Below, one piece after another: positions 1-64,000 of a stretch of DNA of 64,000 bases. Source of the DNA: Haloferula helveola (GTDB lineage: Bacteria > Verrucomicrobiota > Verrucomicrobiia > Verrucomicrobiales > Akkermansiaceae). The number at the start of each line of letters is the position of its first letter. Position 1 is the stretch's first letter. The translations under genes and the position numbers were made by a program. Location: assembly GCF_037076345.1 (NCBI RefSeq), contig NZ_AP024702.1, forward strand, positions 2,790,001 to 2,854,000, written 5' to 3'. The notes below the pieces were generated by a model. That model did no database searches. It was not told where the DNA came from and was given only the letters and a program-made list of their open reading frames with translations.

Positions 1-221
1 AGCGCCGTGACCTCCGGATCGGCGGCGGCCATCTTGAGCCCGCGGGTCAGGTCGTGGAAGGTCAGCGGCCGCTCGGGGCTGAACTCCATCGAGAACATCG
101 AGTTTGAGGTGACTCCGCTTTCGGACAGAGGACCTTCGAGATCGTAAACGGCGACGATCGGCTTTTCATCGGCCAGCGCGAATGAAGCGGTGGCGGCAAG
201 GATCAGGAGTGGCGATTTCAT
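1..221 (-). CDS. Signal peptide peptidase SppA-like protein, N-terminal part (gene runs off the window)
   Basis: Only the first 73 residues lie in the window. They begin with a short signal peptide (MKSPLLILAATASFALA). The following stretch (PIVAVYDLEGPLSESG, then a segment ending in AAADPEVTA) resembles the start of the first SppA domain, where a beta strand is followed by the helix before the 'DPRVKG' region of S49 peptidases. Members of that family cleave leftover signal peptides at the membrane. The catalytic Ser and Lys lie outside the window, so the assignment rests on the N-terminus alone. The ATG is followed directly by a convincing signal peptide, which fixes the start. Confidence 0.55.
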   Translation of the reverse strand, partial: MKSPLLILAATASFALADEKPIVAVYDLEGPLSESGVTSNSMFSMEFSPERPLTFHDLTRGLKMAAADPEVTA

Positions 222-380
222 GGAATGTGGGACGTGTCTCCGAGGTTTAGCGTCGACCTACACCGGATCCGTCGGGAATTCACTTCCGAAGTGGCCGGGC
301 AATTGGAATGGACGGGGTGGTCGGTCACCCTCGGCTGGCCGTAGGTCTACCTGTTCGGCTCTCAGACCCCTTCGAGCCGC

Positions 381-409
381 GGACGACCGGGGCGGTCGTC
401 CCTACCTTT
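381..409. repeat. Hairpin repeat with trailing CTACCTTT (family A)
   Basis: GGACGACCG and CGGTCGTCC form a 9-bp perfect stem around a GGG loop, followed by CTACCTTT. It abuts the stop codon of the minus-strand DUF1232 gene. The same architecture, with a different stem sequence, recurs at 16418-16446 and twice at 37608-37759, so this is a dispersed intergenic element rather than a lone terminator. Confidence 0.6.
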
Positions 410-759
410 CACTCGCCGCTGTCGGGAAACCAGCGCTGCATGGTCTGCTTGGCGCGGTCGATGTGCTCCCGTTTCACATGGGCGGCGACGATGCCGAAGG
501 CGACCGCGAGCGCACCGAGGTCGTCGGAGAAGCCGACGACAGGGACGAGGTCGGGGATCGCGTCGACCGGTGCGATGAAATAGCCGAGGGCAGAGATGAT
601 TGTGCCCTTCGCCCACTTCGGAGTGTCCTCATCCTTGAGGGCCTCGTAGAGAGTCAGCACCTTCTCCACGACCTCGATGCCCGCATTCCGGGCGAAGCCG
701 CCGAGCTTCTTCCAAAGCGAGTCTTCCGAGTATTCGTCTGAGTGATCCTGGTCTTCCAT
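409..759 (-). CDS. DUF1232 (YkvA-like) membrane-associated protein
   Basis: A 116-residue protein beginning MEDQDHSDEY. An acidic N-terminus is followed by helices and then the conserved DUF1232 core: a GYFIAPVDAIPDLVPVVGF segment (about residues 61-79) ending in DDLGAL. The 'P-D-IPD-P-GF-DD' pattern is the family signature. YkvA proteins are small and membrane-associated, with no settled biochemical role. A longer upstream extension is possible in this frame, but the family length (about 110-130 residues) favours the ATG at 759. It stands alone, with a hairpin repeat right after its stop. Confidence 0.85.
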   Translation of the reverse strand: MEDQDHSDEYSEDSLWKKLGGFARNAGIEVVEKVLTLYEALKDEDTPKWAKGTIISALGYFIAPVDAIPDLVPVVGFSDDLGALAVAFGIVAAHVKREHIDRAKQTMQRWFPDSGE

Positions 760-959
760 GCGTTTTGTCTGCGCGGGTGCCGCCCTGCGGAATTGGCGAA
801 GCGGTCCGACGCGGCCGCCAGAACGATGAAGAGCAACGCGGTTGGCGCAAGGTTGTTTCCGACGGGCCAGGCGTGCGGGTTGTGTTGGTATCGGTTTTTC
901 ACGCGCTCCCATTCCACGTTCTTGCGCTCCGCACGAAAACCGATAGATCGGGAACCGTC

Positions 960-1448
960 GTGCAAGATCCTACCGAGAACCCCTACGCAGCTCCCACCAC
1001 GGTGGAAGCATCACCCGTCGTTATCGAATCGTCCGCAGCGGCCATCCCCGAAACGGCTTCGCTCGGGCTCCGGTTCGCGAATCTGATCATCGACCGGATC
1101 GCTTCGATGGTGGTCGTTTTCGTGATCAGCTTCGCTTACGGCTTCGCGCTCGTGGCGTCCGGGTCGGAGATCGAGGAGGACTTCGGCACCGGCATGGAGC
1201 TGGTCCTCGCGCTGGGCTCGACCTTTCTCTACTACGCCGCCTGCGAGTCGATTTTCGGCCGCACGCTGGGCAAGCTGATCACCGGCACCAAGGTGATCGA
1301 CGAGAACGGCGCCAAGCCGAGCTTCCTCCGGGCGCTGGCCCGCACGGTGTGCCGCTTCATTCCCTTCGAGCCGTTCTCCTTCTTCGGCAGCGAGCAGCGC
1401 GGCTGGCACGACTCGATCACCCGCACTTGGGTGGTGAAGTGCCGATGA
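960..1448 (+). CDS. RDD family membrane protein
   Basis: A 162-residue protein starting at GTG (VQDPTENPYAAP). The N-terminal NPYAAP stretch is a common opening of short membrane proteins in these bacteria. The RDD core begins at about residue 35 with LGLRFANLIIDRI, continues with two hydrophobic segments (about 45-65 and 80-97), and ends with FGRTLGKLITGTKVID and a late GWHDSITRTWVV motif, all typical of RDD proteins. The function of the family is poorly defined; some members have been linked to ion transport. The frame is open upstream, but nothing there resembles the family, so the GTG is preferred. Confidence 0.8.
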   Translation: MQDPTENPYAAPTTVEASPVVIESSAAAIPETASLGLRFANLIIDRIASMVVVFVISFAYGFALVASGSEIEEDFGTGMELVLALGSTFLYYAACESIFGRTLGKLITGTKVIDENGAKPSFLRALARTVCRFIPFEPFSFFGSEQRGWHDSITRTWVVKCR

Positions 1449-1542
1449 GGCGCGGGTTCGGTGGCGGAAATCGCCCGCTCCGGCGGGAATCGGGCGCTTG
1501 AGGGTTGCCCTTTCACGCTGTCGGGCCTATGCGCGCGGCCCG

Positions 1543-3144
1543 ATGTTCTCCGACCTTTTCCGAAAAAAGAACGGCAACTGGAAAGACGACACGCTTTCCG
1601 GTCTGACCGTCGCGCTCGCGCTGGTGCCGGAGGCAATCGCCTTTTCGTTCCTTGCCGGAGTCAATCCGATCATCGGCCTCTGGTCGGCGGTGTTCGTCGG
1701 ATTCATCACCTCGACCCTCGGTGGCCGGCCCGGGATGATCTCGGGTGCGACCGGTGCCATCGCGATCGTCGCGGCCAAGGCGGTCGACCTCGGCGAGGCG
1801 GCGGGTGGCGAGGAAATGGGGCTCAAGTATCTCTTCGTGACGCTGGTTCTCGCCGGCGTGATCCAGCTGCTCGCCGGTGCCTTGAAACTCGGACGCTTCA
1901 TCCGTCTGGTGCCGCACCCGGTGATGATCGGTTTCGTCAATGGACTCGCGATCGTGATCGGTCTGGGCCAGCTCGGGTTCTTCAAGAAGCTCGCCGAAGT
2001 GAAGGAGGACGGCACGCGGATCATGGAGTGGCTTCCCATTCCGGAACTCGCCCTGATGGTCGGACTGGTGATCGGCGCGATGGCGATCATCCATTTCCTC
2101 CCCAAATATACCAAGGCCATCCCGTCGGCGCTGGCGGCGATCCTTCTGATTGGCACGCTCGGCTACTTCGGAGTCTTTGATGCGCGGACCATTGCCGACG
2201 TGCTCAAGGACGGCGGCGGTGACGGCACCCTGAGCAACGCTTTCCCGGTGCCCGCCAACTTCGCGGGACTCACTTGGGATTGGCCGTTCTTCCAGTCCAT
2301 CCTTCCGATCGCACTGACCATCGCGCTAGTCGGTCTGATCGAGTCGCTGATGACCATGCAGCTCATCGACGAGATCACCGAAACGCGCGGCCAAGGCAAC
2401 CGCGAGTGCGCTGCCCAGGGTGCGGCCAACGTGCTCTCCGGCCTGTTCGGCGGCATGGGTGGCTGCGCGATGATCGGACAGTCGCTCATCAACATCCGCT
2501 CGGGTGGCCGCGGTCGCACCTCCGGCATTGTCGCTGCGGTGGCGTTGGGCCTGTTCATTCTCTTCGCCGGACCGGTGATCGTGCAGATCCCGATCGCGGC
2601 ACTGGTCGGGGTGATGTTCATGGTGGTGATCGGGACCTTCGAATGGTCGTCGCTGCGGACTTTCGGCAAGGTTCCGGTTTCCGAGATTTTCGTCATTCTG
2701 GCGGTCACGCTGGTGACCGTGTTCATGCACAATCTCGCCCTCGCGGTGTTTGTCGGCGTGATCCTTTCGGCGCTCGTTTTCGCTTGGGAAAGCAGCCGGC
2801 ACGTCAACGTGCAGGTCGAGCACGAGACGGAGGACGAGAAGATCTACTCGCTCGACGGCTTGCTCTACTTCGGTTCGGTGCGCGACTTCGCCGACCACTT
2901 CCAAGCGCGCTCCGATGTGCCGAACATCGTGATCGATTTCGCCCGCGCCCGGGTCTGCGACCTGTCGGGCATCGAGGCGATCAACGCCCTTACCGAGCGT
3001 TACCGGAAAGCCGGCAAGAACCTCAAACTGCGCCACCTTTCGCCGGACTGCCGCCGGATGCTCGACCGCGCCAGCGCGCTGATCGAAATCGAGGTCGCCG
3101 AGGACGATCCGGAATACCTCGTGGCGCGGATCAAGCCGCACTGA
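1543..3144 (+). CDS. SulP family anion transporter with C-terminal STAS domain
   Basis: A 533-residue inner-membrane transporter. It opens with a cytoplasmic stretch and the SulP signature around GLTVALALVPEAIAFS (residues 16-31). About 10-12 hydrophobic segments follow to about residue 415, including GGMGGCAMIGQS, a substrate-site segment typical of SulP proteins. The C-terminus (about 430-533) is a STAS domain with DFARARVCDLSGIEAI. SulP proteins move sulfate, bicarbonate or other anions; the substrate cannot be read from sequence. Sulfate is attractive given the sulfatases in the window, but none are adjacent. The start is the ATG giving MFSDLFRKK, where the family begins. Confidence 0.9.
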   Translation: MFSDLFRKKNGNWKDDTLSGLTVALALVPEAIAFSFLAGVNPIIGLWSAVFVGFITSTLGGRPGMISGATGAIAIVAAKAVDLGEAAGGEEMGLKYLFVTLVLAGVIQLLAGALKLGRFIRLVPHPVMIGFVNGLAIVIGLGQLGFFKKLAEVKEDGTRIMEWLPIPELALMVGLVIGAMAIIHFLPKYTKAIPSALAAILLIGTLGYFGVFDARTIADVLKDGGGDGTLSNAFPVPANFAGLTWDWPFFQSILPIALTIALVGLIESLMTMQLIDEITETRGQGNRECAAQGAANVLSGLFGGMGGCAMIGQSLINIRSGGRGRTSGIVAAVALGLFILFAGPVIVQIPIAALVGVMFMVVIGTFEWSSLRTFGKVPVSEIFVILAVTLVTVFMHNLALAVFVGVILSALVFAWESSRHVNVQVEHETEDEKIYSLDGLLYFGSVRDFADHFQARSDVPNIVIDFARARVCDLSGIEAINALTERYRKAGKNLKLRHLSPDCRRMLDRASALIEIEVAEDDPEYLVARIKPH

Positions 3145-3341
3145 GGGACCGGCGAGCGGCGCGCTCCCGCGCCCGAAGGTAGAGTGTGCCGGCATCCTGA
3201 GTCGCTTCTGGACCCGGGAGTTGGCGGCCAGGTTTCCGCTCACGACATCGATCCCATCGATGATTGGTGAGAGAATTTGGATGACCCGAATGGCGATGCA
3301 TTTTGCTACGCTGCCGGAATCGGCACATGCCGTAGCCTCCC

Positions 3342-6300
3342 ATGAACGCTTTCGAATTCCTCGCCATCCTCGGTCTGGGCATCTGGATCTGGGTCCACAC
3401 CCGCCGGTCGTCGGAGCGGATCCGGGCGCTTGAAAACGAACTGACGGCGCTGCGCTCGCAGCAGATGAGCGTCAAACCGGTTGAGCTACCGGCGCCGCAG
3501 CCCGAGAGCGCGATGGAGCGCGCGAAACGGGAAGCGGCCGAGAAGCCGCCGACCGTCCCGGAACCCCAGCCGGAAGCGCCTCCCAAGCCGGCCGCGACTC
3601 CGCCGCCGATGCCCGCCTTCGCGCCTGCAACCGAGACAAAACCCGAGCCTACCCCGCCGCCGCCTCCCGCCGCCAAGCCCGTTCCGGCCGCCAGCACGCC
3701 GGCACCGCCCGAACCGGTGCCTGCCGCCCCGCCGAAGTTCCCGGCGCGCGAGCCGCAGCCAGCCTTCGAACTGCAGCCGATTCTCGAGAAGATCAAACTC
3801 TGGCCTCCCTCGGGCGAGAATGCCGAAGCCGCGATCGGTGCATGGTGGTTGTCGCGCCTCGGCCTGATCGTCCTGATCATCGGCGCGGTGTTCTTCGGGG
3901 TCCGGATCGCCGAGAACACGCCGCCGTGGGTTCGCCTTGCCACGCTTGGCGCGATCGCCACCGGCGTCACGCTGCTCGGCGTCTGGCTGGAGCGGAAGCT
4001 GACCGTGTTCGGCCGGCTGATCTCCGCCGGCGGTCTCGCCTTGGGCTACTTCACAGCACTCGCGGCGTATGGGATCGAGGCGACCAAGGTGATCGACAAC
4101 CCCGGCACCGGCTTCCTCGTCCAAGCCGCGGCGGTGGTCGTCGTGGTTGCGTGGAGTTGGTGGAAAAAGGATGAGGCGATCGCGTCGATGGCGGTCCTGT
4201 TGGGGCTCATCGCGTGCCTGTTCTCGCACTACCACGACCTCGATCACTTCGTGATGCTCGGTCTGCTCTGTCTCGCGGCGGGAGGGGGTGCATTGTTGGT
4301 GCTCCGCAGCTGGCTTTGGCCTCACACAATCGGCATGGCCGGGGCTTGGTTCGGGTTTTTCGTTCTCGGAGTCTTCGATTGGCCACGGGGCGGTGGGCCG
4401 GGCTACGCGCTTGAGTTGGGCAGCGTGGTTCTGCTGGCCGTCGTGCTCGAGCTCGCCTCGTTCATCGATCAGGGACGCCACGCCTCCGAAGATGGGCATC
4501 AGGGGAAGGGGCGCTGGAGGCGCTACCTCGCCTTGGCCAACACTTCGCTTGCGGTGGCTGTCGGATGGCTGGCGATCCGGCTTTCCTATCCGTCGTCGGT
4601 CGAAGACGGCCAGATGCCGATTTTCTACCTCACCTTCGCGGGACTCACCGGAGCCTTCGCGGCGTTGCGCGGATGGCGCCGCCACCCGATCGCGATCACC
4701 GAGACCTTTTTCCTCAAGGCCATGGGTCTGCTGGCCCTGTATTTCGTGGCGAAGTTCGACGGTCCCACCCGGTGGCTGTCGCTTTCGGGCCAGACGGTGG
4801 CGCTCGTCTGGGCGTGGAGGCGCTCGCGGCTGCTCTGGGTGGAAGTCGGACTGGCTGCCTTGTTTGCCGGAACTCTGACGGTCATCGCCCACGACGTGAT
4901 GCGGCCGGTCGAGGGTGAGTGGGCCTTCTTCAGCATCCGCCACGTCGTCGGGTTCGTGTCGCTGACCGTTCTCACGCTGACCCTTGCCCTCCACGCGCGG
5001 TGGTCGGACTCGCCTGAACCCGATCCTGCGGCCGAGGAACCGATTGAAGCGGGAGTCGGCGCGATCCTGCGCATGATCGCTGGTGGGTTAGCTGGCTTGT
5101 TGGTGATCCCGTTGGTGGACCCGGGTAGCGGTCCTGCCGCAGCGGTGCTGACGTCGGTTGGTGCCCTGATGGTGGCAGCGCCTCTGGCAGTGGGTCGGAG
5201 CTTCCCTCCGCTCCTGGCCGGGCTGATCGCTCTCGGCTATGCCTTCGGTCTCTACCTTCAGCCCTCCGGATCGGCGGGATGGAACGATACGCTCACCGGG
5301 TTGTGGCTGATCCTGCTGGCGTTCGGGGGAGCGGAGCTGGCCCTGCGCTTCTGGGATCGGAAGTGGCACTTCGGGAACGCGGTGCGGGTCGGTCTGTCGG
5401 GTGCCGGATTGTGGATGCTGGCGATCCTGTTGATCCGTCACACCGGCGATGCATCGCCATGGATCTGCGGGCTCTGCGTCCTGCTCGTCGCGGCGGCCGC
5501 AGGCTTCGTGGGCATTCGCCAGTCCGTCGGGTTCGCGGTGGATCATCTCTCCGGGAATCCGGTGAGCTCGCAGGCGATGCGCTGGGCTCTGGGAGCGGTG
5601 TCCGGCCTGATCCTGATCGGGGCTGGAATCGAACTCATGCCCGACGCCGACCAACTGCCGATCGTGCTCACGGTCGCGGCGGCTCTCGTCTTCGCCTCGG
5701 CCTGGCTGACGCGAAGTGCGGTTCCGGCTCTGGCGGGAGGTCTTCCGCTACTCATGGGCTTCGGCGTCTATCTTTACGAGTTCGAGAACTCCGGTGGCTC
5801 GAGCCTCCATGTCGTTTCGACCCTCGTCATCGTTGGCATTTCCATCGCGACCTCGTGGGTTCTCTCGCGGCAGAAGATTCGCCTCGGGCTGATGATCGGC
5901 TTCGATGCCGTGCTTCAGGTGCTCGCCGTGGTCTCGGTGCACTGGCTCCTGCGGACCATGCTTCCCATGCCGCAGGTGTTCCTCGCTGACGCATTGCTGG
6001 CCGTCCTCATGGTGGGTTTTTCGAATCGCCTGCCGTTCCGCTCGCTGCCCTTCGTCTCGGCTCTGCCGTGGGCGCTGGGGCTGCTCCACTTTGGCCGCGT
6101 TTGGGTGATGGAGGGAGCCGTGGAGGACATGCGCTGGGTGTGGTGGATCGTGGCGGTCGCCGTCGGTGGCTGGCTGTGGTTGGCCTACCGTCGCATGATC
6201 GAAAGCCAGCCGGTGGTCGGTCGCCGTGTGGCTGGCGGGTTTGCCTGTCTGGCCGCCGGGGTGTTGTCGGTGGTCGGCTTCCGGATGCTTCCGGAACCTT

Positions 6301-6914
6301 GGCACCTGGTGTCACTGGCGGGTGTGTCGGTGGCGATGGCCGGGCTCGGCTGGTTCGGCAAGCTGCCGGGCTGCCGGGCTTGGTCCATCGTGCCGCTGGT
6401 GGTGGCGATGGTCGCGTCGCTGGCCCGGATCGCGGGCGTCATCGCCGGTCCGGAGGACGCCACCTTGGTGTCGGTGATTACGGTGTCCGTGCTGATCGCG
6501 GCGCATGGCGTGATCCTTACCCTCAAGGCGACCAAGCCGGAACGCTCGCGGGTTTGGGTCCATGGCTTGGCTGCGCTTGGTCTGGCCTTCATCGCCTTTG
6601 CCTCTCCGACCGTGGGCGTCGATTCGCTGACCACGGTGTGCTGGGGTGCGACCGCAATCGTGCTGTTCGGGATCGGCCTAGTTGCCGGACTCAAGCCCTA
6701 TCGTCTGACCGGGCTGCTCGGCCTCGGGTTGTCGATGGTGCGGATGTTCCTGATCGACATCGAGGATCCGCTCTACCGGATCTACGCGTTCTTCGCGATC
6801 GCCGCGGTGCTGCTCGGCGTCGGTTACCTCTACCACCGGTTCCGACACCTCATCGAGCGCGCCGACGGCGTAACGCCGCCGAAGCCGGATCCGGAACTAC
6901 GGTCGCCATCGTAG
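3342..6914 (+). CDS. Giant DUF2339 polytopic membrane protein
   Basis: A 1,190-residue protein. An N-terminal membrane anchor (NAFEFLAILGLGIWIWV) is followed by a short coiled-coil (ERIRALENELTALRSQQ). Next comes a long proline/alanine-rich linker (about residues 45-145), then a GAWWLSRLGLIVLIIGAVFF segment that starts about thirty hydrophobic segments running to the C-terminus. This layout of anchor, coil, Pro-rich linker and many membrane helices is characteristic of DUF2339 proteins, whose role is unknown. The last 18 bp overlap, tail to tail, the end of the minus-strand GH2 gene. Confidence 0.85.
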   Translation: MNAFEFLAILGLGIWIWVHTRRSSERIRALENELTALRSQQMSVKPVELPAPQPESAMERAKREAAEKPPTVPEPQPEAPPKPAATPPPMPAFAPATETKPEPTPPPPPAAKPVPAASTPAPPEPVPAAPPKFPAREPQPAFELQPILEKIKLWPPSGENAEAAIGAWWLSRLGLIVLIIGAVFFGVRIAENTPPWVRLATLGAIATGVTLLGVWLERKLTVFGRLISAGGLALGYFTALAAYGIEATKVIDNPGTGFLVQAAAVVVVVAWSWWKKDEAIASMAVLLGLIACLFSHYHDLDHFVMLGLLCLAAGGGALLVLRSWLWPHTIGMAGAWFGFFVLGVFDWPRGGGPGYALELGSVVLLAVVLELASFIDQGRHASEDGHQGKGRWRRYLALANTSLAVAVGWLAIRLSYPSSVEDGQMPIFYLTFAGLTGAFAALRGWRRHPIAITETFFLKAMGLLALYFVAKFDGPTRWLSLSGQTVALVWAWRRSRLLWVEVGLAALFAGTLTVIAHDVMRPVEGEWAFFSIRHVVGFVSLTVLTLTLALHARWSDSPEPDPAAEEPIEAGVGAILRMIAGGLAGLLVIPLVDPGSGPAAAVLTSVGALMVAAPLAVGRSFPPLLAGLIALGYAFGLYLQPSGSAGWNDTLTGLWLILLAFGGAELALRFWDRKWHFGNAVRVGLSGAGLWMLAILLIRHTGDASPWICGLCVLLVAAAAGFVGIRQSVGFAVDHLSGNPVSSQAMRWALGAVSGLILIGAGIELMPDADQLPIVLTVAAALVFASAWLTRSAVPALAGGLPLLMGFGVYLYEFENSGGSSLHVVSTLVIVGISIATSWVLSRQKIRLGLMIGFDAVLQVLAVVSVHWLLRTMLPMPQVFLADALLAVLMVGFSNRLPFRSLPFVSALPWALGLLHFGRVWVMEGAVEDMRWVWWIVAVAVGGWLWLAYRRMIESQPVVGRRVAGGFACLAAGVLSVVGFRMLPEPWHLVSLAGVSVAMAGLGWFGKLPGCRAWSIVPLVVAMVASLARIAGVIAGPEDATLVSVITVSVLIAAHGVILTLKATKPERSRVWVHGLAALGLAFIAFASPTVGVDSLTTVCWGATAIVLFGIGLVAGLKPYRLTGLLGLGLSMVRMFLIDIEDPLYRIYAFFAIAAVLLGVGYLYHRFRHLIERADGVTPPKPDPELRSPS

Positions 6915-8816
6915 ATCCCGGAAAACATCCCGGACCATCTTCGGTTTGCCGAATTCGTCGTAGAGTCCCATCCGCGACCAACCGTCGGAGTTTTCGTTCC
7001 CGGTGTAGGTCTTGCGCGACCGGTAGTCGACGAGGAGCCAGTAGGTGTAGCCGGACAGGGGCGGGATGTGTCCGGTCAGCACCTCGTGCTGCCGTCGCAG
7101 TAGGTCGGCCTGCCAGTCCTCGGAGCCCTTGCGGTCCTTCGGGCCGCGGTCGCCGCGCTTCGACCAACCGCCGTTTTCAAGGATGATCAACGGCTTGCCG
7201 GGATTCTCTTCGGTGACCCGCTTGAGATCGGGATCGAGGTTCTCGAAGGGGTCCATCGCGCCGCGGTATTCGTTGAAGCCGACGGCATCGGCGTGTTCGA
7301 AATGGGGCTCGCCCATGTGCGGGTGCCAGGCCGCCCACGTGACCGGCCGCAGGTGCCAGTCGTGTGCATCGACCAGATCGTGGCCCATTTTGACGAACGG
7401 TTCGTACTCGGGGCAGAACTGGTGGCATTCGTTGTGAATGCCCCAGATCACCACGGATGGATGGTTCATCAGGTCCCACAGCGCGCAGCGGCCGAGCGAT
7501 TGGAAGACGGACTGCGGATCCTTGGTCTGGGCGTCCATCGACTTTTCCTTGTACCAGAATCCACCCCACTCGCCGCACAGCATCACCCCATTCCGGTCGG
7601 CGAGTTGGTAGGTCCACGGATGCCGCTGGGCGACATGCAGGCGGGCGAAATTCGCGTCCGCCTCACCGAGCATGCGGAAGAACTCCTCGTGATCTCCTTT
7701 CGTCAGGGCGTTGCCCCGTCCACGGTGTTCCTCGTAGAAAGCCGATCCCTTCAGGAAGATCGGTTTGCCGTTCAGATAAAAGCGGTCACCGCGGATCTCG
7801 AAGTGACGGATTCCGAATTCGGTCTGAAGGCGGTCGCCGGGTTTGCCGCCGGTCTCCAAGGTCGACACCAACCGGTGAAGCTTCGGGTTGCCCGGCTGCC
7901 AGCGGGCGGCATCGGGCTTCAGCGACGCCTGGAAGCGGATCGCCGCATGGGCACCCGGCTCGAGATTGAACGGGAGTGGCTCGCACGGCTCGATCGCGTC
8001 CGAGGCGACGCGGACCGTTCCTTTGCTGGGGGTGGTGCCGTGGTTGCTGATGCAGACAACCGCCTCAAGCTTGCCCTTCATCGTCCTTACCTGCGTCTTG
8101 CGGATGGTCAGAGGGTTCTCGGTGACCAGCGACACCGAGCGGGGAATGCCGGCGTAGGGCCAGTTGTCCGGCGCCTTCGGGTGGCGGGTGTGGACGTATT
8201 CGATCTCGTCGAAGCCGTCGCCGTCGGTCTTCTTGCGATAGTTCGGCAAGCGGATCACCTGCACTGCCAGCGTGTTGGCTCCTTTGGCGAGCTTTCCGGT
8301 GGCATCGATCTCGAACGGCTGGCCGCCTCCCTCGTGAAGCGCCAGCAGCTCGCCGTTGAGAAAGATGCGAACCCGGTGTGGCACTCCGAGGAACTCAAGC
8401 CGGTGCCGCTTGTCCTCGCTCGGTTCGAAGTCGAACTTCCTCATGTACCATGCGGCGCCGTCATAGAACGGCGGGTTCTTCACGCTGTGGTCCGACCAGT
8501 CCCAGAAGCGGCCGCCCGGCATCGTGTCCCAGCAGTGTGGCACCGTCACGCGGGTCCAGCCGGACGCGGCATCAAGGCCCTCGTTCTCCGGGTCGAACCG
8601 GAACTCCCAAGGACCATCCAGATCAAGCCGGCTGCGGAACGGATTCTCCGAGCGGTCCTCGAAGTCGGGCCGGATCCGGCCGTAGTGGAAAACTACCGGG
8701 AAGCCGTCGAGCTTCCGCGTTTCGATGCCCATCGCGTGGACGAACTCCGGCGAGTCGGCGAAGTCATCGGCGAACGCGGCAAGCGGGAGGAGTAGAGCGA
8801 AAAAAGCGCGGATCAC
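6897..8816 (-). CDS. Secreted glycoside hydrolase family 2 enzyme (beta-glucuronidase/beta-galactosidase type)
   Basis: A 639-residue protein with signal peptide MIRAFFALLLPLAAFA. The N-terminal jelly-roll domain carries LDGPWEFRFDPENEG, VPHCWD and FDFEPSEDKRHRLEFLGV. An Ig-like domain follows, then a TIM barrel from IRGDRFYLNGKPIFLKG. The general acid/base is the Glu of WGIHNECH and the likely nucleophile is the Glu of LIILENGGW, matching GH2 retaining enzymes. Substrate (glucuronide, galactoside or other) is not resolved. The GTG at 8816 is chosen because the signal peptide starts there; a TTG 12 codons upstream is less likely. The gene stands alone. Confidence 0.85.
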   Translation of the reverse strand: MIRAFFALLLPLAAFADDFADSPEFVHAMGIETRKLDGFPVVFHYGRIRPDFEDRSENPFRSRLDLDGPWEFRFDPENEGLDAASGWTRVTVPHCWDTMPGGRFWDWSDHSVKNPPFYDGAAWYMRKFDFEPSEDKRHRLEFLGVPHRVRIFLNGELLALHEGGGQPFEIDATGKLAKGANTLAVQVIRLPNYRKKTDGDGFDEIEYVHTRHPKAPDNWPYAGIPRSVSLVTENPLTIRKTQVRTMKGKLEAVVCISNHGTTPSKGTVRVASDAIEPCEPLPFNLEPGAHAAIRFQASLKPDAARWQPGNPKLHRLVSTLETGGKPGDRLQTEFGIRHFEIRGDRFYLNGKPIFLKGSAFYEEHRGRGNALTKGDHEEFFRMLGEADANFARLHVAQRHPWTYQLADRNGVMLCGEWGGFWYKEKSMDAQTKDPQSVFQSLGRCALWDLMNHPSVVIWGIHNECHQFCPEYEPFVKMGHDLVDAHDWHLRPVTWAAWHPHMGEPHFEHADAVGFNEYRGAMDPFENLDPDLKRVTEENPGKPLIILENGGWSKRGDRGPKDRKGSEDWQADLLRRQHEVLTGHIPPLSGYTYWLLVDYRSRKTYTGNENSDGWSRMGLYDEFGKPKMVRDVFRDLRWRP

Positions 8817-8885
8817 GGTGGGCGAACGTCTCCCCGGGAAGACAAGTTGCAAGCCCGGGAATGACCGGTGCGTGGCATGATCCGG

Positions 8886-9521
8886 TCACCTCGGATGCCT
8901 CATCTGGGCGTAGCGGGCCCATGGCTTGGGGTCGACGCGCCCGTCGGGATAGGTCCGGACCCGCCGGACGATTCCCTCGCGCGAGTGGGACGCGGTGACG
9001 ATCAGGTCGATGTAGTCCGCCGGTTTGGATTCCTCGGCAACCGTGTTGCCGATCCGGTGGGCGACGGCCGCCGAGCCGAAGGCGAGGAGCGGCGGGACGG
9101 CGAGGAAGGCCCCTTCGCCCATTTCGGAGGCGACATCCAAGGTGGTCGCGACATACCGGTCCGCCGGAACCGACTGATTCATCCGGTTCACGAAGGGTGG
9201 ATGCACCTCATAGTGGACCGCATAAATCGTCCCCTCGGTGGCGAAGAACGCGAGGTCCGCCTCCTGGTTGCCGCCTTGGGGCCATTTGAACCCGACCCGC
9301 ACGGTATTGACGCCCGGGTTCAGCACCTGCCGCGTGCCGCGCGACTGCTGCCCGTTGACCGAAACGACGCGCAGCCGGTCGAGGCGGTCGCGCTTTTCGA
9401 GATCGGGCGTGACGTCGATCACCGCCATGCCCGCCGGCGGCGGGCGTTGGGTCGTGGAGCCACAGGAGGCGAGCAGGATCCCGATGAGAGTTGCGGCCAG
9501 AGCCAGGAGCGGGGGATTCAT
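8886..9521 (-). CDS. Lipoprotein of unknown function
   Basis: A 211-residue protein starting MNPPLLALAATLIGILLASCGS; the lipobox LLASC marks it for lipid attachment at that Cys. The rest is soluble and beta-rich: a short VIDVTPD strand, then LNPGVNTVRVGFKWPQGG, which resembles PEGA-like or DUF4369-type segments where a small scaffold value is attached to a protein ('N.G.h.v.v'), and a YAVHYEV strand. A hydrophobic patch (GAFLAVPPLLAFGSAAVAHRI) lies near the C-terminus. No enzyme motif was recognised. The gene lies 58 bp downstream of the archaemetzincin on the same strand and may belong to that transcript. Confidence 0.6.
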   Translation of the reverse strand: MNPPLLALAATLIGILLASCGSTTQRPPPAGMAVIDVTPDLEKRDRLDRLRVVSVNGQQSRGTRQVLNPGVNTVRVGFKWPQGGNQEADLAFFATEGTIYAVHYEVHPPFVNRMNQSVPADRYVATTLDVASEMGEGAFLAVPPLLAFGSAAVAHRIGNTVAEESKPADYIDLIVTASHSREGIVRRVRTYPDGRVDPKPWARYAQMRHPR

Positions 9522-9579
9522 GGCATCCGCAAGCATGACGGGCGGGATGGCCGATGCCAAGGCGCAAGCTGCTGTCGGA

Positions 9580-10524
9580 TCAGCGGGCTTCCTGAATCGA
9601 CTCGAGCCGCTTTTCAACCCACTCCGATTCCTCTTCCAGTCCGTGTTCGGTGTAAAAATCCCCGAGCGCCCCGTAGCGCTTCGCCGGATCGAACTTGGCC
9701 GCATACCATAGCTTCCGCAGGCACACCGGGCAAAGATGCATCGGTGTCGAGTCGGCCTCCTGGAGGTGGTTGGCCCCGTTCATGTTGCACTCGTAGTGGA
9801 TGCAGTGGCGGATGCCGAACATGTGGCCCATCTCGTGGGTCAGCACCTTCGCGGCGCGACGAAGTACGAGAGTCTCCGTATGTTCATCCGCCTCACGCCC
9901 GGTCCACGACGGATGATAGCGGGCGAAGCTGAAGATCCCGACACGGTTGCGGATCGATGCCTGGCCGAAGACAAAGTTCCACGACTCGTCGGGGTAGAGG
10001 TCGGTCATGGTCACGGCGAGCATCGCGTAGGCGTCGGCAGGCAAGCGCGCGGCGAGCCCCTTGAGCATCTCTTGCGAGTTCCACTGTTTCTTGCCCGAAC
10101 CGGGGTTGATGCGGGACGTCACCTTGATGTCGGCTTCGGCGACCGGCTTGAGCATCCGGACCTCGAGTGGCTGGAAATACGCGGCGGTGTAGTCTTTCAA
10201 CGCCTCCAGCGACGGCGCCTTCCCTTCCTCGAATTCGCCGAGCGGGAGGACATAGAGGATCTTGCGGGTGTCGTCGGGGAAGTTCGGTTTCGAGTCGAGG
10301 TATTGCCCGAGCGATTGTCCCGGCTCGGGGTGGCTGGCCAGCCAGTCGGCCGGCTGCGGCGCCTTCTTTGCCTCGAACTCTCCCGCGTCCGTGAACGCGC
10401 GCCGCTCCGCCGGGGTGTGCCGGTCCAGCGATCCGACCGCTTTCAGCCGTTCGTCCCGGTCGGGCAGCGTCACCGCCAGCGCGGCGGCAGCGGCGACGAG
10501 AAGGACGAGACAGAGGCTCTTCAT
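9580..10524 (-). CDS. Secreted archaemetzincin-type zinc metallopeptidase
   Basis: A 314-residue protein with an N-terminal hydrophobic segment (MKSLCLVLLVAAAAALAVTL) suggesting export or membrane anchoring. The zinc site is HEMGHMFGIRHC (H230, E231, H234, H240), followed four residues later by CNM and, about 16 residues on, by CPVC. This matches the archaemetzincin signature of HExxHxxGxxHC plus a four-Cys structural site. Archaemetzincins hydrolyse short peptides and are often cytosolic, so the signal-like leader is notable. Its ATG overlaps the stop of the upstream alpha/beta hydrolase gene by 4 nt (ATGA), implying translational coupling. Confidence 0.85.
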   Translation of the reverse strand: MKSLCLVLLVAAAAALAVTLPDRDERLKAVGSLDRHTPAERRAFTDAGEFEAKKAPQPADWLASHPEPGQSLGQYLDSKPNFPDDTRKILYVLPLGEFEEGKAPSLEALKDYTAAYFQPLEVRMLKPVAEADIKVTSRINPGSGKKQWNSQEMLKGLAARLPADAYAMLAVTMTDLYPDESWNFVFGQASIRNRVGIFSFARYHPSWTGREADEHTETLVLRRAAKVLTHEMGHMFGIRHCIHYECNMNGANHLQEADSTPMHLCPVCLRKLWYAAKFDPAKRYGALGDFYTEHGLEEESEWVEKRLESIQEAR

Positions 10525-11447
10525 GAGGCGGAGGATCCGGTCATGTTCGAAACGCCCGCATGTGCGTTTTCTTGGCCCGAACCCTTCAGCCAATCCAGCG
10601 CTTCGCAGGAATGCCGGACCGGGAGGGAGTAGTGGCCTTCGCCCTCAAGCCACGTGCCTTCCGCCTTCGGCACCCGAGCGGCGAGCCTTTTGGCTACATC
10701 GCAGGGCAGGTTGGCGTCGGCCATGCCGTGCCAGAAGTGCACAGGAACGTGGATCCGCTCCGGTTCGAAGTCCCATGGCGCGAGGTAGAGCTCGCCGTCG
10801 TCCAGTGTCGGTCCAGGGCCGTTGCGGATGGCCTCGAGGTAGCTCCGGATCACCATGTCCCAGCCCCCGGCGCTGTGGATCGCCTCGCGGTCGGCCTCCG
10901 GGATGCTCTTGAGCATCCATGACATCGGTGCGTGGTCGACGCCGCGGTCGATCATCCAGCGGCTGAAGGGCAGGAGAACCGGTAGCGAGGCGCGTCGCAG
11001 CGATTTCAGCCCCGAGAGCGTTCGGTAAGCCCAATGCATGTGGCTGCGGTCGGCCTTGTCCGCGAGCGGCGGAGCGCCGCAGATCACGGCGGCCCGGATC
11101 ACCCGGTCGCCGAGCTTTTCACAGGTCGCGAGGGTGTAGGGTCCGCCCCCGGAGACTCCGAAGATCCGAAACCGGTCGATTCCGAGCGAGTCGGCGAATT
11201 GGCCGACGTCCTTCGGCCAGTCCCCGAACCGCCGGTCGGGCATGGGGTCGGAGAGGCCGACGCCCGGTCGGTCGGGCGCAAGCAGCCGGATTCCACGCTT
11301 GGAGGCGTCGTGATCGAGGTAAGCGGCTTGGAAGCGGCTGCTGGGCCAGCCATGGAAGAACAGCACGGGGATTCCCTGCGGGTCGCCGTATTCGGCGAAT
11401 CCGAGTTTGCGACCATCCGGCAGAGTGACGTGCTCGTTTTCCTTCAT
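10521..11447 (-). CDS. Alpha/beta hydrolase
   Basis: A 308-residue alpha/beta-hydrolase-fold protein. The oxyanion region is FFHGWPSSR (about 31-38), the nucleophile elbow is GVSGGGPY (Ser99), the acidic residue is probably in HGMADANLP, and the catalytic His is in GEGHYSLP near the C-terminus. No signal peptide is seen, so it is probably cytoplasmic. Substrate is unknown; the set GDPQG.PVLFFHG and DRPGVGLSDP is typical of small esterase/lactonase-like enzymes. It is divergent from the TetR gene across a 126-bp gap holding an operator-like palindrome, so TetR control is plausible. Its stop overlaps the start of the archaemetzincin gene. Confidence 0.85.
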   Translation of the reverse strand: MKENEHVTLPDGRKLGFAEYGDPQGIPVLFFHGWPSSRFQAAYLDHDASKRGIRLLAPDRPGVGLSDPMPDRRFGDWPKDVGQFADSLGIDRFRIFGVSGGGPYTLATCEKLGDRVIRAAVICGAPPLADKADRSHMHWAYRTLSGLKSLRRASLPVLLPFSRWMIDRGVDHAPMSWMLKSIPEADREAIHSAGGWDMVIRSYLEAIRNGPGPTLDDGELYLAPWDFEPERIHVPVHFWHGMADANLPCDVAKRLAARVPKAEGTWLEGEGHYSLPVRHSCEALDWLKGSGQENAHAGVSNMTGSSAS

Positions 11448-11546
11448 TCGGCACGGAGCATGGGGAATTGGCGGCGGGAGTGCACATCGATAATCCGGGA
11501 GCCAACATCGCGAAATCCCGATGATGGGCGGCTTCGGCTTGTCAAA

Positions 11547-11562
11547 CAGACCGTGCTGTCTG
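11547..11562. promoter_or_regulatory. Operator-like palindrome upstream of the TetR gene
   Basis: CAGAC, 6 nt, GTCTG: a perfect 5-bp inverted repeat 11 bp before the TetR start codon, in the divergent gap with the alpha/beta hydrolase. Its core (AGACCG, 3 nt, TGTCT) recurs at 12146-12159. TetR proteins of this sort often repress their own gene and neighbours from such sites. Binding is inferred. Confidence 0.55.
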
Positions 11563-11573
11563 CAGGTTTGGGT

Positions 11574-12128
11574 ATGAGTAAGGCACGGGACCGCCTTGTG
11601 GCTACGGCCGGCCGCCTGTTCGGCGAGCGGGGCTACGAATGCGTCGGGATCAACGAGATCATCGCCAAGGCCGAGATCGCCAAGGCCACCTTCTATCAGC
11701 ACTTCCCCAGCAAGGAGGCGCTGTGCGCCGAGTGGTTGCGGACCGAGGCGGAGGATTCGGAGCGGACCCAGCGCAGGCTGCTCGAGGATCCGAGGACGGT
11801 GCGGGAGCGGCTCGAAGACCGGTTCGATGCCCTGCAGCGCTGGCTGACCGAGGAGGATTACCCGGGTTGTCCGTTCTGCACCACGGCGGCGATGACCGAA
11901 GCCGGCGGGGAACTTCGCGAGTTGGTGGCGCTGCAGCGCAAACAAAGCCGGGAGTTCTGGCGGGGTTTGGCGGCCCAGCACGAACCCTCCCACAAGGCGG
12001 CCAAACACCTCGGCGACGCCTGGTTTCTGCTCTACAGCGGGGCGATCACCGAGGCGACGAATCTCCGCGAAACATGGCCGGTGAAGAAGGCGAAGCGGGC
12101 GGCGCTGAACTTGGGCGGCTGGAAATAA
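11574..12128 (+). CDS. TetR/AcrR family transcriptional regulator
   Basis: A 184-residue regulator. The N-terminal TetR helix-turn-helix runs from about residue 5 to 50 (LFGERGYECVGINEIIAKA, then ATFYQHFPSKEAL). The C-terminal ligand domain carries GCPFCTTAAM, the equivalent of the 'GCPLxN' helix of the YxaF/LmrA-like subgroup, here with a CxxC. Start chosen at ATG giving MSKARDRL, where the family begins. The gene sits between two similar palindromes (11547-11562 and 12145-12160), suggesting autoregulation and control of the thioredoxin/nitroreductase cluster that lay next to it before the transposon insertion. Confidence 0.9.
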   Translation: MSKARDRLVATAGRLFGERGYECVGINEIIAKAEIAKATFYQHFPSKEALCAEWLRTEAEDSERTQRRLLEDPRTVRERLEDRFDALQRWLTEEDYPGCPFCTTAAMTEAGGELRELVALQRKQSREFWRGLAAQHEPSHKAAKHLGDAWFLLYSGAITEATNLRETWPVKKAKRAALNLGGWK

Positions 12129-12144
12129 TTCGAATTCCACGGAA

Positions 12145-12160
12145 TAGACCGACTTGTCTG
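12145..12160. promoter_or_regulatory. Second operator-like palindrome (orphaned by transposon insertion)
   Basis: AGAC, 6 nt, GTCT, matching 11 of 14 core bases of the site before the TetR gene. With the transposon and one copy of the target duplication removed, it would lie about 50 bp before the thioredoxin start codon, a typical operator position. Now 2.7 kb separate them. Confidence 0.5.
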
Positions 12161-12166
12161 TTCTCT

Positions 12167-12174
12167 TATCGTTG
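12167..12174 (+). repeat. Target-site duplication, left copy
   Basis: TATCGTTG directly abuts the left terminal inverted repeat. The identical octamer follows the right repeat at 14824-14831. Eight bp is the usual duplication length for IS1595-family elements. Confidence 0.9.
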
Positions 12175-12198
12175 CGGATGTATCCCCTTCGCATACGG
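12175..12198 (+). repeat. Left terminal inverted repeat of the IS1595-type transposon
   Basis: 24 bp: CGGATGTATCCCCTT, 2 variable nt, CATACGG. It matches the reverse complement of 14800-14823 at 22 of 24 positions, the two differences being the central dinucleotide. Confidence 0.9.
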
Positions 12199-12319
12199 CA
12201 AAAAGGACAGACTTGTCTGATTTAGGCGTTACTATAATATTTTTGACCAATGATAGAATATGTCTACCCGCCTCTGCTGGTGCTTGCATGCCGCAATTGG
12301 CTGCGCATCCTGAGCAGTG

Positions 12320-12667
12320 ATGCCAAACGAAATTCCACGAGTTGGAGCGGAGCTTACCCCAGAGCAACGGGAGAAAGCGATGGCGTGGTTCGAAGAGACC
12401 TGCAAGCCGCTATTCCTACCCGAGAAAGGCTGTCCTTCCTGCGGGAACACGAATTGGGAGCTGTGCCCATACATCAACGAGATGCGAACTCTCAACGAGT
12501 CCCGGCATGGCGGCGGTTACGTCTTCTATCCACTTTTGACCATCCAGTGCACAAAATGCGCTCAGATTCTCAATTTCAATGGGATCGACGCTGGAGTGCT
12601 CCCTCCCGGAGCAGACACCACTTTTGCAGGGGAAAAGATCGCAGCGAAAGGAGGGCCCATTGCCTGA
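12320..12667 (+). CDS. Transposon cargo: small protein with two CxxC pairs
   Basis: A 115-residue protein not recognised. Residues 5-30 are a charged helix (ELTPEQREKAMAWFEE). Then come CPSCGN and, about 40 residues later, CTKC, a spacing that could bind one zinc as a split ribbon; an additional Cys lies between them. There is no signal peptide or membrane segment. GTG and ATG are adjacent at the start; the ATG is used. It overlaps the next gene by 8 bp, so the two are probably co-translated. It lies on the more AT-rich cargo segment of the transposon. Confidence 0.6.
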   Translation: MPNEIPRVGAELTPEQREKAMAWFEETCKPLFLPEKGCPSCGNTNWELCPYINEMRTLNESRHGGGYVFYPLLTIQCTKCAQILNFNGIDAGVLPPGADTTFAGEKIAAKGGPIA

Positions 12668-13070
12668 AATCGAACCAGAATCGCATAGCGGAAAGATTAC
12701 GCCTAAGCGCGGCGGTATTTCGGCTCCGCCGCCGCGAACAAGCTATTACGAGGCGATTCACTGCTATCGGAAGGTGAAGACTTACCCCATTCAGGAACAC
12801 GAATTATCCGCATTGGATGAGTCCAATTCCAACTTCACCCTCTGGGCCTCTCTGGGAACTGGGTTCATATTCCTCTCGATCGGGTGCGTTTGGGACACCG
12901 TCAGCGAGTGGAGTTTCACCGGAGTGAGATTTTTCTTCATGGTCTTATTTGGACTCGCCGCAGGCGGAAGCTTTTGGGTGAGCCGTGGGTATAAGAAACA
13001 ACGAGAGAACCGCCTGAAAAACATCAAGGCAGAGGTTGTTGAACACAAGGAGGACAATGGCACCGCATGA
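12660..13070 (+). CDS. Transposon cargo: small two-helix membrane protein
   Basis: A 136-residue protein with a TTG start placed 6 nt after a strong AAAGGAGG Shine-Dalgarno at the end of the preceding ORF; an upstream in-frame alternative has no such site. The N-terminal 55 residues are polar and proline-containing. Two membrane segments follow (WASLGTGFIFLSIGCVW and VRFFFMVLFGLAAGGSFWV), then a basic, charged tail (KKQRENRLKNIKAEVVEHKE). No family recognised. It is probably an integral membrane partner of the CxxC protein, judging only from their overlap. Confidence 0.6.
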   Translation: MPEIEPESHSGKITPKRGGISAPPPRTSYYEAIHCYRKVKTYPIQEHELSALDESNSNFTLWASLGTGFIFLSIGCVWDTVSEWSFTGVRFFFMVLFGLAAGGSFWVSRGYKKQRENRLKNIKAEVVEHKEDNGTA

Positions 13071-13138
13071 ACACCGTTCTTTCGAACAAATCAACAACAT
13101 ATTGACAGATAGGCTACTGTAACCACCACACACACCAC

Positions 13139-13495
13139 ATGGACTCACAAAAAAACTTTGTAGAAAACTCCCTGACCGTCTCCGTGATGCCTCGCGGATC
13201 GGACGGTTATTTCTGCTTCGTGGCTCAGTGCCACGAGTACGACATCTGCGTCCAGGGATCATCCCTCGATGAGTGCCAGTCTAGGTTTGTTACGGCCGTC
13301 GAAGGTCACATTGCCCTCGCCATTTCAATGGGACGGACGCCGTTCGCTGACCTCCCTGCTCCTCCCGCGGAGATTCTGGCAGAGTTGACGGGACGGGTTC
13401 CAACGCAGGCGTCAAGCAGGCCCATCGGGCGGCGTGCTGCAACCGGCGTGGACCTCCAAAATCTCGGTGGCCGCGCAACCTTTGCCATCGCCTGA
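13139..13495 (+). CDS. Transposon cargo: HicB-like antitoxin (probable)
   Basis: A 118-residue protein. Residues about 10-65 have the shape of a HicB partial RNase-H-like fold: YFCFVAQCHEYDICVQGSS corresponds to the 'Y.A.CPELPGC..QG.T' strand pair, followed by a helix (LDECQSRFVTAVEGHIALAI). The C-terminal half is proline- and arginine-rich without a clear DNA-binding domain. The following gene resembles a HicA toxin, which supports the call, although the usual order is toxin first. No experimental or profile support is available here. Confidence 0.5.
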   Translation: MDSQKNFVENSLTVSVMPRGSDGYFCFVAQCHEYDICVQGSSLDECQSRFVTAVEGHIALAISMGRTPFADLPAPPAEILAELTGRVPTQASSRPIGRRAATGVDLQNLGGRATFAIA

Positions 13496-13511
13496 AGTGG
13501 CCGCATATCCG

Positions 13512-13763
13512 ATGGCTCCCGCAATACGCCGGGGCAACTTCATAGACCGGCTCTTCTCGGATTACGGAGTTCGGGAGAGGATTGTAGATCTAGGGTCTGG
13601 AGAGATCCACGTATTTTGGGAGCGCTCCGTTGATGGGACTGAGAAAATCATGCAGTTCCCGCTGGTTGGTGAGCCAGAGGAAATGCTGATGCCCGACGTG
13701 ATCCGAGTGGTATGCACGGCGCTTGAGATTGACCCGGCTGACTTCGGTCTAAATCTAGGGTAG
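13512..13763 (+). CDS. Transposon cargo: HicA-like small protein (possible toxin partner)
   Basis: An 83-residue protein. The segment DLGSGEIHVFWERS could correspond to the 'GSHHVF' catalytic strand of HicA, and PDVIRVVCTALEIDPADF matches the form of its C-terminal helix ('PGTLRSILRQAGLS.EEF'). The conserved His is shifted by two residues relative to HicA, so it may be divergent or unrelated. Either GTG (13497) or ATG (13512) may start it; the ATG gives a family-like length. The gene begins just downstream of the HicB-like stop, consistent with a two-gene unit. Confidence 0.4.
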   Translation: MAPAIRRGNFIDRLFSDYGVRERIVDLGSGEIHVFWERSVDGTEKIMQFPLVGEPEEMLMPDVIRVVCTALEIDPADFGLNLG

Positions 13764-13773
13764 ATTCAGATCA

Positions 13774-13953
13774 ATGGACCTTCGCAGCGCTAGGAAACAC
13801 GGGAAGCTTGAGGAATTCATCCGCGATCGTGAAGCGGATGAACCCAAGGGCGACGCCTCCCGCCTCAAGCGGACGGTTGAGGCGATGGCTCGGGGCGAAG
13901 GAACGAAGAAACCAGAGCCGGAAACATCTCCTTCGGATTCTGCCGGAAATTGA
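13774..13953 (+). CDS. Transposon cargo: 59-residue charged protein
   Basis: A short ORF starting 10 bp after the stop of the HicA-like gene. Residues 8-40 are helical and highly charged (KHGKLEEFIRDREADEPKGD, then RLKRTVEAMARG), and the tail is Ser/Pro-rich. Small proteins with the pattern 'KL..FI...E...P.GD...F.R....M' are widespread in bacteria and uncharacterised. The tight spacing in the cargo cluster supports it being real. Its last 89 bp overlap the end of the transposase gene on the other strand. Confidence 0.6.
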   Translation: MDLRSARKHGKLEEFIRDREADEPKGDASRLKRTVEAMARGEGTKKPEPETSPSDSAGN

Positions 13954-14737
13954 ACCGGCATTCGAACTCCTTGACGTATTTCTCAAGGTGAGTCTCTGAA
14001 ACAGCCACGTGGGTGCTGGTCAGACCCTTTTTCAAGTGGGACCAGAACGACTCGATGCCGTTTGTGTGGCACGGGCCGTCCACGTATTCCTTCTTGGAGT
14101 GGTTCACGGTGTCGCGAGTGTAGCCGAATCGCTCAAGGTCGGTGTAAACATGGCTTTCGTCCGAGTAGATTGTTGATCCTTTGGCGATGCCGTCCTTGAG
14201 AAGCGGGAGAATCCTGCCCTTGCTGGCAAACGGAACGACGCGGGCAACAACCTTGCCGTCCCGCTGGAGCATCCCGAAAACCACGCCCTTGTTGTCCCAG
14301 CGTTTGGCGCTGGTGGTCTTGCCGCCGACGTAGGTCTCATCCACTTCCACAGTCCCGGCAAGCGTCGGGTCGCCGTCCACCCAAGCCATGTGCTTGCGAA
14401 TCTCGTGACCCATGCGCCATGCGGTCTTGTAGGTGACTCCGAGCTGGCGTTGCAGCTCCTTGGCCGAAACTCCGTTGCGAGTCGTGGTGAACAGGTAGAT
14501 GGCGAAGAACCAGAGTTGCAGCGGAGTCCGGGTCCGGTGAAACGGGGTGTCCACGGTCGGGTGCAGGTGGTGGCCGCAGAACTGGCAGGAGTAGGCGCGT
14601 TCCGCCTTGATCCGATACCACTTGGCCTCGCGCTCGCACTTCGGGCAGGTGTGACCTTGGCCGAACTTGCACTCGAAAATGTGCTGCAAGCAGGACTCAT
14701 CGTCCGGGAACTGGGCGAAGAACTCGCGGATCGTCAT
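13865..14737 (-). CDS. IS1595-family (ISXO2-like) transposase
   Basis: A 290-residue DDE transposase. An N-terminal zinc ribbon (CPKC at 31-34, CQFC at 51-54) is followed by a helical DNA-binding segment (VSAKELQRQLGVTYKTAWRM). The catalytic domain has EVDETYVGG (Asp133), YSDESHVY (Asp193) and NGIESFWSHLKK (Glu229 as the third acidic residue), then a C-terminal FECRFNFR motif typical of the family. Start taken at the ATG of MTIREFF, which has AAGGA 8 nt upstream; an in-frame ATG 13 codons earlier lacks this. No frameshift or stop is seen, so it appears functional. Confidence 0.93.
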   Translation of the reverse strand: MTIREFFAQFPDDESCLQHIFECKFGQGHTCPKCEREAKWYRIKAERAYSCQFCGHHLHPTVDTPFHRTRTPLQLWFFAIYLFTTTRNGVSAKELQRQLGVTYKTAWRMGHEIRKHMAWVDGDPTLAGTVEVDETYVGGKTTSAKRWDNKGVVFGMLQRDGKVVARVVPFASKGRILPLLKDGIAKGSTIYSDESHVYTDLERFGYTRDTVNHSKKEYVDGPCHTNGIESFWSHLKKGLTSTHVAVSETHLEKYVKEFECRFNFRQNPKEMFPALVSSFLRPEPSPQPSA

Positions 14738-14799
14738 CGACTGTTCCTTTTTGCGCTCACCGGCTTTCGGTCTCATGCGCGGATACTACTCAAATGACA

Positions 14800-14823
14800 C
14801 CGTATGTCAAGGGGATACATCCG
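14800..14823 (-). repeat. Right terminal inverted repeat of the IS1595-type transposon
   Basis: Reverse complement of the left repeat at 12175-12198 except for the central dinucleotide. It begins 63 bp upstream of the transposase start codon, so it may overlap the transposase promoter. Confidence 0.9.
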
Positions 14824-14831
14824 TATCGTTG
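14824..14831 (+). repeat. Target-site duplication, right copy
   Basis: TATCGTTG, identical to 12167-12174. It is followed by native sequence with a small CCCGC/GCGGG hairpin (14835-14849) in what was the thioredoxin leader. Confidence 0.9.
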
Positions 14832-14866
14832 AATCCCGCGATCAGCGGGTTGACCCCACAACAACG

Positions 14867-15181
14867 ATGAAGACGAGAGAACTGACCTCCGCGAGTTTTG
14901 ACGATGTGGTTTCCGGCAGCGCCGCTCCGGTGCTGGTGGACTTCTGGGCCCCGTGGTGCGGTCCCTGCCTGCAACTGGGTCCGGTGATCGACCAAGTGGC
15001 CGAAGAGACCGCCGATCAGGCGGTCGTGGCCAAGGTCAATGTCGATGAGGCCCGCGATCTGGCCGTCCGCTACAACATCCGCAGCATCCCGACGCTGCTT
15101 GTCTTTCGCGGCGGCGAGGTGGTCGAGCGCTTGCAGGGCGTCCAGCCGAAGGAGCGGATTGCCGCCGCCCTGAGTGCCTGA
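14867..15181 (+). CDS. trxA: Thioredoxin
   Basis: A 104-residue thioredoxin with the full WCGPC active site (Cys31 and Cys34), preceded by VLVDFWAP, and the cis-Pro loop SIPTLLVF. It reduces protein disulfides in the cytoplasm. There is no signal peptide. It heads a cluster with a PPOX fragment and a nitroreductase, a combination suggesting flavin or redox stress chemistry rather than the main housekeeping thioredoxin. The transposon lies 43 bp upstream of the ATG and has displaced the presumed operator and promoter. Confidence 0.93.
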   Translation: MKTRELTSASFDDVVSGSAAPVLVDFWAPWCGPCLQLGPVIDQVAEETADQAVVAKVNVDEARDLAVRYNIRSIPTLLVFRGGEVVERLQGVQPKERIAAALSA

Positions 15182-15213
15182 CGTTCGGAGTTCCGGCGAA
15201 TTCCCAATCGGCG

Positions 15214-15417
15214 GTGCCCGGGCCACAAGCCCGGGTGCCGCCGGAGCTGCTCGGTCAGACCGAGCGGTTGTTCCGCATCGAAGTCATCGGGCTCGACTGG
15301 AACTGCCCGAAATTCATCACGCCCCGATTCACCCGCGAGGAGCTTGCCGGAGTGACGCAGCCCCTCACCGACCGGATCGCCGAGCTCGAAGCCGAGCTTG
15401 CGCGGCTGCGGTCCTGA
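15214..15417 (+). pseudogene. C-terminal remnant of a PPOX-family FMN-binding protein
   Basis: The frame encodes about 67 residues ending at a stop at 15417. It contains GLDWNCPKFITPRFT, the strongly conserved C-terminal signature ('DWNCPQHITPR') of a pyridoxamine-5'-phosphate-oxidase-like family of about 200 residues, followed by the usual PLTDRIAELEAELARL coil. The N-terminal two thirds, including the FMN-binding barrel, are absent: the frame upstream runs into the end of the thioredoxin gene and shows no family motifs. A GCCCGGGC/GCCCGGGT repeat sits at the junction. It is best read as a deletion remnant in the thioredoxin-nitroreductase cluster. Confidence 0.6.
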
Positions 15418-15446
15418 GCTCCCTTCCAACGAAATCGCTTACCCAC

Positions 15447-16049
15447 ATGAATGCCATCGAAACCATCGAAAGCCGCCGCTCCGTCAAACACTACGATCCC
15501 GAGCATGTGATGTCGGAGGAGGACCTGGCGAAGCTGATCGAGCTCACCAAGCTCGCGCCTTCCTCCTTCAACATGCAGAACTACCGCCTTCTGGTCGTTC
15601 GCGATCCGGAACTGCGGAAGCAGCTCCGCGCGGTGGCATGGGATCAGGCGCAGGTCACCGATGCCTCGGTGCTTTTCCTGATGTGTGCGGACCTCAATGC
15701 CCACCTCGCCGACCCGGCGAAATACTGGTCGCACGCGCCGCAGGAGGTTCAGGACATCCTCGGCCCGGCGATCCAGCCGTTTTACGAGGGCAAGGAACAG
15801 CTGATCCGGGACGAGGCCGTGCGCTCGAGCGCTCTGGCCGGGATGACCCTGATGATCGCGGCCAAGGGGATGGGCTACGAGTCCTGCCCGATGGTCGGCT
15901 ACGATCCCGAAGCGGTGGCCAAGCTGGTCAACCTGCCGTCCGACTACGTGCTCAGCTTCATGATCGCGGTCGGAAAGCAAACCAAGCCGGCGTGGCCACG
16001 CGGTGAGCGCCTGCCCGACTCCGAGGTGGTGAGCTATGATCGGTTCTGA
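15447..16049 (+). CDS. Nitroreductase family protein
   Basis: A 200-residue FMN-dependent oxidoreductase. It begins with the classic phosphate-binding start ETIESRRSVKHYDPE, then LAPSSFNMQNYRLLVV (FMN contact) and AAKGMGYESCPMVGYD near the C-terminal third. The family reduces nitro compounds, quinones or enones with NAD(P)H; the substrate is unknown. The length is normal. It closes the cluster with thioredoxin and the PPOX remnant and may be a target of the TetR regulator upstream, by analogy with similar redox clusters. Confidence 0.9.
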   Translation: MNAIETIESRRSVKHYDPEHVMSEEDLAKLIELTKLAPSSFNMQNYRLLVVRDPELRKQLRAVAWDQAQVTDASVLFLMCADLNAHLADPAKYWSHAPQEVQDILGPAIQPFYEGKEQLIRDEAVRSSALAGMTLMIAAKGMGYESCPMVGYDPEAVAKLVNLPSDYVLSFMIAVGKQTKPAWPRGERLPDSEVVSYDRF

Positions 16050-16084
16050 GGCGAGCTCTGGCGAATGAGCTGACTTTTCCGAAG

Positions 16085-16175
16085 GCGATGGATGGAACCG
16101 CAAAGACGCCAAGGCCGCAAAGGAGAGCGTATCGATCCAGCTTGGCGTCCTCAGCGCCTTGGCGGTGAATCGAAA
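16085..16175. repeat. Palindromic repeat 'CGCAAAGACGCCAAG' (family C)
   Basis: The left arm GGAACCGCAAAGACGCCAAG and right arm CTTGGCGTCC...GGCGGTGAATC can pair. A second copy at 30523-30630 lies in the inverted orientation. The core is a common intergenic repeat in many bacterial genomes. Confidence 0.7.
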
Positions 16176-16270
16176 GGCGCCGGGACATTTTTGGAAACGG
16201 GTACGTGACGTGAGGCGGAGCCGATGGCCTACGAGTTCGCTTGGGATGTGCATGGAGACCCCGTAAACGG

Positions 16271-16314
16271 GGAACTACAAACCCCGGTCGCGGGCCACGG
16301 GGGTTTGTAGTTCC
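16271..16314. repeat. Hairpin with TTTGTAGTTCC arm (family D)
   Basis: GGAACTACAAACCCC and its exact reverse complement form a 15-bp stem with a 14-nt loop. The right arm and its CTCCTTTAGGA tail recur at 45913-45937. Confidence 0.75.
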
Positions 16315-16417
16315 TCCTTTAGGATTTTCTTCCGAGGGACTAACGGCAGGGGAGGGCTGACCGCCCCCGATCAGCCGCGGGTCATGACGGAAACCGGGAG
16401 TGAGGTGGCGGTTCGGC

Positions 16418-16446
16418 GGACAAGCGAGGGCGCTTGTCCCTACCTT
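16418..16446. repeat. Hairpin repeat with trailing CTACCTT (family A)
   Basis: GGACAAGCG, AGGG, CGCTTGTCC, then CTACCTT: the same build as 381-409 and 37730-37759, with compensating changes in the stem. Confidence 0.65.
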
Positions 16447-16495
16447 GGCCGGGGATGATCGCTGGACAGGCTCGGGATGCCGCCGACTCTGCGCG

Positions 16496-17929
16496 GTGAA
16501 CCTTCTGCTGACCGGCGCCAACGGCTACATCGGGCTGCGGCTGCTGCCGACTTTGCTTGAAGCCGGGCACACGGTGACGGCGCTGGTTCGCGACCGGCGG
16601 CGGTTTCCCGCCGAGGAGTTCGATACCGACCGGCTCAAGGTGATCGAGGGCGATCTGCTCGACCCGGATTCGCTGCCGAGTCTGCCGGAAGATCTCGATG
16701 CGGCCTACTACCTCGTCCACTCGATGGGCGGCGGAGGAGATTTCGCCGAACGGGAGGAGGCGGTTGCCCGTCACTTCACCCGCTGGCTCGACACTGGGGA
16801 TTGTCGGCGGGTGATCTACCTGAGTGGCTTGGTCGACGAGTCCGGCCCGTTGTCGAAGCATCTCGAGTCGCGGCGGCACGTCGAGGACGTCCTGCGCAGC
16901 GGAAAGGCGGCGCTGACGGTGCTGAGGGCGTCGATCATCGTCGGCTCGGGTTCGGCGTCCTTCGAGATCGTCCGCGATCTCGCCGAGAAACTGCCGGTGA
17001 TGGTCTGTCCGCGATGGGTCAACACACGCTGCCAGCCGATCGCGATCCGTGACGTGATTTCCTACCTGCGCGGCGTGCTGGAAATCCCGGAGACCGAGGA
17101 CGAGGTCTATGACATCGGAGGCCCGGAGGTGCTCCGGTACCGCGACCTGCTCGCCGGCTACGCCGAGGTGCGCGGGCTGAAGAGATGGTTCGTGCCGGTG
17201 CCCTTCCTCAGCCCCCGGCTGTCGTCTTGGTGGCTGTACCTGATGACCTCGACCCGGTTCACCCTGGCTCAGGCACTGGTCGATTCGATGAAGCACGAAA
17301 CGGTCTGCCGCGAAAGCCGGCTGCGGGAAATACTGCCTCTCGAACTCTCGAGCTACCGCGTCGCCGTCGAGCGCGCCTTGTCCCGCATCGCCCAGAACCG
17401 GGTGCCGTCGAGCTGGATCGACTCGCTGGCGGCGGGATCGATGGATCCGCGGTTCATCGATGCGATCAAGGTGCCGGAGCACGGGGTTTTCACCGACCGC
17501 CAGCGGGCTCCATTGCAGGCCCCGCAGGACGAAGTCATCGATGCGGTTTGGTCGCTCGGTGGCGAGAAAGGGTGGCCGTCGATGAACTGGGCGTGGGACG
17601 TCCGCGGTGCCATCGACCGGCTGTTCGGGGGGATCGGCACCCGCCGTGGCCGCCGGCATCCCACCGAACTGAGACCCGGTGACGCGCTCGACTTCTGGCG
17701 GGTCGTTTTGGCCGATCGGAAGGCCGGGCGTCTGATCCTCTACGCGGAGATGAAGCTTCCCGGTGAAGCGTGGTTGGAGTTCGCGATCCGGGGTGGAGCG
17801 CTGGAACAGACCGCGACTTTCCGACCGCAGGGACTGCTCGGCCGACTCTACTGGTTCTCCGTCCTGCCGGCCCACTGGATCCTCTTTCCGCGGATGGCCA
17901 AGCGCCTCGCGGGTGTTGGGGGAGGGTAG
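16496..17929 (+). CDS. SDR/NmrA-like NAD(P)-binding protein with DUF2867 C-terminal domain
   Basis: A 477-residue two-part protein. The N-terminal Rossmann domain starts at the GTG with LLLTGANGYIGLRLLP (dinucleotide-binding TGxxGYIG), and has VIEGDLLD, YYLVHSMG and VIYLSGLVDE, as in atypical extended SDR/NmrA proteins. The C-terminal part (about 290-477) is a DUF2867 domain with the SWIDSLAAG...WSLGGEKGW...LDFWRVV...LYAEMKLPGEAWLEF pattern. Such fusions are common and uncharacterised; they are expected to bind NAD(P)H. The GTG is chosen because the Rossmann strand begins there. The protein appears complete and is followed by a 204-bp gap before the PATR gene. Confidence 0.85.
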   Translation: MNLLLTGANGYIGLRLLPTLLEAGHTVTALVRDRRRFPAEEFDTDRLKVIEGDLLDPDSLPSLPEDLDAAYYLVHSMGGGGDFAEREEAVARHFTRWLDTGDCRRVIYLSGLVDESGPLSKHLESRRHVEDVLRSGKAALTVLRASIIVGSGSASFEIVRDLAEKLPVMVCPRWVNTRCQPIAIRDVISYLRGVLEIPETEDEVYDIGGPEVLRYRDLLAGYAEVRGLKRWFVPVPFLSPRLSSWWLYLMTSTRFTLAQALVDSMKHETVCRESRLREILPLELSSYRVAVERALSRIAQNRVPSSWIDSLAAGSMDPRFIDAIKVPEHGVFTDRQRAPLQAPQDEVIDAVWSLGGEKGWPSMNWAWDVRGAIDRLFGGIGTRRGRRHPTELRPGDALDFWRVVLADRKAGRLILYAEMKLPGEAWLEFAIRGGALEQTATFRPQGLLGRLYWFSVLPAHWILFPRMAKRLAGVGGG

Positions 17930-18133
17930 AATGCGGGCTAGCGGATTGTGGCGGAAATGGGTCGCCGCTCCAGAGTGCCCGTAATCCTCGTCATCTGCAG
18001 CAAACGTCTTGAAGTGGGAGGATTCCGACTGTTTGGTAAGCGTTACGGGTGTCGATGAACCCAGACGCCCGCAGGACTGTGAACCCCATGTCCGCCCCGC
18101 TTGATTGCGGGAGTATCCACACTGCCCTAACCC

Positions 18134-21100
18134 ATGAAACCCCATCGACTCGCCCTCCTCGGGCTGGGCCTTAGCACCGCGTCCTTTGCCCAGGCGCCCT
18201 CCGCTGAATCGCGCACTGCCACCGTCAGTGAAGCCGGACCCGCCGTGAGCGGCAACGTGCTCACCGATGTCGAAACCGTCGCCCAGTATTCCTTCGACAA
18301 TCCCGGATTCGACGAAGGAACGCTGCTGCAGAACTGGACCGACACCGTCGGCACCAGCTTCCCATCGAGGCAGGTCTTCAACAACAACGCCTTCGCCGGC
18401 GGACGGGCCACCGGAGGCTTCGCGAACGGCTCCGGCAATCAGGACTCTTCGCACCCGACATTGGTGCTCACGTCCCCTTCGTTCGATCTGTCGTCCCCGA
18501 TCGTGATCCGCTTCGGCCTCGCGGGCGGCGCAGGAGCCGCTGCGGCGCCGGCCGCCGATCTCGCGTCGATTCCCGCCGCAAGCGGCAATGGAGGCTTCCA
18601 GGGTCTGGCACTGCGGCGTCTTTCCGATGACGCCTACGTCGCGTGGGCCCGACGCTCCGGCAACAATGCCGCGTACGAGACCCAAACCTTCAATTGGCAG
18701 GCGCTGGCGGCGATTGAAGCGGCGAATCCGGCGGATACCTATGTCCTCGACTACATCGACTACTACCACGGCGGCTGGGGCTTCGGCGGCGTGGATGACG
18801 TGACCATCTTCGGAGTCTCCGAGTCCGAAGTGGCGGTGGACAATCCGCCAACTGTCACCGCCGGGGCCGCGGCCTACGGATCGGACGTGCCTTCGGCGAC
18901 GAACCCGGCCGGCACGCTGAACGACGGGTTTCTCTACAATCCCGTGACTCCGACCAATCCGATGCCGGACACCGGTTTCAACGGACCGGACGGGTTCCAC
19001 AACAACAGTGGCAACGGACCTGCGACCCTGCTCTACGTTTTGGGCAGCCCGATTCTCGACGGCGCATCGAATCAGATCGCCGTCGATCTTTACGGTCGAA
19101 ACGCCAACCAGGATCGCGACAACGATGTCGACATCGCCTTCCTGGATGCGTCGGACGTGGTCTTGGGAGAGGTTCTCGGTGCCGCGATCCCGGACGGGGG
19201 CACTCCCCACCTGCGGGTGACCTCGACGGCTGCTGGAGTGACCGACGGATCGAGCATCGCGAAGATCCGGATCACGGGCAACGACTCGGACGGCACCCCC
19301 GCCACCACCAACAACTTCACGCTGATGGAAATGCGGGTGGCGAACCTGCAGGCGGACTTCGACCACCTGACCGACACGGTCACCGTGACCGAGGTTGAGG
19401 GGTCGGCGGCCAACGTCGGAAATCCGGTGACGCTCGCCTCGGGAGCCGAGGTGACCATCAACGCGGACGGCAGCTACACCTACGATCCCAATGGTGCGAT
19501 CGCGGTCGCCGGAGCACCCGTTCTCGATCCGGTCGGATTCACGATCGGCTACGGCGGCACCGACACCTCGAATACCCTGACGGTCAGCGTGGTGGATGCC
19601 GACGCGGTTTTCTATGTGGATGGCGCTTGGGCAGGTCTCGCGTCCGGCGATCCGATCGCCGATGCCGACGCCGGAACAACTGGTGCTCAGCCGGCGACCT
19701 TCGGGACCGACGCGTTCGCCACGATCAGCGAGGCACTCTTCGCCGCGCATGTCGGCTCGACCGTGGTCCTGAATGACGGGGCTTACGCTGAGGACATCGG
19801 TTTGGTGGGCGAGCGGCGCCTTCGGGTGACCGGCACCGATGCGGCCCAGACCGTCGAAATCGATCTCGTGGTCGGAGCGGCAGGCACCTCGATCGAAGTC
19901 CAAGGCACGTCCGTGCTGCTCCTCGCCGAGCCGGATCTCGACAGTGATCTCTCTCTGGCCGCCGGTTCCGTGTTCGCACCGGGCCCCGGAAATGTGGCTG
20001 GCGTGATTTCGGGGGATGGCGCCGTCGCGGTAGATCCAGCGGGTTCGCTCAGCCTGAGTGGCGCCAATACCTACACGGGAGGCACAACGATCGTTTCGGG
20101 TCGTGCGCAGGCCGACTCGTTGCAGGCTTTCGGCACGGGCGACGTGACGGTGCAGCCGTCCGGTCAGGCGTTTCTGGTCAGTACGGCAGGCGCCTTCGCC
20201 AACAACTTCACGCTTGAGGGCCAAGGTTGGACGGAAGGAGCCGGAGATCTTGGCGCACTTCGCTTCAACACCGGCACCGAGGTTGCGGGTGACATCACGA
20301 TCGCCGCGGCAGGTGCCCGGGTGGTTTGCTACAACGGAGCCGCCGCCACTCTCTCGGGGGATCTGCTCGGATCGGGCAATCTCGAATTCAACTACGAGGC
20401 CAACGCCACGGCGAACGGCACGCTCTCCTTCACCGGTGACGCGAGCACCTTCACGGGTGAGTTCTATGTCGCGAACGGCACCTTGGTGAGCGATTCGACT
20501 TTCGGCGCGGACCTCTATGTGGGCGACTCCGGCACCCTTTCGGGATCCGGCACGGTCAATGGCACCCTGACTTTCGGCACGACCGGCGGCGCCACGCTGA
20601 TCCGAGACCCGGATGGAGGCTCCGGATTCTCCGCGGCCGATGTGGTCCTGAACGGAACCACCACCGTCGACTTCGTTTCGTTGCCCGACACCTTCACACC
20701 CTTCGCCCTCTTCGACTACACCGGGACCATCGACGATGGCGGTGATGGCGTGTCGAACAACTTCGTGATGGCGAATGCCGGCTCCTACCGGCTTCCGGTC
20801 TTCAGCGACAACGCGATGACGATCGAAGTCTCGCTCAGCGGCAAGACGCTGACCTTCGTCGGAACCACGCCGGACTGGGACATCAATTCCAGCGTCAACT
20901 GGACCGACGGAATCAATCCCGAGCGCTTCTACAACGGCGATGCGGTGATCTTTGACGACACCGTGAGCGGTGGTTTCGCAGGCGTGGTCAACATCACCGG
21001 CACACCGGTGCCGTCGGCGATCACGGTCAACAACTCGACGGGCGACTACGAGATCGTCGGAGAGTTCTCCGGCGACGCTGCTCTGACGAAGTCGGGGACC

Positions 21101-24100
21101 GGAGTCCTTACCCTGACTCCTCCGGATGAAGATATGCCCTACACCGGCCTGATCACGATCAACGGCGGCCGGGTTGAGCTGGGGACCGATGACGGCGCGC
21201 TGCGCAATGCGAGCGTCCGTGTGAATGCGGGCGGCACCTTCGCCTACCTCGCGGGCAATGCCGACAACGACACCGAGACCGACTTCGAACTGGCCGGTGG
21301 CACGCTCGAGTTCAACGAAAGCATGGCGATCTGGCCGGCCGGGAATCCGATCACCCTTGTCACCGGTACGACGAGCACGGTGACCGTCAACGCGGGCACG
21401 GTAAACACGGCGCTGTCGACGATCGTGGGAGACGGCAGCCTCATCAAGTCGGGTGCGGGCACCTTGCAATTCCAGAGCGCCGAGCCGGTGACCTACACCG
21501 GTTCGACAACAGTCGAGGAAGGGCTGCTGCAGGTCGACGGAGATGTGGCCACGCAGTCGGATGATTGGACCGTGGAAGGTGGAACTCTTCGGCTCGGCAA
21601 CGACAGTGGCGCGCCGATCGCCAACCTGCCGCCTGCATCGACCGTGGTGATGACCGATGGCACGTTCGACTACAGTGGTAACGTTGAGACCGTCGCCGGC
21701 CTGACGATGGACTCGACCACCGGGACTCCGACGCTCTTCGTCAATCCGGCCAGCAGTGACCTGACGGTGGATGTGCTGACCCTCACCGGCACGGACAACC
21801 TCGTGCGCTTCTCGACCCTCACAGGAACGGGTCCGTTCCCGGTGATCACCTACAACTCGACGCTCACCGGCACCGCAGGGGTCAACCTGCGGCTCGACAA
21901 CGACTTCCTCCGCCCGGGCAGTTGGGCGGACAACGCTGGCACGCTGGAAGTCACGCTGCTGCCTTTGGCGACCGAGTGGACCGGTGCCACGAGCGCCTTC
22001 TGGGAAGTGGGTGGCCTCGACAACAACTGGACGACCGCGCCGGGATTCTACTTCAACTTCGACACGGTGACCTTCGGGGACACCGGTGCCGGAGCGATCA
22101 CCATCGATGACCTTGAGAATGACCCGATCCTTCCCGGCGGCATCGTCTTCAACAACACCGCCGGCAACGACTACACCTTCACCGGCCAGTCGATCGGCGG
22201 AGCCGGCAGCCTGACGAAAAACGGCGACGGAATCGTCGAGCTCAACAACACGCAGAACACGTTCACCGGCGGTGTGGCGGTCAATGACGGCACGCTCGCT
22301 CTGGGAACGGGCGGCGGTACCGGTGCAGTCCGGGGCGTCGTGACGGTGACCGGCGACGGCAGTCCTTCGAGCAGTGTGCTCCGGCTCGATGTGAACAATG
22401 CGATGGGCTACACCGGTGGACAAAAGGTCAACGAACTCAACCTGTTCGACGGCGCATTCGTCGACAACCTGGGCGCCCAGGACAACGGTTGGAACTACGT
22501 CCTGAACATGCGCGGCAGCGCGATGCTTTCGAGCGCGCCGGACGGGCGCTTTTCGTTCGGTGGCCCGGGCGGAGGAACCGGATCGGAGATCAACGTGCTC
22601 GCGAGCGCGACCACCTCGGAAATAGGTGGAGCGATCACGATCCGTGAAAACAATCCGGGCAATCAGCTTCCGATCGATGTCGAGGACGGCGCGGCGGCAA
22701 CCGACTTCCTGCTTTCGGCGAACGTCAACGAGAACCGCGGTTTCGTGAAGACCGGAGCCGGCAGGATGGAGCTTACCGGCCGCAAGACCGGCACGGGGCC
22801 GATCCGGGTCAGCGGAGGAACGCTCGCCGCCATCGGCACCGGTTCCCTGTCGTTCGACGGCTACGATGGCGCCTCGGTCATCACGGTGGACTCAGGTGCC
22901 GTGCTCGAACTGGACGACTGGCAGTACTACGAAGGCAACGCCACCCAGACCTCGCTCGGTGGCCTGCGCAACAACGCCAATGCCATCGTCATCGACAACG
23001 GCACGATCCGGATGAACGGCGTCGGCGACTGCGCCTATGACCGGGGGTTCACGATCAATGCCGGCGGAGCGACACTGGAGGCGAACGGAGCGAACCGCTG
23101 GGTGCTTGAGGTGGGAACCGCGCTGGTGTTGAACGGAAATCCCAACCTGTTGCTAACCGGCAGCGGCACGGGGCAGATCGACAAGGCCTACTTCGGGGCG
23201 GGCGGGATCACCAAGACCGGCAGCGGCACGTGGTTCCTCAACGGCGCCAACACCTACACCGGGCCGACCGTGGTCAGCGACGGAGCCCTCGGTGGCACCG
23301 GCTCGGTGACTTCGGATGTGACGGTGGCTGCCGGAGCCTCGTTGGAGCCGGGCGCCTCGGTCGGCAGCTTCGATATCACGGGTAACCTCGACATTTCCGC
23401 GCTCGCCGGCGGAGCGGGAACGCTCGACTTCGAACTGGATGCGATCGGCGCGAGCGACCAGATCACGGTGACCGGAACCACGACCATCGGTAGCGGTCTG
23501 CTGGGCTTTTCGGACTTCGTGTTCACGGATCTCGGCGGACTCGAGAACGGCACCTACACGCTGATCAGCAGCGGCTCCCTTTCGGGTTCGCTCGACGGTG
23601 GAAACCTGTCCGGACCGATCGGTGGCGCGACCGCCACCTTGCAGGTGACCGGGAGTGATATCGAACTGGTGGTCACCGGCGCCCTGTCGCCCTTCGAGGA
23701 CTGGATCGAGAATACCGTTTTCGCCAATCCGGGAGTCCTTGCCTCGCCGGCCGACAAGCTGCCCGGAGCCGATCCTGATGGCGACGGGATCGACAACATC
23801 GGCGAGTATGGCTTCGACGGTGACCCGACCGATGGAGCAAACAATGGCAAGGTGTTCCTGGTGATCGCCGACGGTGATGACAATCCGGACACCGATCCGG
23901 ACCTCATTCTGACCGTGGCGGTTCGCTCCACGGTGGTGTTCACGGGCGGTGCTCCCGCGACCGGAAGCGCGGATGGAGTCGACTACAGCATCGAGGGCAG
24001 CCTCGACCTTTCGTCCTTCACGGAAACCGTGAACGTCGAGAGCGTGGCCATTCCGCCAGCCGGGGCTCCGACCCCGAATGCCGGTTGGGAATACCGGAGC

Positions 24101-24172
24101 TTCAGCCTCGATGGCTCCAGCGGCCTGCCGGATAAGGGATTCCTCAGGGCCAGAGCGGAGGAAACTCCGTAA
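18134..24172 (+). CDS. Very large secreted PATR (autotransporter-associated beta-strand repeat) protein
   Basis: A 2,012-residue protein with signal peptide MKPHRLALLGLGLSTASFA. The N-terminal 400 residues form a carbohydrate-binding-like beta region. A VCBS-like stretch lies at about 416-456 (AEVTINADGSYTYDPNG). Beta-helix repeats of the PATR type occur around 632-661, 980-1016, 1100-1135, 1358-1392, 1536-1567 and 1692-1723, each of the form 'L.K.G.G.L.L.G...YTG.T.V..G.L'. The C-terminus has a calcium-binding-like DPDGDGIDNIGEYGFDGDP and a Verrucomicrobia-type tail; no beta-barrel or PEP-CTERM anchor is seen. It is paralogous to the protein at 53633-57148. A role in adhesion or surface structure is inferred. 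Confidence 0.85.
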   Translation: MKPHRLALLGLGLSTASFAQAPSAESRTATVSEAGPAVSGNVLTDVETVAQYSFDNPGFDEGTLLQNWTDTVGTSFPSRQVFNNNAFAGGRATGGFANGSGNQDSSHPTLVLTSPSFDLSSPIVIRFGLAGGAGAAAAPAADLASIPAASGNGGFQGLALRRLSDDAYVAWARRSGNNAAYETQTFNWQALAAIEAANPADTYVLDYIDYYHGGWGFGGVDDVTIFGVSESEVAVDNPPTVTAGAAAYGSDVPSATNPAGTLNDGFLYNPVTPTNPMPDTGFNGPDGFHNNSGNGPATLLYVLGSPILDGASNQIAVDLYGRNANQDRDNDVDIAFLDASDVVLGEVLGAAIPDGGTPHLRVTSTAAGVTDGSSIAKIRITGNDSDGTPATTNNFTLMEMRVANLQADFDHLTDTVTVTEVEGSAANVGNPVTLASGAEVTINADGSYTYDPNGAIAVAGAPVLDPVGFTIGYGGTDTSNTLTVSVVDADAVFYVDGAWAGLASGDPIADADAGTTGAQPATFGTDAFATISEALFAAHVGSTVVLNDGAYAEDIGLVGERRLRVTGTDAAQTVEIDLVVGAAGTSIEVQGTSVLLLAEPDLDSDLSLAAGSVFAPGPGNVAGVISGDGAVAVDPAGSLSLSGANTYTGGTTIVSGRAQADSLQAFGTGDVTVQPSGQAFLVSTAGAFANNFTLEGQGWTEGAGDLGALRFNTGTEVAGDITIAAAGARVVCYNGAAATLSGDLLGSGNLEFNYEANATANGTLSFTGDASTFTGEFYVANGTLVSDSTFGADLYVGDSGTLSGSGTVNGTLTFGTTGGATLIRDPDGGSGFSAADVVLNGTTTVDFVSLPDTFTPFALFDYTGTIDDGGDGVSNNFVMANAGSYRLPVFSDNAMTIEVSLSGKTLTFVGTTPDWDINSSVNWTDGINPERFYNGDAVIFDDTVSGGFAGVVNITGTPVPSAITVNNSTGDYEIVGEFSGDAALTKSGTGVLTLTPPDEDMPYTGLITINGGRVELGTDDGALRNASVRVNAGGTFAYLAGNADNDTETDFELAGGTLEFNESMAIWPAGNPITLVTGTTSTVTVNAGTVNTALSTIVGDGSLIKSGAGTLQFQSAEPVTYTGSTTVEEGLLQVDGDVATQSDDWTVEGGTLRLGNDSGAPIANLPPASTVVMTDGTFDYSGNVETVAGLTMDSTTGTPTLFVNPASSDLTVDVLTLTGTDNLVRFSTLTGTGPFPVITYNSTLTGTAGVNLRLDNDFLRPGSWADNAGTLEVTLLPLATEWTGATSAFWEVGGLDNNWTTAPGFYFNFDTVTFGDTGAGAITIDDLENDPILPGGIVFNNTAGNDYTFTGQSIGGAGSLTKNGDGIVELNNTQNTFTGGVAVNDGTLALGTGGGTGAVRGVVTVTGDGSPSSSVLRLDVNNAMGYTGGQKVNELNLFDGAFVDNLGAQDNGWNYVLNMRGSAMLSSAPDGRFSFGGPGGGTGSEINVLASATTSEIGGAITIRENNPGNQLPIDVEDGAAATDFLLSANVNENRGFVKTGAGRMELTGRKTGTGPIRVSGGTLAAIGTGSLSFDGYDGASVITVDSGAVLELDDWQYYEGNATQTSLGGLRNNANAIVIDNGTIRMNGVGDCAYDRGFTINAGGATLEANGANRWVLEVGTALVLNGNPNLLLTGSGTGQIDKAYFGAGGITKTGSGTWFLNGANTYTGPTVVSDGALGGTGSVTSDVTVAAGASLEPGASVGSFDITGNLDISALAGGAGTLDFELDAIGASDQITVTGTTTIGSGLLGFSDFVFTDLGGLENGTYTLISSGSLSGSLDGGNLSGPIGGATATLQVTGSDIELVVTGALSPFEDWIENTVFANPGVLASPADKLPGADPDGDGIDNIGEYGFDGDPTDGANNGKVFLVIADGDDNPDTDPDLILTVAVRSTVVFTGGAPATGSADGVDYSIEGSLDLSSFTETVNVESVAIPPAGAPTPNAGWEYRSFSLDGSSGLPDKGFLRARAEETP

Positions 24173-24209
24173 CCCGCCAACCGTAACCGGCATTTGCCCA
24201 GAATTCGAG

Positions 24210-24244
24210 ACCCGCGGAGCCCGAGGTTCCGCGGGTTCTTCTTT
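24210..24244 (+). terminator. Rho-independent terminator after the PATR gene
   Basis: ACCCGCGGA, 9-nt loop, TCCGCGGGT, then TCTTCTTT, 38 bp after the PATR stop codon. Confidence 0.75.
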
Positions 24245-24305
24245 GCCAACCCGGCCGTTTCGACGGAGTCCGTGGAAACACCCGGCCTGTTTGCGAGGTA
24301 TCTGT

Positions 24306-25223
24306 ATGACACCTATGAAAGCCCTTCTGCTCGCCGCCTTCGCTCTTCTGCTTGTTCCCTGCCACGCGAGGGACGTCCTTCTTCACGGGAAGGGGCGGCT
24401 GGTGCTCTGGAGCGATGGCGAGATCAAGTGGGAGATGCCGTGGGGAATGATCCACGACATCCACCGCGGCCCGGACGGGCAGGTCTTCGTCCAGCGGAAG
24501 ATGCGGGAGGTATGCGAGATCGACCCGGAAACGAAAGAGGTGGTCTGGAGCTACGATGCGTCCAGTAACAATGGCAACGGTGGGAAGAAGATCGAGGTCC
24601 ACGCGTTCCAGCCGCTGGGCTATGGCAAGATGATGGTCGCCGAAAGCGGTCCCGGCAGGATCATCGAGATCGACCGTGACGGGAAGCTTCTGAAGGAAGT
24701 GAAGCTGAAGCTCGACCGACCGCATCCGCATCGGGACACCCGCCTCGCGCGGAAGCTGGAGAACGGCAACTACCTCGTGTGCCACGAGGGTGACGGTGTC
24801 GTCCGCGAGTATGGTTCCGACGGCAAGGTGGTGTGGGAGTTTCCGGTTCCGCTTTTCGGCCGGGAGCCGAAGGGAGGACACGGACCTGAGGCATTTGGAA
24901 ACCAGGCATTCTGCGCGCTTCGCCTCAAGAACGGGAACACCCTGGTGAGCACCGGCAACGGGCACTCGGTGCTGGAGGTGACACCCGGGAAGGAAATCGT
25001 CTGGAAGCTCGAACAGAGCGATCTCGAAGGCATCACGCTCGCGTGGGTGACGACCCTTCAGGTCCTCTCGAACGGCAACTACGTGATCGGCAACTGCCAC
25101 GCGGGACCGGGACAGCCTCAGCTGGTCGAGGTCGATCCGAAAACCAGGAAGGTCGTTTGGCAGATGGACGAGTTCGAGCGATTCGGCAACGACGTTTCGA
25201 ACAGCTTGGTGATCGTCGAGTAA
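24306..25223 (+). CDS. Secreted beta-propeller (PQQ/arylsulfotransferase-like) protein
   Basis: A 305-residue protein with signal peptide KALLLAAFALLLVPCHA. It contains repeated blades of the form 'G.V.EYGSDGKVVWEFPVP', 'LKNGNTLVSTGNGHSVLEVTPGKEIVWKL' and 'LSNGNYVIGNCHAGPG', each with the 'NGN.L' and 'G..VW' motifs of PQQ-like or arylsulfotransferase-type propellers. It is shorter than the enzymes of those groups, and no catalytic His pair is obvious, so a sugar or ligand-binding role is as likely. The ATG at 24306 has GAGG 7 nt upstream and is preferred over the in-frame ATG at 24315. The terminator upstream separates it from the PATR gene. Confidence 0.75.
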   Translation: MTPMKALLLAAFALLLVPCHARDVLLHGKGRLVLWSDGEIKWEMPWGMIHDIHRGPDGQVFVQRKMREVCEIDPETKEVVWSYDASSNNGNGGKKIEVHAFQPLGYGKMMVAESGPGRIIEIDRDGKLLKEVKLKLDRPHPHRDTRLARKLENGNYLVCHEGDGVVREYGSDGKVVWEFPVPLFGREPKGGHGPEAFGNQAFCALRLKNGNTLVSTGNGHSVLEVTPGKEIVWKLEQSDLEGITLAWVTTLQVLSNGNYVIGNCHAGPGQPQLVEVDPKTRKVVWQMDEFERFGNDVSNSLVIVE

Positions 25224-25226
25224 GGG

Positions 25227-25547
25227 TCAGGAAACCGGAGGGTCGACCGGAATCTTCGCCCGCCACGGGTGGAGCCAGTGGTGGTGGCCGTGCCAGTCCG
25301 GCAGTTCATGGGCCGCGGCGGCGATCGCGAACATGTAGACCATCGGGAGCACGATCACCGACATCCCGAAAGTCGCGAGCCCGAGCAGGAGGGCGGCGAA
25401 CAGCATCAGGGGTGTCGCCCCGAGCATGATCCCGAAGCCGGCGACGTAGTGGTGTTTGTAGAGGTGTCCCGCACCGGGGATCACGCTGAGAAGCAGGGCG
25501 ATTTTGTCGCGGTCAACCGACCGCCACGCTTGGAGCAGTTCGTTCAT
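25227..25547 (-). CDS. Small integral membrane protein
   Basis: A 106-residue protein, unrecognised. After a polar N-terminus (NELLQAWRSVDRDKI), IPGAGHLYKHHYVAGFG is the short motif seen in small TM2-like proteins. Two hydrophobic segments follow (LGATPLMLFAALLLGLATF and VIVLPMVYMFAIAAAAH), then a His- and Trp-rich tail (WHGHHHWLHPW) that could bind a metal or face the membrane surface. It ends 3 bp from the end of the convergent propeller gene. It is not evidently part of the sucrose operon, whose last stop lies 76 bp upstream of its start. Confidence 0.65.
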   Translation of the reverse strand: MNELLQAWRSVDRDKIALLLSVIPGAGHLYKHHYVAGFGIMLGATPLMLFAALLLGLATFGMSVIVLPMVYMFAIAAAAHELPDWHGHHHWLHPWRAKIPVDPPVS

Positions 25548-25622
25548 GGCGCGGATCTCGTTCCACCCTGAACGATGCCAGCGTTCCCACCCCGATGCAA
25601 GGTCGGAGGCGTCCTCGCAGGC

Positions 25623-27812
25623 TCAGGGCTCGATCTCGATCGCCGGCACTTCCTCGTCCTCGCTGTAGTATTCCTCGGCCGGGAGCGGCGGCGGTTGGTC
25701 CTCGAAGAAGCGGTAGTGGTCCAGTCCCTCGAAGAAGCCGGCGAGTCCGGGCTGCGAGCAGTGGTAGAGGCGCGGGCGCTCGCGAAGCCGGCGGAGCACC
25801 GGATCGGAGTCGGCGGCGACAGCCGAAAGCAGCCGGCCGCGGATCACCGCGGAGTCGTTACCATAAGTCCCGTAGCAGTAAACACGTGCCGGATCGATGC
25901 CCCACTTCATCTCGATGTAGCGCACCGCGACATCCTTGCCCGAGCGGATCGGGAGGACGTCGACAAAACAGCCGGAGGTGATCATCACTTTTGCCGAAAG
26001 GCCGGCCTCCCGGAGATGTCGCTGAAGGCTCTCGCGGGTGCACTTGACCCCTTCGTCGAGGAGTAGCGAAACCTTGAGCTCGTGCTGGCGTTCCTCGGGC
26101 TGCATGGACAGTCCCGGGAAGTCCTTGAAGGCATCGACCACGCCGTCCCGGTTCCACCGCAAGCGGGCCTGCCGGTTCCAGATCTCATCCTTGATCGGTG
26201 TTTTCCAACCGTAGTGGATCTCCGCGCCCAGGCCGGTGATCAGGATCGACGGTCGCGGCATTTCGAGCCGCTCGATTACGTCGCGGGCTTCGGAGTAGGA
26301 AAGGCCGGTGGCGAAGATCATGCCGACCTCGCCTTCGCGGAACAACTGTCGCCAACGCTCGACCAGTTCGGGAGGCTCCTCCTCGAGGTGGGGCGGCAGA
26401 TCCATCACGATCCAGTGTTCGCTGCGCGTCAGATACTGGCGCGATCCCGGCTCGCGGGAGCGCGGCTCGGCGGGAAGAACCTTGGAAAGTTCGCTGAGGT
26501 AGCTGTCGACATGGGCGTCCCAGCTGTAGAAGCGGCGGACGTTTTCCGCTCCGTTTTTCGCCAGCTTCTGCTGGTGGTCCGGTTCGGCGACGATTTCCTC
26601 GATCGCGTCGCCGATCGCCTTGTCGTCCATCGCGTCCACCAAGGTGCCGTTCTTGCAGTTGGCGAGGATGTCACGTGGCCCGCCGTCGTTGGTCGCGACC
26701 AACGGCAAATTGGCGGCCGCCGCTTCGAGTAGGGTCAGTCCGAAAGGCTCGGTGAAGGCCGGATTGACGAACACGCCTTTCCGCGCCGCGGCCCAGCGGT
26801 AAAACTCGGGAACTTCCTGTGACTGGTGCTGCTTCGGCACCGCGCAGACGCCGTAGAGGTCGAGATCATCGATCAGGCGAAGCAGTTCGGTCCAGACCTT
26901 GCGTGCCCCGGAAGGGAGCTTCTTCAGCGTCTCGCGATTGCCGCCGACGAGCACCAGATTGGCATTCTCGCGCAGCCACGCGTTGTTGCCGAAGGCGCGG
27001 ACCAGTCCGGTCAGGTTCTTGCGCTCGTCAGCACGCGCGATCGTGAAGACCGCGGGCTTCGACGGGTCGTTGAGAAAGCGCTTCATCTTGGCATCGACCG
27101 ACTCATAGGCCTCGGTGTTGCCCTCGCCGTCGAAACGGGTCAGGTCGACGCCCGGAGGGATCACGCGCATCGACTCCTCGGCGTAGCGGTCGTACATCGA
27201 ATACTGCTCCTCGACTTCCTGCCGGGTGCTGGTGCAGACCATCGACGCGGCTTCGAGGCTGAGCTCCTCCGCTTCGATGCGCACGGCGAGATTGTACTTC
27301 CGCTCGATCGTTTCCTCATCGACTCCGCCATCGATCAGTCGTTGGCGTTTCACGCGGCCGAGCGAGTGACCGGTGAAGGCGAAAGGGACGCCGAGCACGG
27401 CGGCGACCTGGCGTCCGACATAGCCGGCGTCGGCATAGTGGGCATGGATCAGGTCGGGTACCCGGCGTTCGCGGCGCAGCCATGCGAGGGTGCCGTCGAT
27501 GAAGGCGTCGAGATGGCGCCACAGCACTTCCTTTCGCAGATAGCGGCGGGTGCCGGCCTCGATGCGCCGGATGTCGGCGCCGTCGCCGAGGTCCTCGACC
27601 GCTTCGGCGTAGTCGTCGCTGACGCGCGGATCGAAGACCCGGCGCGTGACCAGCGTCACGCGGCTGACCTGCTCGTGTTTGGCGAGAGCCTTGACCAGTT
27701 CGAGCACATAGAGGCACTGGCCGCCCGTGTCGGGGTCGCGACCGAGTTCGAGATTCTGACCGCGGATCAGGCCGTGGAGGGAGAAGTGGAGGATGTCGAG
27801 TTTGCGGTTCAT
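25623..27812 (-). CDS. Sucrose-phosphate synthase with C-terminal sucrose-phosphatase-like domain
   Basis: A 729-residue protein. The GT4 glycosyltransferase part (about 1-480) starts ILHFSLHGLIRGQNLELGRDPDTGGQ, the usual sucrose-phosphate-synthase N-terminal loop, and carries TGHSLGRVKRQRL, VIPPGVDLTRF, FTIARADERKNLTGLVRAFG and a late FVNPAFTEPFGLTLLEAAAANLPLVATNDGGP donor-binding region. The C-terminal part (about 490-715) resembles the HAD sucrose-phosphatase fold but lacks a clear DxDGT at its start, so it may be structural. It makes sucrose-6-phosphate from UDP-glucose (or ADP-glucose) and fructose-6-phosphate. Its ATG overlaps the stop of the upstream gene by 4 nt, giving coupled translation. 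Confidence 0.9.
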   Translation of the reverse strand: MNRKLDILHFSLHGLIRGQNLELGRDPDTGGQCLYVLELVKALAKHEQVSRVTLVTRRVFDPRVSDDYAEAVEDLGDGADIRRIEAGTRRYLRKEVLWRHLDAFIDGTLAWLRRERRVPDLIHAHYADAGYVGRQVAAVLGVPFAFTGHSLGRVKRQRLIDGGVDEETIERKYNLAVRIEAEELSLEAASMVCTSTRQEVEEQYSMYDRYAEESMRVIPPGVDLTRFDGEGNTEAYESVDAKMKRFLNDPSKPAVFTIARADERKNLTGLVRAFGNNAWLRENANLVLVGGNRETLKKLPSGARKVWTELLRLIDDLDLYGVCAVPKQHQSQEVPEFYRWAAARKGVFVNPAFTEPFGLTLLEAAAANLPLVATNDGGPRDILANCKNGTLVDAMDDKAIGDAIEEIVAEPDHQQKLAKNGAENVRRFYSWDAHVDSYLSELSKVLPAEPRSREPGSRQYLTRSEHWIVMDLPPHLEEEPPELVERWRQLFREGEVGMIFATGLSYSEARDVIERLEMPRPSILITGLGAEIHYGWKTPIKDEIWNRQARLRWNRDGVVDAFKDFPGLSMQPEERQHELKVSLLLDEGVKCTRESLQRHLREAGLSAKVMITSGCFVDVLPIRSGKDVAVRYIEMKWGIDPARVYCYGTYGNDSAVIRGRLLSAVAADSDPVLRRLRERPRLYHCSQPGLAGFFEGLDHYRFFEDQPPPLPAEEYYSEDEEVPAIEIEP

Positions 27813-29875
27813 TCGTCCATGACGTCGTGGTAGGCGGCGAGAAACTCCGATGCGGACCAAGCCTGGAAGGCCTTGCCCATCGGACGCCCGGTCTTGCCGT
27901 GGCACCACTCGTTGAATTCCCACTCGCGGAACACACCCTGGTGGTTGAGTTCGGCGAGCTTGAGCAGCTCCTGTTTCGCGATGTCGCGCAGGCCGAGGCG
28001 GTTGATGAAGCGCACCCAGTGGCCGCCGCACCACGGCCAGATGCCGCCGTTGTGATAGTGATGGGGGAGGTTGAGCAGATTGACGGTGTAGTAGCTTTTC
28101 CAGTCCGGGTCACCGGCGTGGACAACCGGGTAGAGGTTGCGCACCGGGAACGGGCTGTTGGCACCGACGCCCCACAGGAAACGGAAGACGATCTTGGCCT
28201 TGTTGAAATCCATGACGTTGTAGAGGAACGCCATGACGTTGCCGATGATGTCGCACCGCCAGTCGAAGGAGAACGGCGTGACCTGGGCCAGCAGGTAGCG
28301 GGCGTCACCGATCGCGCGCTGCACGTCGGCGAAGCTTCCGGAGGTCTCCGCGGTCGCCTGCTGCTGGGTGGTCGACGGCCAGAAGCGCCTCATGATCGCG
28401 CGCTTGACCCGCTCGGCCTTGAGCAGGTGCCGCGAGGCGTTCTCGCGCTCGCCGAGCAGCTCGGCGATGCGTCCGTAGGCGACATTCGCGCGATACCACA
28501 GAACCTCGTCGAAGAGAACGTTGTAGCTGCGGTTGAACAGGTCCATCCAGTCGCCTGCCTCGGGCACCTCAAGCAGCCCGTCGTGATTGCTGTCGTGGGC
28601 CTCGAGCCAGCGCATGATGGCGTCGGCCTGTGGCTTGAACTCGCGGAGCAAGGCGAGGTCGCGGTTCTTCTCGACATACGAGTGGAGGGCGATGACCACC
28701 CACATGCCGCTGTCGATCGCGGCGATTCCGCCAACGCCGGAGTAGTCGGGAATGCCGGTGGCGATGTGTACGTTGGCCGGCACCTGGCCGGATGCCGAAA
28801 CATGTTCGAGAAGTGTCCGCAGTGTCTGTTTCTGGCACTCGCGGAACCGGTCGCCGGGAACCGATAGGCTGCCGATGATTGCCATCGCGCCGTCGCGTCC
28901 CCACACCGAGTTGTAGTTCTCATCGGTGCCGGTGACGTCGTTGTCGGAGATCGAGCAGGCGCTGAAGCCCTTCGGCGTGATGCATTTCTCAAGGGCTTCG
29001 ATCGCCTTGTCGTAGGCGAGGTGAATGAAGGACGACTCCTTGCCCGCAGTCGATGCCTTAGGTTCGAAGAGGCGGACGATTTCAGGATCGTGGTGCTGTC
29101 CCTCAAGAGTCGTATGGCAGGCGATGATCCGGTCGAGCACGCCGTAGTGGACCAGTCCTTCGAGCACGCCGGCGGCGCAGTTGGCGTTCGCGACGAAAGC
29201 GTTCGCATCGAGGACCGCCTCGAGCAACTCCGGTTCGGCATTCTCCGGCACGATACCGCGCACACCCGGAAGCAGGAACATCGACGAGTCGTTGCCCGTA
29301 TCGCCGGCAACCACGACCTCGTCGAGCGTGATCCCGTGTTGCTTGCACAGCCAACGCAGCGCGTTGCCCTTGTTCGCCGGGCGTGGGAGGATGTCGAGAT
29401 CGCGAGCCGAGGAATAGACGATCTGGGCGCCGGCTCCCGCCTCGCGCAATGCCTGGCGCAGCCGTTCGAGGTCGTCCTCGGTCGCGTTGTGCCAGAACCA
29501 GCTGCTTTTCCATTCGTGCTGCTGGTGGACCGGCTGCTCCTCGATCTCAGGGAACGACCGGAGCACCGCGACCGCCTTCTCGCGATCCCAGTCCTCGGAG
29601 AGGATCGACGAGAACTCGCGCACGACGTTGTCGTCCTTCTCGTTGTGGATCACCGTCCCGACGCCGCCGATGTAGTAGTCGGGCTGCGGCAGTTCGGCCT
29701 GTTTGACGACTCGCTTGGCGTCCTTGACGAGCCGGCCGGTGCTGTAAACGAGGAGGGGGCGGTCTTCACCGAGGGACTCCCAGGTGCAGCGGAAGTCGGA
29801 GGAGGAATCGGGTCGGCCGAGGAGGGTTCCGTCCAGATCGGAGCAGAACAACGCGACAGGCTTGGTGTCTGGCAT
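27809..29875 (-). CDS. Sucrose-phosphatase fused to a GH100/neutral-invertase-like glycosidase domain
   Basis: A 688-residue fusion. Residues about 1-250 are a HAD-IIB sucrose-phosphatase: LFCSDLDGTLLG (Asp13, Asp15), VYSTGR, KGNALRWL and VAGDTGNDSSMF. Residues about 290-688 form an alpha/alpha-barrel glycosidase resembling bacterial and plant neutral invertases: SVWGRDGAMAIIGSL, IAAIDSGMWVVIALHSY, GDWMD, NGGIWPWCGGHWVRFI and the terminal HGKTGRPMGKAFQAWSASEFLAAYH. One chain therefore seems able to dephosphorylate sucrose-6-phosphate and cleave a sugar linkage, possibly in sucrose. An amylo-alpha-1,6-glucosidase activity is an alternative for the second half. It is first in a two-gene unit with the synthase; the start is the ATG of MPDTKPVAL. 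Confidence 0.85.
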   Translation of the reverse strand: MPDTKPVALFCSDLDGTLLGRPDSSSDFRCTWESLGEDRPLLVYSTGRLVKDAKRVVKQAELPQPDYYIGGVGTVIHNEKDDNVVREFSSILSEDWDREKAVAVLRSFPEIEEQPVHQQHEWKSSWFWHNATEDDLERLRQALREAGAGAQIVYSSARDLDILPRPANKGNALRWLCKQHGITLDEVVVAGDTGNDSSMFLLPGVRGIVPENAEPELLEAVLDANAFVANANCAAGVLEGLVHYGVLDRIIACHTTLEGQHHDPEIVRLFEPKASTAGKESSFIHLAYDKAIEALEKCITPKGFSACSISDNDVTGTDENYNSVWGRDGAMAIIGSLSVPGDRFRECQKQTLRTLLEHVSASGQVPANVHIATGIPDYSGVGGIAAIDSGMWVVIALHSYVEKNRDLALLREFKPQADAIMRWLEAHDSNHDGLLEVPEAGDWMDLFNRSYNVLFDEVLWYRANVAYGRIAELLGERENASRHLLKAERVKRAIMRRFWPSTTQQQATAETSGSFADVQRAIGDARYLLAQVTPFSFDWRCDIIGNVMAFLYNVMDFNKAKIVFRFLWGVGANSPFPVRNLYPVVHAGDPDWKSYYTVNLLNLPHHYHNGGIWPWCGGHWVRFINRLGLRDIAKQELLKLAELNHQGVFREWEFNEWCHGKTGRPMGKAFQAWSASEFLAAYHDVMDE

Positions 29876-30009
29876 CGCGGATAGCCTTAGCAGCGATCCC
29901 GGTTTCGTCCAAGGAAAGGGGGGAAACGTCCATTTCCCGCGACGGCCGGTGTCTTTTATGGCGAAATGCAATGTTCAAGACTCCCGGGTAGCTGTGCGAG
30001 GGTTGACCG

Positions 30010-30414
30010 GTGAACCTTCGCCAACTGAAGAAGCGTCTCGAAGAGGAAGGGTGTTCGCCGCTGAACTACGCGGTCGGCGGCCGTGCTTCGGACGCGTTCT
30101 GCCTGATCAAGGAGGCGGGAAGGTGGAAGGTCTGTTACTCGGAGCGTGGCAGGGATTCGGATCCGATCTTCACTTCCACGTCCGAGTCGGAAGCCTGCGA
30201 ATACTTTCTCGACCACATGTGCCGACAGCCGAACCAGCATCTGGTGGGGACTTTCGATTCGGATGAAGAGGCGAAGGCCTTCGAGGTCGAGGTCGTGCGT
30301 GCCGGTGCGCGTCCGTTCCGGAATGACGTTCCCGCCAGCATCCACGGCACGCCGAGATTCCGGGTCTTCGTCGCGGGAAAGGACATCCACCTCGTCCGGC
30401 CGCTGATGTCGTGA
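30010..30414 (+). CDS. Hypothetical protein, possibly immunity-protein-like
   Basis: A 134-residue soluble protein. The GTG start follows GAGGG by about 7 nt. The N-terminal half has the form 'L...YAVGG....DAFCLIKE.GRWKVCYSERG....IFTSTSESEACEYFLDHM', similar in layout to some polymorphic-toxin immunity folds. The C-terminal half has a SPOR-like look (FDSDEEAKAFEVEVVRAGARPF). No toxin gene is next to it, and the family was not recognised with confidence. It is divergent from the sucrose operon. Confidence 0.5.
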   Translation: MNLRQLKKRLEEEGCSPLNYAVGGRASDAFCLIKEAGRWKVCYSERGRDSDPIFTSTSESEACEYFLDHMCRQPNQHLVGTFDSDEEAKAFEVEVVRAGARPFRNDVPASIHGTPRFRVFVAGKDIHLVRPLMS

Positions 30415-30522
30415 TCCGCGGATCTGGGTAAACGGAGTGCCAACACCTTCGGTTCGAGAATCGGGAAACCGCCAATGGACGCGAATCTCGATGTGTGAGT
30501 CCGATTCCTGAAGATCGTCTGA

Positions 30523-30630
30523 CGCGATTGGATTCACCGCAAAGACGCCAAGATCGCAAAGAAGGGGAAGATGGGAGGTGCGTTGCTCGAGGCTTCGCGT
30601 CCTTGGCGTCTTTGCGGTTCCATCCCTCAC
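30523..30630. repeat. Palindromic repeat 'CGCAAAGACGCCAAG' (family C)
   Basis: Arms ACCGCAAAGACGCCAAG and CTTGGCGTCTTTGCGGT can form a long hairpin around an unrelated centre. Relative to the copy at 16085-16175 it is inverted. It lies in the 298-bp gap before the next gene. Confidence 0.7.
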
Positions 30631-30712
30631 CTCCGGAGATGCCGTCCGAATCGCACGTTTCCTCAGTGGATTTTGGATGTCACGTACGGCGGATCCCGTG
30701 CAAAGCTGGATC

Positions 30713-31228
30713 ATGAAAGTTTGGATGATCGTTCTTGGGTTGCTCGCGCTTCCGGCCTTTGGCGGAGAGGCACCCGTCCTGAAGCAGGACAACGCGAAGA
30801 AGACCGAGGTCCGGCATTCGATGCTGGGACCGCGTGACACCCTTCTCTTCTACGCCTTCGGCGACTCGGCCGCCGTGCTGCGTCTTCAGATCCCGAACGA
30901 CAGCGCGAAGTTCAGCGTCAAGGGTTCGGTCGTGCTGTTTGCCGACGGAACCGATGCCGAGGCTCTCGCGAAGTGGATCAACAACCAGCACTCCGACGGG
31001 CTGTTCGCCGATGCTCCCCAACCGTCTGCCACCATCGAACTGCCGGAAGGCGTGTGCGAGGTGGCGGAAAGCAAGTTCACCGGAGAGAAGCAAAGTGGCC
31101 GAGCTGGCGAGTCCTACGGTGAGTATGAAGTGACCGTGCGGGTGAAGGACCACGAAGCGGCCGGCAAGTTCAAGCTCAAGGCGTTCACGGAAAAGGCCGG
31201 CGTATTGGTGAAGGCGGGGAAAAGCTGA
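30713..31228 (+). CDS. Secreted hypothetical protein
   Basis: A 171-residue protein with signal peptide MKVWMIVLGLLALPAFGG. The mature part is soluble and probably beta-rich (AAVLRLQIPNDSAKFSVKGSVVLFADG and GEYEVTVRVKDHEAAGKFKLKAF). No motif recognised. The ATG is chosen because the signal peptide starts there; the frame is open further upstream across the repeat. The downstream membrane protein gene starts 34 bp after its stop and may be co-transcribed. Confidence 0.65.
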   Translation: MKVWMIVLGLLALPAFGGEAPVLKQDNAKKTEVRHSMLGPRDTLLFYAFGDSAAVLRLQIPNDSAKFSVKGSVVLFADGTDAEALAKWINNQHSDGLFADAPQPSATIELPEGVCEVAESKFTGEKQSGRAGESYGEYEVTVRVKDHEAAGKFKLKAFTEKAGVLVKAGKS

Positions 31229-31261
31229 GGCAGTCGGAAGTGAGGCCGACATGCGGGTCTG

Positions 31262-31498
31262 ATGCCAGAAGGGGACAGAGGGTTACGGGAGAAGGCAGGA
31301 TGTGCGATGGCCGTCATTTTCGGACTGCTCGGACTCGTGGCACTCTATTTCTCTGCTTTCTGGAGCTGGGCTTCGGGTGCCGGCAATCCGCCCAATGCGG
31401 AACTGCTTCATCGCGCCAGTCGAGTTGTGGGAGTGATCGCCCTGTTGTTCTTAACCGGTTCCGTTGTCTCTGTGATCGGAATGAACCGGAGACGGTGA
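31262..31498 (+). CDS. Small two-helix membrane protein
   Basis: A 78-residue protein with a polar N-terminus and two hydrophobic stretches (AVIFGLLGLVALYFSAFW and VVGVIALLFLTGSVVSVIG), ending in basic NRRR. Not recognised. The ATG at 31262 or a second at 31307 may be used. It lies between a secreted protein gene and a VOC protein gene on the same strand. Confidence 0.55.
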   Translation: MPEGDRGLREKAGCAMAVIFGLLGLVALYFSAFWSWASGAGNPPNAELLHRASRVVGVIALLFLTGSVVSVIGMNRRR

Positions 31499-31564
31499 GT
31501 CGGCACGTTCGATTGTGTCCGCCCGCCTTTGGTGCCAAGACTCCACGGAGCAATTTGAACCATC

Positions 31565-31954
31565 ATGAAAGTCACCGAATTCGCATTTGTCGGCCACCCG
31601 GTGGCGAGTCTTCAGCGGGCCCGTCGGTTTTATGAACAGGTGCTCCGGTTGCCGGTGCCGAGTGCCATCGACGGAACGCTCGATGGCGATGCGGGCATGC
31701 TCGAGTACGAGATCGGACCGCACACGCTGGCGATCACGACGGCTTGGAGTGATGGCGGGCCACCTGAGCAGACCGCATTCGGGCTGGTGCTTGAGGTCGA
31801 GGATTTCCAAGCGGCCGTCGATCACATCCGCTCGTGTGGGGTGGAGTTCTGCCTCGGTCCTTTCGAAGGCTCCGGTTGTTTCATCGCGGTGATTGCCGAC
31901 CCCGACGGGAACCACGTCGGAATCCACCAGCGGAAGGCAGAGAGGAGCAAGTGA
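31565..31954 (+). CDS. VOC family (glyoxalase/bleomycin resistance-like) protein
   Basis: A 129-residue protein with the two beta-alpha-beta-beta-beta modules of the vicinal oxygen chelate fold: FAFVGHPVASLQRARRFYEQVLRL at the start and VLEVEDFQAAVDHIRSCGVEF later, ending IADPDGNHVGIHQ. The metal ligands of glyoxalase I are only partly evident (a His near residue 10, the Glu in MLEYEIG, and the final 'DPDGN..' strand). Members range from glyoxalases to dioxygenases and drug-binding proteins; the reaction here is unknown. Length is normal for a single-domain member. Confidence 0.85.
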   Translation: MKVTEFAFVGHPVASLQRARRFYEQVLRLPVPSAIDGTLDGDAGMLEYEIGPHTLAITTAWSDGGPPEQTAFGLVLEVEDFQAAVDHIRSCGVEFCLGPFEGSGCFIAVIADPDGNHVGIHQRKAERSK

Positions 31955-32039
31955 CATTTTCCGACATCGATTGGATCGATGTCGGTGATTTAATAATCGA
32001 TGACCGGGAGAGGCAAAATTGCGCTATAGAGGTGCTGCC

Positions 32040-32474
32040 ATGAAGATCGCAACCTCACTGATTCTCCTGCTCGCGACTGCGTTCGCGTTCGCCAGTTTCC
32101 CCGGACTCCTCACCAAGCAATCCAGAGATTGGCAGTTCGTTCAGTCGGTCGGTGGCATGAAGGTGTCGGTCGACGAAGGCAAGGTATTGACCGTCGACTG
32201 CGATGTCTCTGGGTTGCGGAAGGTGACTGTCAAACCGACCATGATCAACTCGGGGCTGGCAGTCGGAGATGTGAGACATCGCCGGGCCGGCGACAGGATT
32301 CAGCTGACACTTACGACACGCCTCATCGGTGAAGGCGCTACGACAACGCCCGGGCCGTTGGATCTGTCGAAGTATCCGGCGGGCATCTATACCGTGGAGT
32401 ATAGGGATCCTGACGGTGCGCTCCATGAAATCGGCAAGGTGACCCTTTCTGATCCGAAGGGACCGGAGAGGTAG
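32040..32474 (+). CDS. Secreted hypothetical protein
   Basis: A 144-residue protein with signal peptide MKIATSLILLLATAFAFA. The mature domain is beta-rich (GGMKVSVDEGKVLTVDCDVSG and DRIQLTLTTRLIG) and ends with YPAGIYTVEYRDPDGALHEIGKVTL, resembling an Ig-like or carboxypeptidase-regulatory strand set. There is no catalytic motif. The ATG with a clear signal peptide is used; an upstream GTG adds seven residues only. Confidence 0.65.
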   Translation: MKIATSLILLLATAFAFASFPGLLTKQSRDWQFVQSVGGMKVSVDEGKVLTVDCDVSGLRKVTVKPTMINSGLAVGDVRHRRAGDRIQLTLTTRLIGEGATTTPGPLDLSKYPAGIYTVEYRDPDGALHEIGKVTLSDPKGPER

Positions 32475-32542
32475 ACATCGATCTCCCCGATTTACCGATT
32501 GTTTACCCACAATTGCCCGGCCTGTGGCAATATGGGGATGAC

Positions 32543-32929
32543 ATGAGAACGCAACGGATTCTGCTCGCCCTGCTGTGCTGTGCATTGCCGCCGCTTTCTG
32601 CCGAGCCGCCGGGCAAGCAGGCAGAGGAACCGCTTGCCCGGGCTGGTGAAGCCGTCGAACTCAAGCACAAGACCGAGTCGACCGACGGCCGCTGGTTCGC
32701 GGGCTACTACCGCGACGGCTGGGACGAAATCATTTCCATCCACGATGCGAAGACCGGCAAGCAGGTGCGGAAGATCGTCGGCCACGGCGACGAAGTCGTG
32801 GAGATGAAGTTCACTCCGGATGGCAATACTCTCGCGACCCGCTGCCTGAACTCGGGTCGAGCTGGCTGGGCGCTTTGGGATGTTGCGACCGGCAAGCTGA
32901 TCATGCGCCTCGGTCGCGGGGATGAGTGA
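32543..32929 (+). CDS. Short secreted protein with one to two WD40-like blades
   Basis: A 128-residue protein with signal peptide MRTQRILLALLCCALPPLSA. The mature part has DEIISIHDAKTGKQVRKIVGHGDEVVEMKFTPDGNTLATR, a good WD40 repeat, then WALWDVATGKLIMRLG. A WD40 propeller needs about seven blades, so this is either a fragment of a former longer protein or one that forms a propeller by oligomerising. No other part of a propeller is seen nearby. It ends 17 bp from the convergent gene. Confidence 0.6.
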   Translation: MRTQRILLALLCCALPPLSAEPPGKQAEEPLARAGEAVELKHKTESTDGRWFAGYYRDGWDEIISIHDAKTGKQVRKIVGHGDEVVEMKFTPDGNTLATRCLNSGRAGWALWDVATGKLIMRLGRGDE

Positions 32930-32946
32930 ACCTGCAGGCTTGAAGG

Positions 32947-33468
32947 TCACTCCTCCTCGATTTCGAGCTTGTACCTGCAGGACTGAATACGATCGTCCTC
33001 AAGTTTGACGACGTAGCCCGACGGTTTGCCGATAAAGTCCTCCCCGTTGTAGACGTGGTAGGTTCCGCCGCCCACGTCCTTCACCTCGGTGACTTCCGTG
33101 ATGGCGCGCATCACCTTTTCGAGTTCGTCGGCCGAGCCGACCTTTTCTTTGTAGCCCTTGACCAGTGACATGGCCGCTTCCCTCGCGTCGCTGAAGATCG
33201 CGACCTTTCCGGCTTGTTTGAGAATACCTAGCGAGAGGCCCGTGGCGGAACCATCGGCCTCCTCGCTCATCACCCAGATCATGTAGATTTCGGCTCCCTT
33301 GAAGACTTTGCCGAGATTCGGGAAGTCGTCGTCTTTCTCCAAAGCCCCCTGTTTGACGAGGAACTCGCCCATGGCTTTGGCCGTGGCTTCATCAACCGGA
33401 GAGCGTTCCGGGAACGCCTGCGCATGGAGGACGAGAACGGATGCGAGAATTGGGGTAATGAATTTCAT
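32947..33468 (-). CDS. Secreted hypothetical protein
   Basis: A 173-residue protein with signal peptide MKFITPILASVLVLHAQA. The mature part is acidic and helical, with EATAKAMGEFLVKQGALEKDDDF, a strand-like AEIYMIWVMSEEADG, and a C-terminal YNGEDFIGKPSGYVVKLEDDRIQSCRYKLEIEEE. No family recognised. It stands alone between two convergent/divergent neighbours. Confidence 0.65.
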   Translation of the reverse strand: MKFITPILASVLVLHAQAFPERSPVDEATAKAMGEFLVKQGALEKDDDFPNLGKVFKGAEIYMIWVMSEEADGSATGLSLGILKQAGKVAIFSDAREAAMSLVKGYKEKVGSADELEKVMRAITEVTEVKDVGGGTYHVYNGEDFIGKPSGYVVKLEDDRIQSCRYKLEIEEE

Positions 33469-33572
33469 GAAGTTCGTGTGAGTGCGTGACGACCACGAGA
33501 TGGTCAGCTTTGACCTTGGGCGGCGTGGGCAGACGCGCCACTATAATTCCGGAAGCGGAATCGAACCACGGT

Positions 33573-35405
33573 CTACTCCTCCGCTTCCTGACCCAGCGCA
33601 TCGAGCCGCTTGAGCACCTCGACCGCCATCTCGGCTTCCTTTTCCCGGCGGAACTGGTGGCGTTCCGCAGCATCTTCGGCGGCGGCTTTTCCGTCGGAAC
33701 GGCCGTAGAGGCTTTCGGTGGGATCATCGCTTTCCGGCCAGTCCCACTCGTCGGTGCGAAAGCTGGCGAGCGGAGCCCATGACTTGCCGCCGACCTTGAG
33801 ATTGCCGAGCGGGCTGGTGGCCCATGCATAGCGCACGGCGACCGGTTTTTCGACCAGCGGGCTCCAGACGTGGACGATCGTCGTGTCGAAGCTCTTGTTC
33901 GCGGTGTTCCAGATGCCGGCGTCCTTCTTCAGTCGGAAGCGGGCGTGACCGAGGTAGAACTTCCCGTCCTCGCCGGCGATCGCGAAGCCCCTCGGGATCG
34001 TCGACATGTCATCCGGCATGACCGGCTTGTCGAAGGTCAGGACCATCTCGTCGCCTTTGGCTTCCGCCGAGACCAGTGAAGCGGTGTCCCATGCCACTTC
34101 CATGCCGTAGACCCGGTTCATCGCCCAGCGCGCGGCGCGGATGCCATGTTCCTGCTTTTTGAACGGATGGAGCCCCGGGATCTGGACGTCGTAGGCGGGC
34201 AGGAAGGCGGTCATCTCCGCGTCGCCGACGTCCGCCAGACCGAGCCGCTGCGACTCGCGGATGTAGGCCCCTCCGGACACGGTCCAGAGTTCGAAGTTCT
34301 CCTCATTCTGTGGGATCGCTCCGGCGCAGAAGCCGATGATGCTGACGGGCAGGGCCGGATCGTTGAAGTCCTCGCGCCAACCTTCGACCATCAGCTTCAT
34401 CAGCACGCGGTAGCGCTCGGGGCGGCAGGCCGATGACATCGCGTTGTTGTAGCCTTGGTGGAAAACGACGCCCTTGATGTTGAGTCCTTTGAACGCCCCG
34501 AACATGCCGTTGTAGCAGCTCGCCGCGTCGGACGGGCTCTTGCCCGGGATGTTCCACGAACGGACATCCGCCCGGGTCGGCTTCTTCGGCAGCTTGTCTT
34601 CGGCCACGCCCTTCTTGCGCTTGTCGGCGACTTCCTTCTCCCACTTCGCGACCATCTTCGCGACCTGCTCGTCCCAGTCGAACTCGGCGCGACGTTGCTT
34701 CACTGACTCGGCGTAGCGCTTGGCCAACGGGTGGTCGTCGAACTTGTGATGGGGCACCAGACTTTCGATCGACGCGCCGCCGCGGGCATTGTCGATAAGG
34801 CCGATCGGGATCTGAAGCGACCGTTGGAGACGGGAGCCGAAGGCGTAGCCGATGGCGGATATCTGGCCGGCCGTTTCTGGAGTCGAGGTGACCCAACCGC
34901 CATTCGGCATGACCGACACCGGGATGTCGGTCTGCAGCGTCTCCTGCTCGTTCGGGCTGATCTTGATCTGGCGTAGCAGCGGGAGGTCGGCTTGCGAGCT
35001 TTCGAGGTCGAACTGAAGGGTCTTCGCCAGGCTCCACGCCATGTTGCTCTGGCCGTTCATCACCCAGACATCGCCGATGACGATGTTCTCCATCTCCACC
35101 GTTTCACCTCCGGAAGTGACCGTGAGCTTCTGAGGCTCACTGCTGGCTTCGCGGGCGGGGAAGCTGACCTCCCAGCGTCCTTTCTCGCCCGTGGCGGTGG
35201 CTTTCGCCTTCTCCGATCCGAGACTGACGGATACCGCTTCACCCGAGTCCGCCCAGCCCCAGACGACGATCGGCTTGTCGCGTTGGAGGACCATGTTGCT
35301 TGAGAAAATGCCGTGGACCTTGAGGGGTGCGGCGGAGGCGAGGAGCGGCAGGAGCGCCAGGGTGGCGACGGCTTGAGCGAGGGTGGGAGGCTTCGAGGTT
35401 TTCAT
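33573..35405 (-). CDS. Secreted sialate O-acetylesterase-like protein (SASA domain)
   Basis: A 610-residue protein with signal peptide ending at LLASAAP. An N-terminal Ig-like region (LKVHGIFSSNMVLQRDKP, common in this family) leads to the SGNH/SASA hydrolase domain starting GDVWVMNGQSNMAWSL; Ser120 is the predicted nucleophile. GGASIESLVPHHK and GVVFHQGYNNA follow, with a late catalytic region around FLPAYDVQIPGLHPFKKQEHG containing the expected His. It removes O-acetyl groups from sialic acid or plant polysaccharides such as xylan. It stands alone and is transcribed away from the TPR gene. Confidence 0.88.
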   Translation of the reverse strand: MKTSKPPTLAQAVATLALLPLLASAAPLKVHGIFSSNMVLQRDKPIVVWGWADSGEAVSVSLGSEKAKATATGEKGRWEVSFPAREASSEPQKLTVTSGGETVEMENIVIGDVWVMNGQSNMAWSLAKTLQFDLESSQADLPLLRQIKISPNEQETLQTDIPVSVMPNGGWVTSTPETAGQISAIGYAFGSRLQRSLQIPIGLIDNARGGASIESLVPHHKFDDHPLAKRYAESVKQRRAEFDWDEQVAKMVAKWEKEVADKRKKGVAEDKLPKKPTRADVRSWNIPGKSPSDAASCYNGMFGAFKGLNIKGVVFHQGYNNAMSSACRPERYRVLMKLMVEGWREDFNDPALPVSIIGFCAGAIPQNEENFELWTVSGGAYIRESQRLGLADVGDAEMTAFLPAYDVQIPGLHPFKKQEHGIRAARWAMNRVYGMEVAWDTASLVSAEAKGDEMVLTFDKPVMPDDMSTIPRGFAIAGEDGKFYLGHARFRLKKDAGIWNTANKSFDTTIVHVWSPLVEKPVAVRYAWATSPLGNLKVGGKSWAPLASFRTDEWDWPESDDPTESLYGRSDGKAAAEDAAERHQFRREKEAEMAVEVLKRLDALGQEAEE

Positions 35406-35517
35406 GAGGCTCTTGACCGGAGCGATCCGGGTGAGTGGCTACGGCAGGGGCGCGGCCGGGCTGTCACCGCGGTTTATCGGTTGCTACCGGACGGCGGGTG
35501 GCGATGATTGCGGGACG

Positions 35518-36849
35518 ATGCGGTGGATGCTGATGGTTCTCGCGGCGGGACCGCTGATGGCGGATCCGAAGAAGGATTTCGCCCGCGGTGTGCTGGAGGA
35601 AGCGAGGGAGGGCGATGGCTCTCAGTGGTTCGAGAAGGCTCGCGAGGAGGACCCGGATGCATGGCCGCTGGTTGAGCGGGTGGCTTTGGCGCGTGCTGGC
35701 GCCGGAGACGTGGAAGGGGCCTCGACCCTTTTCCGCGAGTTCGCGACCGAGCATCCGGAACGGCTGGGACCGCAGCTTGCGTATGCCGACTTCCTCAGGA
35801 ACAGCTCGCCGGGCGACGACTTCGCCGCGAAGCTGGCGGGTGAGGCGCTTGAGCGGACGCTCGAACACCATCCCGGCGAACTCTCCGTCATCCGCCGCTT
35901 GTTCCGCAGCTATGAGCAGCGGGGAATGCGGCAGAAATCGATCGAGCTTTTCGACCAGGTGGTGAAGCGGGCGGGCGCCGGCCCGGCACTGGCGGCGGCC
36001 GAGATGGCGCGGACGCTTTTCCCCGGTGACGACGAGAAGGCCCGCACTTTGGTCGATGAGGTTTTCCTCAAGGCAATGGAGCGCTCGCCCGCGGATCCGG
36101 TTTTGGCAAAGGCGGCGAGCGAGCATTTCCGCAAGACCAGCCGCCTGCCGCAAGCGGTCGAGATGCTGGAGAAGCATGTCGCCGCCGATCCGACTTCGCT
36201 GGAGCTTCGCGTAAGGCTCGGGGTTCTGCTCTTCGCGGCCGAGCGAGGCGACGAAGGCGTGGAGGTCTTGAAGCAGGTGCTCGAGATCGATCCCCGCCAG
36301 GGCCTCGCCCACCAGAGCCTCGCCAAGTACTACCGACGCAGTGAGATGCCGGAGAAGGCGCGACCACACGCGATCGAGGCGCTGAAGATCCGCGGCGGCG
36401 ATGCCGGCGAGTTTGTCCAACTGGCCGGCGAGCTGCTCGACGACCAACTTCCGCGCGACGCCCGCCTGCTGCTTGAGAAAGGCCTCTTCGATCACCCGGA
36501 GAATGCCGAAATCGCGGTGAAGCTGGCGATCGCCACCCGCCGCGACGAATCGACCCGGGGCAGCGCCGCGTGGCGATTCCGCGAGGCCGAGTCACTTTCC
36601 GGCACCGACGGACCCGCGACCGAGCCGGCATTCCAGCTCGAGTTTGCCGAGTGCCTTCTGGAGAGCGGGCAGACCGAACCGGCGGCGGACCGGCTGAGAA
36701 CCGCAATCCGTGGCTACGGAGCGGAGCAGGGCGTGGAGGTCGCTCGCGCCTACCGGCGCCTCGCCGATGTTTTCAGGCAGCAGGGGCGGTCCGAGGCGGA
36801 GATCCGGCCGCTGCAGAAGCGTGCCGACGAGCTGGATCCGCCGGAGTAA
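35518..36849 (+). CDS. Secreted tetratricopeptide repeat (TPR) protein
   Basis: A 443-residue protein with signal peptide MRWMLMVLAAGPLMA. From about residue 25 it is helical throughout, with about nine TPR-like pairs, for example WPLVERVALARAGAGDVEGA, QAVEMLEKHVAADPTSLELR and GVEVLKQVLEIDPRQGLAHQSLAKYY. TPR proteins are scaffolds for protein complexes, in this case probably periplasmic. It is divergent from the acetylesterase, and the L,D-transpeptidase gene starts 108 bp downstream on the same strand. Confidence 0.8.
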   Translation: MRWMLMVLAAGPLMADPKKDFARGVLEEAREGDGSQWFEKAREEDPDAWPLVERVALARAGAGDVEGASTLFREFATEHPERLGPQLAYADFLRNSSPGDDFAAKLAGEALERTLEHHPGELSVIRRLFRSYEQRGMRQKSIELFDQVVKRAGAGPALAAAEMARTLFPGDDEKARTLVDEVFLKAMERSPADPVLAKAASEHFRKTSRLPQAVEMLEKHVAADPTSLELRVRLGVLLFAAERGDEGVEVLKQVLEIDPRQGLAHQSLAKYYRRSEMPEKARPHAIEALKIRGGDAGEFVQLAGELLDDQLPRDARLLLEKGLFDHPENAEIAVKLAIATRRDESTRGSAAWRFREAESLSGTDGPATEPAFQLEFAECLLESGQTEPAADRLRTAIRGYGAEQGVEVARAYRRLADVFRQQGRSEAEIRPLQKRADELDPPE

Positions 36850-36957
36850 ATGCGGATTCACGCCTCTTTGCCGGGAAGGAACCGCTTGACCACCGGGGAT
36901 TGCACGATTTGTGCTTTTGGGGTAATTACCCGGCCCCCAGCCAGCCCAAAGAATCAC

Positions 36958-37605
36958 ATGAAGTCCCTACTCCGGAGTCTCTCCGCTGCCGCCATCGGTC
37001 TCCTGATCGCAAGCTGTGCCAACCAGTCCAGCTACGTCATCGGTCCCGACGGAAAGCCGGTCGACAAGGACGGGAACCCGGTAAACCCGTTCGAGCCCGG
37101 CACCTACGAGCACTTCAAGGCCGACTCCAGCTATCCGAAGACTTCGAAGATCTGGAAGAACGAGCAGCTCCTCTCGCTGACGACCGCGACCAACTCGCGG
37201 ATCGTGATTTCCCGCAAACTGCAGCGCGGATTCCTGATGAATGGCGATGAGGTGGCGATGGACTATCCGGTTTCGACCGGCAAGAGCAGCCACCCGACCC
37301 CTGCCGGCAGCTACACCATCCTCGAGAAGATGGCCGACAAGTCGTCGAACGCCTACGGCAAGGTTTACGATGCCGAAGGCAACCGGATCTACGGCAAGGA
37401 AACCCCGGGTGACGTGCCGGAAGGCGGCAAGTTCGTCGGTGCTCCGATGCCCTACTGGATGCGACTCACGTGGGACGGCGTCGGCCATCACATCGGCAAT
37501 GTTCCGCGCTATCCGGCATCGCACGCCTGCATCCGCGGGCCGCGCGCCGTGATGCCGACGATCTTCCGCAAGGTGAAAGTCGGCACGCCGGTGACGGTCG
37601 AGTAA
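36958..37605 (+). CDS. L,D-transpeptidase (YkuD) lipoprotein
   Basis: A 215-residue protein with a lipoprotein signal (lipobox IASC, Cys20). The mature part has the L,D-transpeptidase fold: SRIVISRKLQRGFLMNGDEVAMDYPVSTGK, TPAGSYTILEKM, and a C-terminal catalytic SHACIRGPR with Cys191 and His189. The usual motif is S/T-H-G-C-[IV]-R; here the Gly is Ala. The family makes 3-3 cross-links in peptidoglycan or attaches lipoproteins to it. It is periplasmic and probably membrane-anchored through the lipid. Confidence 0.85.
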   Translation: MKSLLRSLSAAAIGLLIASCANQSSYVIGPDGKPVDKDGNPVNPFEPGTYEHFKADSSYPKTSKIWKNEQLLSLTTATNSRIVISRKLQRGFLMNGDEVAMDYPVSTGKSSHPTPAGSYTILEKMADKSSNAYGKVYDAEGNRIYGKETPGDVPEGGKFVGAPMPYWMRLTWDGVGHHIGNVPRYPASHACIRGPRAVMPTIFRKVKVGTPVTVE

Positions 37606-37607
37606 GG

Positions 37608-37759
37608 AAAGGTGGGGCTGAGCGCCCTCGCTCGACTGCGGAGCCGCCGTTGAGGTCGGCGACATTGATTCGGTGTCTCCCGCAGACCATTCCGGTACCG
37701 GATAAGTAGTGCGCCTTTGATCCGACAGCGGCCGAGCGAGGGCGCTCGGCCCTACCTTT
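37608..37759. repeat. Pair of family A hairpin repeats in inverted orientation
   Basis: 37608-37635 and 37730-37759 are near-exact reverse complements of each other (AAAGGT...GCCCTCGCTCG against CGAGCGAGGGC...ACCTTT). Each forms a hairpin like those at 381-409 and 16418-16446. They fill the gap between the L,D-transpeptidase and the histidine kinase. Confidence 0.7.
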
Positions 37760-37806
37760 GGATTTACACCGACAGTCCGCCCGTGTTCTCCTGATAGAGA
37801 ACGGGA

Positions 37807-40056
37807 ATGGACGATGAGCTTGAATCGGCGGGCGGGCGGACCGCCTCGGACCAGCGGGCGCTGCGGGTGGCGCTGGCGTTCTGCGGGTTGCTCGCGATCA
37901 TGTGGCTTGGCTTCGGCCCCGAGTCGCCGGCCAGCCGGGCCGCCGCGTCGGCCATCGGTGCGATGTCGATCGTCACACTCGCGTGGCACCACCGGCGGCG
38001 GGCGGGTGACGCCAGCCGCGAGGCCGAGCTGCTCGCCCGTCGGCTGGTTGAGGAAAACATCGAACTCGAGCACCGCCTCCATCAGGCCGAGGACGACCAC
38101 CGGTCGCTGGAGCACTACTTCGAGACCCTGATGGAGCACATCCCGGCGAACATCTACTTCAAGGACGCCGACTCCCATTTTCTCAAGGTGAACCAGAGCA
38201 TGGCCGAGAGCTTCGGCTGCGGCCATCCGGCCGACATGCTGGGGAAGACCGACCATGATTTCTTCGAGTCGGAGCACGCGGACCAGGCCTTGCGCGACGA
38301 ACAGGAGATCATTTCTTCCGGGCGCGGCATCACCGGCAAGGTCGAGCACGAGACCTTTTCCAAGGGCCGCGAAGGCTGGGTTCTGACGACCAAGATGCCG
38401 TTCCGCGACCGCAGCGGGCGGATCATCGGGACGTTCGGGATGTCGAGCGATGTCACCGAGCTGATGCAGACCCGCAACACGCTGGAGCGCGAGCGCAACG
38501 TCCTGCGTTCACTCATCGACAGCTTCCCCGACAAGATCTTCGTGCGGGATCCCGGTCGTCACTACCTCGTGGTGAACAAGGCGATGGCCGAGTGGGTCGG
38601 TGCCGATTCACCCGAGGAAATGCTAGGCAAGACACCGGATGATTACTTCCCCGAGGCGATCGCCAGAGCCGGTGCCCGCGAGGACCTCGACATGCTGGCC
38701 TCGGGCAAGCCGGTGCTTAACCGCGAGTGGACCTTCGACATGGGTGGGCAGGGCGTGCGGTATCTCGTGACGACCAAGGTGCCGCTTGTCGAACCTGACG
38801 GACGGTGCTGGGGGATCGTCGGGATGGACCGCGACATGACCGAGTACAAGCTCGCGAGCGAGAAGCTCGAGCAGACCGAGCGACAGCTGCAGGAGTTGAT
38901 GGACAACAGCCCGGCGGTCATCTCCCTGAAGGACCGGGGCGGGCGCTATCAAATGGTCAACCGTGGCTTCGAGGAGCTGTTCGGACTCGAGCGGGGCGAC
39001 GTGCTCGGTCGCCGGGACGACGAGTTCATCGCCGACAAGGATGTCGCGGCGCGATTTCGTGCGATCGACGAAGAGGTCATGGACAAGCGCGAGCCGGTGC
39101 AGCTCGACGAGCAGCTCTACGTCGACGGCGAACCGCGCTGGTATGTGTCGGTGAAGTTCCCGCTCTTCGATTCCGAGGGGCAGATCCACGCGGTGGCGAG
39201 CATCTCCACCGATATCACGGATCGCAAGGTGGCGGAGGACGCGATGCAGCAGCTCAACGACGAACTGGTGCGGGCGAATGACGACCTGCAGCAGGCGCAC
39301 GAACAGCTGATCCAGGCGGAGAAGATGGAATCGATCGGGCGGCTTGCATCAGGCGTGGCGCATGAGGTGAAGAACCCGCTGGCCATGATCGGGATGGGTC
39401 TTGAACTCCTCGCCCGCCGGATTCCGGAGGAAGACGCATCGGGCCGCGAGGCCCTCGACCGGATGAAGCGGGGAATCGAACGCGCCAAGAGAATCATCAA
39501 GGGTCTCGTCGACTTCTCATCGGCGAGGCAGCTCGCGCTCGAACCTTCCGACGTCAACCAGGTCGTTCAGGATGCGATCGCGCTGGTCGAGTACCAGTTG
39601 CGGAAGGGGAAAGTCACGCTGGCCGATGAGTTCGCGGAGGATCTTCCCCGGATCGAGTTGGATGCGACGCGGATCGAGCAGGTGCTGGTGAACCTGATGA
39701 TCAACGCGATGCAGGCGATGGAGACCGGCGGGCAGCTGACGGTGCGGACCTATGCCACCTTCCTCACCGACGCGAAGCGGGACGAAGGGGTGCGGACCGC
39801 GACGCACCTGCGTGCCGGCGACCGGGTGATCCGGATCGAAATCGATGACCAGGGTCCGGGAATCGATCCGGAGAACCTGAAGAAGCTCTTCGATCCGTTT
39901 TTCACCACCAAGCCGACCGGAGTGGGTACCGGTCTCGGGCTGTCGGTGTCGCGCAAGATCGTCGAGCTTCACCACGGAACTTTGGAACTGATCAACCGTG
40001 ATGAGGGAGGCGTGCGCGCCCGGATCACGCTGAAGTGCCCCGAGGCCGGCCGGTGA
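37807..40056 (+). CDS. Sensor histidine kinase with three PAS domains
   Basis: A 749-residue protein. Two membrane helices lie at about residues 20-60. Three PAS domains follow: MEHIPANIYFKDADSHFLKVNQS, LIDSFPDKIFVRDPGRHYLVVNKA and LMDNSPAVISLKDRGGRYQMVNRG, each with a C-terminal PAC stretch. A coiled-coil leads to the HisKA domain ASGVAHEVKNPLAMIGMG (phospho-acceptor His519). The ATPase domain has the N-box (LMINAMQAM), IDDQGPGID and GTGLGLSVSRKIVELH. The signal is unknown. The stand-alone receiver gene 50 bp downstream is probably its partner. Confidence 0.92.
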   Translation: MDDELESAGGRTASDQRALRVALAFCGLLAIMWLGFGPESPASRAAASAIGAMSIVTLAWHHRRRAGDASREAELLARRLVEENIELEHRLHQAEDDHRSLEHYFETLMEHIPANIYFKDADSHFLKVNQSMAESFGCGHPADMLGKTDHDFFESEHADQALRDEQEIISSGRGITGKVEHETFSKGREGWVLTTKMPFRDRSGRIIGTFGMSSDVTELMQTRNTLERERNVLRSLIDSFPDKIFVRDPGRHYLVVNKAMAEWVGADSPEEMLGKTPDDYFPEAIARAGAREDLDMLASGKPVLNREWTFDMGGQGVRYLVTTKVPLVEPDGRCWGIVGMDRDMTEYKLASEKLEQTERQLQELMDNSPAVISLKDRGGRYQMVNRGFEELFGLERGDVLGRRDDEFIADKDVAARFRAIDEEVMDKREPVQLDEQLYVDGEPRWYVSVKFPLFDSEGQIHAVASISTDITDRKVAEDAMQQLNDELVRANDDLQQAHEQLIQAEKMESIGRLASGVAHEVKNPLAMIGMGLELLARRIPEEDASGREALDRMKRGIERAKRIIKGLVDFSSARQLALEPSDVNQVVQDAIALVEYQLRKGKVTLADEFAEDLPRIELDATRIEQVLVNLMINAMQAMETGGQLTVRTYATFLTDAKRDEGVRTATHLRAGDRVIRIEIDDQGPGIDPENLKKLFDPFFTTKPTGVGTGLGLSVSRKIVELHHGTLELINRDEGGVRARITLKCPEAGR

Positions 40057-40105
40057 AGTGCCTTTGCCTTGCCCGGACTGACACGACGGGATTAAAACGG
40101 TCATC

Positions 40106-40495
40106 ATGAGATCCACCCGAATTCTGATCATCGACGACGAGCCGGACTTCACCGCGCTCCTGAAAGCCAACCTCGAGGAGGCCGGCGACTTTCTCGTCCG
40201 CCAGGTCAACCAGTCCGAGCAGGCGGTGAAGGCGGCCCACGAGTTCCGGCCCCACCTTTGTATCATCGACGTCGTCATGCCCGGCATGGACGGCGGCGAC
40301 ATCGTGGCCAAGTTCCGGGCCGACCCGGTATTGAGCGACACCCCGATCATGATGCTGACCGCGCTGGTCGAGGAGAACCCCGACAGCATCGACGGCGAAA
40401 CGCAGACCGGCGGGCTCGCCTTCGTCAGCAAGACGTCCGATTTCGAAACCATCCTCGCGTGCATCGAAAAGCATCTCGAGGAAGTGGGGAAGTGA
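40106..40495 (+). CDS. Stand-alone response-regulator receiver protein
   Basis: A 129-residue receiver domain with no output domain. Key residues are the acidic pair in LIIDDEPDF (Asp10, Asp11), the phospho-acceptor Asp55 in CIIDVVMPGMDG, Thr in MMLTALV and Lys109 in FVSKTSDF. It lies downstream of the histidine kinase on the same strand and is probably in the same operon. Single-domain receivers act through protein contacts, as phosphotransfer steps or allosteric switches. It is followed immediately by a long hairpin repeat. Confidence 0.92.
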   Translation: MRSTRILIIDDEPDFTALLKANLEEAGDFLVRQVNQSEQAVKAAHEFRPHLCIIDVVMPGMDGGDIVAKFRADPVLSDTPIMMLTALVEENPDSIDGETQTGGLAFVSKTSDFETILACIEKHLEEVGK

Positions 40496-40496
40496 G

Positions 40497-40596
40497 GAGT
40501 GGCGCTTTCCAAGCGCCATGAGTGGGCGAGGCGGTCTCCCGACCGCGGCGGCTGGAAGCCGCCACCCCATGGTATGGCGCTTGGAAAGCGCCACTC
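40497..40596. repeat. 100-bp cluster of four short hairpins bounded by a perfect 23-bp inverted repeat (family B)
   Basis: The outer arms 40497-40519 and 40574-40596 are exact reverse complements. Each arm is itself a small hairpin (GGCGCTT, TCC, AAGCGCC and its mirror). Two further small hairpins lie between them (GGCGGTC/GACCGC and GGCGGCT/AGCCGCC). The first arm starts just after the receiver stop codon, so the element may stop transcription from that side. Confidence 0.8.
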
Positions 40597-40663
40597 CCAC
40601 GCCGGACTGCGCGCTACGCGTAACAATCATCGACCGAGCCCGCCGACTCCCTTTGCGGAGCAG

Positions 40664-43096
40664 TCAGGGGACATGGGGCGCCACGGTGATGTCGTAGGTG
40701 CCGGTCGCTTGGTTCGTCGCCTCACCGACCTCGATCGTGTAGGTGCCGGTGGACGGGAGTTGGATCACGCCCATGTCGCCGAGGTTGAATTGCTGGGAGT
40801 CGAGTTGGGAGTCGGTCGGGTCGAGCAGGCGGTAGTTCACCGTGGAAAGGCCGACGAAAGATCCGTGGGAGATGTTGACGAACTCGCCGGCGGTGCCGGT
40901 GAAGGTATAGACATCGAACGCGCCGGGAACCTCGATGTTTCCGGCACCGGCGCCCGGCACGCCGTCGGAGACGGTATCTCCGATGCTGATCGAGAAGCTG
41001 TCCGGGGCGGGAATGTCCGTGATGGCGATGGTGTAGGTACCGGTGTCGTCGTTGGGAGCCTCACCGACCTCAAGGGTGTAGGTTCCGCTCGCGGGAAGTT
41101 CGACGGTGGCGATATCACCGAGGTTGAACTGCTTGTTGCCGATTTCCGCATCGGACGGATCGAGTAGCCGGTAGTTGATGGTGTTGACTCCGGAATAGGA
41201 CACCATGTTGACGAAGATCTTCTGGCCGGCTGTTCCGGTGAAGGTGTAGCGGTCGTATGCGCCGGGGGTCTCGATGTTGCCGGCTCCGCTTCCGGGTATG
41301 CCGTCCGACACGGTGTCGCCGATCGCAATGGCGAAGACATCGGGTGCGGGGACTTCGGTGATCCCGATGGTGTAGGTGCCGGTATTGTCGTCCGCTGCTT
41401 CTCCCACTTCCAGCCGGTAGGTGCCCGTGGCCGGAAGCTCCAGCGTGCCGATGTCGCTGAGGCCGAAGGCGGAGTATGCGATTTGCGAGTCGGAAGGATC
41501 GAACAACCGGATGTCGATGAGTTGCGGCCCCGAGTAGCTGACCTGGTCGATGAAGATCTTCTGCCCGGCGGTGCCGGCAAAGGTGTAGTGATCGAAGGCA
41601 CCCGGGGCCTCGATGTTGCCGGCGCCCGCTGCAGGGATCCCGTTGGAGACGGTGTCGCCGATGGCGATACCGAAGACATCCGGCGGCGGCACTTCGGTAA
41701 TGGCGATGGAGTAGGTTCCGGTCCGGTCGCTGCCGGCTTCGCCGACCTCGAGCCGGTAGGTGCCGGTCTCGGGCAGTTCCAGCGTGCCGACATCGCTGAG
41801 ACCGAATGCGGAGGAGAAAACGAGGCTGTCCGACGGATCGAACAATTTGAAATCAATGAGATTCAATCCGGAGAAACCGAGCGAGTCGACGAAGACCTTC
41901 TGACCCGCGGCTCCGGTGAAGGTGTAGTGGTCAAAGGCACCGGGGGTCTCGATGTTGCCTGCTCCTGGACCGGGCGCTCCGTCGGAAATCGTGTCGCCGA
42001 TGCTGATGCCGAACGACTCTGGGTCGGGCACTGCGGTAAGCCCGATCGAGTAGGTGCCGGTGTCATCGTTTCCGACCTCTCCGACCTCGATGGTGTAGGT
42101 GCCGTTCGAGGGAAGTTCCACGGTGCCCATGTCGCCCAGATTGAACTGCTGGCTGTCGAGCTCCGTGCTGGCAGGATCGAGAAGGCGGTAAATCAAAGTG
42201 TTGGTGCCGCTGTAGGAGAGGGTGTTGAGGAAGACCCTGTCGCCGGCGTTGGCGTCGAAGCTGTAGATGTCGAATGCTCCGGGTGCTTCGATCGTGCCGG
42301 CGCCGGGGGCGGGGTCGTCCGGGGTGATCGTGTCACCGACCGCGATGACGAATGTTTCGGGGGCGGGGATCACGCTGAGATTGATCGCATAGGTTCCCGA
42401 ACCGCCGAGTCCGGTGTCGCCTACGATCAGCACATATTCACCATCGAGCGGTAGGGTGACCGGGCCCATGTCGCCGAGTCCGAATGCCGAGCTCTTCACC
42501 GGGTTCCCATAAGGATCGAACAAACGGTAGTCGTGAAGATTGATGGAGAGGTCGTGAGAGACGGCATCGACAAACACGCCCGTGCCGGCCACGCCTTCGA
42601 AACGGTAGATGTCCGCGTGGTTGGGCATCTCGATATTGCCGGCACCGGCCGCCGGAATTCCGTCGGAGACCGAGGCGTCCAGAGTGATGTCAAAGACGTC
42701 CGCGTTGGCTCCGTCCACGCCGTCGACCGGATTGAGGAATCCACCGGTTTTCAGTTCCGTGCGGTCGGTGACGCCGTCGCCATCGGAGTCGGTGGTGTCG
42801 GTGGCGAGATCCCTGCCGAAGATATCGAAGAACCCGCGGGGCGAGCCTGAGGCATCGAACTCACGCACGACGGTGGGCACAGCTGCCGGGACGATCGCCA
42901 TCCCGCTTGGTGTGGTGCCGGTCAGTGGCAGCAGGTCACCGTCGAATCGATCGAGAACGACGATGAGGTCGGTATCGGTGATAGCTGTGACTTCGAAACG
43001 GCCGGTATCCAGGCCGAGCTCCGAGATGTCGATCGATTGGGCGGATGCGGTCCAGAGCAGACAGTTCGCAAGGCAGGTTGGGAGGAGGATTCGCAT
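40664..43096 (-). CDS. Secreted protein with six tandem PPC-like repeats
   Basis: An 810-residue protein with signal peptide MRILLPTCLANCLLWTASAQ. Residues about 25-130 include DTTDSDGDGVTDRTEL, a calcium-binding-type linker. The remaining 678 residues are six repeats of about 113 residues, each 'F.I.IGDT.SDG.PG.GAGNIE.PGAFD.YTF.G.AG..' then 'RLLDPSDS...FNLGD.GT.ELP..GTYT.EVGE....TGTY.I', close to the bacterial pre-peptidase C-terminal (PPC) fold. No catalytic domain or C-terminal sorting signal is seen. Likely a surface or secreted binding protein. Confidence 0.8.
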   Translation of the reverse strand: MRILLPTCLANCLLWTASAQSIDISELGLDTGRFEVTAITDTDLIVVLDRFDGDLLPLTGTTPSGMAIVPAAVPTVVREFDASGSPRGFFDIFGRDLATDTTDSDGDGVTDRTELKTGGFLNPVDGVDGANADVFDITLDASVSDGIPAAGAGNIEMPNHADIYRFEGVAGTGVFVDAVSHDLSINLHDYRLFDPYGNPVKSSAFGLGDMGPVTLPLDGEYVLIVGDTGLGGSGTYAINLSVIPAPETFVIAVGDTITPDDPAPGAGTIEAPGAFDIYSFDANAGDRVFLNTLSYSGTNTLIYRLLDPASTELDSQQFNLGDMGTVELPSNGTYTIEVGEVGNDDTGTYSIGLTAVPDPESFGISIGDTISDGAPGPGAGNIETPGAFDHYTFTGAAGQKVFVDSLGFSGLNLIDFKLFDPSDSLVFSSAFGLSDVGTLELPETGTYRLEVGEAGSDRTGTYSIAITEVPPPDVFGIAIGDTVSNGIPAAGAGNIEAPGAFDHYTFAGTAGQKIFIDQVSYSGPQLIDIRLFDPSDSQIAYSAFGLSDIGTLELPATGTYRLEVGEAADDNTGTYTIGITEVPAPDVFAIAIGDTVSDGIPGSGAGNIETPGAYDRYTFTGTAGQKIFVNMVSYSGVNTINYRLLDPSDAEIGNKQFNLGDIATVELPASGTYTLEVGEAPNDDTGTYTIAITDIPAPDSFSISIGDTVSDGVPGAGAGNIEVPGAFDVYTFTGTAGEFVNISHGSFVGLSTVNYRLLDPTDSQLDSQQFNLGDMGVIQLPSTGTYTIEVGEATNQATGTYDITVAPHVP

Positions 43097-43178
43097 GGTC
43101 GGATAATTGCGGGGCGACCCTACCCGTCGGCCGTTTCCGCATGGAAGGAGATTTCGTCCCTGGGGTTACCCATAGCGC

Positions 43179-43691
43179 TCACTCCCTCGCCATGAATTTC
43201 CGGGACTGGACGACGTACTTCTCGGCCCAGTGCTTCACCCCGCGTTGCTCGTCGAGTGACAGTGTGCGGACCACCTTGGCAGGGGTGCCGAGAACCAGTG
43301 AGCCTGGCGGGATGATCGTGCCGCCAGTGACCACGGTACCGGCTCCGACGATGGACCGCTCGCCGATGACCGCACCGTCGAGGACGATGGCGCCCATTCC
43401 GATCAACGTCTCGTCCTTCAGAGTGCAGGCATGGATGATGGCGGAGTGGCCGACGGTGACGAGTTCACCGACATAGCAGCCAAGGTCGTCGGCGAGGTGG
43501 ACGACGGCGTTGTCCTGGATGTTCGACCGGGGTCCGACGACGATCTCGTTGATGTCTCCGCGGAGGGTCGTGTTGTACCAAACACTTGTTTCCTCAGCGA
43601 GAGTGACTCGACCGATCACGTCGGCGCTCGAAGCGAGAAAGGCGGTCGGGTGGATCTCCGGGTGGAAGGACTCGTAGGATTCGATGGCCAT
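43179..43691 (-). CDS. Gamma-class carbonic anhydrase-family protein
   Basis: A 170-residue left-handed beta-helix protein with hexapeptide repeats (ADVIGRVTLAEETSVWYN, GDINEIVVGPRSNIQDNAVVH, GAIVLDGAVIGERSIVGAG). The zinc-binding histidines are His65, His82 and His87 (NAVVHLADD and VGHSAIIHACT). It resembles the YrdA/PaaY group; carbonic anhydrase activity is possible but not shown in many members. The ATG giving MAIESYESFHP is chosen; the open frame extends upstream without family similarity. It is transcribed away from the next gene. Confidence 0.88.
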   Translation of the reverse strand: MAIESYESFHPEIHPTAFLASSADVIGRVTLAEETSVWYNTTLRGDINEIVVGPRSNIQDNAVVHLADDLGCYVGELVTVGHSAIIHACTLKDETLIGMGAIVLDGAVIGERSIVGAGTVVTGGTIIPPGSLVLGTPAKVVRTLSLDEQRGVKHWAEKYVVQSRKFMARE

Positions 43692-43893
43692 CGGAAGCAC
43701 TCTGGCATCGCGACCCGGCGGGTTCCAGCTTCGGGTCCGGGCAATCCCGATCCGACCCGAGGTATCGCTGGACAGATCCGAATCCCGGACGGATAGGTCA
43801 TCGGCGACCGAACCGAGCGGAAACGGCCGCTTGACGCTGCGGCCGGTTGGCGATTGCCTCCGGCTTCTGGCGTGTCGAGTCCCCTGAAAATCC

Positions 43894-44715
43894 ATGCGTG
43901 AATCCCTCGTCGTCGTCGGTCTGGTCGTTCTGGCCGTCGGCCTGCGCTCGTCGCGGGTCGCGATCCCGAGGAAACTTGGCGCGCTGACCTTCCTCGTCGC
44001 GGGGTATCTGCTGTTCTACTTCCTCACCGGGTCCTGGTGGATGGGATTCTTCGGAGTGATCCCATGGTTTTTCCTTCCGTGGATCGAGCTGCTGACCCGG
44101 ATCAAGCCGATGCGGTTGCCGATGGAGAACCGACTCCGCCACCGGGTCGTGCCCGACCCCGCGTTTTTTCCCAATGCCCCCGAAGCCGCGATGGCGATGG
44201 AGGAGGCCGGCTTCGAGCATGTCGATGACTGCGGCTGGGAGTGGTCGGGAATGCAGCAGTACTTCCAGATCTACTGGCATCCCGAGGAGCGGGCCGAGGC
44301 CGCGGTTTGTCTTTGCGAGCAGGGCGAGGTTGCCTTCGCATTCATGTCGATCACTTCGCGCGATGCCGAGGGCCGGATCCTGCGTACGACCAACTTCCCG
44401 TTCTCGCCGACGCTCAAGTGCCCTCCGAACGTCCGCTGGAACCACGTTCCCTGTGAGCGGAATTGTTTCCACCAGATCCTCGAAGACCACAGGCAGTTCC
44501 TGCGGCGCCGCAAGGTCGATCCCGATGCCCTCCGGATACCCGATCCGGAACGGATCGAGACGGACATCGAGTCGGAGATGAAAACCCAGATCAGCCACAA
44601 TCTCGAAGCGGGCATCATCCGGCCATCGGGCGACCAGCGCTACTTCGAGTATTCCGGTCGGGGACTCGTTTTCCTCTGGGGTCAGTTCGTAAAGGACATG
44701 GTGCGTCTCTGCTGA
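43894..44715 (+). CDS. Membrane-anchored hypothetical protein
   Basis: A 273-residue protein with two N-terminal membrane helices (LVVVGLVVLAVGL and LVAGYLLFYFLTGSWWMGFFGVIPWFFLPW), then a soluble domain of about 200 residues. That domain has WEWSGMQQYFQIYWHPEERAEA, AAVCLCEQGEVAFAFMSITS and NVRWNHVPCERNCFHQILEDH, a mixed fold with several Cys and Trp but no recognised catalytic signature. It stands alone in a convergent arrangement with the next gene. Confidence 0.6.
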   Translation: MRESLVVVGLVVLAVGLRSSRVAIPRKLGALTFLVAGYLLFYFLTGSWWMGFFGVIPWFFLPWIELLTRIKPMRLPMENRLRHRVVPDPAFFPNAPEAAMAMEEAGFEHVDDCGWEWSGMQQYFQIYWHPEERAEAAVCLCEQGEVAFAFMSITSRDAEGRILRTTNFPFSPTLKCPPNVRWNHVPCERNCFHQILEDHRQFLRRRKVDPDALRIPDPERIETDIESEMKTQISHNLEAGIIRPSGDQRYFEYSGRGLVFLWGQFVKDMVRLC

Positions 44716-44720
44716 CCGCG

Positions 44721-44750
44721 AAAACGCCCGACGGAATGATCCGCCGGGCG
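44721..44750 (-). terminator. Rho-independent terminator for the minus-strand lipoprotein gene
   Basis: Read on the minus strand: CGCCCGGCGG, 6-nt loop, CCGTCGGGCG (one mismatch), then TTTT. It starts 20 bp after the stop at 44770. Confidence 0.7.
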
Positions 44751-44769
44751 CTTCGATTCGGGGAGGGAA

Positions 44770-45195
44770 TCAGATGTCGAGGTCGACGACGACGTATCCG
44801 TCGCCACGGCGGCGGAAGTAGGAATCGTCGTAGTGGTAATAGGTGTCACCATTGCGGGTGATGGTCCGGTAGCCGTTCGGCAGGGTCTGCACGTAAGCTC
44901 CGGTGTTATAGTGGTCGCGGTGGGTGCGTGCGTGGTGATCGTAGCGGTCGTGGTGATGACGCGGCGATTCGACCACGACGTAGCCGTTGTCGCGGCGACG
45001 GTAGTAGGTCCCGTTGTGGGTGTAATAGCGGTCTCCGCCGACCATCACGCTGCTGTATCCGGTAGGCAGGGTGCTCACCCGGTAGCCGGGCTCATAGACG
45101 GTGGTGCGGGCAGTGACGACGCCGTCGGTCGGAACCACACAGCTCGCGAGAGCGAGAGATCCGGCGAGGGCAAGGAGATGGAGTGATGTTTTCAT
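44770..45195 (-). CDS. Small lipoprotein, Tyr/His/Arg-rich (DUF6515-like)
   Basis: A 141-residue lipoprotein (lipobox LASC; MKTSLHLLALAGSLALASCVV). The mature chain has two copies of a short repeat, first YSSVMVGGDRYYTHNGTYYRRRDNGYVVV and then YRTITRNGDTYYHYDDSYFRRRGDGYVVV. A His-rich linker (HHHDRYDHHARTHRDHY) separates them. Small beta-hairpin lipoproteins of this form are common in these genomes; the function is unknown. Confidence 0.7.
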   Translation of the reverse strand: MKTSLHLLALAGSLALASCVVPTDGVVTARTTVYEPGYRVSTLPTGYSSVMVGGDRYYTHNGTYYRRRDNGYVVVESPRHHHDRYDHHARTHRDHYNTGAYVQTLPNGYRTITRNGDTYYHYDDSYFRRRGDGYVVVDLDI

Positions 45196-45361
45196 AGCGT
45201 CTTACCTCTTCGCAGATGGCAAGCCATGGCCGGGTGGGGCGCTCCAGTCCCTTTGGCTTCAGGGTTTCTTGCGCTTGAACGATGGTTTCTGGCTGCAGAG
45301 ATTCTTGCAGGATGCAAGGCCTGTGGATTGCAATTCCCACGGTGGCCTGCAGACCGTCGTT

Positions 45362-45847
45362 TCAAAGCAGCCCGTCCTCCGCCGGCGCCTCGAATGCCGC
45401 GTCGATCTCCAGCCTGGAACCGCGGGAAGCGGCGACGGCGAGTTCGTCGCATCGCTCGTTCTCCCTGTGGCCGGCGTGTCCCCGCAGCCACTTCCACTCG
45501 ATCTCATGGGGCTCTGAAGTCGCCTCAAGGCGCCGCCACAGGTCGGGGTTCTTCACCGGTTGCCGGTTCGAAGTACGCCATCCACGGTACTTCCATCCCC
45601 GCAGCCAACCCTTGGTCATGGCGTCGACCGGGTAGCGTGAATCGGAATAGAGCGTCACGCGGCAAGCGGTCTTCAGTTTCTCGAGCGCGACGATCGCCGC
45701 AAGCAGCTCCATGCGGTTGTTGGTCGTCCGGCGATACCCTTCGGAAAGTTCGAGCCGGTGTCGGCCGCTGACCATGACCACACCATAGCCGCCCGGCCCG
45801 GGATTGCCCCGGCACGCGCCGTCGGTGTGGATGGTGACTTCCTTCAC
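45362..45847 (-). CDS. rnhA: Ribonuclease HI
   Basis: A 161-residue enzyme that cuts the RNA strand of RNA-DNA hybrids. Catalytic residues are visible: Asp9 in HTDGACRGNPG, Glu47 in NNRMELLAAI, Asp69 in YSDSRYPVD and the final Asp in ENERCDELA, with the HAGHREN loop. The GTG start giving MKEVTIHTDG fits the family; the Shine-Dalgarno (GGGAGG) lies rather far upstream, so a start a few codons earlier is possible. Confidence 0.93.
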   Translation of the reverse strand: MKEVTIHTDGACRGNPGPGGYGVVMVSGRHRLELSEGYRRTTNNRMELLAAIVALEKLKTACRVTLYSDSRYPVDAMTKGWLRGWKYRGWRTSNRQPVKNPDLWRRLEATSEPHEIEWKWLRGHAGHRENERCDELAVAASRGSRLEIDAAFEAPAEDGLL

Positions 45848-45912
45848 GCGGACGAGATGAACCTCCCTCAGCAGGGCGCACAAACGAAATCGCCCACAGG
45901 TTCCGCCACTGT

Positions 45913-45937
45913 GGTTTGTAGTTCCTCCTTCAGGAGG
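45913..45937 (+). repeat. Partial copy of the TTTGTAGTTCC element (family D)
   Basis: GGTTTGTAGTTCCTCCTT, then CAGGAGG, matching the right arm and tail of 16300-16325. Only the right half is present; the pairing left arm is absent. Confidence 0.6.
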
Positions 45938-46003
45938 CGGATTGACCCCGGCGCTTCTCCCACCCGAAGGCGGAACTTCGAAACAACGGATCCAGCTCCC
46001 GGA

Positions 46004-47200
46004 TCAGATCACACCGAGTTCCTTGCCGGTCTTGACGAAGGCCTCGATGCCCTTGTCGAGCTGCTCGCGGGTATGGGCGGCGCTGATCTGGGTGCGGATG
46101 CGGGCCGTGTCCTTCGGGACGACCGGGAAGAAGAAGCCGATCGCGTAGACGCCGTGTTCCAACAACTTGTCGGCGAACTTCTGCGATAGTGCCGCGTCGC
46201 CGAGCATGACCGGTGAGATCGGGTGGTCCTTGCCGGCGATGGTGAAGCCGGTGCCGGCCATTGCTTCCCGGAAGTAGCGGGTATTCTCCTTCACGCGGTC
46301 GGCGAGCTCGGTCGAGGACTCGAGCATCTCGAAGACTTTCACCGAGGCCGCGACGATCGGCGGGGCGATCGTGTTGGAGAAGAGATAGGGACGCGAACGC
46401 TGGCGCAGCAGGTCGATGACCTCCTTCTTGCCGGACGTGTAACCGCCGGAAGCGCCGCCGAGCGCCTTGCCGAGGGTGCCGGTGGTGAGGTCGATCTTGC
46501 CGAAGAGTCCGCAGTGCTCGTGGGTGCCGCGGCCGCGCTCGCCGAGGAAGCCGGTGGCGTGGCAGTCGTCGAAGTGGACGATCGCGTTGTACTTCGCCGC
46601 GATTTCGTGGACCTTGTCGAGTTGGGCGATGATGCCGTCCATCGAGAACACGCCGTCGGTCGTGACCAGCTTGAAGCGCGCACCCGCGGCGTCGGCTTCC
46701 TGAAGTTTGGCTTCGAGGTCGGCCATGTCGTTGTTGGCGTAGCGGAAGCGCTTGGCCTTGCAGAGACGGACGCCGTCGATGATCGACGCGTGATTGAGCG
46801 AGTCGGAAATCACCGCGTCCTCGGGTCCGAGCAGGACCTCGAACAGGCCGCCGTTGGCGTCGAAACAGCTCGGGTAGAGGATGGTGTCCTCGGTGCCGAG
46901 GAAGCGGCTGATCGTTTCCTCGAGCTTCTTGTGGAGCGTCTGGGTGCCGCAAATGAACCGCACGCTGGCCATGCCGAACCCCCAGCGGTCGAGCGCGTCC
47001 TTGGCGGCGCCGACGACCTCGGGATGGTCCGCGAGGCCGAGGTAGTTGTTGGCACACATGTTGATGACCTCGCGGCCGTCCTTGAGCCGGACGGTCGAGC
47101 TCTGGGTCGAGTCGATCAGACGTTCGCGCTTGTAGAGTCCGGCGGAGTCGATCTCGGAAAGGGTGTCCGTGAGGTGCTGGTTGAAGTCCTGAGGGAACAT
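46004..47200 (-). CDS. kbl: Glycine C-acetyltransferase (2-amino-3-ketobutyrate CoA ligase)
   Basis: A 398-residue PLP enzyme of the alpha-oxoamine synthase family. It starts [18 protein letters not shown] and carries [56 protein letters not shown] and the PLP lysine K245 in [16 protein letters not shown]. These are diagnostic of Kbl rather than BioF or HemA. It splits 2-amino-3-ketobutyrate to glycine and acetyl-CoA, the second step of threonine breakdown. No threonine dehydrogenase gene is adjacent. Length is normal. Confidence 0.95.
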
Positions 47201-47316
47201 GGCGGGGAGAGGATGACGGGGCCGGCCGATGGGCGGAACGCGAAAGTGCGCGGTGTTTGTGCGGTTTTCGGCGGGATCGCGAAGAAATGGAACGAACCGG
47301 GCGGATGGCGCCACCT

Positions 47317-48114
47317 TCAGGCATGCGGTCCCTCGATCGGCAGTGCCGATTTTGGTCGCGCCGCGAGCTGCTCCGGTGGCATCGATGCGAAGTAGATGGC
47401 CGAGTCGTGCTGCAGCCGCGTGACGCTGCGCAGCAGCTGGATCGCGATCACGGCGAGTCCGACGTTCACACCGCTGGCGCAAGTGACCGCGACCACGACC
47501 GCATCGGCGCTCCATGCCGCGGTCAGGGCGGTGAAGCCGTCGCCGGTCGTGGTGTCGCCGAAGGAGGACAGCAGCCACAAGGCCCACCAGAACGGCAGCA
47601 GGTAGGACGGCATCGGCTCGACAGTGACCGACGCACGCACGAAATCGCGCATGGCGGTGAACGGCTTCCAGAGGTTGGCGATCGGGATGAAGTACCAGCC
47701 GACGGCCCAGCCGGGGGTGTCCGACAGTGATTCGGCCTTGGGCAGTTTCGGGTCCTTGGCGCGCGTCTTGAGTTGCTGGAACAGCCAGGCGTTCTTGCCG
47801 GTGCGGTTGATCCAGACACCGAAGAGGACAAAGCTGATGATATTCACCCAAGCCGCCCGTTCGGCAATCTCGACGATGCGGTTGAAGAGTTCCGATGACG
47901 ACGCGGTGACGGAGTAGGTGTAGAGCAGGTTCACCACCGCCCAGAAGAGGTTGAAGGCAAGGTAGAGCAGCACCGTCCCGATGACCCAGCGAACGAGGAT
48001 GCGGTTGTCGCGGTAAGCTCCGTAGGGGCCGGGCGGCAGCTTCGAGACGTCGGCTCCCGATTCCTCCGGCGCGTGCTCCGGGGTATCGTAGGGGTTCAGC
48101 GACGGCTCGTGCAT
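47317..48114 (-). CDS. DUF4328 membrane protein
   Basis: A 265-residue integral membrane protein. The N-terminal [12 protein letters not shown] is followed by four to five hydrophobic segments, with the DUF4328-type pattern [46 protein letters not shown] and [15 protein letters not shown]. Function of the family is unknown. The ATG at MHEPSLNPY is used because proteins of this family in related bacteria begin with such a stretch. It stands alone on this strand. Confidence 0.8.
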
Positions 48115-48228
48115 GTGCGCCGCGACCCTTTCCCGCCGAGACCTGACTGTGAAGATCCATTTCCTTGTGTCGCGGCGAAAGCAGGCGTAGGTTTCCGGCT
48201 GCTTCTTCGGTTCCAACCCGCTATTACC

Positions 48229-48549
48229 ATGAAAGGCTACCTCCCGCACCAGGCCGTCAAGGCGGTCACCTTCTGGGTCCTCACCCTGTGCATCATTGCC
48301 GCCACGGCGGCCTCGATCCTGCTCGCGTGGGATGGCATCGACGAAAAGCTCGCCTACAACTGCATCAGCACCGCGTTTCTTCTGGCGGCCGGCTGCGTGG
48401 TATTCCTTTTCGTCAACTTGGCATTCGGCAGCCTCGGTGCGGAGTTGTTCTCCCAGCGGGAGTCACCACCGATGGACCCCGCCTTCTCCGAGCGCCTGAA
48501 GCGGGCGAAGGACGCCGGATTCGCCGAGACCGAGCGCAAGGTCCAGTAA
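48229..48549 (+). CDS. Small two-helix membrane protein
   Basis: A 106-residue protein with membrane segments TFWVLTLCIIAATAASILLAW and FLLAAGCVVFLFVNLAFG and a charged C-terminal tail (ERLKRAKDAGFAETERK). No family recognised. The ATG giving MKGYLPHQAVKA is used. It is divergent from the DUF4328 gene and followed by the zinc-ribbon gene on the same strand. Confidence 0.65.
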   Translation: MKGYLPHQAVKAVTFWVLTLCIIAATAASILLAWDGIDEKLAYNCISTAFLLAAGCVVFLFVNLAFGSLGAELFSQRESPPMDPAFSERLKRAKDAGFAETERKVQ

Positions 48550-48600
48550 GCGGCGCGATTCGCCGTGCCCCGCTGCCGTCGTTGGCTAGGGTAACGTCCC

Positions 48601-48954
48601 ATGTGGGATATCCTCCAACAAATCGAACTGAACAATCTTCGGTCCCGCCAGACGGATGCCGAAGGTCAGGTGCGCAACTCCGACTTCCGGGTCGGAGGCG
48701 TGGAGCACCGGATCTCGAAGCTCGAGCTGGTTTGCCAAGCCCTCTACGAGCTGCTGCGTGAGCGGGGTGGCATGACCGATGAGGAACTCCGGCGGAAGAT
48801 TCGGGAAATCGATCTTCGGGACGGAGCAGAGGACACCCGAATGCGTCCCAAGCCGGTTCACTGTCCGAAGTGCGCCGCGACCACGACGGCCGGTGCCCTC
48901 TACTGCCCGCAGTGCGGTGCGGTGATCGCGCCGAAGTATCCGTTTTCTCCCTGA
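48601..48954 (+). CDS. Zinc-ribbon protein with N-terminal coiled-coil
   Basis: A 117-residue protein: residues 1-75 are helical and likely coiled (IELNNLRSRQTDAEGQV, then RISKLELVCQALYELLRE), and residues about 85-112 form a zinc ribbon (CPKCAATTTAGALYCPQCG). The pairing of an oligomerising helix with a ribbon suggests a small adaptor protein. No known family. It starts 51 bp after the membrane protein gene and may share its transcript. Confidence 0.7.
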   Translation: MWDILQQIELNNLRSRQTDAEGQVRNSDFRVGGVEHRISKLELVCQALYELLRERGGMTDEELRRKIREIDLRDGAEDTRMRPKPVHCPKCAATTTAGALYCPQCGAVIAPKYPFSP

Positions 48955-48970
48955 GCGCTCTAGGCAATCG

Positions 48971-49031
48971 GGAGAGCGGCTTTGCAAGCCGCTGACCCAT
49001 CCACCAACCGCGGCTTGAAAAGCCGCTCTCC
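48971..49031. repeat. Paired hairpins with TT/AA-centred stems (family B)
   Basis: GAGCGGCTTTGCAAGCCGCT and its partner GCGGCTTGAAAAGCCGCTC are each hairpins and together form an inverted repeat ending CTCTCC. The same design is seen at 40497-40596 and 50168-50196. It begins just after the zinc-ribbon stop codon. Confidence 0.7.
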
Positions 49032-49523
49032 TCAGAGTTTCGGCATCGCCCTGAGGGCATCCTTCACCGCGTCCTCGAAGTCGTCGTTGGCCGGATGGCC
49101 GTGCCACACGAGCTTGCCGGTGTGGTCGAAGACGAGCGCGTGAGGGATGCCGCCGGTTGAAACGGGAACCATCCCCCCGGTCATGACCGGGTATTTCACC
49201 CGGGCCTTTTTGAGGAGCTTGTTGATCGTCTCCTTGTCGCCGCCCTGGACCTCGAAACCGATCACGGCGAGGCCTTTGCTGTCGTAGCGTTTGGCGAGCC
49301 GCGCCATGTCCGGCAGGCTGGCGATGCAGGGAGGGCAGTTGACACCCCATTCCTCGACCACGACGACCTTGCCCTCGAGCGAGGAGGCATCGAATTCGAC
49401 CTCATTGACCACCTGGCCCCAGCGGACCTGGCTGACCGAGGCATCCGGCACCTTCGTCTCCTTGTCCTTGGCGGACAATGGCAGGGCGAGGGCGGCGAGG
49501 ACGAGAAACGCGGCGGCTTTCAT
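49032..49523 (-). CDS. Secreted thioredoxin-fold (TlpA-like) protein
   Basis: A 163-residue protein with signal peptide MKAAAFLVLAALALPLSA. The thioredoxin fold carries WGVNCPPCIASLPDM (Cys63 and Cys66, a CPPC redox site) and the cis-Pro region GIPHALVFDHTGKLVWHG. TlpA/ResA-type proteins reduce or rearrange disulfides outside the cytoplasm, often for cytochrome c maturation; no such genes are adjacent. It is shorter than a full TlpA but complete for the fold. Confidence 0.85.
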   Translation of the reverse strand: MKAAAFLVLAALALPLSAKDKETKVPDASVSQVRWGQVVNEVEFDASSLEGKVVVVEEWGVNCPPCIASLPDMARLAKRYDSKGLAVIGFEVQGGDKETINKLLKKARVKYPVMTGGMVPVSTGGIPHALVFDHTGKLVWHGHPANDDFEDAVKDALRAMPKL

Positions 49524-49643
49524 GCAATGGGAGAAACGGCGGACTGCGTCCTTTTCGTCCAAGAATTTGATGACGACCCCGTCACCGTCGGGCCGGCCCG
49601 TGATATCTCGCTTTTGGACGCCCGCCATGCTATTGGCTGGCAG

Positions 49644-50141
49644 ATGAGGATCTTCCTTGCGTCGCTTCTTCTGTTGCTCCCGGTTGCAGCCGATGAGAAC
49701 TGGCTGACGGCTTCCGCCATCCCGGAAGGAGCGACTCTGAAGGTGGAGTACACGTCTTCCGGCTGCTTCCATCATGAAAGGGCGCGGTTCGAGTTTCGCA
49801 ACGGCAGCGTGAAGGTCTGGAAATACGTTCCGAAAGAGGACCAAGAAAAGATCGAGTGGGAGGCCAAGCTCATCGGAGAGAAGAAGCTGGTGAAGGCGGA
49901 GATCGAGGGCCTAGATTTACTTTTCGCCTACTATCAGGCAGGGAACCGCGGCGGATGCACCACCGTCGACCGGATTGGGATGACCTTGGTCGAGGGCAAG
50001 CGGGTGCTTCGCGAGGAGAACCATGTCGATGCCACCTGTCATGCCGACGATAGGCCAGGGGTGCTCACGCTAGATGAGCTGCTGAGCCACGTGGAAGAGG
50101 GGGCACTGGCAAACCCGAAGCCCGCAGCTGCGGGTGACTGA
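49644..50141 (+). CDS. Secreted hypothetical protein
   Basis: A 165-residue protein with signal peptide MRIFLASLLLLLPVAA. The mature chain is beta-rich with conserved-looking SSGCFHHERARFEFR, GGCTTVDRIGM and DATCHADDRPGV; the four or so Cys could make disulfides outside the cytoplasm. No family recognised. It is divergent from the TlpA-like gene. Confidence 0.65.
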   Translation: MRIFLASLLLLLPVAADENWLTASAIPEGATLKVEYTSSGCFHHERARFEFRNGSVKVWKYVPKEDQEKIEWEAKLIGEKKLVKAEIEGLDLLFAYYQAGNRGGCTTVDRIGMTLVEGKRVLREENHVDATCHADDRPGVLTLDELLSHVEEGALANPKPAAAGD

Positions 50142-50167
50142 AGCGGCTGGGAGGTGTTGCCGGCCGG

Positions 50168-50196
50168 GGAGATGCCGGTTTCATAACCGGCGCTCC
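50168..50196. repeat. Single hairpin with TT/AA-centred stem (family B)
   Basis: GCCGGTT, CAT loop side, AACCGGC forms the core at 50174-50191, with GGAG and CTCC at the outer ends. It lies in the 84-bp gap between two convergent genes and resembles the hairpins at 48971-49031. Confidence 0.55.
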
Positions 50197-50225
50197 ATCG
50201 CTCGATGCTCCGAGAGCTCCGCGGG

Positions 50226-51452
50226 TCAGGCCGGGGCCTTGTCGAGCTCGAAGGCGTCGTGGACGGCGCGGGCGGCATCCTCGATGCGGGTCTCGTCGAC
50301 GGTCACGGCGATCTTGATCTCGGAAGTCGAGATCATGCCGATGTTGATGCCGGCCTCGCCGAGGGCCTTGAACATGGTGGCGGCAACGCCGGAGTGGGAA
50401 CGCATGCCGATACCGACGCAGGACAGCTTGGCGATGCCGGCCTCGGTCTCGATCTTCGACTCGCCGCTGATCTCGGCGAGCACCGGCTTGAGCGCTGCCT
50501 GGGCTTTGCCGAGGTCGTTCGAGTGCATCGTGAACGAATGGCGGGCCATGCCGTCGCTCGCGATGTTCGAGATGATCATGTCGATGTTGATCTCCGCGTC
50601 GCCGAGGGCGCAGAGGATCTTCGCCGACATGCCGGGCTCGTCCGGAATGCCGGTGATGGTGACGCGGGCTTGGGAGCGCTCGATCGAGACTCCGCGGATG
50701 ACGACGTTTTCCATATCGGGATGTTCTTCGAGCACCATCGTGCCCGGGTTGTCGTTGAGGGAGGAACGGACTTCGAAGACGACGCCGTATTTCTTGGCGA
50801 ACTCGACCGACCGCGATTGCATCACTTTCGCGCCGGACGAGGCCAGCTCAAGCATTTCGTCGTACGAGATCTCCGGTAGCTTGCGGGCGTTGGGAACGAT
50901 CCGCGGGTCGCAGGTGTAGACGCCGTCGACGTCGGTGAGGATCTGGCAGACATCGGCACCGACGGCGGCCGCCACGGCGATCGCGGTGAGGTCAGATCCG
51001 CCACGGCCGAGGGTGTGGATGAGGCCGTCGGGGGTGATGCCCTGGAAGCCGGCGACGACCAGCGCGTTGCCCGCCTCAAGCGAGCGCTTCATGAACTGCG
51101 GGTCGATGGCGTCGATCCGGCCGCGCGTGTGTGATCCGGTGGTGGTGATGCCCGCCTGACGGCCGGTGACTGAGAGCGCGGGAACGCCGAGCTCGTGAAG
51201 AGCCAGCGAGACCAAGGCGATCGACTGCTGCTCGCCGGTGGCCAGCAGCACGTCCATCTCCCGCTCGCTCGGGTTCTCGCCGAACTCCTTGGCCATGCCG
51301 ATCAACTTGTCGGTGATGCCCGACATCGCCGAAACGACCGCCGCCACCTGGTTGCCCTCGTCGCGGGTGCGTTTCACCCGTGCGGCGACGTTGCGGATGC
51401 GGTCGATGGTGCCGACGGAGGTTCCGCCGTATTTCTGGACAATCAGGGCCAT
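50226..51452 (-). CDS. lysC: Aspartate kinase
   Basis: A 408-residue enzyme that phosphorylates aspartate, the first step to Lys, Met and Thr. It starts MALIVQKYGGTSVG (the KYGGTS phosphate-binding motif at 7-12) and carries TTGSHTRGRIDAID, TLGRGGSDLTAIAVAAA and TDVDGVYTCDPR. The C-terminal third has two ACT domains (ARVTITGIPDEPGMSAKILCAL and LSCVGIGMRSHSGVAATMFKAL), the allosteric sites, so feedback control by lysine and/or threonine is expected. Length is normal for a monofunctional kinase. The gene stands alone. Confidence 0.95.
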   Translation of the reverse strand: MALIVQKYGGTSVGTIDRIRNVAARVKRTRDEGNQVAAVVSAMSGITDKLIGMAKEFGENPSEREMDVLLATGEQQSIALVSLALHELGVPALSVTGRQAGITTTGSHTRGRIDAIDPQFMKRSLEAGNALVVAGFQGITPDGLIHTLGRGGSDLTAIAVAAAVGADVCQILTDVDGVYTCDPRIVPNARKLPEISYDEMLELASSGAKVMQSRSVEFAKKYGVVFEVRSSLNDNPGTMVLEEHPDMENVVIRGVSIERSQARVTITGIPDEPGMSAKILCALGDAEINIDMIISNIASDGMARHSFTMHSNDLGKAQAALKPVLAEISGESKIETEAGIAKLSCVGIGMRSHSGVAATMFKALGEAGINIGMISTSEIKIAVTVDETRIEDAARAVHDAFELDKAPA

Positions 51453-51621
51453 GGCCGGGGGCGGAGTGAAGGGAAGGCCGGAGCTGATTGCAAGGACGGC
51501 GTGGGGCAGCGATCGAAGGGGTGAATATTCAATATCCAGCAAGGAATGATCAATTTCCAAGGGAGCAAGGAGCCGGCATCGAGAACTGGACGGAGCTGCC
51601 GGGGATGGGCAGGTTTCAGGG

Positions 51622-52017
51622 GTGAAATGCCCGGATTCAGTGAAGACGGCGGAGGATTACCTGGAATGGGTGCCGGAGAAGCGGCGGGACGCGATGCGGG
51701 CGCTGCACGAGTTGATCCGCCGCACGGCGCCGGATCTGGAGCCGGTGATCGTTTACGGCATGATCGGCTACGGCATGCGGCCCTACGAGACGAAGAGCGG
51801 TTCTTCGGGTGAGTGGCCCTTGGTGGCACTGGCCAACCAGAAGGCGCACATGAGTCTATACCTGTGCTGCGACGGCCCGGATGGCTACCTCGCCGAGAAG
51901 GCGGCCGCGCGGCTTGGCAAGGTGTCCGTCGGCAAGAGCTGCGTCCGCTTCACCAAGCTGGAGAATCTGAATCTCGACGTGGTCGAAGAACTGGTGATCG
52001 AGGCGGCGAAGGAGTGA
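51622..52017 (+). CDS. DUF1801-like protein
   Basis: A 131-residue protein starting at GTG (MKCPDSVKTAEDYLEWVP). The core has RRDAMRALHELIRRTAPDLEPVIVYGMIGYG and, later, VALANQKAHMSLYLC and KSCVRFTKLENLNLDVVEELV, matching the DUF1801/YdhG layout of 'R......LR..I....P...E.I.YG.P.F'. The family has an MmcQ/YjbR-like fold and no settled activity. It is convergent with the sulfatase gene 7 bp downstream. Confidence 0.8.
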   Translation: MKCPDSVKTAEDYLEWVPEKRRDAMRALHELIRRTAPDLEPVIVYGMIGYGMRPYETKSGSSGEWPLVALANQKAHMSLYLCCDGPDGYLAEKAAARLGKVSVGKSCVRFTKLENLNLDVVEELVIEAAKE

Positions 52018-52023
52018 TGCGGA

Positions 52024-53508
52024 TCACTCGTAGCTCCACTTCAGGAGCCACGGGTCGGCGGTCTGTTTTTGCGCCGTCTTGAGCTGCTCCTTCATGATCT
52101 CGAGCCGGCTCGCGAGCTTCGGGTCGTCGGCGAGGTTCTTCGACTCCGATGGATCGGCCTCGAGGTCGTAGAGCTCGAAGGCGGGGCGCTGGATGTAGGA
52201 ATCGACACTACGATGGCCGTACTTCGCGTCCTTGCCCTTGCGGAACTGGGCCTGCCATGAGGAGGCCGCCCACAGGTCGCTGGCGAAGGGGTAGGGCAGG
52301 GGCGATGCGATGTTCCAGATCAACTTGTACTGGCGGTCACGGATGGCGCGCATCGGGTAGTACATCTGGATCTCGTGGAAGGTGTGGGACGCGAAATGGC
52401 TGTCCCAGCCCTTCGGCTCGGCTTCGTTGAGGATCGGGATCCAGCTGCGGCCTTGGTAACGCTTCAGGTTGCCGGTGCCGGGGTTCTCGCCGCGTCCGAC
52501 CTTGGGGATCGGAGCGAGTTTCTTCGGGCCGCCGGTCTTGGCATCGTAGCCGCCCGCCGCGTCGAGTAGCGACGGGGTGATGTCGGCGTGGGAAATCAGC
52601 GCGTTGTTGACCACGGCCTTTGTCTGGCCGGGCATATGGACGATGAACGGAACCCGCAGGCCGGCCTCGTAGACGGTGGTCTTGGCACCCGGGAAGGCCA
52701 TGCCGTGGTCGGCGGTGTAGATGATCATCGTGTTCTCGTACTGCCCCGCGTCCTTCAGCGCCTGGACCAGCTTGCCGAGCGCGAGGTCGGTACGGGTGCA
52801 GCTCTGGTAGTACTGCGCGATCTCGCGTCGACACTCGATGGTGTCCGGCAGCCATCCCGGCACGGTGACTTCGGCCGGGTCGTAGGCGACTTCAGGCGTC
52901 TGCCCGTATTGTTTCCCGGGCTGCGGGTTGCCGAACAGGTTCGGCTTCAGCTCCTCGGGCGCGGATTTGACGACACCCCCGCTGCGGTGCGGGTCGTGGG
53001 TCCAGAAGGTGAGGAAGAACGGCTTGTCCGACTTCTCCTCGAACAGCGGTTTGCACGACTCGATCCACTCAGGGGTGTTGTGGCCTCCGCCCTGTTCCTT
53101 AAGGAAGGTGTCGTAGGAATACACGGCTTCCGGGGCGACGTGATACTTGCCGATGTGGGCGGTGCGGTAGCCATTCAGCCGGAGCTGGTTCGGCAGGCTG
53201 ATCGCGGCGCAATCGTTGTAGGTTTCGAAGTGGTGGTAGTGGTGGACGTGTCCATACTGACCGTTGGCGTGATTGTGCAGGCCGGTGAGGATGACCGAGC
53301 GGCTGGCCGAGCAGGAAGCAGTGGTGGCGAAGGCGTTGGTGAAGAGCGTGCCTTCGGCGGCGAGGGCATCGAGGTGGGGCGTCTGGATCAGCTTCGATCC
53401 GTAGCAACCGGCGATCGGGCTTTGGTCATCGGTCACGAACATCACGATGTTCGGCTTGGCCAAGGCCGGCGCGGTGAGCGCGAGGTAAAGGAGAGTGCGG
53501 AGGTTCAT
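52024..53508 (-). CDS. Secreted S1-family sulfatase (heparan N-sulfatase-like)
   Basis: A 494-residue protein with signal peptide MNLRTLLYLALTAPALA. The start of the alkaline-phosphatase-like fold is PNIVMFVTDDQSPIAGCYGS (calcium ligands in the DD pair). The formylglycine motif is CSASR (Cys66), the C-x-A-x-R form of the usual C-x-P-x-R. Further metal-site motifs are GKYHVAPE, FFLTFWTHDPHRS and TADHGMAFPGAKTTVYEAGLRVPFIV. The C-terminal YDLEADPSESKNLADDP is typical. Activity needs a formylglycine-generating enzyme, not seen in the window. Substrate is unresolved; sulfated glycans are likely. Confidence 0.9.
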   Translation of the reverse strand: MNLRTLLYLALTAPALAKPNIVMFVTDDQSPIAGCYGSKLIQTPHLDALAAEGTLFTNAFATTASCSASRSVILTGLHNHANGQYGHVHHYHHFETYNDCAAISLPNQLRLNGYRTAHIGKYHVAPEAVYSYDTFLKEQGGGHNTPEWIESCKPLFEEKSDKPFFLTFWTHDPHRSGGVVKSAPEELKPNLFGNPQPGKQYGQTPEVAYDPAEVTVPGWLPDTIECRREIAQYYQSCTRTDLALGKLVQALKDAGQYENTMIIYTADHGMAFPGAKTTVYEAGLRVPFIVHMPGQTKAVVNNALISHADITPSLLDAAGGYDAKTGGPKKLAPIPKVGRGENPGTGNLKRYQGRSWIPILNEAEPKGWDSHFASHTFHEIQMYYPMRAIRDRQYKLIWNIASPLPYPFASDLWAASSWQAQFRKGKDAKYGHRSVDSYIQRPAFELYDLEADPSESKNLADDPKLASRLEIMKEQLKTAQKQTADPWLLKWSYE

Positions 53509-53573
53509 GGGTCGGACAGAGATTTACGGAGGGAAAGGAACGGTCTTCCAGACGGAAAGGAATCGGCTGGCTA

Positions 53574-53613
53574 TCAAACAAAAGACCCGCCGGGGCTTTC
53601 GCCCCGGCGGGTC
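53574..53613 (-). terminator. Rho-independent terminator after the second PATR gene
   Basis: Read on the minus strand: GACCCGCCGGGGC, GAAA loop, GCCCCGGCGGGTC (13-bp perfect stem), then TTTTGTTTG. It lies 20 bp past the PATR stop at 53633 and upstream of the sulfatase start, so the two genes are separate transcription units. Confidence 0.9.
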
Positions 53614-53632
53614 CAACTGCCTTGGAATCGGG

Positions 53633-56600
53633 TCAGGGTGCGGGGAAGGTTTCGCCTTCCGAAACCAGCACGAAGAACTGCTTCGCGTCCGCGACGTTGT
53701 CGATCTCGATGGGTGAGCCCGACACGCCGGTGGCGATGGCGGAACCCCATGCGGTGAGGTCGGCGGAGCCGTAGACGTCCACGGTGCCGTCGGCGGTGAA
53801 GGCGATCGTCACCTTGGTCGTTCCCGGCGTCGTGCCGGCCGAGGTGGTGATGCTGTCGATCGTGATCGCGGTCGCGGCGCCCGGGCCGGTGTTCACGGTG
53901 GTGCCGTCGATTGCGATGATGTCATTCACCGCCAGCGTGCCGGTCAGATCGAGCGTGCCGCCGCCGGCGGCGACGATCTTGAAGTTGCCGGCGAGGTTGG
54001 CGGCCACGCTGACCGCACCACCCGCGGTGTCGATCAGCAGGCGGGCATCGCCACCCGCATCCCAGACCACGCTCGCGGCGATGGCTTCCAGATCGGCGTC
54101 GGTCAGGTTCGACGGACCGGCGGCACCGCCGAAGCAGGCACCCGCACCCACGCTGACCTGAGTCAGGTCGGCCGGGATGGCGCTGAGGTCCTCGATAAGC
54201 AGGCAGCCTTCCGTGACCGTGGTCGTCGTGTAGTCGGTGTCGAAGTTCGGATTGGCGGCGATGAACATCGTGCCGGCTCCGGTCTTGGTGAAGCCGGAGT
54301 TCCCGCGCAGCCGGCTGTTGACGCTGAGATCGACCGCCGAGTCGCCGGTGACGTCCGAGACATCAAAGACGGGCGAGAAGTTGTTGAAGCGGATGCCGAA
54401 ACTGAAGGGGCCGATCGTCGAAGGCGTTGTTCCGTCCACGGTCACGTCACCGTCGAGGTCGGTATTCACCCCGGCGAAGCTTCCGGCGCTGGTGGCAGTC
54501 CAATGCGCTCCATTCCGCAGCGTGATGGAGGGGATGTGAGCGTGGTTGCCGTCCGAGTGGAGCAGGGTTCCGCCATCGACGACAATCCCGGCATCACCCG
54601 AGTTCTGGAAACGTGTGATCGCATTGGTTGCCGTGATCTCGAGCGTGGCGCCGCTGTTGACCTCGATCGCCGTGTTGTCGCCGAGGGTCTCGGTGCCTCC
54701 ACTGAGAACCAGCGTGCCTCCGCTGACGACGGTGTCGCCGGTGTACGTGTTGAGGTTCTGGAGAACCACCGTGCCGTCGTTGGTCTTGGTCAGTCCGGTG
54801 GCGCCGATGATCCCGTCACCGGTGAGCGTGTAGCCCTGGGCGCTGCTGTTGTCGAAGGTCACCGAGTTGGGAACCGGATTGCCGACCACGTTCAGCGTCC
54901 CGCTGAAGGCGGCATCGACGCTGTCGTCGAAGGTCACGTTGTCGCCGAGGAAGAACTGCTCCGGTGAGCCGGAATCATCCCAGTCGGCGGTCAGACCGGT
55001 GTCCCAGACGTTCGTTCCCGAAACGCCGGTGTAGGTCAAATCGAGGCCGGGAGCGGAGAGGTCGAGGGTAACGGTCACCACGCCACCCACATCGTTCCAC
55101 GTAACTTGGGAGTCGCGGTACTGCGGAAGCACCAGGTTGGTGCCGAGCGTGCCGGTGAGCGTGCCTGTGTAGGTCAGCACGTTGTAGGTGCCCGAGGTGG
55201 TGATCGCCGGATTGAAGACCACGGTGTTGAGCGTGCCGGTCAGGTCGAGATTCGCGACCGTCAGGTTGGTCGTGGCGGGATCGATCTCGAGGGTCGTGAG
55301 ATTCGAGGTCGAGTCCATCGACAGGTCACCAATGGTCTCGGTATTGCCGGTGGCGTTCAGCGTGCCGCCGGTAAGCGAAACGGAGGGGGAGCCGAGCAGG
55401 TTCTCGATCGGTGCGCCACTGTCATCGACGAGTTGGAGCGATCCACCCTCGATCAGCCATGCGGAAGATGCGGCGGTGCGGTTGGCATTCACCTGGTAGC
55501 GACCGTCTTGGATCGTGGTCGTGCCGGTGTAGGTGGCGTCGCGGCCATTGATGATCAGCGGCCCTTCACCGGTTTTGATCAGATTGCCACTCTGGCCTCC
55601 GCCGAAGGCATCGGCCGGTCCGGCCCACGTGAACAGACCGTCGAACTCTGTCAGCTGATCGACATTGATCGTGCTCGTGGTGCCGTCTGCTAGAATGATC
55701 GAATGGTAGAAGAACGAACGATCCTCGATATCCAGGGTGCCTCCGGCCAAGGTCATGGTCGGATTCGTGAAATTCTGGGTCGTGGTGTTCTGGAGCAGAC
55801 GGAAGGTGCCGCCAGGATTGACGGTCATGCTGGCGTTCCGCAGCCCTGAGGAATCATTGCCGAGCTCGACGACCCCGGCGTCGATCGTGATTTCACCGCC
55901 ATACGGAGTGTCATTGTCGAGCGGCAGGAAGGTCAGGATTCCCGCACCGCTCTTGGTCAGCGGGGCGTTGCCGAACAGCTCGGCCGACTGTGTGGCCATG
56001 TCGAAGACGTAGTCGTTGCCGGCCGAGTTGTTGACGATGATGCCTCCGGGAAGCACCGGTCCGCCGATGCCGTCGATGAGAACGTTGATGGTGCCGGGGA
56101 ATCCGGTGGCGGAGTCGTCGAAGGTCACGATGTCGCCGTCGAAGAACACGACGTCGGTCACGCCGTTGTTCCAGTCGGTGCCGTAGTTGCGGTCCCAGTA
56201 GCCGGAACCATTGGTGTAGGTCAGCGCGTCGCCTGCGGGTGGCAGGGCGGTGACGGTGAGGATGGCTCCGCTGCCGCCGTCGGTGACGAGGTTGAAGCCG
56301 ACTCCGTTGGAATTCGTGAAGTTGCCGCTACCATCGAGATCGCCGGCGACCATGCCGGCATTTCCTGCGAGCTGGTCACCGATCAGGAGTCCGCTTTGCG
56401 GTTGGTCGGCGCTGTTGGCGTAAAGGTGCTCGGCGAGGACGGCGTCGACCGTTTCTCCGAGGAAGTGGATGCTGGCCCCGACGGCGTCGAGATTGACGAT
56501 CGACTGGTTGATCGGATTGCCGCCGCCGTTGAGGGTCAACTCACTACTGGCGCCATCGAGGGTGATGTAGGTGTTCGACAGGTACTGGGTCGCGAGCGAG

Positions 56601-57148
56601 GAAGTATCCGAGATCGTGAGGTTTCCGTAGAAAGTGCCTTGGTTGGGATCGGTTCCGTTGTTGGTGGCGAGAATGTCGGAGTCGTTCACAAGGAACCCCG
56701 TCCACTGGTTCGAGAACGGACCGCTCTGGGCATTGAATTCACCAATGGTATTCCATTCCGCGAGAGCTCCGGTGCTGAGGTCGGAGTTGTCGAAGGTGAG
56801 GGTTCCGGTTTGTTGCGAGCGGATGACCTGCTGAAACCGGCCGGTGGTATTGGTGAAGGTCACGTCGGCGCCAGCATCCCAGAAAACCTGATCAACGATC
56901 TCGCCGAAGCCGCTGCCGGAGAAGTCCGCGCCGGTGATGTTGTAGGCACCGGCTCCGCCGAGCATTCCGGCGCCGCCGGGGTTGAAGAGGTCGTCGACGA
57001 TCGGGCCGCCGCCGCCGGTCCAGTTCGCTTCGTTGAAGAAGTCGCCGTCAGCAGCCGCGCCCGTCCACTCGTAGGGTGGAGTCGACGCGCCCGTCGCAAT
57101 ATTCATTCCGGCGATAAGTCCGCCGAGCAGGAGGTAGGAGGTTTTCAT
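53633..57148 (-). CDS. Large secreted PATR (autotransporter-associated beta-strand repeat) protein
   Basis: A 1,171-residue protein with signal peptide MKTSYLLLGGLIAGMNIATGA. It contains four clear PATR repeats of the form 'L.K.G.G.L.......YTG.T.I..G...V' (for example LTKSGAGILTFLPLDND, LIKTGEGPLIINGRDATYTG, LTKTNDGTVVLQNLNTYTGD and FTKTGAGTMFIAANPN) within a long beta-helix, and its middle is clearly paralogous to the 2,012-residue protein at 18134-24172 (shared NNSAGNDY..., DSTSNLTTLEIDP, LTYTGTLTGTLGTNL patterns). No barrel or anchor at the C-terminus. Likely extracellular or surface-attached. Confidence 0.85.
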   Translation of the reverse strand: MKTSYLLLGGLIAGMNIATGASTPPYEWTGAAADGDFFNEANWTGGGGPIVDDLFNPGGAGMLGGAGAYNITGADFSGSGFGEIVDQVFWDAGADVTFTNTTGRFQQVIRSQQTGTLTFDNSDLSTGALAEWNTIGEFNAQSGPFSNQWTGFLVNDSDILATNNGTDPNQGTFYGNLTISDTSSLATQYLSNTYITLDGASSELTLNGGGNPINQSIVNLDAVGASIHFLGETVDAVLAEHLYANSADQPQSGLLIGDQLAGNAGMVAGDLDGSGNFTNSNGVGFNLVTDGGSGAILTVTALPPAGDALTYTNGSGYWDRNYGTDWNNGVTDVVFFDGDIVTFDDSATGFPGTINVLIDGIGGPVLPGGIIVNNSAGNDYVFDMATQSAELFGNAPLTKSGAGILTFLPLDNDTPYGGEITIDAGVVELGNDSSGLRNASMTVNPGGTFRLLQNTTTQNFTNPTMTLAGGTLDIEDRSFFYHSIILADGTTSTINVDQLTEFDGLFTWAGPADAFGGGQSGNLIKTGEGPLIINGRDATYTGTTTIQDGRYQVNANRTAASSAWLIEGGSLQLVDDSGAPIENLLGSPSVSLTGGTLNATGNTETIGDLSMDSTSNLTTLEIDPATTNLTVANLDLTGTLNTVVFNPAITTSGTYNVLTYTGTLTGTLGTNLVLPQYRDSQVTWNDVGGVVTVTLDLSAPGLDLTYTGVSGTNVWDTGLTADWDDSGSPEQFFLGDNVTFDDSVDAAFSGTLNVVGNPVPNSVTFDNSSAQGYTLTGDGIIGATGLTKTNDGTVVLQNLNTYTGDTVVSGGTLVLSGGTETLGDNTAIEVNSGATLEITATNAITRFQNSGDAGIVVDGGTLLHSDGNHAHIPSITLRNGAHWTATSAGSFAGVNTDLDGDVTVDGTTPSTIGPFSFGIRFNNFSPVFDVSDVTGDSAVDLSVNSRLRGNSGFTKTGAGTMFIAANPNFDTDYTTTTVTEGCLLIEDLSAIPADLTQVSVGAGACFGGAAGPSNLTDADLEAIAASVVWDAGGDARLLIDTAGGAVSVAANLAGNFKIVAAGGGTLDLTGTLAVNDIIAIDGTTVNTGPGAATAITIDSITTSAGTTPGTTKVTIAFTADGTVDVYGSADLTAWGSAIATGVSGSPIEIDNVADAKQFFVLVSEGETFPAP

Positions 57149-57294
57149 TTCGGTAGTGGGAGGCGTTGAGGTGTCGGTTGTGTGCACCGCATCACGCGGC
57201 TCACATCACACTTCTCGGTCGGGGGCCGGCTCACAACGGGGTCGCATCGAATTGCACCGGGCCGGGGAGGGGGCCACTTCAGGCAGGCGTCCGG

Positions 57295-58236
57295 TTAGCG
57301 GGTCCTCGGGATCGTGATGATCTTCGGTGTCAGGATGTGGTAGCTGCCGAAGTCGACCCGCGCGCCCAGGCTGCCGAGTGTCCTGGAACCGAGAATTCCG
57401 CCGAGTTTCCGACCGGACGGGGGTTGGATCTGTTTGGCGAGGGAGTGGACCTCGAATTGCATCGACGGGAGCCGGAGGATGCCGCCGATGACCGGGCTTT
57501 CGGCCGTCGCCCGACGGACTCCGCGTGCCTTGCGGGTGCCGGCGCCGGGGATGTCGCGGGATTCCTCGCTCAGCTTCAGCCCGAGCTTCTTGGCGATCGA
57601 TGGTTCGAGGGAGTTGGTTCCCGAGCCGATGTCGACGAGGAACGCGTAGGTCTCATCGCCGAGTGCGATGTCGACGAAGGCGAAGCCGTGAACACCCTCG
57701 ACCATCGGCACGCGGATGGTGGTGTTCCCCTCTTGCGTGTTGAGGTAGGCGTCTTGCGGCGAGTCGGCCGGAGGCAGGAGCAGGTTGCCATGACGGGTGT
57801 CGATGATGGCGTTTGTTTGCTTGAGCAGTCCGACTCCAACCAGTCCGTCCGGTGCCACGAGTTCTCCGTCGACCTTCACCCTGCCGTGGGAGAGATCGAC
57901 GGCGTAGGCCGCTCTCGGCGAGACGCTGGGACCCGTTTTGCCGAGCTTGAGTTGATCGACTTTGACGCGCCGCATTCGGACGCCGCCACCAGCACCCTGT
58001 CCTTTCGACTCCTCCCCGTCCGATTTTCCGAGTTGGGTCGCGGTTTCGAGGGAAATCACGACATCCATGCCGGCACCCGAGTCGACCAGGAAGCTGAAGG
58101 GCTCTCCCTCGACCTCGACGGGGAGCAGGTAGTGTTGGGACCCTTGGGTCCGGGTCATAGGGATCGAACCGAGATCGGGAAGTTCCGAACCGATGGCGGT
58201 GGCGACAACGAGGATGAGTGCGAGAAAGGTTCTCAT
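57295..58236 (-). CDS. Secreted aspartyl protease with two retropepsin-like lobes
   Basis: A 313-residue protein with signal peptide MRTFLALILVVATAIGS. Two similar halves each carry a catalytic-type motif: FLVDSGAGMDVV (Asp52) and FLVDIGSGTNSL (Asp202), each followed by a GVG/GIL-GxxxL segment. Retropepsins normally have one Asp per chain and dimerise; here both are in one chain, as in pepsin, so it may be active as a monomer. The second motif is DIGSG rather than DTG/DSG, which may lower activity. Exported to the periplasm or beyond. It lies 146 bp upstream of the PATR gene on the same strand. Confidence 0.8.
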   Translation of the reverse strand: MRTFLALILVVATAIGSELPDLGSIPMTRTQGSQHYLLPVEVEGEPFSFLVDSGAGMDVVISLETATQLGKSDGEESKGQGAGGGVRMRRVKVDQLKLGKTGPSVSPRAAYAVDLSHGRVKVDGELVAPDGLVGVGLLKQTNAIIDTRHGNLLLPPADSPQDAYLNTQEGNTTIRVPMVEGVHGFAFVDIALGDETYAFLVDIGSGTNSLEPSIAKKLGLKLSEESRDIPGAGTRKARGVRRATAESPVIGGILRLPSMQFEVHSLAKQIQPPSGRKLGGILGSRTLGSLGARVDFGSYHILTPKIITIPRTR

Positions 58237-58372
58237 GCGCCGAGTTGGATAGGTTTCCAGCTGACGGTCCGCGAAGCGCGCATCCGTTTTTCACCCGGAC
58301 CCGCGCGAGGCCCGGTTGTGGTGCTTCTTGTTTCATTCCCATCGCTGCAGGACCCGCTAGGATCACTGCAGC

Positions 58373-60103
58373 GTGAACTCCATTCTCCGAATCTTCGCGG
58401 CCGCTCTTGTTCTGGCTGCCAGTCATGCCTCCGCTGCCGACCGTCCGAACATCCTGCTGATCTGCATCGACGACCTGCGGACCCAACTCGGCTGCTATGG
58501 CGACAAGGTCGTCAAGTCACCGAACATCGACCGGCTCTCCGAGCAGGGAGTCATCTTCGACCGCTGCTACGTGCAGGTGGCGGTGTGCAATCCGTCGAGG
58601 GCCAGCATGATGACCGGGCTGCGGCCGGCGACGCTGAACTGCTACACGCTTCCCTACCATTTCCGGGAAACCAAACCCGACGCCGTTACGATGCCCCAGT
58701 ATCTGCGCTCGCAGGGCTACCATGTCGAAGGCTACGGCAAGATCTTCCACAATCCGTGGCAGGACCCACGTTCATGGGACCGGCCGCATCAATTCGGTTC
58801 GGGCGATTACCGGCACTACGATGCCAAGCAGAAGGCCTTCATCGAGAAGGTCCGTGAGTCGCTCCCCGGCGATGACTGGCGCAAGTCGAACCTGCGCGGA
58901 CCGGCGACGAATGCGCCGGACATTACCGACGAGCAACATCCTGACGGCGCGATGACTTCGCGGGTCATCGAGCGGATCCGCAAGCTCAAGGACGGGGACA
59001 AGCCGTTCTTCGTAGCCGCGGGTCTGATCCTGCCGCACCTGCCATGGTGTCCTCCGAAGAAATACTGGGATATGTATGATCGGGAGAAGCTTCCGCTCGC
59101 GTCCAACCCCGACTTGCCCAAGGGAGTCCCGCCGGTGGAGTTGGGAACCAACTATGAGTTCAGTCATTACGCCGACCTCATCGATTTTCCGACCCCAACC
59201 GGCGGTCGCGTCAGCGAGAAAGAAGCGCGCCGACTGATCCATGGCTATCTCGCTTCGGTCTCATTCGCGGATGCCCAGGTAGGCCGCTTGCTCGGTGCCC
59301 TCGACGAAATGGGTCTGGCGGAGGACACCGTCGTCGTCCTGTGGTCGGACCATGGCTACAAACTCGGAGAGCACGGCGGGTGGGGGAAGATGACGAATCT
59401 CGAACTCGATACCCGGGTTCCGTTCATTATCCGGGATCCGAAGGCGAAGGCGAATGGCAAGCGCTGTGGTAGGCTGGTCGAGACGGTCGACCTCTTCCCG
59501 ACGTTGTGTGAGTTGGCGGGGGTCAAGGTACCGGGCTTCCTCGAAGGGAAGAGTGCGGCGGCATTACTCGAAGATCCCGCTGCCGACCACATCGGCGCCG
59601 CCTTCAGCCAGTACGTCTATCGGCCGTTGATCGGCAACAGCATCCGAACCGCCGAGTGGAGATATACCGAGTGGCGCGAGATGAAGGACGGATCGGTGAA
59701 GGAGCGCGTGCTATACGACCACCGGAGGGATGATTCGGAGGACGTGAACGTCGCCGACCAACATCCCGAGATCATCGCCAAGCTTCAGGCGGAACTGAAT
59801 AAGACGTTGCCGCCGAGTCCGGTGAGCCTGCGGGCGAAGGTCCACTCGAAAGCGGGAGGACCGAAGACATCGCTGGAGTTCGTCAATCAACACGACGGCG
59901 TCGTCCGGCTGACGTGGATCGATCCCTCGGGCCGGCGCGGCCGTCACTGGGACATCGGGAAGGATGGGGTCCAGCCGATGGGAAGTTTTGTCGGTCACGT
60001 CTTCGTCGCGGAGAGCCTGGATGGGCACTACTTCGAGACCATCACGGTGAAGAAGCTGCAGAAGGACGGCCCGGCTGTCATAGAGCTGGGCAAAACGGAC
60101 TAG
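58373..60103 (+). CDS. Secreted sulfatase (iduronate-2-sulfatase-like) with C-terminal VHL-beta-like domain
   Basis: A 576-residue protein starting at GTG, with signal peptide ending ASHASAA. The sulfatase domain has PNILLICIDDLRTQLGCYGD, the formylglycine motif CNPSR (Cys72), EGYGKIFHNP, ILPHLPWCPPKKYW and WSDHGYKLGEHGGWGK, all typical of S1 iduronate-2-sulfatase-like members. From about residue 495 a separate domain appears: LEFVNQHDGVVRLTWIDPSGRRG and GSFVGHVFVAES, matching the VHL beta-domain layout. The TAG stop (60101-60103) spans the junction with the IS5 element; TA comes from the target and G from the element, yet the native stop is the same. Confidence 0.88.
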   Translation: MNSILRIFAAALVLAASHASAADRPNILLICIDDLRTQLGCYGDKVVKSPNIDRLSEQGVIFDRCYVQVAVCNPSRASMMTGLRPATLNCYTLPYHFRETKPDAVTMPQYLRSQGYHVEGYGKIFHNPWQDPRSWDRPHQFGSGDYRHYDAKQKAFIEKVRESLPGDDWRKSNLRGPATNAPDITDEQHPDGAMTSRVIERIRKLKDGDKPFFVAAGLILPHLPWCPPKKYWDMYDREKLPLASNPDLPKGVPPVELGTNYEFSHYADLIDFPTPTGGRVSEKEARRLIHGYLASVSFADAQVGRLLGALDEMGLAEDTVVVLWSDHGYKLGEHGGWGKMTNLELDTRVPFIIRDPKAKANGKRCGRLVETVDLFPTLCELAGVKVPGFLEGKSAAALLEDPAADHIGAAFSQYVYRPLIGNSIRTAEWRYTEWREMKDGSVKERVLYDHRRDDSEDVNVADQHPEIIAKLQAELNKTLPPSPVSLRAKVHSKAGGPKTSLEFVNQHDGVVRLTWIDPSGRRGRHWDIGKDGVQPMGSFVGHVFVAESLDGHYFETITVKKLQKDGPAVIELGKTD

Positions 60104-60964
60104 GATCTGTTCACGAATTAAATCTGTACTTTTCCTGAAGCGTTTGTTTCAAGCTTCGGATGCCAGCTGGACATCCTCGAAGCATGATCACCGACGAGAT
60201 TTGGGAGCAGATTGAAAGTGCTCTGACCAAGGCGAAGCATTCGCGTGCGGGAGCTCCACCGGCCATGAGTGATCGCGAATTCATGGAGGCGGTTCTTTAT
60301 CTGAACCGGACAGGTTGCCCGTGGCGCGATCTACCTCCTGAACTGGGCTATTGGCATGCCGTCTACATGCGTTTCCGGCGGTGGCAGGAGCGTGGTGTGT
60401 GGAAGCGCCTTTGGCAGGAAATGCAAGGCGGGCACTTTGCCGGAGCTCGTGAACTGATGATGGACTCCACCACAGTCCGAGCTCATCAGCATGCGGCCGG
60501 AGCGCCAAAAAAAACTCTTCCGATCAGGCTCTCGGACGCTCTCGAGGGGGATTGAGCACCAAGATTCACGCAGCAACCATTGATGAGAACTGTAGCGTGG
60601 CGCTGCATCTTACCCCTGGCCAGGCCCATGATGGCAGGCAGTTCGAGACACTCTTCGAAAGCCTCCAGCCGGAGAACGTTCTGGAAGCAGCCATGCTCGA
60701 CAAGGGTTACGACGCCAATCGCATCCGCGAGCGCCTGAACTTCGAGGGCATTGAAGCGGTGATCCCGCCGATCAACTCAAGGGCAGGCGTCATCCGGTAT
60801 GACCGGAATCGCTACCGCCGCCGAAACCGGGTCGAACGGTTCTTCAACAAGATCAAACACTTCCGACGCATTGCCACGCGCTACGACAAGCTTTCTCAGA
60901 CCTTTTTCTCTGCGGTCTATCTGGTAGCGGCATTCATCATCGCACGCAATTCGTGAACAGATCC
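60103..60964 (+). mobile_element. IS5-family (IS427-like) insertion sequence
   Basis: An 862-bp element with perfect 17-bp inverted repeats GGATCTGTTCACGAATT at 60103-60119 and its complement at 60948-60964, flanked on both sides by TA, the target duplication. One transposase, expressed by frameshift, fills it. It sits exactly at the stop codon of the sulfatase gene and 62 bp before the regulator gene, so transcription from the sulfatase into the regulator is probably interrupted. Confidence 0.92.
60160..60956 (+). CDS. IS5-family transposase made by programmed -1 frameshift
   Basis: Two overlapping frames encode one DDE transposase. The first (to 60555) has the N-terminal NRTGCPWRDLPPELGYWHAVYMRF region and MMDSTTVRAHQH (first catalytic Asp). 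The second (to 60956) contributes the rest, including LDKGYDANRIRERL (second Asp) and RNRVERFFNKIKHFRRIATRYDK (Glu). The frames join at a run of eight A (60507-60514), a standard slippery site; reading back one base there yields KNSSDQALGRSRGGLSTKIH, the expected join. It appears intact and could be active. Confidence 0.9.
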
Positions 60965-61025
60965 TAGGTTTCTGCGGCCACGTTTGATCTGGACCCCACG
61001 CAACCCCGGGTCAAGTGTTCCGACG

Positions 61026-62108
61026 ATGGATGACCGGGTCGAAAGGAAGTCACTTGCGGTGCAGGTGGCGGACCGCATGGAGGCGGCGATCCGTTCGGGG
61101 CAATGGGCCGGAAAGCTCCCCGGGAACCGGACTTTGGCGGAACGCTATGGGGTCAATCGCAAGACCTGCGTGGCGGCGATGGATGTGCTCGAGCAGAGGG
61201 GTCTGATCGCTCCCGCGGAGGTCGGTCGGTGCAGGAAAGTGCTGCCGTTGGAGGACGGGAAGCCGGGCACCGTGACCAAGCGGCAGCGGTTGCTGATCCT
61301 GCGGCCGACGGCCTCACCGATGAATCTCGAGGATGAGAACCTGCTGCGGAGTTTCCACGAGGCGTGGGAAGCGGCCCGCGGCGGGGTGGTCTGGGAGCGG
61401 GTTGACTACGGGAGATATCGTAATCCGGGTCCGGTGCTCGACAGGCTGATCGAGCGCCATCAGGCGGCGGCGCTGGTCCTTTACGTGCCGCTGCACCAAT
61501 GGGGCACCGCAGCGGTCGAACGTTTGCCGAGTTTCCAGGTGGGCGGGGTGCATGGAACGAGCCCGAAGTTCAGCATGTGCTCGTTCGCCATCAACGAGGG
61601 CATCGAAGCCGTCGCCCGGTACTTGGCCGGTCTGGGCCACCGGAGGATCCTGATCCCGGTCGACTCGATCTCGGGCGGCTTCAGGGAAGCGTTCATCATC
61701 GGTCTTGCGAAAGGGCTGGGAGAGCCGCCCGAGTCGGGCACAGTCGAAGACCTCTGTCCGAGTTTCCCCGAGCCCGTGCCCGAGGTTTGGCGAACCTATT
61801 GGGAGAAGTCGTTCCGGCGGGTTCGCCCGACGGCCGTGGTGGTCACAGAAGACGTCCACCTGCTCTCGCTCTACGGTTTCTGCGCTGACCGGGGAATCCG
61901 GATCCCGGACGAGCTGTCGGTGATCAGCACCAATTACGAGAGCCACTTCGAGTGGTGTCAGCCGAAGCCGACGATGCTTCGTTTTCCCAATCGCAAGGCC
62001 CTGTCCCATTTCAAGGAATGGCTCTCGGGCGGCTTGCGGCCGATCGGCAAGCACTTCCTGAAGATGGACATCGTCGAAGGCGAGAGCGTCGCGAAGGCGA
62101 AGGCGTGA
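61026..62108 (+). CDS. GntR-type HTH regulator with LacI/periplasmic-binding-protein-like domain
   Basis: A 360-residue regulator. Residues about 8-75 form a GntR winged helix: VADRMEAAIRSGQW, LPGNRTLAERYGVNRKTCVAAMDVLEQRGLI. From about 85 the LacI/PBP1 ligand domain follows, with VARYLAGLGHRRILIPVD, FREAFIIGLAKGL and RPTAVVVTEDVHLLSLYGFCADRGIRIPDELSVIS. Regulators of this kind usually sense a sugar and control glycan-degradation genes. It was 62 bp after the sulfatase stop before the IS insertion, so it probably formed an operon with it. Confidence 0.85.
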   Translation: MDDRVERKSLAVQVADRMEAAIRSGQWAGKLPGNRTLAERYGVNRKTCVAAMDVLEQRGLIAPAEVGRCRKVLPLEDGKPGTVTKRQRLLILRPTASPMNLEDENLLRSFHEAWEAARGGVVWERVDYGRYRNPGPVLDRLIERHQAAALVLYVPLHQWGTAAVERLPSFQVGGVHGTSPKFSMCSFAINEGIEAVARYLAGLGHRRILIPVDSISGGFREAFIIGLAKGLGEPPESGTVEDLCPSFPEPVPEVWRTYWEKSFRRVRPTAVVVTEDVHLLSLYGFCADRGIRIPDELSVISTNYESHFEWCQPKPTMLRFPNRKALSHFKEWLSGGLRPIGKHFLKMDIVEGESVAKAKA

Positions 62109-62111
62109 CCT

Positions 62112-62870
62112 TCAAGCTTCGGGTGACTCGTCCCCCGCAATGAAGCGCACGATCTGCTCGCAATGGCAGGCGAGCGAATCGATGAGCGGCAGCGCAGCGG
62201 CTCCGCCATCCATGAGGAGAGGAAACTCCGTGCAGCCGAGAACGACGGCCTCCGCTCCCGACTCGGCAAACTGCCGGACCTGGTCGAGCAGGAGATTGCG
62301 GGAGTCATCGTCGAAGTGCCCCATGGAGAGCTTCTCCACCACGCAGCGATGGATCGCTTGGCGCGCTGCCTCGGAAGGCACGCTTGCCTTCAGGCCGTGC
62401 CGGTGCCGGAGACGGCCGAGAAGAAAGTCCTCCTCCATCGAGAACCGTGTTCCGAGCCATCCGATGTGTCGGAACTCGCGGCGGGCGCACTCGCGACCGA
62501 TACCGTCGGCGATGTGAAGCACGGGGATGCGCAGTGCCGACTGGACGGCATCGTAGATCTTGTGCGGCGTGTTCGCACAAAAGGCGAGGCCCTCGACGCC
62601 GGTTGACTGGAGCTCCAGAGCCGCCGCCTCGAAAAGTTCGAGGATCGCTTCCCAGTCGCCCCGCTTTTGTGCCGCGTGGATGGAGGCCTGATCCAGGCTG
62701 GCGAGGTTGAGCCTCGGGTTGGTGTTGTTTCCGTGGCGCAGGTTGATGGCATCGTTGATTGCCTCGTAGAACGAAAGCGTCGATCGCCACGAAGTGCCAC
62801 CTATCAGGCCGAACTTGCGGAGCGACGTCGTCTGGACGCCCTGCGGTTGAATGGTCGAGCCGAGCTTCAT
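62112..62870 (-). CDS. Aspartate/glutamate racemase-family protein
   Basis: A 252-residue enzyme. FGLIGGTSWRSTLSFYEAIND is the family start; the two catalytic Cys are in GLAFCANTPHKIYD and VVLGCTEFPLL. Members interconvert L- and D-amino acids (aspartate, glutamate or broader); the exact substrate is unknown. Its ATG overlaps the stop of the upstream sulfatase by 4 nt (ATGA), so it is translationally coupled to a gene with no obvious amino-acid role. The 3-bp gap to the convergent regulator gene is tight. Confidence 0.88.
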   Translation of the reverse strand: MKLGSTIQPQGVQTTSLRKFGLIGGTSWRSTLSFYEAINDAINLRHGNNTNPRLNLASLDQASIHAAQKRGDWEAILELFEAAALELQSTGVEGLAFCANTPHKIYDAVQSALRIPVLHIADGIGRECARREFRHIGWLGTRFSMEEDFLLGRLRHRHGLKASVPSEAARQAIHRCVVEKLSMGHFDDDSRNLLLDQVRQFAESGAEAVVLGCTEFPLLMDGGAAALPLIDSLACHCEQIVRFIAGDESPEA

Positions 62871-64000
62871 CGGATGACGGCCTTGGCTGCGCGGTCCTCG
62901 ACCTTGAAATAGCCGAGGCACTTCTCCGAATCGTCGCGGATCGCCCAGACCGAACCCGGCCGTCCACGGACTTCGAGGTTCTTGCCCGCGGCGATCGTGC
63001 CTTTCCCGACCGGTTCTCCTTTCCCGCTGACCCAATCGAGACGGACGGGTTCGCCGCGCCGGTTGACGAAGACGATTCTCATCAGGTTGCCATCGGGCTT
63101 CGACGGGGGTAGGTCAGCCGCGTCGGTGCATGCGGTCCACGGCAATGCGGGGAGATCCTTGACCTTCACCTCGGGGCGATCGGCAAACTCCGTCGGCGCA
63201 AGCTTCCGCATCCGCTCGAGGTCGGAGGCGTGCTCCGGCTTTCCGGCGAGGTTGTTCCACTCGTAGGGGTCGGAGGAAATGTCGTAGAGCTCCTCCGATC
63301 CGCCGGCGTAGCGAATGTAGCGCCAGTCCTTGCCGCTGACGCCGACGCTCTTTCCATCCTGAAGAAAGGTGAGCGCCGCCGGCATGATGGAAGCGGCGGG
63401 ATTCTTCAGGATCGGCACCACGCTCTTGCCGTCGATTTTTTCGCCGTCGGGAAGGCCGCACAGTTCCGTGAGCGTGGGAAAGAGGCCGAGCAGGCTGACC
63501 GGGGCGTCACTGTGGGAGCCCGCCTTGGTGCCGTCGGGCAGCGCGTTGGAAATGCCCGCGGGCACCTTCATCATGAAGGGCACCCGGGTGCATGCCCGCC
63601 ACATGGTGAACTTCTGCCAGTGCTCCTTTTCGCCGAGGTGCCAGCCGTGGTCGGACCACAGCACGACGATCGTGTTGTCCTTGTTGGGGCCTTTCTCAAG
63701 CGCATCGAGTACTCGGCCAAGCATCGCATCGGCGAAGTGGATGGATGCCAGATAGCTCTGCACTCCCTGCTTCCATTGTCCGTGTTCCCGGATGTGCGCG
63801 AAGTAGCGGTTTCGGGCGAGGTTCCTGCCTTGCTCCGAAAGGTCGTCGAGATCGTCTTCCTTGTAGCCGGGAGGAAGCTGGGTCGAATCGAGCGGGAACT
63901 TCTCGAAGTATTTCTTCGGGACAAACCACGGCTCGTGCGGCCGGTAGATGCCGCAGGCGAGAAAGAACGGCTTGTCGTGGGTCTTGCCGAGTTGCTTGCC
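62867..64000 (-). CDS. Sulfatase (iduronate-2-sulfatase-like) with VHL-beta-like C-terminus, N-terminal part outside window
   Basis: Only the C-terminal 377 or so residues are in the window; the frame runs open to the window edge. It has PFFLACGIYRPHEPWFVPKKYFEKFPL, YLASIHFADAMLGRVLDAL, WSDHGWHLGEKEHWQKFT and YDISSDPYEWNNLAGKPEH, all standard for S1 sulfatases of the iduronate-2-sulfatase type. The formylglycine Cys is off the window. The last 75 or so residues (MRIVFVNRRGEPVRLDWVSG and the end region) resemble a VHL-beta domain, as in the sulfatase at 58373. The stop overlaps the racemase start. Confidence 0.88.
   Translation of the reverse strand, partial: GKQLGKTHDKPFFLACGIYRPHEPWFVPKKYFEKFPLDSTQLPPGYKEDDLDDLSEQGRNLARNRYFAHIREHGQWKQGVQSYLASIHFADAMLGRVLDALEKGPNKDNTIVVLWSDHGWHLGEKEHWQKFTMWRACTRVPFMMKVPAGISNALPDGTKAGSHSDAPVSLLGLFPTLTELCGLPDGEKIDGKSVVPILKNPAASIMPAALTFLQDGKSVGVSGKDWRYIRYAGGSEELYDISSDPYEWNNLAGKPEHASDLERMRKLAPTEFADRPEVKVKDLPALPWTACTDAADLPPSKPDGNLMRIVFVNRRGEPVRLDWVSGKGEPVGKGTIAAGKNLEVRGRPGSVWAIRDDSEKCLGYFKVEDRAAKAVIR

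What the first reader, a model, noticed from the sequence alone, without database searches (positions are those of the whole stretch)
12175..14823. IS1595-type transposon carrying five cargo genes, with intact ends and target duplication
The sequence shows 24-bp inverted repeats matching at 22 of 24 positions, flanked by an identical octamer TATCGTTG on both sides, an intact ISXO2-like transposase and a block of five small plus-strand ORFs inside the ends. An 8-bp duplication is the family rule (established). The cargo is AT-richer than its surroundings and none of its genes has a recognised role in transposition, so this may be an undescribed passenger-gene member.
Basis: partly seen in the sequence, partly recalled or inferred. 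Interest (0 to 1): 0.75.

Follow-up and report, generated by a model that had tools for sequence, protein, structure and literature searches.

The report
IS1595 transposon with exchangeable cargo genes
This is a real, complete jumping gene carrying four extra genes of unknown function; in its relatives the jumping part and one small partner gene stay the same while the extra genes differ from copy to copy and sometimes look like defence or toxin-antitoxin genes.

Summary
Confirmed: 12175-14823 is a complete IS1595-family element (inverted repeats 22/24, 8-bp duplication TATCGTTG, intact DDE transposase). A same-genus genome shows the empty site between tetR and thioredoxin. It is single-copy and absent from 17 other genomes of the genus. 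Passenger genes in this family are known ('transporter IS'), so the kind is not new.

What comparison adds: all 16 close-clade elements that I could delimit (15 alphaproteobacterial, plus the window) carry passengers; two ISfinder-named distant members, treated alike, do not. ORF5 is not cargo but a small gene under protein-level selection, overlapping the transposase's 3' end in relatives with unrelated cargo. Between elements with different cargo, DNA similarity ends inside ORF5 and returns only in the last 23-28 bp: a backbone with a cargo slot. The two repeat mismatches fall in a TTGACA promoter hexamer. Relatives' cargo includes M78 peptidase, PIN, Cas2-like, DUF3800 and a PADLOC candidate (PDC-S42), but most has no known family. 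Here it is a zinc-ribbon/two-TM pair plus two small genes; function is inferred, not shown.

The parts
12167..12174 (.). target duplication TATCGTTG, left copy
   Evidence: empty site in L049
12175..12198 (+). cargo-side inverted repeat (with TTCGCA in place of TTGACA)
12205..12218 (+). sequence like the TetR-operator-like site outside the element (12146-12159), purpose unknown
   Evidence: not significant as a loose motif
12320..12667 (+). ORF1, 115 aa, four-cysteine zinc-ribbon-like cargo protein
   Evidence: weak Pfam zinc-ribbon matches below cut-off; relative in L149, E 7.5e-4 in a search of 347 genomes, 8e-8 pairwise
12660..13070 (+). ORF2, 136 aa, cargo protein with two predicted TM segments, overlapping ORF1 by 8 nt
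   Evidence: sequence; hydropathy
13139..13495 (+). ORF3, 118 aa, cargo protein, weakly UPF0150/HicB-like
   Evidence: PF21748 E 0.0047, 17.3 bits, cut-off 27.3; low-confidence model, pLDDT 49.6
13512..13763 (+). ORF4, 83 aa, cargo protein; predicted helix-strand-strand-strand-helix fold
   Evidence: model pLDDT 81.6, pTM 0.67; no HicA sequence signal
13774..13953 (+). ORF5, 59 aa, backbone gene convergent with and overlapping the transposase 3' end by 89 nt
   Evidence: profile of relatives E 5.6e-8; selection on relatives
13865..14776 (-). IS1595-family transposase, 303 aa
14783..14810 (-). predicted transposase promoter TTGACA-16-TAGTAT, its -35 inside the repeat
   Evidence: 3 promoter-like sites in the region, 1.1 expected by chance; this one the best, 10 of 12
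14800..14823 (-). transposase-side inverted repeat
14824..14831 (.). target duplication TATCGTTG, right copy

Best explanation
A complete IS1595-family transposon inserted between a tetR and a thioredoxin gene, making an 8-bp duplication (shown by sequence and an empty site). It has a fixed backbone - a transposase-side repeat with a built-in promoter hexamer, the transposase, and the small convergent gene ORF5 - and a cargo slot between ORF5 and the far repeat (shown by comparing relatives; applied to this copy by homology). The slot here holds ORF1-ORF4, not needed for transposition: an overlapping zinc-ribbon/two-TM pair and a second small pair, most likely self-contained stress, addiction or defence modules (inferred). 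ORF5, whose frame runs antisense into the transposase end, most likely tunes transposase expression or activity (inferred, not shown).
For: Ends and duplication with a chance control; empty site; transposase domains and conserved acidic residues; passengers in 32 of 33 delimited elements, 15 of 15 in the close clade, plus L158; common backbone and slot boundary in 5 of 5 pairs with different cargo; 94.5% identical transposases with different cargo; ORF5 homology and place and selection; promoter asymmetry of ends, 28 of 33 against 8 of 33.
Against: No copy with the same cargo was found, so this cargo has not been seen to move as a unit. The closest transposases (71-80% identical: L011, L014, L024) could not be delimited. 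24 of 56 distinct relatives gave no accepted ends. The slot boundary was mapped in alphaproteobacterial copies only. Most larger cargo proteins scanned match no Pfam family above cut-off, and ORF1-ORF5 match no PADLOC model at E up to 1. ORF5's function is untested.
Confidence: 0.8

Rival explanations
1. An ordinary one-off: an IS1595 element that once trapped nearby genes, with cargo of no selective meaning.
For: Cargo genes ORF1-ORF4 have no close relatives in the sets searched; passenger genes in IS1595 elements are known.
Against: All 16 delimited close-clade elements carry passengers; cargo types recur in different backbones, e.g. an M78 peptidase in L005, L009 and L117; ORF1 has relatives in the same overlapping arrangement elsewhere.
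Confidence: 0.2
2. The slot is a dedicated place for toxin-antitoxin or anti-phage modules, and ORF3-ORF4 is a diverged HicB-HicA-like pair.
For: PIN, PIN_10, DUF4145 and DUF3800, M78 and Cas2-like cargo in relatives; PDC-S42 matches in L120 and L118; ORF3 weak UPF0150 match; ORF4 predicted topology.
Against: ORF4 scores within shuffles against 19 HicA sequences, 67 of 100 shuffles as good or better; the HicA family search finds nothing in this genome; the ORF3 model is poor; 11 of 15 relatives' cargo proteins scanned match no PADLOC model at E up to 0.05.
Confidence: 0.3
3. ORF5 is not a gene: its apparent conservation is a by-product of overlapping the transposase in antisense.
For: 89 of its 180 nt overlap the transposase.
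Against: In relatives the part outside the transposase is conserved as protein: pN/pS 0.21 over 36 pairs of 9 copies, against 1.70 and 1.74 in the shifted sense frames (one antisense frame, which shares the wobble position, gives 0.24).
Confidence: 0.07

Closest known systems
Transporter IS (tIS) of the IS1595 family, e.g. tISCpe8 and MTnSag1 (Siguier et al. 2009 and Lyras et al. 2009 not seen; known from passages of PMC3129680 and PMC5704250)
   Same: IS1595 transposase, inverted repeats, passenger genes inside the ends.
   Different: Here unknown small genes and no resistance or mobilisation gene recognised; an ORF5-like partner and a fixed cargo slot are not mentioned in the passages seen.
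Plain IS1595 insertion sequences (ISPepr2, ISEc70)
   Same: Transposase family, repeats and 8-bp duplications by the same script.
   Different: 1081 and 1018 bp, 152 and 38 bp beyond the transposase match, no ORF5-like frame seen.
Tn3-family transposons with toxin-antitoxin passengers (PMC7157771, abstract and outline)
   Same: Small, exchanged modules beside a constant transposition part.
   Different: Unrelated transposase and size; the toxin-antitoxin nature of the window's cargo is not shown.
Zinc-ribbon/two-TM gene pair on 2.7-kb E. coli and Salmonella plasmids
   Same: Zinc-ribbon gene overlapping a gene for a small protein with two hydrophobic segments.
   Different: On a plasmid; the membrane partners are not significantly alike in sequence.

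Membership tests
IS1595 insertion sequence family | DDE_Tnp_IS1595 domain | tested here: met
   PF12762 9.6e-37; NF033547 200 bits, cut-off 75
IS1595 insertion sequence family | N-terminal zinc finger (all groups but IS1016, per PMC8101967 passage) | tested here: met
   PF12760 1.9e-8, 34.6 bits, cut-off 25.4
IS1595 insertion sequence family | 8-bp target duplication | tested here: met
   TATCGTTG twice, empty site
IS1595 insertion sequence family | terminal inverted repeats | tested here: met
   22 of 24
IS1595 insertion sequence family | placement in a named subgroup (ISPna2, ISSod11 and so on) | not testable with these tools
   ISfinder is not held
Transporter IS (tIS) | passenger genes unrelated to transposition inside the ends | tested here: met
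   ORF1-ORF4 inside the ends; unrelatedness to transposition inferred
Compound transposon (two IS copies flanking cargo) | two IS copies | tested here: not met
   one copy in the genome
HicBA toxin-antitoxin | HicA family match for ORF4 | tested here: not met
HicBA toxin-antitoxin | HicB/UPF0150 match for ORF3 | tested here: inconclusive
   E 0.0047, below cut-off
Known anti-phage defence systems | PADLOC model match of ORF1-ORF4 | tested here: not met
   no family at E up to 1
Mobile activity | transposition observed | not testable with these tools
   needs an experiment

The most novel reading that the evidence does not exclude
A clade of IS1595 transposons is a dedicated carrier of exchangeable defence or addiction modules: the transposase works with a small obligate partner (ORF5), and cargo is replaced in a fixed slot between ORF5 and the far repeat by an unknown exchange process. 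These 2-kb elements would then be among the smallest cargo-swapping transposons and a source of undescribed small systems, ORF1-ORF2 of the window being one.
Probability: 0.3. Interest if true: 0.75.

Novelty: new variant of a known kind. Interest (0 to 1): 0.5.

Why it matters
IS1595 members are described as usually having a single transposase gene (PMC8101967, passage). In this clade every element whose ends I could find carries passengers, with a small partner gene and, where mapped, one cargo boundary. That makes two questions testable: what ORF5 does for transposition, and how a 2-kb element exchanges its cargo. The slot is also a search rule for small uncharacterised gene modules, some of which match a defence candidate.

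Tried and rejected
Tried without result: ORF1-ORF4 in plasmids and viral contigs (72, 73, 33, 34); ORF3 in 260 family genomes, own only; ORF4 in 347 phylum genomes, own plus one marginal hit (E 0.0046, with an in-frame stop), judged chance; Rfam on 11500-15500, no match; transposase in 387 phylum genomes at E 1e-50, own plus two at 39% identity; solved structures for ORF3 and ORF4, only weak partial matches. ORF4 as a HicA member was rejected on sequence. Common descent of ORF2 with the two-TM partners was not accepted. ORF2 was not searched in whole genomes.

Rows dropped: one search left out duplicates L114 and L102, and L023 and L122, whose best pairs had 7/8 duplications; L101 was kept with 7/8. 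L104 and L105 are 99% alike and count twice in the 33. Of 61 loci given to, 3 had no transposase hit; of the 56 distinct others, 32 were accepted and 24 not. Nine of those 24 have little DNA on one side (L003, L006, L010, L014, L016, L020, L021, L024, L115); 15 had more room but no accepted pair. In the close clade (42% identity or more) 10 were not delimited: six near contig ends (L003, L006, L010, L014, L024, L115) and L011, L121, L122, L123, with a split match (L011) or in-frame stops reported; such stops are also reported for some copies that I did delimit.
Full report
Observation. Repeats 12175-12198 and 14800-14823 match at 22 of 24 positions and are flanked by the same octamer, TATCGTTG. 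A control with 114 mismatched left/right halves of related loci gave no hit with an 8/8 duplication and 2 with 7/8. The minus-strand transposase (13865-14776) carries the IS1595 zinc ribbon and DDE domain above their cut-offs, the IS1595 equivalog domain and conserved acidic residues D146, D206, E242. The element occurs once in its 5.68-Mb genome and in none of the 17 other genomes of the genus held; one of these has a 38-bp match (E 1.8e-5) that I treat as chance.

Insertion. In same-genus genome G008 a tetR gene (69% protein identity) is followed about 310 bp on by a thioredoxin gene (69%), without the element. The window's flanks joined with one octamer align through the junction to L049 2096-2200 (score 71; best of 200 shuffles 36; left flank alone 46). 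L050, L051 and L052 show no such alignment (best scores 26-30); L052 has a thioredoxin gene near its tetR, L050 and L051 none within the stretch held.

Relatives. Transposase relatives came from named genomes, plasmids (17), the family (22), phylum (35), the genomes of the named loci (42), the order of Boseongicola (46) and viral contigs (40). A script looked for repeat pairs with duplications. Thirty-three elements with the window were accepted; 32 have at least 700 bp beyond the transposase match, and 15 of 15 in the close clade (42% identity or more). A sixteenth, L158, was added later (2527 bp, duplication GCACGCAA). Apart from the window, the close-clade elements with ends are alphaproteobacterial where a title or order is known. 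The same script finds ISPepr2 (1081 bp) and ISEc70 (1018 bp) to be plain and L028 a plain 977-bp IS, so it does not force passengers. The transposases most like the window's (L011, L014, L024; 71-80% in their best segment) could not be delimited.

Backbone and slot. Five pairs of elements with different DNA in the cargo region were compared by blastn. In 5 of 5 the backbone similarity starts at position 1 and its last block ends at position 993 of the first-named element, inside ORF5, about 34 nt from its start codon; one pair (L117/L005) has an unaligned stretch in the transposase. After that only chance-like matches (E 0.13 or worse) are seen until the last 23-28 bp. Transposases 94.5% (L117/L119) and 90.4% (L033/L118) identical carry unrelated cargo, whereas an M78-peptidase recurs in L005, L117 and L009 at 38-44% protein identity; L004 and L096 (transposases 65% identical) share both cargo proteins (51-61%), and L104, L105 and L111 share theirs in part. 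The far repeat keeps its own variant, TCAGCA in six of seven such copies, whatever the cargo, which suggests replacement inside the slot rather than fresh use of the transposase-side end (inference).

End asymmetry. The transposase-side repeat holds TTGACA, the -35 of the best of three promoter-like sites in the region (1.1 expected by chance). A TTGACA-like hexamer (5 of 6 or better) is found in 28 of 33 transposase-side and 8 of 33 cargo-side ends, 14 of 15 against 2 of 15 in the close clade. Both mismatches between the window's repeats fall in this hexamer. The predicted -10 ends 6 nt before the ATG, so the message may be leaderless (inference).

ORF5. A single-pass profile of six alphaproteobacterial copies, the window not among them, found the window's ORF5 at E 5.6e-8 among 7137 ORFs of the fetched loci (some loci overlap, so ORFs repeat). 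Hits below E 0.02 all lie 28-170 nt from a transposase 3' end; the first elsewhere has E 0.021. Of the 16 delimited close-clade elements, 12 have a hit at E 0.05 or better; L008 (0.14) and L097 (0.99) are weaker, and L007 and L009 appear only in the earlier search with smaller background and iteration. In 23 codons outside the transposase pN/pS is 0.21 over 36 pairs of 9 copies; shifted sense frames give 1.70 and 1.74, antisense frames 1.71, 0.24 and 2.58, the 0.24 being the frame that shares the wobble position. In plasmids the L033 version has two matches: its own element, and a Leisingera stretch that also holds a transposase fragment (E 1.4e-9). No Pfam family matches the three copies scanned at E up to 0.05 or 0.1, nor the window's at E up to 1. 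Its place and direction suggest control of the transposase; that is inference.

Cargo of relatives. Pfam above cut-off: M78 peptidase in L117 (3.7e-21), PIN in L017 (1.1e-11), PIN_10 in L098 (3.3e-16), DUF4145 in L027 (3.3e-11) and DUF3800 in L103 (4.8e-5). Just below: Cas2-like in L158 (6.3e-5; VapD-like by eye, recalled). Seven of eight larger proteins and six of ten had no family above cut-off; the proteins were picked by me. PADLOC: of 15 relatives' cargo proteins, PDC-S42 in L120 (9.5e-16) and L118 (1e-7), capP for the M78 peptidase (1e-32, read as generic M78 similarity), a marginal Cas6 match in L116 (0.0014), and nothing for 11. Twelve of the 15 close-clade elements encode a protein with a predicted TM segment, counting ORF2 (simple hydropathy on mechanically chosen ORFs). 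A defence or addiction theme is suggested, not proved.

Cargo of the window. ORF1 is related to a zinc-ribbon-like protein in L149 (E 7.5e-4; 8e-8 pairwise). In L149, and on 2.7-kb plasmids of E. coli and Salmonella (15 records; one examined), the zinc-ribbon gene overlaps a gene for a protein with two hydrophobic segments, as ORF1 overlaps ORF2 by 8 nt. The membrane proteins are not significantly alike; they share gene order and, by eye, a YPI motif. In L153 a marginal relative (E 0.0096) overlaps a weakly SIR2-like gene.

Literature. Passenger genes in this family are in print: PMC3129680 (passages) describes 'transporter ISs', citing Siguier et al. 2009; PMC5704250 (passages) names tISCpe8 and MTnSag1. 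PMC8101967 (passages) gives family features. PMC7371123 (passages) gives 700-1287 bp for IS1595 elements in Ralstonia. PMC12561309 and PMC11092175 were seen as passages, PMC7157771 as abstract and outline. Siguier et al. itself was not seen. Searches listed no title or abstract start about an ORF5-like partner or cargo slot in IS1595 elements; five of these lists were cut short (41, 76, 97, 112, 113), so this is not proof of absence.

Verdict. A known kind (IS1595 transporter IS), a real and intact member, with a backbone/slot organisation and a conserved partner gene that I did not find described.

Noticed in passing
11548-11561, 12146-12159, 12205-12218: The only two exact AGAC-N6-GTCT sites of the window flank the tetR gene; a 14-mer one mismatch from the second lies just inside the element's left end. 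As a loose motif it is not significant.
   Followed up: partly
L149:888-1746; L154:1180-1853: Overlapping zinc-ribbon/two-TM gene pair on a chromosome and on a 2.7-kb E. coli plasmid, possibly an undescribed mobile two-gene module.
   Followed up: partly
L153:605-1743: Small zinc-ribbon-like gene overlapping a weakly SIR2-like gene (PADLOC SIR2 5e-4; Pfam SIR2_2 0.021).
   Followed up: partly
L104 and L105: 3935-bp elements in two genomes of the family, 99.2% identical but with different 8-bp duplications (TTTTCAAA, TAAAATTT), which suggests separate insertions of one element with cargo.
   Followed up: no
L158:5006-5329: Cas2-like (VapD-like by eye) 107-aa gene as cargo of a Geminicoccaceae element, next to its ORF5.
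   Followed up: partly
41210-42127: Tandem array of 2.7 copies of a 339-bp unit, 74% matches.
   Followed up: no
16382-22423: A 2013-aa open frame on the minus strand beginning with TTG, arginine- and histidine-rich, perhaps antisense to plus-strand genes.
   Followed up: no
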